Assembly (NCBI GenBank): GCA_014382285.1
Contig: JACNKA010000127.1
Span: 1 to 34,772, forward strand
DNA length: 34,772 bases
Direction of reading: 5' to 3'
From: Nitrospinota bacterium
GTDB lineage: Bacteria > Nitrospinota > Nitrospinia > Nitrospinales > VA-1
A program made the translations under genes and the position numbers. Shown here one piece after another: positions 1 through 34,772 of the stretch (the stretch's first letter is position 1; every line of letters starts with the position of its first letter). Below the pieces are notes generated by a model. That model was not told the origin of the DNA. It worked only from the letters and a program-made list of their open reading frames with translations, and searched no databases.

Positions 1-18
1 CAAAGGAACGCCGCTTGA

Positions 19-1194
19 TCATGTTCCCATACACCACATTTGACTATAACTCGTTTTCTGGGACTCAGTATAAAAATATAAGGCGCTATCGATGAGGGGA
101 AGTTTTGCTAATGCCCTTTGGAAATCCCTCCCATGCGCAAGTAAAGGACCAATTTTTTTTTCATAAAACTCAAGATATTGTTTCAAGGCTTCTTTCTTTA
201 CAGGATCATTCTTAATTTGATTCGGGTCTCCTCTTGGCCTGTCTGGAATACCATTAAGACGGCGAGATATTTCGAGCCAGTCAAAATCAGCCCATTTTTT
301 GTAATTAAAATGGTCGACCTTATTCCATTTGGGTAGAGGGCCGGATAAGCCAGAAGGTTTTTGTATTTTTACGCGATCAGTTGCTCCAGGCAAAAGCTCG
401 AACACACTGGGAAAAGTGATGACATCCTTATTGAGATTTTTGAATATATGATCATCAATTCCAGCAGCAATCCAGCCCGGTTCCGTCTCCCGGTGATAAC
501 CTTCAATCAGAGTGGCTAACAGAGCCGGAGACCCACTATGCGGGGTACCGAGAAAAATGGTTTGTCGCAATACATTAAAGGGATAACTGCTTTTATTCGG
601 CAAGTAAAACTTATGATACCACCATGTGACCACGAGCCCACCCATACTGTGCGCTATAAGCACCAGTTCCCGATCAGCAAGTTCGTCGCGCCAAGCGTTT
701 TTAATTTTTTCGTCCAGATCCCTAGCGGAGCCTTCAATGGGTTGACGCCAGTCGTAGCCAAAAGGAAGTAAGGGAACATCACTATTTTGGAGCACGTATT
801 TTATTGCATCGTAGCCAGTTTCGTAGATGTCAGCATTATCAAACCACAACGGGGCAATGAAGGAATACATGAAATCCGCATCTACAGGGTTACGCGTCTT
901 ATAACCTTGCGAATCGGAAAAATCGTAGGCAAGCCTTTTGGCGGATTTCTCACCCCAGATGATGGTCTCATTTTTAGTAAGGCGCGAACCGAGGATGCCA
1001 GGGACAAGAATAAACGTGGGTACCGTTTCCTTAGCTAGTTGGTTGAGACTCTCAGCCTCTCCACCTAGAAATGGTAGATCGGTTGACTTCATAAACCTAA
1101 GCGGCGCCTCCGCAAAACAAGAATCAGCGAAAAACAAAAAGAGAAAACTGATGACCGAGACAAGAGTACTTGCAGCAATACGATGGGGGTTCAT
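19..1194 (-). CDS. Secreted LCAT/PC-acyltransferase-family lipase
   Basis: Alpha/beta-hydrolase of the lecithin:cholesterol acyltransferase-like lipase family, probably acting on phospholipids or acyl esters outside the cytoplasm. From the chosen start the protein has 391 residues. Residues 1-28 form a signal peptide (hydrophobic run, cleavage likely after CFA). FILVPGILGSRL (about 61-72) is the usual oxyanion-hole segment, AHSMGG carries the nucleophile Ser183, and a TPHSGSP motif follows, as in LCAT-type lipases. The ORF track starts 17 codons earlier, but the internal ATG at 1194 has a GGAGGG ribosome site just upstream and begins a clean signal peptide, so I prefer it. The stop lies inside the window, so the gene is complete. 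It stands alone on the minus strand. Substrate is unknown. Family call is firm, exact reaction is not. Confidence 0.85.
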   Translation of the reverse strand: MNPHRIAASTLVSVISFLFLFFADSCFAEAPLRFMKSTDLPFLGGEAESLNQLAKETVPTFILVPGILGSRLTKNETIIWGEKSAKRLAYDFSDSQGYKTRNPVDADFMYSFIAPLWFDNADIYETGYDAIKYVLQNSDVPLLPFGYDWRQPIEGSARDLDEKIKNAWRDELADRELVLIAHSMGGLVVTWWYHKFYLPNKSSYPFNVLRQTIFLGTPHSGSPALLATLIEGYHRETEPGWIAAGIDDHIFKNLNKDVITFPSVFELLPGATDRVKIQKPSGLSGPLPKWNKVDHFNYKKWADFDWLEISRRLNGIPDRPRGDPNQIKNDPVKKEALKQYLEFYEKKIGPLLAHGRDFQRALAKLPLIDSALYFYTESQKTSYSQMWCMGT

Positions 1195-1753
1195 GGCTCC
1201 CTCCAATATCAATTTTAGGATATTCTGCTTATACTTCATTGGCATAAGTCCTGTAAAGCTTAATTTCGCCTTACCTTATCTTTCTATGATAGCAAGATGT
1301 TTGCTTATTGGTGAAAGGCACATAACCCTCAATAACACAAGATATACCTTTCGAGCGAAACCGTATTCGAAACTGGAATAACCTTTTCGGTTTCAATGTT
1401 CTTTGGGCAAACCATAAAATTTGGCAAGGGAAATATTTGAAGTAGTGATTTTCTTGTTTGTTTGTCTATTAAAATAAAGTAGCTTAATCGCAATTCAAAA
1501 CTGGGAGTTGACAGCACTCAATAAAACAGCGGAATGGACACTAATATACTGATTGCCATATAGCATTGCTGGCGCAAATGAGGTTGCGATTGGGGTTGGG
1601 AGATTACACAAAAACAAATGACTTCTCCCAAATCAACAAAGCTTATAAACTGGAGAGAGAGTAGACGAGGGGTATAATAAGGTAATAGATGAATCTAATC
1701 TTCAACTAAGGGAATTAACATGGGTTGAATCACCCACCCCACAAAAACAACCC
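1195..1753. other. Gene-poor intergenic region
   Basis: About 560 bases between the divergently read lipase and methyltransferase genes. The only ORF in the track (62 aa, minus, 1329-1517) has no recognisable features. A perfect 7-bp inverted repeat GAAACCG/CGGTTTC lies at 1357-1363 and 1388-1394, and a TTGACA hexamer at about 1507 has no matching -10. I see no tRNA or other RNA gene. The right end carries the hairpin listed separately. Confidence 0.5.
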
Positions 1754-1756
1754 ATG
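1719..1756 (+). promoter_or_regulatory. Inverted repeat covering the methyltransferase start codon
   Basis: CATGGGTTG at 1719-1727 is a perfect inverted repeat of CAACCCATG at 1748-1756, with a 20-base loop. The ATG at 1754 lies inside the second arm and there is no Shine-Dalgarno sequence in front of it. In mRNA this stem would bury the start codon. A regulatory role is inference; the symmetry is directly visible. Confidence 0.5.
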
Positions 1757-2458
1757 GCTCACTCACCCTTGCTAGGTCAACCCTGCCTGATTTGCAAATC
1801 CCCCGCGCCCATTTTTTATCAGGACACGCGCACCTTTTACAAATGCCCCAACTGCTGGCTGATTTTCACCAACGATCTTCCCGACAAAACATTCGAAGAA
1901 AATCATTACAAAACCCAATGGCAAAACACAGAGCCTGAGTTCTGGAAGAACCAGACGAACGCTCTCGTCTCTTATATCCAGAAATATCTCAGCCCCAAAA
2001 GAGTTCTCGATTTCGGTTCCGGCTCAGGTGAAATGACGGAGGAACTTAAACGTCACGGCTATCAAGTCACAGCACTCGAACCGATGCATGACGGATACCT
2101 CAAGGATCAAAGCTACCCATTTTTGTTTGATGTCGTCGTTGCCGTCGAGGTCATAGAGCACCTGCCCAATGTCTGGGAAGAACTGGAGCAGATTGAAAAA
2201 GTACTGCAACCCGAAGGCATTATGGTTTTCTCCACCGGCCTGACCAATCCATTCATCGAATTGCCCGATGCCGCCGAACATTTCAAAACATGGTGGTACA
2301 AAGACGACCCGACACACCTGAGTTTCTTCTGCAACCACACCCTCGGCGTCATGGCGGATATGCGGGATTACACCATCGATATTTACGATGACAAACTCTT
2401 CGTGGTGAGGAGAAACAAATCCCCCCAACCCCCTTCGCAGAAGGGGGGGCTTAAATGA
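1754..2458 (+). CDS. Class I SAM-dependent methyltransferase with N-terminal zinc-ribbon motif
   Basis: Protein of 234 aa. The N-terminus carries a CLIC...CPNC four-cysteine zinc-ribbon-like knuckle (about residues 10-35). The Rossmann methyltransferase domain follows: VLDFGSGSGEMTE is SAM-binding motif I and VVVAVEVIEHLPN is the acidic/post-I region typical of Methyltransf_11/23 proteins. This layout resembles small methyltransferases of sugar or lipid modification, but the substrate cannot be read from sequence. The last dozen codons (SPQPPSQKGGLK) are not methyltransferase sequence: they are read-through of a dispersed C-rich repeat that also provides the TGA stop, so the ancestral protein probably ended near VVRRNK. 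The start ATG lies in a hairpin without a ribosome site, so the exact start is less sure than the fold. Confidence 0.8.
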   Translation: MAHSPLLGQPCLICKSPAPIFYQDTRTFYKCPNCWLIFTNDLPDKTFEENHYKTQWQNTEPEFWKNQTNALVSYIQKYLSPKRVLDFGSGSGEMTEELKRHGYQVTALEPMHDGYLKDQSYPFLFDVVVAVEVIEHLPNVWEELEQIEKVLQPEGIMVFSTGLTNPFIELPDAAEHFKTWWYKDDPTHLSFFCNHTLGVMADMRDYTIDIYDDKLFVVRRNKSPQPPSQKGGLK

Positions 2459-2497
2459 ATCCCTCTTTTTCAAAGAGGGGCTGGGGTGATTTACAAC
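2417..2497 (+). repeat. Dispersed C/G-rich repeat, copy 1 (overlaps a gene end)
   Basis: Segment with two hairpins (CCCCCTTcgcagAAGGGGG and CCCTCTTTttcAAAGAGGG) followed by CTGGGGTGATTTACAAC. A closely similar sequence lies inverted at 5098-5150, and its right end recurs at 24033-24058. It begins inside the methyltransferase reading frame and supplies its stop codon. It looks like a small non-autonomous palindromic (REP/MITE-like) element; mobility is inferred from its presence in several unrelated sites. Confidence 0.75.
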
Positions 2498-2569
2498 CTC
2501 TCATCCAACATGTGGCTAATGAAAGGCAAACGAATTGAGCCAAGAGCAACCATCAGTTATGATAGAGAC

Positions 2570-3049
2570 ATGAACAAACGATGGATCACAACATTCCTGA
2601 TATTAATCATGACGGCAATGCCCGTTTATGCCAATGACTTTCAGGAGGGACTGGATGCCATTCATGCAACAGACTATGAAACGGCACTGGAAAAATTAAT
2701 GCCTCTGGCAGAGCACGGCCACGCCGCCGCCCAATATAATATCGGCGTCATGCATGAGTGGGGCAACGGCGTGCCGCAGGATAATTCTCAGGCCCTCAAA
2801 TGGTATAAACGTTCGGCGGAACGATTCCACAAAGATGCACAAAACAATCTGGGTGCCCTGTATAGCAAAGGCGAAGGAACAGAACCGGATTTTGTGGAAG
2901 CCTTGAAGTGGTTCATCATTTCCGCCGAGAACGGCAGTGAAGGCGGTCAAAAAAATATCCACATCGTCGAAAAGCGCATGAACTACGAAGAAATCTCCCA
3001 GGCGCAAAAACTCGCCAATGACTGGATGAGAAAAAACAGGAAGAAATAA
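2570..3049 (+). CDS. Secreted Sel1-repeat (TPR-like) protein
   Basis: From ATG 2570 the protein has 159 aa. It begins with a signal peptide (MNKRWITTFLILIMTAMPVYA, cleavage after VYA) and continues with Sel1-like repeats: AAQYNIGVMHEWGNGVPQD, then DAQNNLGALYSKGEGTEPD, each followed by an ALKWY/ALKWF helix. Sel1 repeats form alpha-solenoid protein-binding surfaces and are common in periplasmic or envelope proteins. The ORF track starts 28 codons earlier, but that stretch begins within the dispersed repeat and precedes a perfect signal peptide, so the later ATG is preferred despite a weak ribosome site. No catalytic residues are visible and the partner is unknown. Confidence 0.85.
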   Translation: MNKRWITTFLILIMTAMPVYANDFQEGLDAIHATDYETALEKLMPLAEHGHAAAQYNIGVMHEWGNGVPQDNSQALKWYKRSAERFHKDAQNNLGALYSKGEGTEPDFVEALKWFIISAENGSEGGQKNIHIVEKRMNYEEISQAQKLANDWMRKNRKK

Positions 3050-3095
3050 ATGTACGCGGACAAATTGCGCTATATTAAATTGCAAGAATAAAGTA

Positions 3096-3174
3096 CGTCA
3101 TCGCGAGCCGCGAAGCGGCGCGGCGATCCAGAACACCTGGATTGCTTCGTCGCCATTGGCTCCTCGCAACGACG
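3096..3174. repeat. Palindromic intergenic repeat (REP/MITE-like)
   Basis: The ends CGTCATCGCGAG and CTCGCAACGACG are near-perfect inverted copies, and inside them GGCGATCCAG pairs broadly with CTGGATTGCTTCGTCGCC. This long imperfect stem-loop matches the general form of a palindromic repeat common between genes in many Proteobacteria-like genomes. It sits in the 190-bp gap between the Sel1 gene and the 3' end of umuC, where it may form a cruciform or transcript hairpin. Confidence 0.7.
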
Positions 3175-3241
3175 GAACAGGCCAGCGTATCCTAGTTTTT
3201 GGCAATCCATATTTAACTGCAAGACTCGTGCAATATTCGGG

Positions 3242-4495
3242 TTAGCGCACCATTAGCAGTTCATCCCACTGGGTGGTGTATCGCGGCGACCGCGACCCGC
3301 AGCGCATTTTCCATTCCCGGTTCACACCCTGCGCCCCGAAAAATAACGTGTCGGAGCCATGATCCTCATTGATTCGATCTACAATAGCCATCAAAGGGTT
3401 GTGATGGTTGACATCAACAAACAGTTGCTTTTGTTCCAACGACGCGGGGATTAACCCCGTCAGCATGATTCCTGTTTTTTTGTAGCGGTATCCCGGTTTA
3501 TAAATCCTGCTCAAGCAAAACTTTGCCGCTTCGATGATGAGTCGCGTATCACTGGTTGGGGTTGTTAACGTATGGGTGAACCCATTATTGTATTGCGGGT
3601 CCGTTTCTCGGAAACCATTGGTCTGAACAAAGACATGCACCGCCTGCGCCCGACTATTTTGTTTTCTGAGTTTTTCACAAGCACGTGCCGCGTAATTGGC
3701 CAGGGCTTCTTCTATAGGCTCTTTTTTTGTTAGAAGCTTGCCAAACGACTTGGACGACATAATGCTTTTTTTCGATTGAACACCTTCCAGATCGATGCAG
3801 GATTGGCCTTTCAGTTCCCGCAGTATGCGCTCCCCGACAACCGACAGATGTTTGCGGATGATAGTGGGGCTTGCGTCTCTCAGTTGCGCAGCTTTGTTAA
3901 TACCCATTCGATTCAAACGCTCAGACCACCTCCCTGCAATCCCCCATATCTTGCCCACATCCAGAGTTTTTAGAATCTCATCCTGCGCCTGCTGGCTGCG
4001 AATATCAAATATGCCATCATCTGTCTGTTTTTTCGCCACGTGATTGGCAACTTTTGCCAGTACCTTGGTGGGTCCAATGCCAATCGACACCGGGATACCA
4101 GTCCATTGCAGTACCTTTGCGCGTATGGTTTTGCAGTATTCATAAAGATTGCGAGGTTGCAAAGGGTCCAACCGCAGGAATGCTTCATCAATCGAATAAA
4201 CTTCCATGTCGAGAGCATGCAGACGGAGACTGTCCATCACCCTTTGCGACATATCGCCATAAAGTTGATAGTTCGAGGAAAAAACAGCGACGTTGTGCTT
4301 TTTGATGATCGCTTTTTGCTCGAAAAGAGGAACCCCCATAGGAATGCCCAAAGCTTTCGCTTCATTGGAGCGGGCGACGATACAACCATCATTATTTGAC
4401 AAGATGACAATGGCGCGCCCTTTCAAGCGGGGATCAAACACACGCTCACAAGACGCATAGAAATTGTTGCAATCGACCAGAGCAAAGATTTTCAC
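3242..4495 (-). CDS. umuC: DNA polymerase V catalytic subunit UmuC (Y-family)
   Basis: Error-prone translesion polymerase of the SOS response; with processed UmuD it forms Pol V. The 417-aa length fits UmuC. The N-terminus FALVDCNNFYASCERVFDP contains metal ligand Asp8, and EVYSIDEAF (about 99-106) holds the catalytic Asp103-Glu104 pair. The palm is followed by helix-hairpin-helix and little-finger regions, and the C-terminus resembles the UmuC-specific DUF4113 tail. It starts with GTG at 4495, and its GTGA overlaps the TGA of umuD, so the two are translationally coupled. Nothing appears truncated or missing. Confidence 0.95.
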   Translation of the reverse strand: MKIFALVDCNNFYASCERVFDPRLKGRAIVILSNNDGCIVARSNEAKALGIPMGVPLFEQKAIIKKHNVAVFSSNYQLYGDMSQRVMDSLRLHALDMEVYSIDEAFLRLDPLQPRNLYEYCKTIRAKVLQWTGIPVSIGIGPTKVLAKVANHVAKKQTDDGIFDIRSQQAQDEILKTLDVGKIWGIAGRWSERLNRMGINKAAQLRDASPTIIRKHLSVVGERILRELKGQSCIDLEGVQSKKSIMSSKSFGKLLTKKEPIEEALANYAARACEKLRKQNSRAQAVHVFVQTNGFRETDPQYNNGFTHTLTTPTSDTRLIIEAAKFCLSRIYKPGYRYKKTGIMLTGLIPASLEQKQLFVDVNHHNPLMAIVDRINEDHGSDTLFFGAQGVNREWKMRCGSRSPRYTTQWDELLMVR

Positions 4496-4914
4496 AACAG
4501 ATCATGGAGCACGTGAGTGACAACGCCCCAGACCACTACCTCATTGCCTTCCTGCAACTCAATGGGAGGGTAATTCGCGTTTTCGGATTGTAACGAGAAA
4601 TGACCTTTCGATTTTAAAAGCCGCTTAACGGTGAGTTGGCCGTCTATTTCGGCAATGACAACCTTTCCATGCACGGGCTCCAGACTTCGGTCCACAACCA
4701 GCAAATCTCCATTAAAAATTCCCACTCCATTCATAGAGTCGCCAGATGCCTTTACAAAATAAGTTGCCGCAGGGTGCGTGATGACATGCTCATTGAGGTC
4801 AAGCGACCCTTCCATATAATCATCAGCCTGTGATGGAAACCCTGCCGCAACGTGGCATAAAGCCAAAGGAAAAGAACACTGTTTGGCAATTTCAGTTGGA
4901 ATGACGGCTGTCAT
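4492..4914 (-). CDS. umuD: UmuD, LexA-like self-cleaving Pol V subunit
   Basis: S24-family protein that cleaves itself on RecA filaments to UmuD', the Pol V accessory subunit. With the ATG at 4914 the protein is 140 aa and lines up position for position with E. coli UmuD: cleavage site Ala24-Gly25 in VAAGFPS, nucleophile Ser60 in SGDSM, general base Lys97 in TVKRL. The track's earlier TTG start at 4947 has a GAGG ribosome site, but it coincides with the predicted -10 hexamer, and the alignment favours ATG 4914. It is the first gene of the umuDC pair. No E. coli-type LexA box (CTGT-N8-ACAG) is visible upstream, so the SOS operator must be of another type or absent. Confidence 0.93.
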   Translation of the reverse strand: MTAVIPTEIAKQCSFPLALCHVAAGFPSQADDYMEGSLDLNEHVITHPAATYFVKASGDSMNGVGIFNGDLLVVDRSLEPVHGKVVIAEIDGQLTVKRLLKSKGHFSLQSENANYPPIELQEGNEVVVWGVVTHVLHDLL

Positions 4915-4946
4915 GTAAACTCGAGTTAAATGGCTGATGAGAAACA

Positions 4947-4975
4947 AAACTACCTCGGCCAGATGCAGGTGTCAA
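4947..4975 (-). promoter_or_regulatory. Candidate sigma-70 promoter of umuDC
   Basis: On the minus strand TTGACA (4975-4970), a 17-base spacer and TAGTTT (4952-4947). Initiation about 7 bases further would leave a leader of roughly 25 bases before ATG 4914. The -35 is perfect and the -10 is weak, as expected for a regulated gene. Just upstream is a CGAAAAT direct repeat with an 11-base period that could be a repressor site. Confidence 0.5.
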
Positions 4976-5097
4976 TGAATTTTCGTCTTATTTTCGCTTT
5001 TTGTGATAAACTGAACCTTCTTGACCGAATTGGAACACTCGTGTAGGTTGAGCCACTAATCGGCATGCCAAAGCAAGTGCTGGCCGAATATTGCAAG

Positions 5098-5150
5098 GTT
5101 GTAAATCACCCCAGCCCCTCTTTGTAAAAGAGGGGTTCATTAACCCCCCA
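5098..5150 (-). repeat. Dispersed C/G-rich repeat, copy 2 (inverted)
   Basis: Read on the minus strand this is GGGGTTAATGAACCCCTC..., an AAGAGGGG hairpin, and CTGGGGTGATTTACAAC, closely matching copy 1 at 2417-2497 in opposite orientation. The hairpin CCCCTCTTtgtaaAAGAGGGG is intact. It ends about 20 bases before the comM start and creates the false N-terminal extension seen in the ORF track. Confidence 0.75.
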
Positions 5151-5171
5151 TCTAACGGAGTGGAGAAATTT

Positions 5172-6707
5172 GTGGTCGCACTCGTTCACAGTGGAGCGGT
5201 TCTGGGCATAGACGGCTATGCGGTCGAGGTGGAAGTCAACCTCTCGCAAGGCCTGCCGGGCATGTCCATCGTTGGCCTGCCTGATGCCGCCGTCAAGGAA
5301 AGTAGCGATCGCGTTTCCGCCGCCATTCGCAACACCCAGTTAGCTCTGCCAGTACGAAGGATCACCATCAACCTCGCCCCTGCCGATATCCGCAAAGAAG
5401 GTTCGGCGTTCGACTTGCCTATCGCTCTCGGCATTCTTGCGGCCAGCGGCATGATCGAAAACGAGCGGTTGAAAAAACTGGTGATTCTCGGCGAACTTTC
5501 TCTCGATGGCCGGGTCAAGCCCATTCGCGGCGCACTCTCCATCACCGCCATGGCACGTGAAAATGGGATGGAAGGCGTTCTTCTGCCCGCGCAAAATGCG
5601 GCGGAAGTTTCTGTCATCGAAGGCATCCCCATTTATCCAATAGAAAATTTACCTCAGGCGGTAGAGTTTTTGTGCGGGAAGCTGGCGCTTCAGGCAGTGA
5701 CCCCTCAACCCCAAGCCAAAACTCTGCACACCAGCGACTATGAATTAGACTTCACCGATGTCAAAGGCCAGCACCATGTCAAACGCGCCCTGGAAATCGC
5801 CGCCTCAGGCGGGCATAACATCCTGCTTATCGGCCCTCCCGGTTCCGGTAAATCCATGCTGGCAAAACGCATCCCGACCATTCTGCCTTCCATGACGCAG
5901 GGGGAAGCCATCACCAGCACAAAAATTCACAGTGTACTCGGTCAATTGAAAAACGGGAACGGACTCTTAAAGCTACGCCCCTTTCGTTCGCCGCATCACA
6001 CCATCTCCGATGCCGGGCTGATCGGCGGTGGGCGCGTGCCCATGCCGGGGGAAGTGTCGATGGCGCATAACGGCGTGTTGTTTCTCGATGAACTGCCCGA
6101 GTTTAAACGCAACGTGCTGGAAGTCCTGCGCCAACCTCTGGAAGAAGGGGAAGTCTCTATATCACGCGCCGCCGGGTCCGTCACCTACCCGGCGAACCTC
6201 ATGCTGGTAGCGGCGATGAACCCCTGCCCCTGCGGTTACCGGTTCGACCCGAAACGCGAATGCGGATGCACACCGATGATGATCAAGAAATATGTCGGGA
6301 AAATATCAGGTCCCCTGCTCGACCGCATCGACCTGCATATCGAAGTGCCGGCACTGGAATACAAAGACCTGTCATCCGAGTCAGGCGGCGAACGTTCCGA
6401 GGCAATTGCATCCAGAGTCGAACAGGCACGCAGTGCCCAGTTAAAACGTTTCCATCAAAGTCCGGAAAACAATTTCAATGCCAACATGAATCCGCATCAA
6501 CTGAAATCCCATTGCGCACTGGATGAAGCGTCGAAAAAGATCATGGCTTTGGCCATCGACAAGTTAGGGCTCAGCGCAAGAGCGCACGACCGCATCCTGA
6601 AAGTAGCGCGTACTATCGCCGATCTGGCCGAATGCGAATCCCTACAGTCCGAACACATCGCCGAAGCCATCCAGTACCGTTCTTTAGACCGCGAAAGCTG
6701 GTTCTAA
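5172..6707 (+). CDS. comM: ComM/YifB-family AAA+ ATPase (Mg-chelatase-like)
   Basis: Hexameric helicase that promotes branch migration during integration of incoming DNA in natural transformation. The ORF has an N-terminal S5-like/LonC-like domain (VHSGAVLGIDGYAVEVEV onward), then the AAA+ core with Walker A GPPGSGKS (about 221-228), Walker B LFLDELPEF, the cysteine-rich CPCGY...CGC segment typical of the family, and a C-terminal lid. The track start at 5091 lies inside a repeat. GTG 5172 has GGAG six bases upstream and gives an N-terminus that aligns with known family members, giving 511 aa. GTG 5160 is an alternative. It is a single gene with no other competence genes beside it, so a role in uptake here is inferred from the family. 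Confidence 0.92.
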   Translation: MVALVHSGAVLGIDGYAVEVEVNLSQGLPGMSIVGLPDAAVKESSDRVSAAIRNTQLALPVRRITINLAPADIRKEGSAFDLPIALGILAASGMIENERLKKLVILGELSLDGRVKPIRGALSITAMARENGMEGVLLPAQNAAEVSVIEGIPIYPIENLPQAVEFLCGKLALQAVTPQPQAKTLHTSDYELDFTDVKGQHHVKRALEIAASGGHNILLIGPPGSGKSMLAKRIPTILPSMTQGEAITSTKIHSVLGQLKNGNGLLKLRPFRSPHHTISDAGLIGGGRVPMPGEVSMAHNGVLFLDELPEFKRNVLEVLRQPLEEGEVSISRAAGSVTYPANLMLVAAMNPCPCGYRFDPKRECGCTPMMIKKYVGKISGPLLDRIDLHIEVPALEYKDLSSESGGERSEAIASRVEQARSAQLKRFHQSPENNFNANMNPHQLKSHCALDEASKKIMALAIDKLGLSARAHDRILKVARTIADLAECESLQSEHIAEAIQYRSLDRESWF

Positions 6708-6906
6708 CTGCTCGGCGCAGGGCCAATGGGTCAGAACATTCTGGAGCGAACGATCATCATTGCGCTTCTGGATTTAGTTTTCAATAATTCCCCCTGATAA
6801 GGGGGATTAAGGGGGTTGCTTCAAAAAATAGTTTTCCTTCTTGCCAGAGTAAGCCCCCACCTATATATAAATCACCGCAACGGTAGCAGAAAAAGAAAGG
6901 ACAAAT
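6708..6906. other. Intergenic region with C-rich hairpin and degenerate gene-end motif
   Basis: Directly after the comM stop comes CTGCTCGGCGCAGGGCCAA, a degenerate copy of the gene-end motif described at 8649. CCCCCTgataAGGGGG at 6790-6805 is a perfect 6-bp hairpin followed by ATTAAGGGGG, resembling the short G/C-run repeats elsewhere in the window and able to act as a terminator-like structure. AAAGGA just before 6907 is the ribosome site of the next gene. Confidence 0.5.
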
Positions 6907-7917
6907 ATGTTTGAACCCATTGAGTTTGAAAATTTAAATGAAGCTGATATCAGAGAAGAGGTCATCGCTCCATTACTTAAAGAGCTTGGCTACAGATCAG
7001 GCAGTGAAAACAACATTATTAGAGAACAGTCCTTAAAATACCCAAGAAAATTTCTTGGCCGAAAAAAACCGAATAAAGATCCTCTGCTGAGAGGGGTTGC
7101 TGACTATATTTGCGTTGCAGGTGGAAAGGTTCAATGGGTAATTGAGGCAAAACCTCCCGGCGTTGACTTGGATTCAAATGATATTGAACAGGCCTATACC
7201 TACGCCTGCCATCCAGAAATAAGAGCTATATATTTTTGCGTTTGTAATGGGAAGGAATTGAGGATTTACCAAACCAGTCAAAGCCCGGATACGCCCCCTA
7301 TACAATGTTTTCTCTACGAAGATTTTTCTAATATCCTAGGGGTAATTAGAGGCATTCTTGGACCGGAAGCAATACTTCGTGATTTCCCCAAGCAGGAACC
7401 AGACATTGAGGAACCAATTGGCCCTGGTTTGCGCTCTATTGTAAGAATAGCTAATGGGAAAATTGTCTACAGGTCAAATACTTTGAACAATCCGGCTTTT
7501 GAGGGAATGGTAATAGGCATTACGGGCCAAGCTGTTGAACGAAATGAAGATGGCCAATTAGTTGCGCTTTTAAAAACACAAAGTGCTCACGAATCATTCC
7601 AAAAATATAACGAAAAACACGGGTTGGATATTTTTGAGGCCATTAGCACAGACCGAGTGGTGTCCACAAATAAATCAAAACCCACAGTTTTCACCAATGA
7701 AAATCACGTCATCTTCCCTGCTGGAGAAAAGCTTTTAGATATGACTACGTGGAAATATATAGAGTTACCTTGCAATATAAATTGCAAAACAAAGACCATA
7801 GCAAAGGGTTTTCTGACTGGAAACCGATTTGAAGGCGAATTTGATGTTGAAATGTTTTATGTAGAACAAGGGCTGAACGTTGGGATGAAGGGTGACTTTA
7901 TGATTGAGTTAGCCTAG
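6907..7917 (+). CDS. Orphan HsdR_N-type (PD-(D/E)XK) nuclease-fold protein
   Basis: The N-terminal ~140 residues resemble the type I restriction HsdR N-terminal nuclease domain: NEADIREEVIAPLLKELGY, then GVADYICV and WVIEAKPPG. These give Glu17/18, Asp66 and Glu80-x-Lys82, the expected metal-binding set of a PD-(D/E)XK nuclease, followed by a DIEQAYTYA helix like the family's Q-containing motif. The remaining ~190 residues have no motif I recognise and no helicase. No hsdM, hsdS or other defence gene is adjacent. Codon and base use are clearly AT-richer than in comM or the genes around it, suggesting acquisition by transfer. AAAGGA ribosome site 7 bases before ATG. Active-site residues look intact, but nuclease activity is inferred. 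Confidence 0.7.
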   Translation: MFEPIEFENLNEADIREEVIAPLLKELGYRSGSENNIIREQSLKYPRKFLGRKKPNKDPLLRGVADYICVAGGKVQWVIEAKPPGVDLDSNDIEQAYTYACHPEIRAIYFCVCNGKELRIYQTSQSPDTPPIQCFLYEDFSNILGVIRGILGPEAILRDFPKQEPDIEEPIGPGLRSIVRIANGKIVYRSNTLNNPAFEGMVIGITGQAVERNEDGQLVALLKTQSAHESFQKYNEKHGLDIFEAISTDRVVSTNKSKPTVFTNENHVIFPAGEKLLDMTTWKYIELPCNINCKTKTIAKGFLTGNRFEGEFDVEMFYVEQGLNVGMKGDFMIELA

Positions 7918-8247
7918 CCAATGAGCAAATCCTATTAACTTTCACGACCAGAAGTTTTTAAAAGATGCTAGCAGGAGTAGCAATTCTCGGAAGCCAGCTT
8001 CCCTCCTCTGAAAATGGTTTGATGTCTATTCCTCTCCATCGCCCCCCTCGCCAGAGGGTTTTTGTAGCTAATTCAAGGGAAATGCGTTATCCTTTTAGTC
8101 AGGATAAGTTATTGGAAGTACCCTTGCTACGCCCCCTCTTTTCACACCTCTTCGTTTTCAGGGTTCTAAATCTCAGTCCTTAAGGTTTGCTTCTCAGAGC
8201 AGATTCTCTAAAAGAAATCTATCAATCTTAAATTGTGCGGAGTGAAA
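7918..8247. other. Intergenic region without a convincing gene
   Basis: About 330 bases. The 72-aa ORF at 7965-8183 has no ribosome site or recognisable composition. A small hairpin GGAAGccagCTTCC lies near 7990. The end carries the GCGGAG ribosome site of the lipoprotein gene. I see no RNA gene. Confidence 0.45.
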
Positions 8248-8628
8248 ATGCGGCGTTGTGTGCGTTTGATTGTTGTTGCGGTTTTATGTGTTTTGTTTAC
8301 GGGGTGTGCGGCGGGGAAGGTTTATATGGCCCAGTCCACAGATGACCAGGCTTCCTGCTCAATGCTCGATAGCGAGTTGCAAGGGGCTCAGAAAAAAATA
8401 ACAACTTTGGAAAATACCGATCACACCTTGAAAAACCTGCGCGATCTCGCTCTTTCGGCGGCGGGGTTTGCCTTCCCCCCTCTCGGAATATTGAACGCTA
8501 TATTGACGGTGTCTGATTCTCACGTAGCGGATCTGGCAGAAACCGAAGCTTTGAAAGACCGGTCCGATAGCATGACTGAAATTTCCAACCAAAAAGAATG
8601 CGGCAACAAATACGCCCAACGCCACTAG
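8248..8628 (+). CDS. Small lipoprotein of unknown function
   Basis: From ATG 8248 (GGAG five bases upstream; the track's TTG start at 8233 is less likely) the product is 126 aa. It begins MRRCVRLIVVAVLCVLFTGC, a lipoprotein signal peptide with lipobox FTGC and lipidated Cys20. The mature part is polar and helical (SELQGAQKKITTLENTDHTLKNL could form a short coiled coil), with a hydrophobic stretch LALSAAGFAFPPLGILNAILTV near residues 72-93 that could insert in or lie on the membrane. No family is recognised. The final His codon and TAG stop (CACTAG) are themselves a degenerate copy of the repeat that forms the array just downstream. Confidence 0.75.
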   Translation: MRRCVRLIVVAVLCVLFTGCAAGKVYMAQSTDDQASCSMLDSELQGAQKKITTLENTDHTLKNLRDLALSAAGFAFPPLGILNAILTVSDSHVADLAETEALKDRSDSMTEISNQKECGNKYAQRH

Positions 8629-8648
8629 GCGTGAGGCCAACTAGCAAC
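8623..8648 (+). repeat. Degenerate array unit start overlapping a stop codon
   Basis: CACTAGGCGTGAGGCCAAC resembles the array unit start CACTCGGCGTGGGGCC. Its CAC-TAG is the last codon and stop of the lipoprotein gene. It directly abuts the first full array unit. Confidence 0.6.
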
Positions 8649-9009
8649 CACTCGGCGTGGGGCCAGCGTGCAATAATCGTTGAGCAATCAACACGCTTGC
8701 GCGCAATTTAGAACCCTTTTAATTTGCCTGCGGAGGTTACTCCGCCCACTCGGCGTGGGGCCAGCGTGCAATAATCGTTGAGCAATCAACACGCTTGCGC
8801 GCAATTTAGAACCCTTTTAATTTGCCTGCGGAGGTTACTCCGCCCACTCGGCGTGGGGCCGGCTAGCAATTATAGTTAAGCAATCAATACACTTGCGCGC
8901 AATTTAGAACCCTTTTAATTTGCCTGCGGAGGTACTCCACCCACTCGGCGTGGGGCCGACTAGCAATTATAGTTAAGCAATCAATACACTTGCGCGCAGT
9001 TTAGAACCC
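8649..9009. repeat. Tandem array of four ~98-bp units
   Basis: Units begin at CACTCGGCGTGGGGCC at 8649, 8747, 8845 and 8942, so periods are 98, 98 and 97 bases; the fourth is cut off near 9009. Units 1 and 2 are almost identical, and 3 and 4 share their own changes. Each holds the palindrome TTGCGCGCAA (changed at one base in unit 4); full units also hold a hairpin, perfect in the first two as GCGGAGgttaCTCCGC. Units 1 and 2 have a GCGTG...CACGC stem as well. The period is not a multiple of three, there are no spacers and no ORF runs through it. It fills the gap between two convergent genes. Confidence 0.9.
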
Positions 9010-9092
9010 CCGGAGGGGTACCGCGAGCAGCTCTCATTGAGCCGAGATACCGTTTGTTCGCCTAAAAACGTTATTGCACACCGGGTCCAGCG
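9010..9092. other. Remainder of convergent intergenic gap
   Basis: Single-copy sequence with a small CCCCCGGAGGGG inverted pair just after the array, continuing to the 3' end of the 57-aa gene. No gene is seen. Confidence 0.4.
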
Positions 9093-9104
9093 TCACGCTG
9101 GGGT
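9086..9104 (-). terminator. Hairpin enclosing the stop codon of the 57-aa gene
   Basis: On the minus strand CCAGCG-TGA-CGCTGG: a perfect 6-bp stem whose three-base loop is exactly the TGA stop. There is no following T run, so it may be a weak terminator or a 3'-end stabilising structure. Confidence 0.4.
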
Positions 9105-9266
9105 CTGCTGCTTTTTCCTGCTTTTGAACTGTTTTCGCAGGTGATCCTTGCCATAAATTTCTACCGCAAGTCTCAGGTTATCCACCATCAACTTTTTTTC
9201 AAACTCGGTGTCATATTGTTTGGGTAGCCTGGCTTCTTGAACCGTCGCTGTTTTAGTTGCAGACAT
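9093..9266 (-). CDS. Small unrecognised protein (57 aa)
   Basis: The track gives 69 aa from a TTG-type start at 9302. ATG 9266 (MSATKTATVQEARLPKQYD) has a GGGAG ribosome site eight bases upstream, so I take 57 aa. The product is charged, with a likely helix EFEKKLMVDNLRLAVEIYG and a basic C-terminus KQFKSRKKQQ. There is no signal peptide or membrane segment. No family is recognised. It lies about 20 bases downstream of another small gene (9289-9435) and probably forms a two-gene transcript with it. A basic tail could bind nucleic acid, but that is a guess. Confidence 0.6.
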   Translation of the reverse strand: MSATKTATVQEARLPKQYDTEFEKKLMVDNLRLAVEIYGKDHLRKQFKSRKKQQTPA

Positions 9267-9288
9267 AACAATAACTCCCTTCAATAGT

Positions 9289-9435
9289 CTATTTTTGTTC
9301 AATGCCGTAGAAGGTAGCCATTAATTTGGCTATTGGACTCATAGATTTTCCTTTTGATGGACAGTTTTTGCCTGCTGCTTCCAAGCCTTTAAGGGGTTTT
9401 AGCTTCTGGTTCTGCTTTCTGGTGCCTGAATTCAT
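9289..9435 (-). CDS. Small basic protein (48 aa), absent from the ORF track
   Basis: Read by hand on the minus strand from ATG 9435 to TAG 9289: it begins MNSGTRKQNQKLKPLKGLEA and ends KLMATFYGIEQK, 48 residues. A good ribosome site, GAAAGGGA, lies seven bases upstream. The N-terminal half is rich in Lys, Gln and Gly and looks disordered; the C-terminal end MSPIAKLMATFYGI could be an amphipathic helix. There is no homology I recognise. It precedes the 57-aa gene by 22 bases in the same direction. A strong start signal and sensible composition support it, but only conservation could confirm it. Confidence 0.5.
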   Translation of the reverse strand: MNSGTRKQNQKLKPLKGLEAAGKNCPSKGKSMSPIAKLMATFYGIEQK

Positions 9436-9458
9436 GTTATTTCCCTTTCAAAAAATTG

Positions 9459-9484
9459 ACACATATCTAATGAACTTTATATGT
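9459..9484. promoter_or_regulatory. Inverted repeat CACATAT/ATATGTG upstream of the small-gene pair
   Basis: CACATAT and ATATGTG are perfect inverted copies separated by 12 bases, placed between the luxR-type gene's stop and the start of the 48-aa gene. It could be an operator or terminator. An adjoining TTGACA reads on the plus strand, away from the small genes. Confidence 0.35.
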
Positions 9485-9531
9485 GCAATTACCGGGCCAA
9501 TAATTGAGTTCCAGACTATTTCTTCTACAGG

Positions 9532-10047
9532 TCAGGTAGCGGGGGGTAACAGGTCTTCGAGGAAAAATGCGGCGAGTTCGGAGCGGCTGGCTAATCCGGT
9601 TTTCTGATAAATCGCCTGCGACTGCTGTTGCACGGTTTTTAGTTTTGTGGTCCGGATATCGGCAATTTCTTTCAGCGAGAACCCTTTGAGCAAAAGGAAC
9701 CCCACCTCCGTTTCTGCCGGGGTCAGTTGCCAATATACAAACTGGTTCTCGATCTTGACTGATAGCCCCGCCAGAAGTTGATGTGTCTCGCCCTTCCATT
9801 GTTCTTTTTCTTCATTCAGTTTTTCCACATCACTTTTCAGAAACTCAATTTTCTGCCGGGCCTGGGCCAACTGCATGATCCCACGACCAAACACCACGCC
9901 GCTCATTGTGAGCAGAAGCCCTTCCATAATCAAATGAGTGCCCGTGCCGCCATCTGAATAGTCGCCGATGAGGTCGAGCCCCACCAGCACCACAAAGGTT
10001 CCCGACAACACCAGAAGCATGGGATTGCTTTCCCGCACATCCGCCAT
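9532..10047 (-). CDS. Membrane-anchored LuxR-type transcriptional regulator
   Basis: Protein of 171 aa. Two hydrophobic helices (about 9-27 and 38-57, MLLVLSGTFVVLVGLDLIG and LIMEGLLLTMSGVVFG) form an N-terminal membrane hairpin, followed by a coiled-coil linker (ARQKIEFLKSDVEKLNEEKEQW) and a C-terminal LuxR/GerE helix-turn-helix: LTPAETEVGFLLLKGFSLKEIADI and a recognition helix around KTVQQQSQAIYQKTG. There is no receiver or autoinducer domain, so the membrane segment or coiled coil presumably senses the signal. It is divergent from the DUF2231 gene across 132 bases containing an inverted repeat, and sits upstream of two small same-strand genes; any of these could be targets, by inference. 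Confidence 0.85.
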   Translation of the reverse strand: MADVRESNPMLLVLSGTFVVLVGLDLIGDYSDGGTGTHLIMEGLLLTMSGVVFGRGIMQLAQARQKIEFLKSDVEKLNEEKEQWKGETHQLLAGLSVKIENQFVYWQLTPAETEVGFLLLKGFSLKEIADIRTTKLKTVQQQSQAIYQKTGLASRSELAAFFLEDLLPPAT

Positions 10048-10092
10048 TTGCCCTATACCCCCTGTAAGTGATTGATTTTATTTGCGAATCTT

Positions 10093-10110
10093 ATCCGCCA
10101 TAGTGCGGAT
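10093..10110. promoter_or_regulatory. Palindrome between divergent luxR-type and DUF2231 genes
   Basis: ATCCGC-catagt-GCGGAT is a perfect 6-bp dyad with a six-base centre in the divergent intergenic region. Size and place suit a dimeric regulator such as the adjacent LuxR-type protein. Binding is inferred. Confidence 0.4.
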
Positions 10111-10179
10111 GGATGTTTTCCGCTTTCTGGCTAAAACTAGTTGCAAGTTAGTTTATGAAACTTTTCTCAGGAGATTATC

Positions 10180-10728
10180 ATGTTTAATTTACCGTTGCAT
10201 CCCATTGTGGTTCATTTCCCCATTGTTCTGGGTACCTTGCTGCCTTTTTTGGCATTATTGCTTTGGTGGGCCATTAAGAAGGATCATCTGCAACAAAATG
10301 TCTGGATACTGGTGACGGTGATGGCCCTGACCTATGGAGCCTCTGCCATCGTTGCGGTGGAGCTTGGCGAGGAGGACGAAGAAAAGGTGGAAAAAGTCGT
10401 ATCTGAAAAGGTGATTGAAGAGCATGAAGAAGCTGCTGAGATGATCCCCTGGGTAGCGGGCACATTATTTCTGGTTTCTATTGCCGGGGTGGTTAAGAAA
10501 AACTCACACGCCTTGCGTTTAGGACTGGCAGTGTTGAGTCTGGTCGCGCTCATCCCGTTGGCCTCTGCTGGGCACACGGGTGGAGAACTGGTCTACCAGC
10601 ATGGAGCTGCTATCGCACACCTGCCCACAGACAAGCAGGCCATGATCGAATCGGGAAAGTTTCTCATAAAGCATGAGGATAGTGATAAAGACAAAGATAA
10701 GGACAAAGATAAGGACAAAGACGACTAG
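10180..10728 (+). CDS. DUF2231-family membrane protein with Asp-Lys repeat tail
   Basis: Integral membrane protein of 182 aa. The start LHPIVVHFPIVLGTLLPFLALLLWW carries the HPxxVHFP motif of DUF2231, whose histidines suggest heme or metal binding in the membrane. About four hydrophobic segments are visible: 7-30, 40-60, 87-103 and 112-128. The central loop is very acidic and helical (EEDEEKVEKVVSEKVIEEHEEAAE). A GHTGGELVYQHG motif follows the last helix, as is usual in this family. The C-terminus is a run of DK dipeptides encoded by a six-base microsatellite. AGGAG lies seven bases before ATG. It is alone, with a strong hairpin after the stop. Function of the family is not established. Confidence 0.8.
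   Translation: MFNLPLHPIVVHFPIVLGTLLPFLALLLWWAIKKDHLQQNVWILVTVMALTYGASAIVAVELGEEDEEKVEKVVSEKVIEEHEEAAEMIPWVAGTLFLVSIAGVVKKNSHALRLGLAVLSLVALIPLASAGHTGGELVYQHGAAIAHLPTDKQAMIESGKFLIKHEDSDKDKDKDKDKDKDD
10684..10719 (+). repeat. Hexanucleotide microsatellite encoding (Asp-Lys)n
   Basis: Six in-frame units of GAYAAR (GATAAA, GACAAA, GATAAG...) near the 3' end of the DUF2231 gene. Length change by slippage would add or remove DK pairs without shifting the frame. Confidence 0.8.
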
Positions 10729-10739
10729 CAGCAAACAAA

Positions 10740-10765
10740 ACCGGGCCAATGCAAATTGGCCCGGT
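10740..10765 (+). terminator. Strong hairpin after the DUF2231 gene
   Basis: ACCGGGCCAA-tgcaaa-TTGGCCCGGT: a perfect 10-bp GC-rich stem with a six-base loop, 11 bases after the stop codon. No T run follows, so release efficiency is uncertain. It may be a terminator or a 3'-end protecting stem. Confidence 0.65.
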
Positions 10766-10860
10766 CTGTGGCAATTTGCCAGCCCCGAACTTCGTTATAG
10801 CTTTACCCAGAAAAAAGAACTAGATTGTCATTCAGATTGAAATTTTTCAGGTGCCCCGTC

Positions 10861-11715
10861 GTGAGAGAACTTATTCTGGAAAAGCTAAAGACGAGCGGTT
10901 ACCTGCCGCCTCTTCCCGATGTGCTCATCGCTTTGCAAAGGCTGATGAATGATCCAGACTGCGATGTCGAAGATGTTCGGCGGCTCATTGCATCCGATCC
11001 TGTTTTATCTTCGCGCATAATCACCATGGCCAACAGCGCCCTGTTCGGTGGAGGGCGCGATCTGGCAGGTGATATTGAGGATGCCATCGTCCGGCTGGGT
11101 GTTGGAGCGGTGCTGGAACTATGCTACACGGTGGAGCTTCCCGGTTGTATCAAGGTGCCGCAAACTTTCGGGCAAACCCGTTTTTGGAAACACGGCCTGG
11201 CTGTTGCCATCCTTTCCCGTGAACTGGGAAGCAAAACCTTAACGGATAAAGAAGAGTTGGATTCCTGCTATTTGACCGGTCTCGTTCATGACATCGGTTT
11301 ACTGGTATATGATTATCTTGTTCCCGAAGAATTCAACCAGTTTCTCATCACCACCGATTTTAATAATTCCGACCAGCAATTGGAAACGCTGGAAACAAAC
11401 TTTTTTGGCATAAACCATTCAGAATTGGGCGCGGCTTATCTGAAAGAATGGTGGCCGGTTTCTCCAAAAGTGGTGGAAGCCGTAGCGGCTCATGGTGAAG
11501 TCGGCCTGGAAAAAGATCAAACTCCAAACCTGACCCGTCTGGTCAGCACCGCAAACCAGATTGCTAATAAATATAATTTGGGGCATTCCTTCCAAACCAG
11601 GCATAAGCCTGCCGATGAGAGTTGTTTAGAAGTCCTGAAAATGTCCCGAGAGGAAATGGACGAACTGGTAGATTGGACCCAGGTCGGTCTTCTCGCCGCC
11701 GAATCGGTTCTTTAA
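10861..11715 (+). CDS. HDOD-domain protein
   Basis: HDOD domain proteins are HD-like output or signalling modules in bacterial regulation. From GTG 10861 the product is 284 aa; the track's TTG at 10825 would add 12 residues with no ribosome site, while VRELILEKLKTSGYLPPLPDVL matches the usual HDOD beginning. Family landmarks follow: LPPLPDVLIALQRLMNDP, IASDPVLSSRIITMANSALFG, and the HD-like LTGLVHDIGLLVYDYL (about residue 150). With only one HD pair it is likely a binding rather than a hydrolytic module. Its TAA overlaps the ATG of the next gene (TAATG), so the two are translationally coupled. Confidence 0.85.
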   Translation: MRELILEKLKTSGYLPPLPDVLIALQRLMNDPDCDVEDVRRLIASDPVLSSRIITMANSALFGGGRDLAGDIEDAIVRLGVGAVLELCYTVELPGCIKVPQTFGQTRFWKHGLAVAILSRELGSKTLTDKEELDSCYLTGLVHDIGLLVYDYLVPEEFNQFLITTDFNNSDQQLETLETNFFGINHSELGAAYLKEWWPVSPKVVEAVAAHGEVGLEKDQTPNLTRLVSTANQIANKYNLGHSFQTRHKPADESCLEVLKMSREEMDELVDWTQVGLLAAESVL

Positions 11716-12278
11716 TGACCCCTTCTCCTGAACGCGAAGGCCTGACCTGGGCCAAAGCTTCCAGGCTCATCGCTCTGCCTTTCAGCCCTTCTCGATTGAA
11801 CACCTTCATGCGGGTGAAACGCTTTGAGGATATCCCCATCGAGCGGCTTCTGGCACAAGGCCTTGAAGGTGTTCTCATTGATGCCGATGGCACTCTTGCC
11901 CCCCATCATGCCAGAGAGTTCAACCTGTCGGTCATAGACCATGTTCGTGCCATGCTGGAAAACGGATTAAAAGTGGCCATCTATACCAATGCCTGGGAAG
12001 ACCGGTTTGAAGCGTTTCAGGAAATGGGAGTGAAAGTCGTCTCCAACGTGCCTGCCAAACCTGATCCGCGTGGGTTTCAAGTCGCCATGACCGACTTTCT
12101 CCACTTGGATGACCCTGCCAAGGTCGGCATGATTGGCGATAGTTATGTAACGGATGGTGGGGCCATTGATGTGGGCATGCAGTTTATCCATGTCCGGCCA
12201 ATAAAAGGAAATGAGCCCTTCTTTCATTCTGCGACCCGGCTCTGCGCTTATCTATGCGCTAAAATGTATGGACGATAA
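11715..12278 (+). CDS. YqeG-family HAD phosphatase (class III)
   Basis: Small HAD-superfamily phosphatase of 187 aa. Motif I is LIDADGTLAPHH with nucleophile Asp (DxDGT), motif II is the Thr in AIYTNAW, motif III is the Lys in VPAKPDPRGF, and motif IV is GMIGDSYVTDGGA. The pattern AKPDPRGF...GDSYxTD is that of the YqeG/phosphatidylglycerol-phosphate phosphatase group, so a lipid-phosphate substrate is possible. The track begins at 11622 inside the HDOD gene in another frame; the ATG at 11715 sharing a base with the HDOD stop is the natural start. Family confident, substrate not. Confidence 0.85.
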   Translation: MTPSPEREGLTWAKASRLIALPFSPSRLNTFMRVKRFEDIPIERLLAQGLEGVLIDADGTLAPHHAREFNLSVIDHVRAMLENGLKVAIYTNAWEDRFEAFQEMGVKVVSNVPAKPDPRGFQVAMTDFLHLDDPAKVGMIGDSYVTDGGAIDVGMQFIHVRPIKGNEPFFHSATRLCAYLCAKMYGR

Positions 12279-12414
12279 ACTGCAAGATAACATCCTGGAC
12301 ACAAACCGGAAGTTTTCATATTAAAGGGGTTTACTTCTTCCTCCATTACAAGAATAATGGTCAAAGCTACTACATCTGGTACCTTTGTCAGAAACCACCA
12401 CTCAAAATTAAATT

Positions 12415-12915
12415 ATGGAATTCGAACAAGTTCAGGAATATTGCAAAGAAGCACAACAAATTGCCGAGCGTGCGGGAACGCATGCAGGTCTTTCTTTTCT
12501 AATTGGAGAAAAGTTCGGGGTTAATTTCGCCCTGCTCAGAAAAGCAAGGCGGAAACTTCAGTTTCTGTATCCCCATGATGACATGTCGGCAGACCATCCG
12601 CTGAATCAGGGGGGCCGCGCCTTGAAGATGAGCTATGCAATGACAGTGCAGGAGCATTACAGCGAACCTTTGGAGCAAGTTAAACATCTGGAGTCTCTCC
12701 TGGCCGATTTCGCCAGAGCCGTTCTCATCACATTCAGCCAGGACGAAATCAAAAGGTATCTGGAGTCTTCGCCCAACCTGGGCTATGACCCTGAGGAATC
12801 CGCAGAGATGGAGAGTGAGGCAACGTTTTCAGTCGATGATCTGTTGTTGGAAGCGGAAGAAATTCTGGTTCTTGAAGACATCAAGGCACTACTTATACAA
12901 GATAACAACAACTAA
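12415..12915 (+). CDS. Unrecognised soluble protein (166 aa)
   Basis: No family recognised. The sequence is soluble and helical, begins MEFEQVQEYCKEAQQIAERAG, and contains a KARRKLQFLYPHDD basic segment and a long acidic C-terminus (LGYDPEESAEMESEATFSVDD, LLLEAEEILVLEDI). There is no signal or membrane segment, and no ribosome site is visible. It is followed six bases later by a 55-aa membrane gene, suggesting cotranscription. The ORF is long, with normal codon use for the region, so it is probably real. Confidence 0.65.
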   Translation: MEFEQVQEYCKEAQQIAERAGTHAGLSFLIGEKFGVNFALLRKARRKLQFLYPHDDMSADHPLNQGGRALKMSYAMTVQEHYSEPLEQVKHLESLLADFARAVLITFSQDEIKRYLESSPNLGYDPEESAEMESEATFSVDDLLLEAEEILVLEDIKALLIQDNNN

Positions 12916-12921
12916 AAATCT

Positions 12922-13089
12922 ATGGAACCGCCACCAATCCTGAAACAAAGCACCCGGCTGATACTGGCATTCGTCATCCTTTGCGTCTGTTCCGTGTTGA
13001 TCCTTTTTACCGGGCCGGGATTCAATTTTGTCTGGCAGGTGATTCTCTCCGGCATTCTTTTCTTTTTTCTGTTCTGGCTGATCACCTGA
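12922..13089 (+). CDS. Small two-helix membrane protein (55 aa), absent from the ORF track
   Basis: Read by hand: ATG 12922 to TGA 13087-13089. It begins MEPPPILKQSTRLILAFVIL. Two hydrophobic helices (about 12-29 and 38-54) are joined by a short TGPGFNF turn, so it should be a small integral membrane hairpin. It starts six bases after the 166-aa gene. Its 3' end overlaps the convergent coiled-coil gene by eight bases. No family recognised. Confidence 0.6.
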   Translation: MEPPPILKQSTRLILAFVILCVCSVLILFTGPGFNFVWQVILSGILFFFLFWLIT

Positions 13090-13651
13090 CGTTAAGCCAT
13101 ATCACTCCCACCAATGCCAAGCCTGCCAAGGCCAATGCTGAAATCGTCAGAGCTTTTAATCCCGGCAGATCCTTTTCCAGTTTTTTATTGACCGGCTCTA
13201 TTGACGACTGAATGGATTTATTGAGCTCCGCTTTGACCTCATTCAAAATTTCCATTTTCGCAAAGCGGGTATTTTCCGCCACCAGTTTGTCGAGATCTTC
13301 CAGTATTTGTCTGGTGATTTCCGGGGTGGCTTTCACCAACTCTTGTCGCACAGCTTCAAGCCCTTCTTCATTCATTCGAATCATCTTGCGGTCGATTTCT
13401 TCCATCTTCGTTCTAATGGCTTTCTCTACTTTCGGGACGATGTTCTCCTGTATGCGTTCCATTGAGTCTCGCGCATTAGCCAGCGACTCGTGCAAGTGCT
13501 CTTGAATTTCTTCTTCCAGTGCTTCTTTTCTGGATTCCACATGCTCTGCGAGAATATCCAGCCTCTGGCGAATTTCGGCCACCGTTTGGAATCCTTCACG
13601 GGCCTGTTCTCTATCAAACTCCGGTTTTTTTGATTCAGACATAGCGATCAT
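13082..13651 (-). CDS. Tail-anchored coiled-coil membrane protein
   Basis: Protein of 189 aa (186 if ATG 13642 is used; neither start has a good ribosome site). Almost the whole chain from about 15 to 160 is charged heptad-like helix: EHVESRKEALEEEIQEHLHES, NIVPKVEKAIRTKMEEIDRKM and so on, with amphipathic spacing that suggests an extended coiled coil. The C-terminus (ALTISALALAGLALVGVIWLNVR, about 167-189) is a single membrane helix, giving a tail-anchored topology with the coil in the cytoplasm. No enzymatic motif. Family not recognised. The 3' end overlaps the convergent 55-aa gene. Confidence 0.75.
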   Translation of the reverse strand: MIAMSESKKPEFDREQAREGFQTVAEIRQRLDILAEHVESRKEALEEEIQEHLHESLANARDSMERIQENIVPKVEKAIRTKMEEIDRKMIRMNEEGLEAVRQELVKATPEITRQILEDLDKLVAENTRFAKMEILNEVKAELNKSIQSSIEPVNKKLEKDLPGLKALTISALALAGLALVGVIWLNVR

Positions 13652-13758
13652 CTATTTTTAGTGACCCCTTTCGGGGACAACGGTTAACAAAATATGTTTA
13701 TAGAGATTATGAACTCAATTCCTGACAGTTTCAAATGGTAAACCTCGTTGAGCGCAAC

Positions 13759-13787
13759 TTGACTTACCCCCTACGGTCAGGTATTTT
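13759..13787 (+). promoter_or_regulatory. Candidate sigma-70 promoter of the xerC-hslVU block
   Basis: TTGACT, a 17-base spacer and TATTTT, 30 bases before the GTG of xerC. It is the best promoter match in the intergenic gap. Confidence 0.5.
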
Positions 13788-13816
13788 GATACTATTGATA
13801 AATAAAGGATTATCAA

Positions 13817-14752
13817 GTGGAAAAGGCCGTAAAGGAATTTAAAGATTACCTGCTGGTGGAGAAAAATGCTTCTCCCAATACACTGGATGGTTATCTTAAT
13901 GATATTGCCCAGTTCCAGGAGTTTTTGACCCACTCCGGTCATGCCGTTGAGTCCTCTTCCATTCAAATCGAAAAAATAGACCGGTTGGCGGTGCGTTCAT
14001 TCATGGCTTATCTCTATGAAAAGAATTGTTCGGGCGCGACCATGCGACGCAAGCTTTCAACATTGAGTTCATTTTTCCGGTTTCTGTCTCGCGAAGGGTA
14101 TGTTAAGAACAATATCGCCAACACCGTTCCTGCTCCTCGGATGCAAAGCAAGTTGCCGGCATATTTTTCCGTTGATGAAATGTTTCGCCTTCTGCAATTG
14201 CCTAAGGGTGAAGGATTCCTGCCTGTCCGCGACCGGGCTCTGCTGGAATTGTTTTATAGCAGTGGCCTGCGTATCAGTGAACTGGTTGGCTTGACTCTTG
14301 AAAACACCGATCTGGACTCTCGCAGAATTAAAGTACTGGGAAAAGGCAGAAAGGAACGTCTTCTCCCACTGGGACGCCATTGCGTGGAAGCTTTGAAAAC
14401 CTATCTGAGTGTTCGAAAAGATAAAATTCGTGAACCCGGCACAGACCAATTGTTCCTGAATCATCGAGGTGTCGGCATCACCATCCGGGGAGTGCGCAAA
14501 GTAGTGGATAAATATATCAAGCAGGGGAGTTTCGCAGGCGGGGTCTCTCCGCATTCGATTCGGCATTCTTTTGCCACGCATCTTTTGGAAGGCGGAGCAG
14601 ATTTACGGTCCATTCAGGAATTGTTGGGTCACTCCAGCTTGTCCACCACCCAGAAATACACCCATTTGACCCTTGATCGATTGTCTGAAACGTATGACAA
14701 GGCACATCCTCGCGCTAAAGAAAAACCTGCGGAAAAAGCCGCGTTGGAATAA
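13817..14752 (+). CDS. xerC: Tyrosine recombinase XerC
   Basis: Site-specific recombinase that with XerD resolves chromosome dimers at dif. The 311-aa protein has the N-terminal SAM-like core-binding domain (1-105) and a C-terminal catalytic domain with the complete set R152 (SGLRISEL), K176, H246-xx-R249 ([12 protein letters not shown]), H272 (LLGHSSL) and nucleophile Y281 (TTQKYTHL). Start is GTG, with AAAGGA seven bases upstream. XerC is preferred to XerD or a phage integrase because it heads the conserved xerC-hslV-hslU order. The first 44 bases after it lead to hslV. Confidence 0.92.
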
Positions 14753-14795
14753 TATTAACCTCCATTTTTCTTCTGATACCAGTACAATACTCATT

Positions 14796-15323
14796 ATGAT
14801 GCACGCAACCACAATACTCGCTGTCCGTCACAAGGGCCAGGTCGTCATCGGCGGTGACGGGCAAGTCAGCCTGGGCAATACAGTTATGAAACATACTGCC
14901 AGCAAAGTCCGGCGCATGTACCACGACAATGTAGTCGGCGGTTTTGCAGGGTCTACCGCAGACGCGTTTTCGCTGTTTGCCCGGTTTGAAGAAAAACTTG
15001 AAAAATTTCAGGGCAACTTGCCCCGCTCGGCAGTGGAACTGGCCAAAGACTGGCGCACCGACAAAATGCTGAGACGACTGGAGGCCATGCTGATTGTTGT
15101 CGATAAAGATCACTCCCTCCTGCTTTCTGGAACGGGAGACGTGATCGAATCCGATGATGGAGTTTTAGCCATCGGTTCCGGGGGCATGTTTGCTTCCGCC
15201 GCTGCCAAGGCTCTGGTGCAACACAGTGATCTTTCGGCCCGGCAAATCGTAGAAGAATCGATGAAGATCACCGAGTCGATCTGCATTTATACCAACTCGC
15301 ATTTAACGCTTGAGGAATTGTAG
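14796..15323 (+). CDS. hslV: HslV, protease subunit of the HslUV complex
   Basis: Threonine protease of the two-ring HslUV ATP-dependent protease. From ATG 14796 the protein is 175 aa. The active N-terminal Thr would be freed from a short propeptide MMHA, giving [40 protein letters not shown], the [10 protein letters not shown] segment and the C-terminal [15 protein letters not shown] are typical. The track ORF starts 41 codons earlier inside xerC, so the ATG near 14796 is preferred. There is no ribosome site; a TACAAT hexamer lies eight bases upstream (see findings). hslU follows after three bases. Confidence 0.95.
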
Positions 15324-15326
15324 TTC

Positions 15327-16739
15327 ATGAATGAAACAGTACTAACCCAGCCTAAACGTGTGGATGCTAATGACACGTTCATGGCGTCACTGACTCCGAA
15401 ACAAATTGTTGAGGAGTTGGATAAATTTATCGTCGGCCAAACCAACGCCAAGCGGGCAGTGGGCATTGCCCTGCGCAATCGCTGGCGTCGGCTGCAACTC
15501 CCCGATTCCCTTCGCGACGAAGTAGGGCCTAAAAATATTCTCATGATCGGCCCGACAGGGGTGGGCAAGACCGAAATCGCCCGACGTCTGGCAAAGCTTT
15601 CCAAGTCTCCTTTCATCAAAGTCGAGGCTTCCAAGTATACCGAAGTGGGTTATGTCGGGCGTGATGTCGAATCCATGATCCGCGATCTGGTGGAATTGTC
15701 GAAAAATATGGTTAAAGAAGAAATGGAGGCCACCTTCCGCGGGCAAGCTCGTGAACTGGCTGTAGAAAAACTTCTGGACTTACTTCTTCCCCCACCTGCG
15801 GGAATGCAGGGAAAACCCGGCTTTAATCTGGACTCGAATGGCAAACTGCATTACGAGCAGACTCGTGAAAAATTCGCCCAGATGCTGAAGGAAGGCAAGC
15901 TCGATGATCGCGAAGTCGAAATTCAGGTACGAGATAAAACTCCCACAATCATCGACATGAATGCTGGAGCGGGAATGGAAGAAATGGGCAACAACATAAA
16001 GGACATGCTCGGTTCCATTTTGCCGCAGAAGACCACAAGTAAAAAACTGAAAGTGCCGGATGCCTTCAAGGTTCTTTGCCAGGAAGAAGCAGAGAAATTG
16101 CTCGATCAGGACATAGTCATGCAGGAAACCCTGAAGCGTGTCGAACAAAATGGAATCATCTTCATTGATGAGGTAGACAAAATAATAGGCCGTCAGTCTG
16201 GCGGAACCAGTGGGCCCGATGTCTCCCGCGAAGGGGTGCAACGTGACCTTCTGCCTATCGTTGAAGGCTCATCGGTCAACACCAAGTATGGCATCGTGAA
16301 AACCGACCACATCCTTTTCATTGCGGCGGGGGCCTTTCACGCTGCCAAGCCGTCTGATCTGATCCCTGAATTTCAGGGCCGCTTCCCGATTCGTGTTGAG
16401 CTGGATTCTCTGACCAAGGATGATTTCGTCCGCATTCTTACGGAGCCCGATAACGCTTTGGTCAAGCAATACACCGCGCTACTGAAAACAGAGCACGTCA
16501 ACCTGAGCTTTATGGAAGATGCCATCGACCAGATTGCGGAAATGTCCGCGCTGGTTAACCAGCGCACAGAAAACATCGGCGCACGGCGACTTCAAACCAT
16601 CATGGAAAAGTTTCTCGAAGAAATTTCTTTTGATGCGCCGGATCTGGAAGAAAAAAGTATCACGATTGATGCCAATTATATTCGCGATAAACTGAAAGAC
16701 ATTATTCAGGATGAAGACCTGAGCCGTTATATCCTTTAA
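15327..16739 (+). CDS. hslU: HslU, ATPase subunit of HslUV
   Basis: AAA+ unfoldase that feeds substrates to HslV. The 470-aa length is typical. Walker A is GPTGVGKT (75-82), the following [17 protein letters not shown] is the pore and family signature, and Walker B is IIFIDEVDK; sensor regions and the C-terminal DLSRYIL tail, which inserts between HslV subunits, are present. The I-domain between Walker A and B is intact. It begins three bases after the hslV stop, so the subunits are cotranscribed. Nothing unusual. Confidence 0.97.
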
Positions 16740-16769
16740 AAATTTCATTTCCACAGGGACCCTTGATCC

Positions 16770-17678
16770 ATGCAAAAACTCATCCACAAAGCAGAAATTC
16801 TTCTAGAAGCTCTGCCTTACATCAAAAGCTTCTACGGTAAAACCATCGTCATCAAATACGGCGGCAATGCCATGGTTTCGGATGATCTCAAGGAAAATTT
16901 CGCCCTCGATATTGTCATGATGAAATACATCGGCATAAACCCGGTTGTGGTTCACGGGGGCGGCCCGCAGATCGACAAAACCCTCAAGGCGCTGGGAATT
17001 CAATCACAATTTGTTGAGGGGCAACGTGTAACCAGCAAGGAAACCATTGATGTGGTGGAAATGGTTCTTGGCGGAAAAGTGAATAAAGAGATTGTTTCCC
17101 TGATCAACAATCAAGGAGGCAATGCGGTGGGCATCACCGGAAAAGATGGTGACCTGATTTTTGCAAAACGGCATAAAAAGGTGAAGCATTCGCCAGAAAC
17201 GGACCGCCCGGAAATTATTGACCTGGGGCTGGTCGGCGAGATCACTAAAGTGAACCCGCGAATTTTGGAGACACTGGACAAGAGTGGTTTTATTCCCGTT
17301 ATCGCACCCATCGGCAGAGGGGAAAACGGAGAAACGCTCAACATTAATGCCGACTTTGTGGCCTCTCATATCGCATCAGCTCTGAAAGCCGAAAAGTTGA
17401 TTTTGATGACCGATACCGAAGGGGTAAAAAATAAAGCTGGAAAACTACAATCTGGTCTCAGCCGAAAAAATGCTTCCGACCTGATTCGAAGTAAGGTCAT
17501 TCGCGATGGGATGCTGCCAAAAGTCAATTGTTGTCTGGATGCTCTTAAATCCGGAGTCCATAAAACTCACATCATTGATGGCCGTGTTCGGCACGCCTTG
17601 TTACTGGAGGTTTTCACAGCAGAAGGTATCGGAACCCAAATAGTGGAAAAAGCGAATGATATGAAAACAGCCCACTAG
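16770..17678 (+). CDS. argB: Acetylglutamate kinase
   Basis: Phosphorylates N-acetylglutamate in arginine biosynthesis. The 302-aa protein shows KYGGNAM (ATP phosphate loop), VVHGGGPQIDKTL (substrate-binding) and NINADFVASHIASALKAEKLILMTDTEGV (kinase core). Length and motifs fit the arginine-sensitive long form with an N-terminal helix (MQKLIHKAEILLEALPYIK). No other arg gene is nearby. The last His codon and TAG stop (CACTAG) fall in a degenerate copy of the gene-end repeat, CACTAGCCGTGGAGGC. Confidence 0.95.
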   Translation: MQKLIHKAEILLEALPYIKSFYGKTIVIKYGGNAMVSDDLKENFALDIVMMKYIGINPVVVHGGGPQIDKTLKALGIQSQFVEGQRVTSKETIDVVEMVLGGKVNKEIVSLINNQGGNAVGITGKDGDLIFAKRHKKVKHSPETDRPEIIDLGLVGEITKVNPRILETLDKSGFIPVIAPIGRGENGETLNINADFVASHIASALKAEKLILMTDTEGVKNKAGKLQSGLSRKNASDLIRSKVIRDGMLPKVNCCLDALKSGVHKTHIIDGRVRHALLLEVFTAEGIGTQIVEKANDMKTAH

Positions 17679-17688
17679 CCGTGGAGGC
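17673..17688 (+). repeat. Degenerate gene-end repeat at the argB stop
   Basis: CACTAGCCGTGGAGGC resembles the array motif CACTCGGCGTGGGGCC. As at 8623, the CAC-TAG is the last codon and stop of the gene. Confidence 0.45.
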
Positions 17689-17765
17689 AAATGACAAGCA
17701 CCGCTAAGCCGAGAGAACCCGGCCAATTAACGCCATTGCAGTGAAACCTGCACGGTGGGTTAATA

Positions 17766-17794
17766 TTGACAAAGATTTTTCAGGTTGATAGTTT
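17766..17794 (+). promoter_or_regulatory. Candidate sigma-70 promoter of hrcA-grpE
   Basis: TTGACA, a 17-base spacer and TAGTTT, the same hexamers and spacing as at umuDC. The expected start would leave a leader of about 40 bases before the hrcA ATG. No CIRCE element (TTAGCACTC-N9-GAGTGCTAA) is visible around it. Confidence 0.55.
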
Positions 17795-17840
17795 GTTAGA
17801 GTAAGCAGGATTTTGAAAACCTTTCAGCGATGTCTATACA

Positions 17841-18902
17841 ATGAGCACGTCTTTATTGGATGAAAGAAGCAAAGTTGTTCTTTTAGCCGTCATCGATAAA
17901 TATATCGAGTCTGCCGAGCCGGTGGGTTCTCGTACCGTGGCCAAAATTCACCCTGACCACCTCAGTCCTGCCACACTCAGAAACGTGATGGCCGACTTGG
18001 AGGAAAAGGGTTTTCTGAGTCAACCGCATACGTCAGCAGGCCGTGTTCCCACTGATAAAGGCTATCGGTTTTATGTGAACCATCTTTTACGTCCGCAAAG
18101 CTTTTTAATGACCGCCGAAGTGCTGTCAGATACCCATGAACTTGAGTACCCGATCGGAAAACAAAACCTGCAAGGATTACTTGAACAGGCTTGCGAAAAT
18201 CTCTCCACGATCACCCATCAAACAGGGTTGGTCATGCTACCCAGTTTTTCAAGTGCCTGCTTCAAACATATCGAATTTACCAAAGTAAGCCCACAGGCGG
18301 CATTGGCCGTATTTTTCTCCGAACAAGGTATTCTGCAAAACAAAGTACTGCCCATTGACTCTAATATGACTCAGGGTCAGCTGACCTCTATTTCCAATTA
18401 CTTAAATGACGAGTTCAGCGGAAAACCTATCAAGTGGATTCGACGAGAATTGCTGAAACGGTTGAAACTTGAAAAGAAACACTATAATAATCTGGCAAAA
18501 AAAGCCCACACCCTTTCCTCCGCCCTGTTTGCGGAAGAGCAGGAGAATAGCGAACTGCTTGTAGAAGGTGCCTTGAATTTTCTCGACCAGCCTGAGTTCA
18601 CAGAAGATATCGGTAAAATCAAAGCTCTTCTACTGACTCTCGAAGAGAAAACCAAACTGATCAACCTGCTCGACCTTTGCCTGCACCATGATGGAATGAC
18701 CATATTGATCGGCGAGGAAAACCTACAGGAAGAAATGGGGAACTGCAGTTTGATTGCACAAAATTATCAGTTGGGAAAAGACAATGTTGGAACACTGGCT
18801 GTCTTCGGTTCTAAAAGGATGGACTATAAACGTATTATTTCTATTGTGAACCATACTGCAAAGATGGTCTCCAAGTTAATATCTGAAAATCAGGGAGTTT
18901 GA
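17841..18902 (+). CDS. hrcA: Heat-shock repressor HrcA
   Basis: Repressor of class I heat-shock genes that binds CIRCE operators. The 353-aa protein has the N-terminal winged helix (LDERSKVVLLAVIDKYIESAEPVGSRTVAK, LSPATLRNVMADLEEKGFLSQPHTSAGRVPTDKGYRFYV), then the GAF-like and inserted dimer domains; the end (DNVGTLAVFGSKRMDYKRIISIV) is the usual C-terminal motif. It heads a two-gene unit with grpE, four bases apart. Usually these genes precede dnaK-dnaJ; here mutM follows instead. No ribosome site is obvious before the ATG. Confidence 0.95.
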   Translation: MSTSLLDERSKVVLLAVIDKYIESAEPVGSRTVAKIHPDHLSPATLRNVMADLEEKGFLSQPHTSAGRVPTDKGYRFYVNHLLRPQSFLMTAEVLSDTHELEYPIGKQNLQGLLEQACENLSTITHQTGLVMLPSFSSACFKHIEFTKVSPQAALAVFFSEQGILQNKVLPIDSNMTQGQLTSISNYLNDEFSGKPIKWIRRELLKRLKLEKKHYNNLAKKAHTLSSALFAEEQENSELLVEGALNFLDQPEFTEDIGKIKALLLTLEEKTKLINLLDLCLHHDGMTILIGEENLQEEMGNCSLIAQNYQLGKDNVGTLAVFGSKRMDYKRIISIVNHTAKMVSKLISENQGV

Positions 18903-18906
18903 AAAA

Positions 18907-19539
18907 GTGACATCTAAAGAAAAAAAACCGCAGGCCCCGGAAGCTCTTGAACCTGAAATTCTGGAGCCCGATGTTCTGGACCCTGAGGAAGACGCCCCTA
19001 CTGAGGAAGAAAAAAAGTTAAGCCCCATGGAAGAGCTTCAGGAACAACTGAAGAAAAAAGATGCGGAACTTGCTGAACAGAAAAATGATTTCCTGAGGGA
19101 AAAAGCCGATCTTGAAAATTTTCGCAAGCGACTGATCAAGGACAAGGCAGATGCCGTTCAATTTGCCAACGAACGACTCCTGAAAGAGTTGGTGCAGATT
19201 GACGACAACATGGATAGAGCCTTGAACACCCCCAATGCTTCTCTGGAAAGTTTCAGAGAAGGCGTGGAAATGATTCATAAACAGCTCACCACATTCCTCA
19301 AGAACCAAAAGGTGGAACCTATTGAAGCGGTGGGAAAACCTTTTGACCCGAGCCTTCATGAGGTCATGACTCAACTGGAATCTGAAGAACACGACGAAAA
19401 CACTGTGATGCAGGAATATTCCAAAGGTTATACTTTGAATGGACGAATTCTTCACTCTGCTAAAGTGGTGATCTCTAAAAAACCCGCTATAGAGACGCCA
19501 ACGCCCAAAGAAGAAGAAAGTGTTGAGGGTGCGGAATAA
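18907..19539 (+). CDS. grpE: GrpE, nucleotide-exchange factor of DnaK
   Basis: Releases ADP from DnaK during the chaperone cycle. The 210-aa protein has an acidic, Pro/Glu-rich disordered N-terminus (about 1-40), a long dimer coiled coil (LQEQLKKKDAELAEQKNDFLREKADLENFRKR) and the C-terminal beta domain with FDPSLHEVMTQLES and GYTLNGRILHSAKVVIS, both family signatures. The GTG start has GGGAG nine bases upstream. It is translated directly after hrcA. Confidence 0.95.
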   Translation: MTSKEKKPQAPEALEPEILEPDVLDPEEDAPTEEEKKLSPMEELQEQLKKKDAELAEQKNDFLREKADLENFRKRLIKDKADAVQFANERLLKELVQIDDNMDRALNTPNASLESFREGVEMIHKQLTTFLKNQKVEPIEAVGKPFDPSLHEVMTQLESEEHDENTVMQEYSKGYTLNGRILHSAKVVISKKPAIETPTPKEEESVEGAE

Positions 19540-19595
19540 TATGTTTGCCCTGCCTCATTTGGGCAGAGCTTCCATTCACCCCCCCATTTACATCC

Positions 19596-20426
19596 ATGCC
19601 CGAACTTCCTGAAGTCGAAACCCTGAGACGGGCTCTTCTTCCTCTGGTCCTCAACAAAACCTGCACAGCTCTCAAGTTCTACCGCAAAGACATCCGCTTT
19701 CCCATCCCTCAAGATACTTTGCAGAAACAAATGGTGAATCAGGTGGTTTCGCAAATCCAACGCATCGGTAAATACCTGCTTTTGAAAGTTCCCCAAGGGG
19801 CAATGCTCTTGCATCTCGGTATGAGCGGACGTGTTTCCTTTAAAACTTCAATGAGTCCTAGGGAAAAGCACACACACGCTATTTTCCAATTTGGATGCGA
19901 AACCTTTCTGCACTTTGTTGATCCAAGACGGTTTGGTTGCATACTCTGGGTTCCGCAAAGCGGAGAACATCCGTTACTGGACAAACTCGGGCCGGACCCT
20001 TTCTCACCAGAAGCCAACGCCGAGGCTTTGAAAGGTCTGGCTAAAAACTGTCGTTCGCCCATTAAAACTTTTATCATGGACGCCAGACGCATCACAGGAA
20101 TTGGCAATATTTACGCCTGTGAATCTCTGTACCTGGCAGGCATTAACCCCAAACGTAAAGCCGGGAGAGTCACTCTCGCGGAATGGGATCGGCTCCTTGC
20201 CTGCGTCCGCTCCACTTTGGAAAACAGCATTGCCGCAGGGGGAACCACCCTACGCGACTTCTTCGACCCCGGCGGTAAAGCGGGATATTATGCGGTGAAA
20301 CTATCTGTTTACGGTAAAGAGGACGAACCTTGCCCAAAATGCACAACTCCCATATCACGCCTGATCCATTCGGGACGATCCACGTTCTTCTGCAAAACCT
20401 GCCAATCGGGCAACGCCCGAAGGTGA
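19596..20426 (+). CDS. mutM: Formamidopyrimidine-DNA glycosylase (Fpg/MutM)
   Basis: Base-excision repair glycosylase/AP-lyase removing oxidised purines such as 8-oxoguanine. ATG 19596 gives 276 aa starting MPELPEVE, so Pro2 (the Schiff-base nucleophile) and Glu3 are in place. The helix-two-turn-helix ITGIGNIYACESLYLAGINP and the C-terminal zinc finger CPKC...CKTC are complete. The track's start 17 codons earlier would hide Pro2 and is rejected. It lies 56 bases after grpE in the same direction. A TCGGGCaacGCCCGA hairpin lies in the last codons (20406-20420) and may slow or end transcription. Confidence 0.96.
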   Translation: MPELPEVETLRRALLPLVLNKTCTALKFYRKDIRFPIPQDTLQKQMVNQVVSQIQRIGKYLLLKVPQGAMLLHLGMSGRVSFKTSMSPREKHTHAIFQFGCETFLHFVDPRRFGCILWVPQSGEHPLLDKLGPDPFSPEANAEALKGLAKNCRSPIKTFIMDARRITGIGNIYACESLYLAGINPKRKAGRVTLAEWDRLLACVRSTLENSIAAGGTTLRDFFDPGGKAGYYAVKLSVYGKEDEPCPKCTTPISRLIHSGRSTFFCKTCQSGNARR

Positions 20427-20494
20427 CAGAGAAATAGTTTTAACTGGATGATAAAACGATTGCTATTTACCTCTCTCGCCTGAGGGCCAAGTGG

Positions 20495-20500
20495 TATGAT
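20495..20500 (+). promoter_or_regulatory. Possible extended -10 promoter of the DUF4080 gene
   Basis: TGGTATGAT fits an extended -10 (TGnTATAAT-like) 43 bases before the TTG start. There is no clear -35. Confidence 0.3.
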
Positions 20501-20542
20501 ATTGTCATTCATTTTGCCAAACCATCAGGACAGGGGCCGGAT

Positions 20543-22174
20543 TTGAAACGTTCTATTGGACTCATAACGCTTAACGCAAAATTCATTCACTCTTCTCTGA
20601 GTTTACGATATCTGAGAAACTTCAGCCGCAATGCGGGCTACCAGAATATATGGATCCGGGAATTCGTCATCAACCAGCCAATCTGGAAAATTGCCGCCGA
20701 GATTCAGAAACTCAAACCCGCGGTTTTGGGAGTCGGTATTTATATCTGGAATCGGAGCCAGAGCCTGGAACTGATCGAACGTCTGCAAAAACAAATGCCT
20801 CATCTTAAAATTGTTGCAGGCGGACCAGAGGTGTCGTTTGAAAAAGAACACTCTCTGCCCTGCCCTGTAATTTCCGGCGAGGGTGAAAAAAAGTGGCTGG
20901 AGTTTCTTGAGTTGACACGCAAACAAGAGACCCCCTCCGAGGCAGTTCTTACACGCTGGCGGACCTTTGGAACTGACCTGCCAGAACTCATTCCCCCTTA
21001 CCTGGAAGAAGACTTCCCGCGCCTGAAAAACCGAATCGTTTATTTTGAAACATCCAGAGGCTGTCCTTACCTTTGCTCGTTCTGTTTATCCGCGTTGGAT
21101 AAAACGGTTCGCTACTTCGATGATGAAACCATCCAGAGTCAGATAAAAGAACTCATCACTGCGGGCATTCAGAAAATTAAATTTGTCGACCGCACTTTCA
21201 ACCTCAAGCCCGGGCGCATGAAAAAGCTGATGCAATGGTTGACTCAATTCGAAGGCAACGAATTTCATTTTGAGGTGGTGGGAGATATTTTAACTGCTGA
21301 CATTCTGGATTTTCTGGCAACAGTGCCTCCTGGCATGTTTCAGTTTGAGATTGGTATTCAAACGACCACCGAGGCCGTCCAGGAAACCATTCAAAGAAAA
21401 CAGAATAATGAAAAACTTTTTGAGACGATCCGGCAACTGGTAGAACAGGACCGCATTCATTTTCATTGCGACCTGATATTTGGCCTGCCCGGAGAAACAC
21501 TGGAAGATATTCGGCAATCTTTTTCCGAAGTGATGGCACTGAGACCTCATGAATTGCAGTTGGGTTTTCTAAAATTCCTTCCCGGAGCCCCCATCAACAA
21601 CCTTGTAGAAAAAGAACAATACCAGCACCACTCCACTCCACCATATGAACTGATTTCGCACCAGCATCTATCGGCAGAAGAAGTTCTGTATTTGAAAGAA
21701 TTCGAGGATATTTTTGATCGTTATTACAATTCCAAGCGGTTCCGTTTTTCCATTCACTACCTGCTCGAAAAAATGAACCCCGTAACCCTGTTCGACCGTT
21801 TGCGTGATCAGCATGAATCCCGCGAACTATTGATGAACCCCGTTTCTCTGGATGAGTATTACCGCATTTTCCGGGATACTTTTTATCCGGTTCCCACTCC
21901 CATGGAGCAGGATCTGCTGAAGTTGGACTATCTATATGCCCAAAGATCGTTTCGACTTCCTCAAATTCTAGCCACAAAATCTCCCGGGAGAACCTGGCAA
22001 AAAGACCGCAAAACACCGGTCATTCCCTTCAACCATGAGATTGAGATATGCGGATCGCAAGCCATTTTAAAAGTGGCCACAAATCCTGTATACTACGCCA
22101 TCGCGCATTCTCAGAATGGAGACGGCTATTTTCGCCGGCCCACCGTCAATGCCGTTTCAGGTCAGGGGGCATAA
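20543..22174 (+). CDS. B12-binding radical SAM protein, DUF4080 family
   Basis: Protein of 543 aa. The N-terminal ~150 residues are a cobalamin-binding Rossmann-like domain (ending VAGGPEVSFE). The radical SAM core starts FETSRGCPYLCSFCLS, with the iron-sulfur cysteines C174, C178 and C181, and continues through KFVDRTFNLKPGRM and a barrel (FGLPGETLEDIRQSF). The C-terminal DUF4080 region follows. Substrate and reaction are unknown for this family. The start codon is TTG with AGGGG upstream. It is not clearly cotranscribed with the amino-acid genes after it. No Cys or core motif is missing. Confidence 0.88.
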   Translation: MKRSIGLITLNAKFIHSSLSLRYLRNFSRNAGYQNIWIREFVINQPIWKIAAEIQKLKPAVLGVGIYIWNRSQSLELIERLQKQMPHLKIVAGGPEVSFEKEHSLPCPVISGEGEKKWLEFLELTRKQETPSEAVLTRWRTFGTDLPELIPPYLEEDFPRLKNRIVYFETSRGCPYLCSFCLSALDKTVRYFDDETIQSQIKELITAGIQKIKFVDRTFNLKPGRMKKLMQWLTQFEGNEFHFEVVGDILTADILDFLATVPPGMFQFEIGIQTTTEAVQETIQRKQNNEKLFETIRQLVEQDRIHFHCDLIFGLPGETLEDIRQSFSEVMALRPHELQLGFLKFLPGAPINNLVEKEQYQHHSTPPYELISHQHLSAEEVLYLKEFEDIFDRYYNSKRFRFSIHYLLEKMNPVTLFDRLRDQHESRELLMNPVSLDEYYRIFRDTFYPVPTPMEQDLLKLDYLYAQRSFRLPQILATKSPGRTWQKDRKTPVIPFNHEIEICGSQAILKVATNPVYYAIAHSQNGDGYFRRPTVNAVSGQGA

Positions 22175-22249
22175 CCCGATCTGTAAACCTCGAGTCGAAT
22201 AAAACAGGGCTGTATTGCCTCTTACAAAAAACACCATCAGGAAATAAAG

Positions 22250-23926
22250 ATGACACCTCTAAACTTGAAAAGCAGAGCTATAACCCAAGGGAACCGACGA
22301 GCCCCCAACCGCGCCATGTTAAGAGCGGTGGGTTTTACCGACGATGATTTCGACAAGCCCATAATTGGAGTCGCTAATGGGCAAAGTACCATCACTCCCT
22401 GTAACGCAGGGCTCGGCAAACTAGCTGATATCGCTTCAGCAAAAATCCGAACAAGTGGAGGTATGCCGCAAATGTTCGGAACCATCACCGTTAGCGATGG
22501 TATTTCCATGGGAACAGAAGGCATGAAATGTTCTCTGGTCAGCCGGGATGTGATCGCCGACTCCATCGAAACAGTTTGCCGTGGTGCCAGCATGGATGCC
22601 GTCATCTGCATAGGTGGTTGTGATAAAAATATGCCAGGAGCCATGATCGCCATGGCCCGGTTGAACATTCCTGGAATCTTCGTCTATGGCGGCACCATCA
22701 AACCCGGCAAGTTGGACGGCAAGGATCTGACCGTCGTCAACGTCTTTGAAGCGGTAGGGCAGTTTGGTGCTGGCTCCATTGATCAGAAGGAACTCACGGA
22801 TATCGAGAAAAATGCCTGTCCGGGTTTAGGTTCTTGCGGCGGTATGTTCACCGCCAACACAATGTCTTCTGCCTTTGAAACAATGGGCATGAGCCTGCCC
22901 TACAGTTCCACCATGGCCAATGAAGACAAGGACAAAGAAATCAGCGCAGGGGAAAGCGCGAAGGCTCTTTTAAATATGATTGAAAAGAATATTCTGCCAC
23001 GAGACATCATGACGCGGAAAGCTTTCGAAAATGCCATCGCAGTAATTATGGCTGTCGGCGGCTCCACCAATGCCGTCTTGCATCTTCTTGCAATTGCCCA
23101 CTCCGCCGGAGTGCCGTTGACCATTGATGACTTTGAAACTATCAGGAAGAAGATTCCTCTTTTTTGCGATTTAAAACCGTCAGGAAAATATGTTGCCATT
23201 GACCTGCACCATGCCGGTGGAATTCCACAAGTCATGAAGATGATGTTGAATGCAGGGCTCCTGCACGGCGATTGCATGACAGTGACAGGGAAAACTATCG
23301 CGGAAAACCTGAAAGATGTTCCCGACCAACCTCGGGAAGATCAGGATGTAATTCTCCCGCTGGATCGGCCAAAGGCACCCGAAGGCCATTTGGTTATTCT
23401 TAAGGGCAATCTCTGCAAGGAGGGCGCGGTCGCAAAAGTTTCCGGTGTTAAGACCCGAAAATTCACCGGCCCGGCACGTGTCTTTAATTCTGAAGAAGAA
23501 TGTCTCGATGCTATTCTCGATAACCGCATCAAGGCAGGCGATGTCCTGGTCATTCGTTTTGAGGGCCCAAAAGGGGGGCCGGGCATGCGCGAAATGCTGG
23601 CTCCCACCGCTGCCATTGTCGGCGAAGGGCTGGGGGATAAAGTCGCACTCATCACCGATGGTCGATTTTCTGGCGGTACTTATGGAATCGTTATCGGCCA
23701 CATCGCACCCGAGGCACAAATAGGCGGGCCGCTGGCTCTCCTTAAAGACAACGATACCATCGCCATTGATATGGATGCGAACGAGTTAAACGTAGAGTTA
23801 ACCGATGAAGAACTTGAAGAAAGAAGAAAAGGATTCGTCGCTCCAGCAATAAAATATCAGTCGGGTGTATTGGCTAAATACGCAAAACTTGTCGGCACTG
23901 CCAGTAAAGGTGCCGTGACCGACTAA
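22250..23926 (+). CDS. ilvD: Dihydroxy-acid dehydratase
   Basis: Iron-sulfur dehydratase of valine, isoleucine and pantothenate synthesis, removing water from 2,3-dihydroxy-3-methyl acids. The 558-aa protein has C51, C124 ([12 protein letters not shown]) and C196 ([15 protein letters not shown]) as cluster ligands, and the conserved C-terminal [12 protein letters not shown] and [15 protein letters not shown] lies eight bases before ATG. The usual ilv partners are not adjacent. One base after the TAA lies a full copy of the gene-end repeat. Confidence 0.96.
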
Positions 23927-23927
23927 C

Positions 23928-23950
23928 CACTCGGCGTGGGGCCAACTTGC
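23928..23950 (+). repeat. Gene-end repeat after ilvD
   Basis: CACTCGGCGTGGGGCCAACT begins one base after the ilvD stop. Its first 16 bases are identical to the start of the array units at 8649-9009. Confidence 0.75.
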
Positions 23951-24032
23951 AATGGCCATTACTGCATACAAACCGTGTCGACGGCTTAATGTGGTTTTGA
24001 AAAACTACGGCCCGATAGTCTGAGGGGCTGAT

Positions 24033-24058
24033 GGCTGGGGTGATTCACAAACTCTCAT
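24033..24058 (+). repeat. Dispersed C/G-rich repeat, copy 3 (right end only)
   Basis: GGCTGGGGTGATTCACAAACTCTCAT matches the right end of copy 1 at 2417-2497 and its flank with a few changes. Only this end is present. Confidence 0.55.
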
Positions 24059-24089
24059 ACAAAATGCTGGTTACTCGGGTCAAGTTGTG

Positions 24090-25034
24090 ATGAACTATAA
24101 AATTCTACCGGGGCATCTTTACCCCAGAGACAATCGAATAAACCTTTATTATTTCCACAACCTTTTAAAGGTTATTGGAGACTCTGTTTCTGAGCAGTTG
24201 AAGAGGCAGCATAAAATAAGTGTGCCCATCACAGCCGGGATGTGGGGAGGCTCGTATATGGTCGGCCTGGATGATGGACAAGCCAAAACCCAGGTCGCCC
24301 GCCTGTATTCCATCGTCAATCTGCCGCAGAATAGCCCCCTCGACCGGGTGGAAAACTTTGAATGCCTGATGGAAATTTACCAGCAAACGTTTTCTACTAT
24401 CTTTAAACGTTATGGGTTGAATCTGGTAGACCCGCGCTGGGGGGAGGCTATCCCCTATTCCAATAAAGAGCGACCCACCACCGCCCTGCAAATGTGGGAC
24501 ACCACGGGAAGAGCCAGTTTCATGCGCGCCTTTTTTGTCTGGAATGAGGCAACCTGGGAAGAGTCGATCATCTACGACATGATCCGTAATATCAAAGTTC
24601 TTAAAGAACTTTTGAATATCAACACCCGACCGCCAAAAAAAGAAAGTTCAGAGCTGAAGTTTTTGTTGCAGGATGTCCTCATCACTTACTTCACCCTGCA
24701 CGCCGCATTGACCCCGGATTTTGTGGAACATGCCGAGCCCATCATCAAAGACTTGTTCGAGCAGTTTATAAACGGGATGCATTCCGAAGAAACAATTGAA
24801 GAGCAATACCATAAAGTTTATTCAAGTGCTTTGGTTTATGGCTTTGAAGAGGCCCTGCAAATCCCTTACAAGAAGGCTGGTCTGGACGTGCAAAATGTGG
24901 AAGACTGGCCGGTGGAAAAAATCAACTATGTCCCCAATGAATTGAAAGAAAAACTGGTCCCCGCCCTGCAAGCCCCCTGGAAAAAATTTCACGCCAATCT
25001 CGAAAAACAATCTGGCGCACAGGTCGTCCTGTAA
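24090..25034 (+). CDS. Unrecognised conserved-looking protein (314 aa)
   Basis: No family recognised. Start is ATG 24090 (the track uses the GTG one codon earlier). It has an N-terminus of mixed alpha/beta sequence with GMWGGSYMVGLDD, and long helices rich in Phe, Trp and Leu: FMRAFFVWNEATWEESIIYDMIRNI and TYFTLHAALTPDFVEHAEPIIKDLF. The chain is soluble, with no signal peptide or clear membrane helix. The ribosome site is weak. Normal local base use and full length support a real gene. The next gene, a FetB-like permease, starts 17 bases after it, so they may share a transcript. Confidence 0.7.
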   Translation: MNYKILPGHLYPRDNRINLYYFHNLLKVIGDSVSEQLKRQHKISVPITAGMWGGSYMVGLDDGQAKTQVARLYSIVNLPQNSPLDRVENFECLMEIYQQTFSTIFKRYGLNLVDPRWGEAIPYSNKERPTTALQMWDTTGRASFMRAFFVWNEATWEESIIYDMIRNIKVLKELLNINTRPPKKESSELKFLLQDVLITYFTLHAALTPDFVEHAEPIIKDLFEQFINGMHSEETIEEQYHKVYSSALVYGFEEALQIPYKKAGLDVQNVEDWPVEKINYVPNELKEKLVPALQAPWKKFHANLEKQSGAQVVL

Positions 25035-25051
25035 AGATTTGAGGCTCAACC

Positions 25052-25753
25052 ATGCAAACCATTCCATTAGCGGAACTGAGCATCGTCTTCATTCCCACTA
25101 TTTTTCTACTCGCCATCATGTTCCACTGGCGACTCAAACCCTGGGTTGGGCTGTACGCGAATGCCCGCATGCTCCTTCAGCTTCTATTGGTAGGCTATTT
25201 TCTTACTTATGTCTTCGAGACCACACAACCATTGGTCATCGTTGCATTGGTGATCCTGATGATAGCAATCTCTTCGTGGATTGCTCTCAGGTCGTTCGAG
25301 GAACACAAACCCTATCTCATTGTTCTTATCTCAATCGGAGGACCGGGACTAATCTTGCTGGGGGTCGTGACACAGCTTGTGTTGGAGTTACCACGGTGGT
25401 TTGAGCCAAACATGGTAGTTCCAATTGCTGGAATGATATTTGCTAACTCAATGAACACAGTCAGCCTGGCGGCAGAGCGTTTTGAATCAGAATTCAAACG
25501 AGGCGAAAGCTACATAAGTGCCAGAAAAACTGCTTTAGATGCCGCTCTTATCCCGCAGATAAATAGTCTCTTTGCTGTCGGTTTAGTTGCACTGCCTGGA
25601 ATGATGACTGGACAGATTCTTTCCGGCGTTGACCCGATCGTTGCAGTGCGTTACCAGATCATGGTGATGTGGATGATATTTGGTTCAGGAGGCATCGCGG
25701 CCGTCATATATCTCGTCCTGCGTGTACAAATGGTCAAGCGGAGTGATAACTGA
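25052..25753 (+). CDS. UPF0014 (FetB/YbbM-like) ABC transporter permease
   Basis: Integral membrane protein of 233 aa related to E. coli FetB, the membrane part of a transporter linked to iron export and oxidative-stress tolerance. The sequence shows five to seven hydrophobic helices and the signature PIAGMIFANSMNTVSLA then LVALPGMMTGQILSGVDPIVAVRYQIMVMWMI, nearly the same as the FetB C-terminus. GAGG seven bases before ATG. The partner ATPase FetA is not next to it, which is unusual, so it may pair with an ATPase elsewhere or with an unrecognised one. Substrate is inferred only. Confidence 0.85.
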   Translation: MQTIPLAELSIVFIPTIFLLAIMFHWRLKPWVGLYANARMLLQLLLVGYFLTYVFETTQPLVIVALVILMIAISSWIALRSFEEHKPYLIVLISIGGPGLILLGVVTQLVLELPRWFEPNMVVPIAGMIFANSMNTVSLAAERFESEFKRGESYISARKTALDAALIPQINSLFAVGLVALPGMMTGQILSGVDPIVAVRYQIMVMWMIFGSGGIAAVIYLVLRVQMVKRSDN

Positions 25754-25817
25754 AAAACAATTGTGCTATGAAGGGCAATAGTCCTAAGAAAGCGTGTAGA
25801 TATATGCTATCGCTGAG

Positions 25818-26582
25818 TTAACTCAATTTCAAAAGCAGCCAGCCGACGATTCCTTTTTGCCCGTTCAGTTCTTTATTGGAACCGTTCCAGACTGCGATAG
25901 CCATCAGCACCGATTTTTTGAACTGAACGTCGTTGGCATTGCCATTGGTCAGAGAGCGGTTGAAGACCAGACGCCATTTATTATCTTTCCATATAGCGCC
26001 GCCTTTTACATCCTGCTGGTTCTGATCAGTCAGGGTGCTGTATCCTTCGGCGTTTAAATCTTCGATGGTCTGGTAAGCGAGCTCAGAGTTGGAATTGTCT
26101 TTCACCCCCGGCTGCCCTCTTTCTCCGCCTATTGCCTTCCACTGCCAGATGTTAACAGGCTTTCCCGACTCACCCATGGTGATCGATGGAGCCTCTTTAT
26201 CAGCAGTGACCGGAAACATCACCGCCGCCCGATCTACATATAACGCGGAGTGGTCAAAGTTGCTGGACTTTGTTTGGTCCTCCCACTCCAACATGATGGC
26301 TATGCCTTCATTATTTTTTGCAGCACGCACCGTGACTTCTCTTGTTGACGGATTCGGCCATTTCGGATTGGTGATCATTTGCGGCCCGAGTTCCACCTTG
26401 ACCGCCACGGCTTTCGTATCCCAGAAAGGGTCATAAGGGTCTACCGGTAAACTCCCCTCATGACTGGCTACCGGTATGGAAGGGCCACAACTTTCATCCT
26501 GCAAACAATCTTCAACATTTGCGCCACAGGCCGAGATGAGCAGAGCAAGTACAGCAACCACCAGCTTTATTTTTCGATACAT
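25818..26582 (-). CDS. Ethylbenzene-dehydrogenase gamma-like heme-b lipoprotein
   Basis: Lipoprotein of 254 aa: signal peptide MYRKIKLVVAVLALLISAC with lipid-bearing Cys19. The mature part matches the heme-binding domain of EbdC/DdhC-type gamma subunits of DMSO-reductase-family enzymes: VTVRAAKNNEGIAIMLEWED, VMFPV, then MGESGKPVNIWQWKA, a DVKGGAIWKDNKWRLVFNRSL strand pair and a final IVGWLLLKL. Known relatives bind heme b through Met and Lys; Met in ITMGESGKP and Lys in NGQKGIVGW are candidates here. Such subunits pass electrons for nitrite, chlorate or hydrocarbon oxidoreductases. No catalytic alpha or beta subunit is in the window. It starts four bases after the M16 gene on the same strand, so they are cotranscribed. 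Confidence 0.82.
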   Translation of the reverse strand: MYRKIKLVVAVLALLISACGANVEDCLQDESCGPSIPVASHEGSLPVDPYDPFWDTKAVAVKVELGPQMITNPKWPNPSTREVTVRAAKNNEGIAIMLEWEDQTKSSNFDHSALYVDRAAVMFPVTADKEAPSITMGESGKPVNIWQWKAIGGERGQPGVKDNSNSELAYQTIEDLNAEGYSTLTDQNQQDVKGGAIWKDNKWRLVFNRSLTNGNANDVQFKKSVLMAIAVWNGSNKELNGQKGIVGWLLLKLS

Positions 26583-26586
26583 GGGA

Positions 26587-27897
26587 TCAATAATTATGGA
26601 TCAGTTTTTCAAGGTCAGCTTTTAGTTCCGGTGTATACGGACCAACAAGAATCAGGTTCAGCACTTCTGCAACAAAAGTCTTTTTGGAGACATCCATGAT
26701 TTTCTCTTTCGAGATCATCTCAATCTGGTTTCGCTCCTCTTCCACCGAGAGCTCTTCTGAATAAAGGTGGGGGAAGGCATAGCGAACCACCTGTTTGTAG
26801 GGGTCGTCCAGTTCCGAATCCAGATCAAACATATAACGCTTTTTCACATGCGCCACTTCATAATCTGTCGGGCCATGAGCGGTAAAGGTTTTAATTTCTT
26901 CAAGCAAAACTTTTGTCACCTCAATGAGTTTCTCTGGTCGCACAGTCACATCAAAGTCCATCGTACCGATGTCCGACATGCTGGTTGCACGACATTCTAC
27001 TGAATAAACCAGGCCTCTCTCTTCTCTGAGCACTCTCTGCAACCGGGAGGTGAAGCCATCATCAAAGATCCGGCTGACCAGTCCCATCGTCAGAAAATCT
27101 TTATGATTGTAGGAACAAGAGCGAAAACATATTTGCAGTTCTATCTGGCTGTCAGAATCTTGCTGAAAAAGAAACTGCGGCTGGGCCTGTGTTTCGGGAA
27201 TGCTTCCGATAAAATGATTTTTCGTGATCGGAGCCACTGTGTCAGAAAAATAGGAAAAATATTTTTCTGCCATGGAAACATTAAAGTCATGCTCAACCGG
27301 CCCCGAAATTGCCAAAATCATGTTTCCGGGAACATAGTGAGCGTTGTAATAGTCCCTCAACATTTCCACATTGATCGCTTTAATAGTCTCTTCTGTCCCG
27401 ATGGTGGGCCAGGATATGGGTGTTCCAGGATAAAGCAGTTTGCAGGCATGGTTGTTGATATCCACATTCACACCCTCTTCATTGAGCTCTTCATAATATT
27501 CTTCAAGAATAATTCCGCGTTCCAACTCAATCTCTGGAAATGTCGGGGAAGAAAAAAACTCCGCGAAGAGTTCCATGCCCTTATCCAACTGCGAGATATG
27601 CGGACTGAACCCGTACTGCGTGTATTCCCCCAGGGTGGAGGCACGAAGATCTCTGCCAATATTTTCAAACTCCATATTCAGGGAGATTGAGTTGGGGTAC
27701 TTTTGATTACCTCGGAACATCATATGCTCCAGGAAATGGGAGATCCCATTATTCTTTTCAGTTTCAAACCGCAAACCGGCCCGAACAAACATCGACACTT
27801 CCATGGTGTGAATATGTGGCATTTCTACCGTCACCACAGTCAAGCCGTTTGCCAGCACATCTTTAAAATATCGTAATGCGAATTCTTTAACTTCCAT
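26587..27897 (-). CDS. M16-family zinc peptidase (processing-peptidase-like)
   Basis: Zinc metalloprotease of 436 aa. The inverted motif HFLEH (54-58, in GISHFLEHMMF) binds zinc with Glu57 as catalyst, and the third ligand is a Glu near 132-133 in LERGIILEEYYE. The usual C-terminal half (LVYSVECRATSMSDIGTM) of bacterial PqqL/MPP-like peptidases follows. There is no signal peptide, so it is probably cytoplasmic or exported by another route. AAGGA stands just before the ATG. It is followed four bases later by the EbdC-like lipoprotein. Substrate is unknown; a role in processing is inference. Confidence 0.92.
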   Translation of the reverse strand: MEVKEFALRYFKDVLANGLTVVTVEMPHIHTMEVSMFVRAGLRFETEKNNGISHFLEHMMFRGNQKYPNSISLNMEFENIGRDLRASTLGEYTQYGFSPHISQLDKGMELFAEFFSSPTFPEIELERGIILEEYYEELNEEGVNVDINNHACKLLYPGTPISWPTIGTEETIKAINVEMLRDYYNAHYVPGNMILAISGPVEHDFNVSMAEKYFSYFSDTVAPITKNHFIGSIPETQAQPQFLFQQDSDSQIELQICFRSCSYNHKDFLTMGLVSRIFDDGFTSRLQRVLREERGLVYSVECRATSMSDIGTMDFDVTVRPEKLIEVTKVLLEEIKTFTAHGPTDYEVAHVKKRYMFDLDSELDDPYKQVVRYAFPHLYSEELSVEEERNQIEMISKEKIMDVSKKTFVAEVLNLILVGPYTPELKADLEKLIHNY

Positions 27898-27946
27898 AAT
27901 TCCTTTGGCTCATTTTGTAAAATCTTATGATTTAAAGTGAAGAAGC

Positions 27947-27952
27947 ATTATC
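27947..27952 (-). promoter_or_regulatory. Possible extended -10 promoter of the M16/heme-lipoprotein operon
   Basis: On the minus strand TGCGATAAT, an extended -10, lies about 50 bases before the M16 ATG. No clear -35 at the usual spacing. Confidence 0.3.
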
Positions 27953-28025
27953 GCACAAACCCGTGGGCAACGAAAGATGTGGACAATTTAAAGCAGGAAA
28001 ATCCGAAACTTCACGCCAGGGGGGA

Positions 28026-31000
28026 CTATTCAAACAAAATGGCATCTTCTCCCAGAAGAGCCTCAATCTGACTCAGCACTTCATCGGAAGGTTTAATACG
28101 CAGCTCCTCAGCCACCGTGACAATACGTTCTTTGTTATCCGGAAAGATGAAATGCAACCGGGTATCGTTGTTGCCCTTGTGAGAGGCGAGAATCTCCTTC
28201 ACCGCCATCAGGGTCTCGCGTTCCAACCCCAATGTCCTGAAATGGATCATGACCTTGCCTTGAAAGTGCTGATTCGCCTGGGCAAGCGAAAACACCTCTG
28301 TGGCGATGACTTTTGGCAGACTGCCTTCGGCATCCACCTCACCTTTAACAAGAAGCGGTTGTTCCGCTAATAAAAGCTCCTGAACCTCACTATAAATTTC
28401 GGGCCAGAGAATGACCTCTACCGACCCCTGCAAATCTTCAAGGGTGATGATCCCCATCTTGTCACCCTTGCGAGTGGTTTTAGGAAGATGCTTGATCGGA
28501 ATGCCTGCCAGACTGACCTTTTTTTTGTTCCCCGCTTCGGCGATGGAGGCAGAAGTGGCATCCGTGAACCAGGCCAACTCCCGGGTGAACCCATCCAGTG
28601 GATGACCGGTGATATAAAACCCGATGCTCTCTTTCTCCAACTGAAGCCGTTCGGCATCGCTCCATTCCTCCACATTACTGACTGATGTCTTTTCCTCTTC
28701 CACATCAGCCTGGAACGAATCGAACATGCTGGACTGCCCCAACTGCTGGTCTCTTTGTTTGGCCTGCCCCTGCTCCATACGAGCTTGCAGCTCACTCATC
28801 ATCTGGGCTCGGCCCTGGCCCAGAGAATCGCAGGCGCCACTTTTAATCAAACTTTCAAAAACCCGCTTGTTGGCCAACTGCATATCCACGCTCTCGCACA
28901 ACTGCTCCAGCGATGTAAACCTGGTCAACTCCTTCCGGGCCTCGATAATATTGTCGATGGCCTTGCTTCCCACATTTTTTATAGCTCCAAGACCAAAGAC
29001 CAACACGTTTTCGCAGACTGAAAATTCTCGCTGACTCAAATTCACATCTGGCGGTTGCACAGTGATCTTCATTTCACGGCAATCGTGGATGTAGCGCAGA
29101 ACCTTATCGGTGTTATCCATATCACTGGTGATCAAGGCCCCAAAAAATTCCAGCGGGTAATGCGCTTTCAGGTAAGCCGTCTGATAGGAAACCTGCGCAT
29201 ACGCTGCGCTATGCGATTTGTTGAATCCATAGCCAGCAAATTTTTCCATCAGGTTAAAAACTTTTTCCGATTTTTTTTCATTAATCTTTTTGATCTGCGA
29301 CCCTTTAAGAAACTTTTCCCGCTGCGCCGCCATCTCTTCCGGTTTCTTTTTACCCATGGCCCGTCGCAGTAAATCTGCATCGCCCAGACTGAACCCGGCC
29401 AGCACGCTGGCAATCTTCATCACCTGTTCCTGATAGAGTATGACCCCGTGAGTTTCGCTGAGAATAGACTCCAACTGCGGCAAGTCATATTTTTCTTCCA
29501 TCGTGCCGTGTTTGCGTTTGACATAATCATCGACCATGCCGCTTTCTAGCGGACCCGGTCGGTACATTGCCAAAAGAGCGATGATGTCTTCAAAGCAGTC
29601 CGGCTTTAGTTTTTTAAGCAGGTCGCGCATCCCCGAACTTTCCAACTGGAAAACCCCAAGCGTTTTCGCGTCGCAAAGCAGCTGGTAGGTGGCAGGGTCA
29701 TTCAGAGGAATGGCGCCTATATCCAGATCTATATTTTTTGACTGCTTGATCATCTTCAAGGCATTGTTGATCACCGTCAATGTTCTCAAGCCGAGAAAAT
29801 CCATTTTCAACAGACCCAGTTTTTCCACACTGCCCATGGCATACTGAGTCACGACTTCGTCATTGCTACCTTTATAAAGCGGACAAAACTCCGTCAGAGC
29901 TTTGGATGAAATGACCACTCCCGCCGCATGGGTCGAACAATGTCGTTGCAACCCCTCAAGATTTTTTGCGATATCAAGCAGTTCTGCTACGTGCGGGTTT
30001 TCCTTGCGCAGCTTGTCAAATTGCGGTTCTTCCTTAAACGCCTCTTTAAGAGTGATGTTCAGCTTGTTAGGAATCAGTTTTGCCAGTTTGTCGACTTCGC
30101 CATAAGTCATGTCCAAAACTCGCCCGACATCGCGGATGACCCCCTTGGCGTTCATGCTTCCGAATGTGATGATCTGGGTCACGTTCTGGTTTCCGCCATA
30201 TTTCTCGGTGACATATTTGATCACCTCATCCCGACCGTCCATGCAGAAGTCGATATCAATATCCGGCATGCTCACTCGCTCAGGATTCAAGAATCGCTCG
30301 AACAGTAAATCGTATTGCATGGGGTCAATATCGGTGATCTCAAGGGCGTAGGCCACCACACTGCCCGCAGCAGAACCTCGACCGGGGCCAACAGGGATTC
30401 CGTTTTTCTTGGCGTGGTGAATAAAATCCCACACGATGAGAAAATAGCCGGGATAACCCATCTTCTTGATGATTCCAAGTTCCCGATCCAGCCTTTCCTC
30501 ATAAACTTTCCGGTCAAATTCAATCTTGCGTTTCTCCAGCTCTGCGAACCTTTTCGTTAACCCCTCACGAGAACGCTCCTCAAGATATGTTACAAGGGTA
30601 TAAGATTCAGGAACCGGGTAGTCCGGCAGGTTGAGCTTGTCAAACTCCAACTCCAGCTCACAACGCTCTGCAATTTTCAAAGTATTTTCAATCGCTTCAG
30701 GAGTTTCTTTGAACAGAGCGATCATTTCTTGAGGTGATTTGAAATAGAACTCATCCTTAGGGTACTGCATGCGATAAGGATCAGTGATAGTTTTTCCCGT
30801 CTGTAGGCACAGTAATATTTCATGCGCCCGGAAGTCTTTCCGATCAATATAATGGCAATTATTGGTGGCCACTACCGGGAGACCCAGCTTTTTACCGATG
30901 CCAACAATTTCCTTGTTAATCCGATCCTGGTTTTCCAATTGATGATTCTGTAGTTCAAGAAAAAAATTATTCTCGCCCATGATCTCCGCATACTGCTTGG

Positions 31001-31487
31001 CCACTTTGATAGCGCGGGGAACATTCTCCCTATTCACGTTGTGGGCCACCTCACCACGGACGCAGGAACTCAAGGCAATCAACCCTTCTGAATATTCAGC
31101 TAGCAGTTCCTTGTCAATGCGCGGCTTGTAATAGAACCCTTCTAGATATCCCTTGGTCACCAGTTTCAGGAGGTTTTTATAACCTGTCTCATTTTCAGAA
31201 AGAAGAATAAGGTGATAAGACGCATCCCGAAGGCCCTCTTTCGAGCTTTTCTCAAGGCGGCTATCAGGCGCGACATACACCTCGCACCCGATGATCGGCT
31301 TGACGCCATGTTTTCGGGCAGCATTATAAAACTCCACTGCCCCGAACATATTGCCATGATCGGTCATCGCCACAGCTGGCATACCAAACTCCACGGCTTT
31401 TTCAAATAAAGCAGAGTGACGGATCGAAGAGTCCAGCAAACTGTAAGAAGTATGAAGATGGAGATGTACGAAATTGGCTGGGTTCAT
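28026..31487 (-). CDS. dnaE: DNA polymerase III alpha subunit DnaE
   Basis: Replicative polymerase of 1153 aa, a normal DnaE1 length. The N-terminal PHP domain begins FVHLHLHTSYSLLD. The palm contains GPGRGSAAGSVVAYAL and the catalytic PDIDIDF (Asp409 and Asp411). FNKSHSAAYAQVSYQTAYLKAHYPLEFF is the finger signature, followed by the helix-hairpin-helix and the OB-fold (LAGIPIKHLPKTTRKGDKMGIITLEDLQG). AAAGGTG just before ATG is the ribosome site. The gene is intact. It stands between the DASS transporter and the M16 gene, all on the minus strand. Confidence 0.98.
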   Translation of the reverse strand: MNPANFVHLHLHTSYSLLDSSIRHSALFEKAVEFGMPAVAMTDHGNMFGAVEFYNAARKHGVKPIIGCEVYVAPDSRLEKSSKEGLRDASYHLILLSENETGYKNLLKLVTKGYLEGFYYKPRIDKELLAEYSEGLIALSSCVRGEVAHNVNRENVPRAIKVAKQYAEIMGENNFFLELQNHQLENQDRINKEIVGIGKKLGLPVVATNNCHYIDRKDFRAHEILLCLQTGKTITDPYRMQYPKDEFYFKSPQEMIALFKETPEAIENTLKIAERCELELEFDKLNLPDYPVPESYTLVTYLEERSREGLTKRFAELEKRKIEFDRKVYEERLDRELGIIKKMGYPGYFLIVWDFIHHAKKNGIPVGPGRGSAAGSVVAYALEITDIDPMQYDLLFERFLNPERVSMPDIDIDFCMDGRDEVIKYVTEKYGGNQNVTQIITFGSMNAKGVIRDVGRVLDMTYGEVDKLAKLIPNKLNITLKEAFKEEPQFDKLRKENPHVAELLDIAKNLEGLQRHCSTHAAGVVISSKALTEFCPLYKGSNDEVVTQYAMGSVEKLGLLKMDFLGLRTLTVINNALKMIKQSKNIDLDIGAIPLNDPATYQLLCDAKTLGVFQLESSGMRDLLKKLKPDCFEDIIALLAMYRPGPLESGMVDDYVKRKHGTMEEKYDLPQLESILSETHGVILYQEQVMKIASVLAGFSLGDADLLRRAMGKKKPEEMAAQREKFLKGSQIKKINEKKSEKVFNLMEKFAGYGFNKSHSAAYAQVSYQTAYLKAHYPLEFFGALITSDMDNTDKVLRYIHDCREMKITVQPPDVNLSQREFSVCENVLVFGLGAIKNVGSKAIDNIIEARKELTRFTSLEQLCESVDMQLANKRVFESLIKSGACDSLGQGRAQMMSELQARMEQGQAKQRDQQLGQSSMFDSFQADVEEEKTSVSNVEEWSDAERLQLEKESIGFYITGHPLDGFTRELAWFTDATSASIAEAGNKKKVSLAGIPIKHLPKTTRKGDKMGIITLEDLQGSVEVILWPEIYSEVQELLLAEQPLLVKGEVDAEGSLPKVIATEVFSLAQANQHFQGKVMIHFRTLGLERETLMAVKEILASHKGNNDTRLHFIFPDNKERIVTVAEELRIKPSDEVLSQIEALLGEDAILFE

Positions 31488-31572
31488 GACACCTTTGATA
31501 CCAGTTTGCCTGCCTTAAAGCAACCACCCTGAGACAATACATCCTAACCCATTAATTTATTGGGATTTACAA

Positions 31573-33114
31573 TCAAAGAAACAAAGTCTTGACGAGGAGC
31601 AAAACAACGCCGGTCACAATGCCCGCTCCCACAAAGTTGAGGATAAAACCAGCGCGTGACATTTGCGGAATCGTCACCCAGCCACTGCCAAAAACGATGG
31701 CGTTCGGCGGGGTCGCCACAGGCAACATAAAGGCAAAGGATGCCGCCAACGTTGCCGGCAACATAAAGAATAGAGGGTGAATATTTGCCGCCACCGCTGA
31801 CACACCGAGTATGGGAAGAATCATCGTGGTGGTAGCGGTGTTCGAGGTCAACTCCGTTAAAAACGTAATGCCAAGACAAATACCCAGCACCACACACCAC
31901 AAAGGCCAACCCGCGATACCCGTGAGTTTACTACCGACCCAGATATCCAGACCGGTCGCGCCAAAGCCTCCGGCCAACGCAAACCCGCCCCCAAACAAAA
32001 GCAAAATGCCCCAGGGAATTTTCTCCTGCACGGTTTTCCAGTCAAGCGCGAAGAATTCCCGCTTGCCATTAAAATCTCGCCCCTTCACTCCATCAACAGG
32101 CAGGATCATTAATAACACACCCATCGCCATGGCCACGGTCGAATCATGCAGATATTCAGGATGGACAAACAACCCTGACCAGCCGGGAATGACAAATACA
32201 CCCAACGAAATGGGTTGACGAAATATCCATAAAAAGGCCGTGAGGCAAAACACCACCGCTACAGTTTTTTCAGCGCGGTTGATGGGGCCTAAATCATCGA
32301 GTTCCCGTTGAATGATTTCATTGCTACCGGCTGAAATATTTTTTAACGGAATGGGCGATACGAATCGGCACAGATACAACCACACCATCGGAATAAAAAC
32401 GACCACCATAGGAACTGCCATCAACATCCACTGAAAAAAAGTTATTTCCGGGTTTTCTGGAAACATTTTTTTATAAAATCCGGCAAACACAATATTAGGC
32501 GCAGTGCCAATGAGGGTGCCCACCCCGCCGATACTGGCAGAATAGGCCAGACCCAACATGAGGACGACTCCCAACCCTTGTTCAATTTGTTTTTGTGATT
32601 CAGAGTTTTTTACGCCATTCAAAGACGCATCGCGGGCAATTTGTCGCACCACCGCCATCGCAACCGGGAACATCATCATGGTCGAAGCCGTGTTCGATAT
32701 CCACATCGATAAAGAAGCTGTAGCCGTCATGAACCCCAGGACCAGACGTTGAGGCCCGGTGCCAATCGCAGAAATGATCCACAATGCCAGACGCTTGTGA
32801 AAATTCCATTTCTCCATGGCGAGCGCGATCATGAATCCGCCAAGAAACAGGAATATGAGATGGTTGGCGTAATTTGGTGCCACCAGTTTACTCGGCAGGA
32901 TGCCCAGCAATGGAAACAATACCAGCGGCAACAGGGCCGTGACCGCCAGAGGAGTCCCCTCGCCAATCCACCAGATGGCCATGAGAGCGGTCACCGCCAT
33001 CATGCGCTGCCCAGAAAGCGTTAGACCCGCAAAAGTCGGCATGGTAAGGAGCATCAGAAAAACAACGGCCCCCGCAACCAGAACAGCCACTTGCCTGTTA
33101 AATGTAGTCGCCAC
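31573..33114 (-). CDS. DASS-family sodium:dicarboxylate/sulfate symporter
   Basis: Membrane transporter of 513 aa (SLC13/DASS). It has about 11-12 hydrophobic helices and the paired SNT motifs WISNTASTMMMFPVAMAV and LTSNTATTTMILPILGVSA, which bind sodium and substrate. NAIVFGSGWVTIPQM near the C-terminus is also typical. Start is GTG at 33114, with no clear ribosome site. Likely substrates are C4-dicarboxylates or sulfate; sequence does not settle which. It lies about 86 bases upstream of dnaE on the same strand. Confidence 0.92.
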   Translation of the reverse strand: MATTFNRQVAVLVAGAVVFLMLLTMPTFAGLTLSGQRMMAVTALMAIWWIGEGTPLAVTALLPLVLFPLLGILPSKLVAPNYANHLIFLFLGGFMIALAMEKWNFHKRLALWIISAIGTGPQRLVLGFMTATASLSMWISNTASTMMMFPVAMAVVRQIARDASLNGVKNSESQKQIEQGLGVVLMLGLAYSASIGGVGTLIGTAPNIVFAGFYKKMFPENPEITFFQWMLMAVPMVVVFIPMVWLYLCRFVSPIPLKNISAGSNEIIQRELDDLGPINRAEKTVAVVFCLTAFLWIFRQPISLGVFVIPGWSGLFVHPEYLHDSTVAMAMGVLLMILPVDGVKGRDFNGKREFFALDWKTVQEKIPWGILLLFGGGFALAGGFGATGLDIWVGSKLTGIAGWPLWCVVLGICLGITFLTELTSNTATTTMILPILGVSAVAANIHPLFFMLPATLAASFAFMLPVATPPNAIVFGSGWVTIPQMSRAGFILNFVGAGIVTGVVLLLVKTLFL

Positions 33115-33393
33115 TAATAAATCATCGCCCCTTAAATCATTAACGCAAAGATTTTAACCCGTCCGGCGACAGGGAAGTAACTATTTTTGTCGCCTCTCAG
33201 GGGAAACCGCTTCAGAAGAGAGAATTTTGGTTAAACGGCATTAAAATTCAGAATCCCGGTAGAAGGTTGTAGAAGGATGTGGGACCACTAACCAGGGGCA
33301 AGCGATGAGAACGAAACATGCTAATTGAATTCAGGGAGAGAAATTAAGATAACTATTCACAAAAGGGCGATGAATGCACCCAAGTAATTCCAT
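33115..33393. other. Intergenic region
   Basis: About 280 bases between the DASS gene and the radical SAM gene. A short direct repeat GTAGAAGG occurs twice (near 33260-33280). No gene, RNA or strong hairpin is seen. Confidence 0.4.
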
Positions 33394-34772
33394 CTATTTC
33401 TTAATGAGATCGGTTAAATAGTCCGCGTATTGTTTGGGAATATAATTCATATGATAGCAATTATCATAGTAATGAACCCGTTCAACACGATAGAGACGGG
33501 GTAAGTCAAAGAAATTATTATTTTCCTTGCTCTTAAAATATGCAACTGCCATTTTCGCGGCTAACACAAGACCATCAAAAAGATAAAAATAATAATTTAG
33601 AAGCCTTTTATTAATTTCTTTAAATTCAAAATCAGCCTCATTTGGATAAGCATGATCGATGAAGTCATCCAGAGTTCTACGCGTCACGTTTGGAATTAAA
33701 CCGCAGGTTGAGGTTTGATCAATGGGTTTCAGTAGAGAGCTTTTTTCTGACACAAACCGGGAAAAACAATCCAAATCAAGTGCATCACCGCTATAAATAA
33801 ACGAACTCATTAAATCCCCACCATTCTTGAAGTGAGCAAAAAAATTAGACGTCAAACTAAAAGCAATCTGTCTTTTCGCAACTGAACCTGAAAAACAGTT
33901 GAGCCCGCTTTCCGAACTGAACAAGTATGCTTTAGAAGCTGTATCGCTAACAGCAAAACCAGCGGCTATTGAATAATCTCCCAACGGGGTTCCGGGGAAA
34001 GGCGAATATATCGCATTCCAATAATAATCTTCCTTGCGAAAAAAGGAAGAACATACGAGAGCAAGACACTTGAGAGATTCTTGTAAAGGGTCATCATAAT
34101 AAAATTCTTTTCCTTCACTATCAAGAAGCGACACATCACTATCAGTTGGGTCAAACGCAATTGTGGGCTTCATAACTGGCAACCCTACAATTGCCTGAGT
34201 TCTCAATGGAATACCAAAACTTTTAACATTTTTTATGGCATCTAGCACAATACTGTTATTTTCGTGCCGGTCTAGCAAAAGTTTGCGCACATTCTGGTCT
34301 CCTGATTCTATAGCCATCGAAATCCCTGAGACCAATCCTCTATTAGATATCGACTCAATCCGCTCAATTCCTTTTTTCCCAGCCAGCATTGCAGGGCGTG
34401 CTTGAATATAAAAAGGGATACCGACATCATCCACCCACCTCTTACCGAGTTCATTCCACCATTCCATATTGTTTAATGAAATGTCGGCTTGATCAAAAAC
34501 AGCCGATGTTTTTACCCCATAGTGATCATCAAGCCTTAGAATATCTGTGCCTTCGGCTAATACTGTTTCAATGGGGCGATCTTGTATGATGCTTGGGGGT
34601 TTTATACCTTTCCCCTCATACGCTTCTTTTAAGTTATCTATCATAGAGCTGATATAACAATATGAGCAGGTATAACTACAACCAAGCGCACTTAAAACTG
34701 ACTTTATTCTGCTAAACACATACCCTTTTGTCTTATCGGCTATCTTCTCAATCGTCAGCTGAGGGCGTGCGC
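33394..34772 (-). CDS. Radical SAM protein, N-terminus beyond the window
   Basis: The reading frame stays open to the window edge: codons upstream of the track's GTG start (34719) read ARPQLTIEKIADKTKGY with no stop, so the true start lies outside. The visible ~440+ residues carry the radical SAM cluster motif LGCSYTCSYCYI (C14, C18 and C21 in ORF numbering), a barrel with SMAIESGDQNVRKLL and IVGLPV, and a long C-terminal region that I do not recognise. Similar proteins often have a B12-binding domain in front, which may be in the missing part. The gene is markedly AT-richer than dnaE or the symporter, suggesting transfer. Substrate unknown. Confidence 0.75.
   Translation of the reverse strand, partial: ARPQLTIEKIADKTKGYVFSRIKSVLSALGCSYTCSYCYISSMIDNLKEAYEGKGIKPPSIIQDRPIETVLAEGTDILRLDDHYGVKTSAVFDQADISLNNMEWWNELGKRWVDDVGIPFYIQARPAMLAGKKGIERIESISNRGLVSGISMAIESGDQNVRKLLLDRHENNSIVLDAIKNVKSFGIPLRTQAIVGLPVMKPTIAFDPTDSDVSLLDSEGKEFYYDDPLQESLKCLALVCSSFFRKEDYYWNAIYSPFPGTPLGDYSIAAGFAVSDTASKAYLFSSESGLNCFSGSVAKRQIAFSLTSNFFAHFKNGGDLMSSFIYSGDALDLDCFSRFVSEKSSLLKPIDQTSTCGLIPNVTRRTLDDFIDHAYPNEADFEFKEINKRLLNYYFYLFDGLVLAAKMAVAYFKSKENNNFFDLPRLYRVERVHYYDNCYHMNYIPKQYADYLTDLIKK

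Follow-up and report, generated by a model that had tools for sequence, protein, structure and literature searches.

A ~97-nt palindromic repeat placed at stop codons in Nitrospina

Copies of the repeat and their host genes

The window, the whole 34,772-nt stretch of contig JACNKA010000127.1 from a Nitrospinota bacterium, contains three genes identified by NCBIfam (ilvD, argB and comM/YifB) and an open reading frame of 131 aa, each of which ends against or inside a copy of one sequence (Table 1). A sequence-only reading had pointed to a short motif at these four stops. This motif forms just one terminus of a longer element that the reading had not recognized, an imperfectly palindromic, interspersed repeat of ~97 nt whose 5' head is represented in the window by CACTCGGCGTGGGGCC. 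At ilvD, the head (CCACTCGGCGTGGGGCC) follows the TAA directly, and the CACTCGG previously noted at 23928 lies one base inside it. The head behind comM (CTGCTCGGCGCAGGGCC) likewise begins directly after the stop codon, as had been read. In argB, the terminal CAC-TAG is indeed the final His codon and stop, and both are located within CCACTAGCCGTGG, such that the head supplies the stop codon. The fourth site, where CCACTAGGCGTGAGGCC runs over the stop of the 131-aa frame, is equally real as a placement, although the label of lipoprotein gene given to that frame was not confirmed. It is followed by four array units with spacings of 98, 98 and 97 nt.

Table 1. Positions of the repeat copies and their host genes in the window
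Feature	Position	Strand	Remarks
comM/YifB, Mg-chelatase-like AAA ATPase, host gene	5160..6707	+	NCBIfam; TAA 6705-6707
Head with altered, still complementary stem, CTGC-TCGGC-GCAG-G-GCC	6708..6724	+	Abuts comM TAA
ORF, 131 aa, stop within element head	8233..8628	+	NCBIfam: no match
Truncated head unit, 26 nt	8622..8647	+	Loop TAG (8626-8628) is the upstream ORF stop
Array unit 1, 98 nt	8648..8745	+	Covariance-model match
Array unit 2, identical to unit 1	8746..8843	+	Covariance-model match
Array unit 3, 97 nt, about 86% identical	8844..8940	+	Covariance-model match
Array unit 4, truncated	8941..9009	+	Covariance-model match
argB, acetylglutamate kinase, host gene	16770..17678	+	NCBIfam; C-terminus one His longer than most relatives; final CAC-TAG 17673-17678, stop TAG 17676-17678
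Decayed copy, opposite orientation; 3'-type head CCAC-TAGCC-GTGG-A-GGC at 17672-17688	17672..17720	-	
ilvD, dihydroxy-acid dehydratase, host gene outside element	22250..23926	+	NCBIfam
Element copy, head CCAC-TCGGC-GTGG-G-GCC (23927-23943)	23927..24017	+	Covariance-model match; abuts ilvD TAA (23924-23926)

Two further repeats were observed in the window. A second family (2446-2499, 5096-5149 and 24033-24066) is characterized by GGGGCTGGGGTGATTYACA with a CCCCTCTTT..AAAGAGGGG hairpin and includes inverted copies that are 91% alike over 54 nt. A short tandem repeat, GATAAGGACAAA, is present in 3.2 copies at 10684-10721, near the end of the reading frame at 10180-10728.

Anatomy, distribution and fold of the element

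The motif corresponds to the first 16-17 nt of the element. Allowing up to three mismatches, the 16-mer matches the window six times against an expectation of 0.2, and the 2.97-Mb genome 152 times against 22 for the reversed control; a covariance model of the element, built from eight copies, yields 151 matches in the same genome at E<=1. On the other strand, the 3' end of the palindrome also reads as a head (NNNC-TAGCC-GNNN-NGGC), and each element is thus bounded by two outward-facing heads of 17 nt. A head consists of a five-base TNGNC loop, in which TAG is usual, closed by a 4-bp stem, and of three further base pairs that join the loop to the bases just behind the stem. Tandem units are spaced by 97-100 nt when they comprise the element and by 26-27 nt when they comprise only the head. 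A number of copies retain the body but have a different hairpin at the head or within it. Hairpins of this kind (CCGGCGAGCCGCCGG and CCAGCGTGACGCTGG), found at comM of congener G015 (L288), at one locus of the genome under study (L068) and at two loci of relatives (L192 and L225), look as if newer ones insert at the same stop-adjacent point.

Among congeners, motif matches range from 0-2 up to 269, with roughly 80-270 sites in those Nitrospina genomes that carry the repeat, a difference in copy number of more than 100-fold. Most other genera of the Nitrospinaceae, the family to which the genome under study belongs, have almost no matches, and almost every named public record with the longer motif is a Nitrospina or Nitrospinaceae MAG. 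One genome from another genus of the family (G035, genus g8) gave 52 model matches and its sister genomes none, which points to local transfer or a mixed bin. Carriage by viruses was rejected, as viral contigs contained no exact match to a 26-nt pattern. The papers searched contained no description of this repeat in Nitrospina.

The fold of the head is preserved by compensatory change. Across 79 distinct heads, 94.9% of the cells in the stem (positions 1-4/10-13) and the second helix (7-9/15-17) are paired, with 47 double changes; this level was reached in none of 500 shuffles and is lost when the partners are slid. When every column pair of 213 copies was ranked in an unsupervised scan, 2-12, 3-11, 1-13 and 8-16 were among the top five. 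The same scan detected no covariation for long-range pairing between the arms of the 97-nt palindrome, and a functional RNA fold involving the whole palindrome was therefore rejected. Because the bases vary within one genome while complementarity stays, it is a folded strand that is preserved, either RNA or single-stranded DNA, rather than a fixed duplex sequence. The two helices are interleaved and both covary, but a one-nucleotide connector makes their simultaneous formation as an H-type pseudoknot tight, and they may instead be alternative hairpins.

Replication-linked correction of imperfect hairpins, which would render stems self-complementary, could account for part of this covariation. 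Quasi-palindrome correction during replication is established in bacteria. As the full explanation, with complementarity arising without selection and the structure not being recognized by anything, such correction is quite unlikely, given that the second helix, between the loop and the downstream GCC/GGC, covaries as well, while the pairing of whole arms does not.

Placement relative to stop codons

Gene calling relied on open frames and codon usage and covered 510 kb, in stretches that had been picked for containing copies and not for their distance to stops. A same-strand stop lies within 10 nt of the 5' end in 43 of 100 mapped copies, compared to 1.9% of random intergenic points from the same stretches (binomial p about 1e-46); none of the 100 5' ends is near a same-strand start, and none is near an opposite-strand stop. 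The distances are discrete, with 14 copies at exactly 0, 16 at -7, 6 at -23 and 3 at -29. The element itself holds TAG at positions 5-7, 21-23 and 27-29, and the latter three peaks therefore arise partly by construction, that at -7 reflecting copies in which the TAG of the head loop becomes the stop of the gene. This effect does not touch the peaks at 0 and above, which are decisive for placement.

As a null, each element was re-dropped at random within its own intergenic space. In the genome under study, 13 copies lie exactly 0 nt from a stop against 0.46 expected from this null, and 24 lie within 10 nt against 3.8; at independent loci in other Nitrospina genomes, 14 copies are at exactly 0 nt against 0.96 expected. 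Random insertion followed only by purifying selection, by which copies would be near stops simply because little other room is available, fits the small number of copies inside genes (4 and 5). As a sole cause it is refuted by the re-drop null, and the like behavior of high- and low-scoring copies speaks against it as well, leaving it very improbable. The equal frequency of stop contact in high- and low-scoring copies also argues against a slow drift toward stops. The earlier claim that placement at gene ends is not due to chance is thus strongly supported by enrichment in two data sets; the contrary outcome that it had named, a genome scan with no enrichment near stop codons, did not occur.

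Copies are situated at the 3' ends of genes and may face either way. Their 3' ends touch the stops of opposite-strand genes in 17 of 44 cases in the genome under study and 14 of 70 in relatives, and elements are enriched in convergent intergenic spaces and depleted in divergent ones. At distance 0, CTAA is over-represented (14/36 vs 10%) and TGA is under-represented. A fixed sequence target at stops was rejected, since copies away from genes do not have a CTAA-type flank. A general excess of hairpins behind stops was also considered in congener G002; it is small and mostly due to the repeat and its variant heads.

A comparison of orthologous genes locates the same contact in other species. The position of the ilvD stop codon is the same across 15 congeners; the head lies exactly behind this stop or within 2 bases of it in G000, G006, G003, G011 and G005, other hairpins occupy the position in G015 and G014, and a short plain spacer is found in G008 and G010. 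The head is directly behind the comM stop in G000, G012 and G011, and in G015 a different hairpin lies behind that stop, directly before an apparent older head. In G000 and G003, the TAG of the head has become the argB stop, which extends the gene by one His codon compared with most relatives. Of 23 stop-contact genes with orthologs in the sampled part of G002, roughly half have a head-like sequence there as judged by eye, which would also fit old copies kept for a function; where G002 has no head, the genes of the genome under study lose about 0-9 residues relative to their orthologs.

These observations bear on whether the head acts as a functional 3'-UTR RNA element, folding behind the stop to act on the mRNA and being kept by selection, with mobility secondary. 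Its action would consist of protecting 3' ends or of limiting read-through or convergent transcription. Covariation confined to the head and absent from the whole palindrome, the fixed position relative to the stop, the presence of the head or a different hairpin at the same ilvD, comM or argB stop in several congeners, and the enrichment between convergent genes are all consistent with such a role. It is nonetheless a rather doubtful reading, as most genes have no copy and the copy number varies so widely between congeners. A U-tract is missing, and the lower frequency of terminator-like sites next to elements is not significant (4/114 vs 17/216, p=0.16). An intrinsic terminator was rejected, given that a scan of the coding strand found none at heads and that no T run follows head or tail. 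Rfam gave no match to the element at E<=1 in six loci or at gathering scores in the window; sub-threshold matches to miRNA families were attributable to other hairpin repeats. Of the two explanations offered by the sequence-only reading, a 3'-end element, in the sense of an RNA function, is possible but lacks these signatures.

Relation to known repeats and a proposed mode of spread

The evidence agrees best with the other explanation, that the repeat inserts preferentially at gene ends: copy number varies greatly among species, both occupied and unoccupied sites exist, and stop contact is as frequent in high-scoring copies as in low-scoring ones. We consider the element to be, with reasonable probability, a non-autonomous REP/BIME-like repeat of Nitrospina whose insertion or retention is centered on stop codons. 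The repeat, its structure, its placement and its presence or absence between species are direct observations. Mobility, recognition as a single strand and targeting are what we infer from them; no filled and empty pair of sites with both flanks alignable was found, and transposition is thus likewise deduced.

REP sequences are short palindromic units that occur singly, as inverted pairs or in clusters, are intergenic and have no coding capacity (PMC3733652). REP families are found chiefly in tandem and convergent intergenic spaces, <20 bp from the 3' end of the upstream gene, and GTAG REP termini often supply a TAG stop (PMC3733652). The Nitrospina repeat was tested for these features and resembles REPs in that its numerous palindromic copies lie in intergenic space near the 3' ends of genes and its termini provide TAG. 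It differs in that its 79 distinct heads (NNNC-TNGNC-GNNN) have variable first bases and no GTAG/CGTC end, its TAG is located in the loop of the hairpin, this loop is tied to downstream bases by a further short helix, its placement at stops is exact where that of REPs is merely near, and its genome has no RAYT-type Y1 transposase. We do not claim membership in the tagged REPs, because neither the GTAG/CGTC tag nor a linked transposase was found when looked for. The kind of element is thus already known, and we read the Nitrospina repeat as a separate REP/BIME-like family with unusually exact placement at stops.

Mycobacterial interspersed repetitive units (MIRU) likewise reside at gene ends, are oriented with the upstream gene and occur as tandem units, each from tens of bp to about 100 bp long. 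They lie at overlapping stop and start codons within operons. The Nitrospina repeat belongs to another phylum, is different in sequence and is enriched in convergent spaces. ERIC and YPAL/RU-2 of enterobacteria are also palindromic, 100-170 bp in length, present in many copies and presumed to be non-autonomous mobile elements, and YPAL has been described as co-translated with upstream genes (PMC2229807). Their sequences are unrelated to the Nitrospina repeat, and YPAL generates target duplications of 3-26 bp (PMC2229807), whereas none were detected here.

That last result also concerns a classical MITE, which would be what is left of a DDE insertion sequence, with terminal inverted repeats, and would be moved by a transposase elsewhere in the genus. 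A length of ~97 nt, inverted ends, high copy number and the lack of coding capacity would all suit such an element, and terminal inverted repeats, albeit imperfect, are present in the 71 full-length copies. However, these copies show no target-site duplication above shuffled flanks, their ends vary with compensation, unlike the terminal repeats bound by a transposase, and no larger transposase-bearing relative was seen in the sampled stretches, where the systematic search covered Y1 transposases. A MITE is consequently improbable.

The Y1 transposase (PF01797) is absent from the genome under study, the highest-copy species, G015, G003 and G011, and is present in 4 of 16 congeners, as RAYT-like proteins of ~325 aa (L343, L344, L345 and L346). 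Beside these four genes, we found neither a head nor a full copy, and only a weak body fragment at L346. Mobilization by a RAYT/Y1 enzyme was therefore rejected, as the own and highest-copy genomes have no PF01797 and no linkage is seen in the genus.

For a REP/BIME-like element that does move, we propose that a candidate mobilizing machinery would recognize the folded single strand, as ssDNA or RNA, and that insertion would occur, or persist, preferentially in the last codons of a gene or just behind its stop. The head would then land exactly behind the stop, or its own TAG would replace it. With stop codons in two of the three reading frames at either end, an insertion of this type would remove no more than a few residues from the protein or extend it by a short tag such as RRGAN or RRGANEQ. 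A more specific and unlikely version holds that the head is recognized and inserted where ribosomes terminate, on the transcript or on an open strand, with its built-in stops and its docking behind native stops as consequences.

The C-termini of host proteins are rewritten by the repeat, and a dozen or more unrelated proteins terminate in element-encoded tails such as TRRGAN, TGRGAN or RRGANEQ. Proteins sharing an element-encoded C-terminal peptide include those at L010, L037, L102, L115 and L135 of the genome under study, among others. A repeated C-terminal tag of this sort could affect protein stability. Element-derived peptides also join host proteins in the case of the Rickettsia palindromic elements, which, as cited in PMC3733652, are in frame inside genes, whereas the Nitrospina repeat contributes only C-terminal tags.

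REP-like sequences are known to gather near gene 3' ends. With placement resolved to the base and replicated across the genus, and with a head in which two helices covary and a stop codon is built in, the Nitrospina repeat offers a clean natural system for asking whether REP-like repeats aim at gene ends or are tolerated there.
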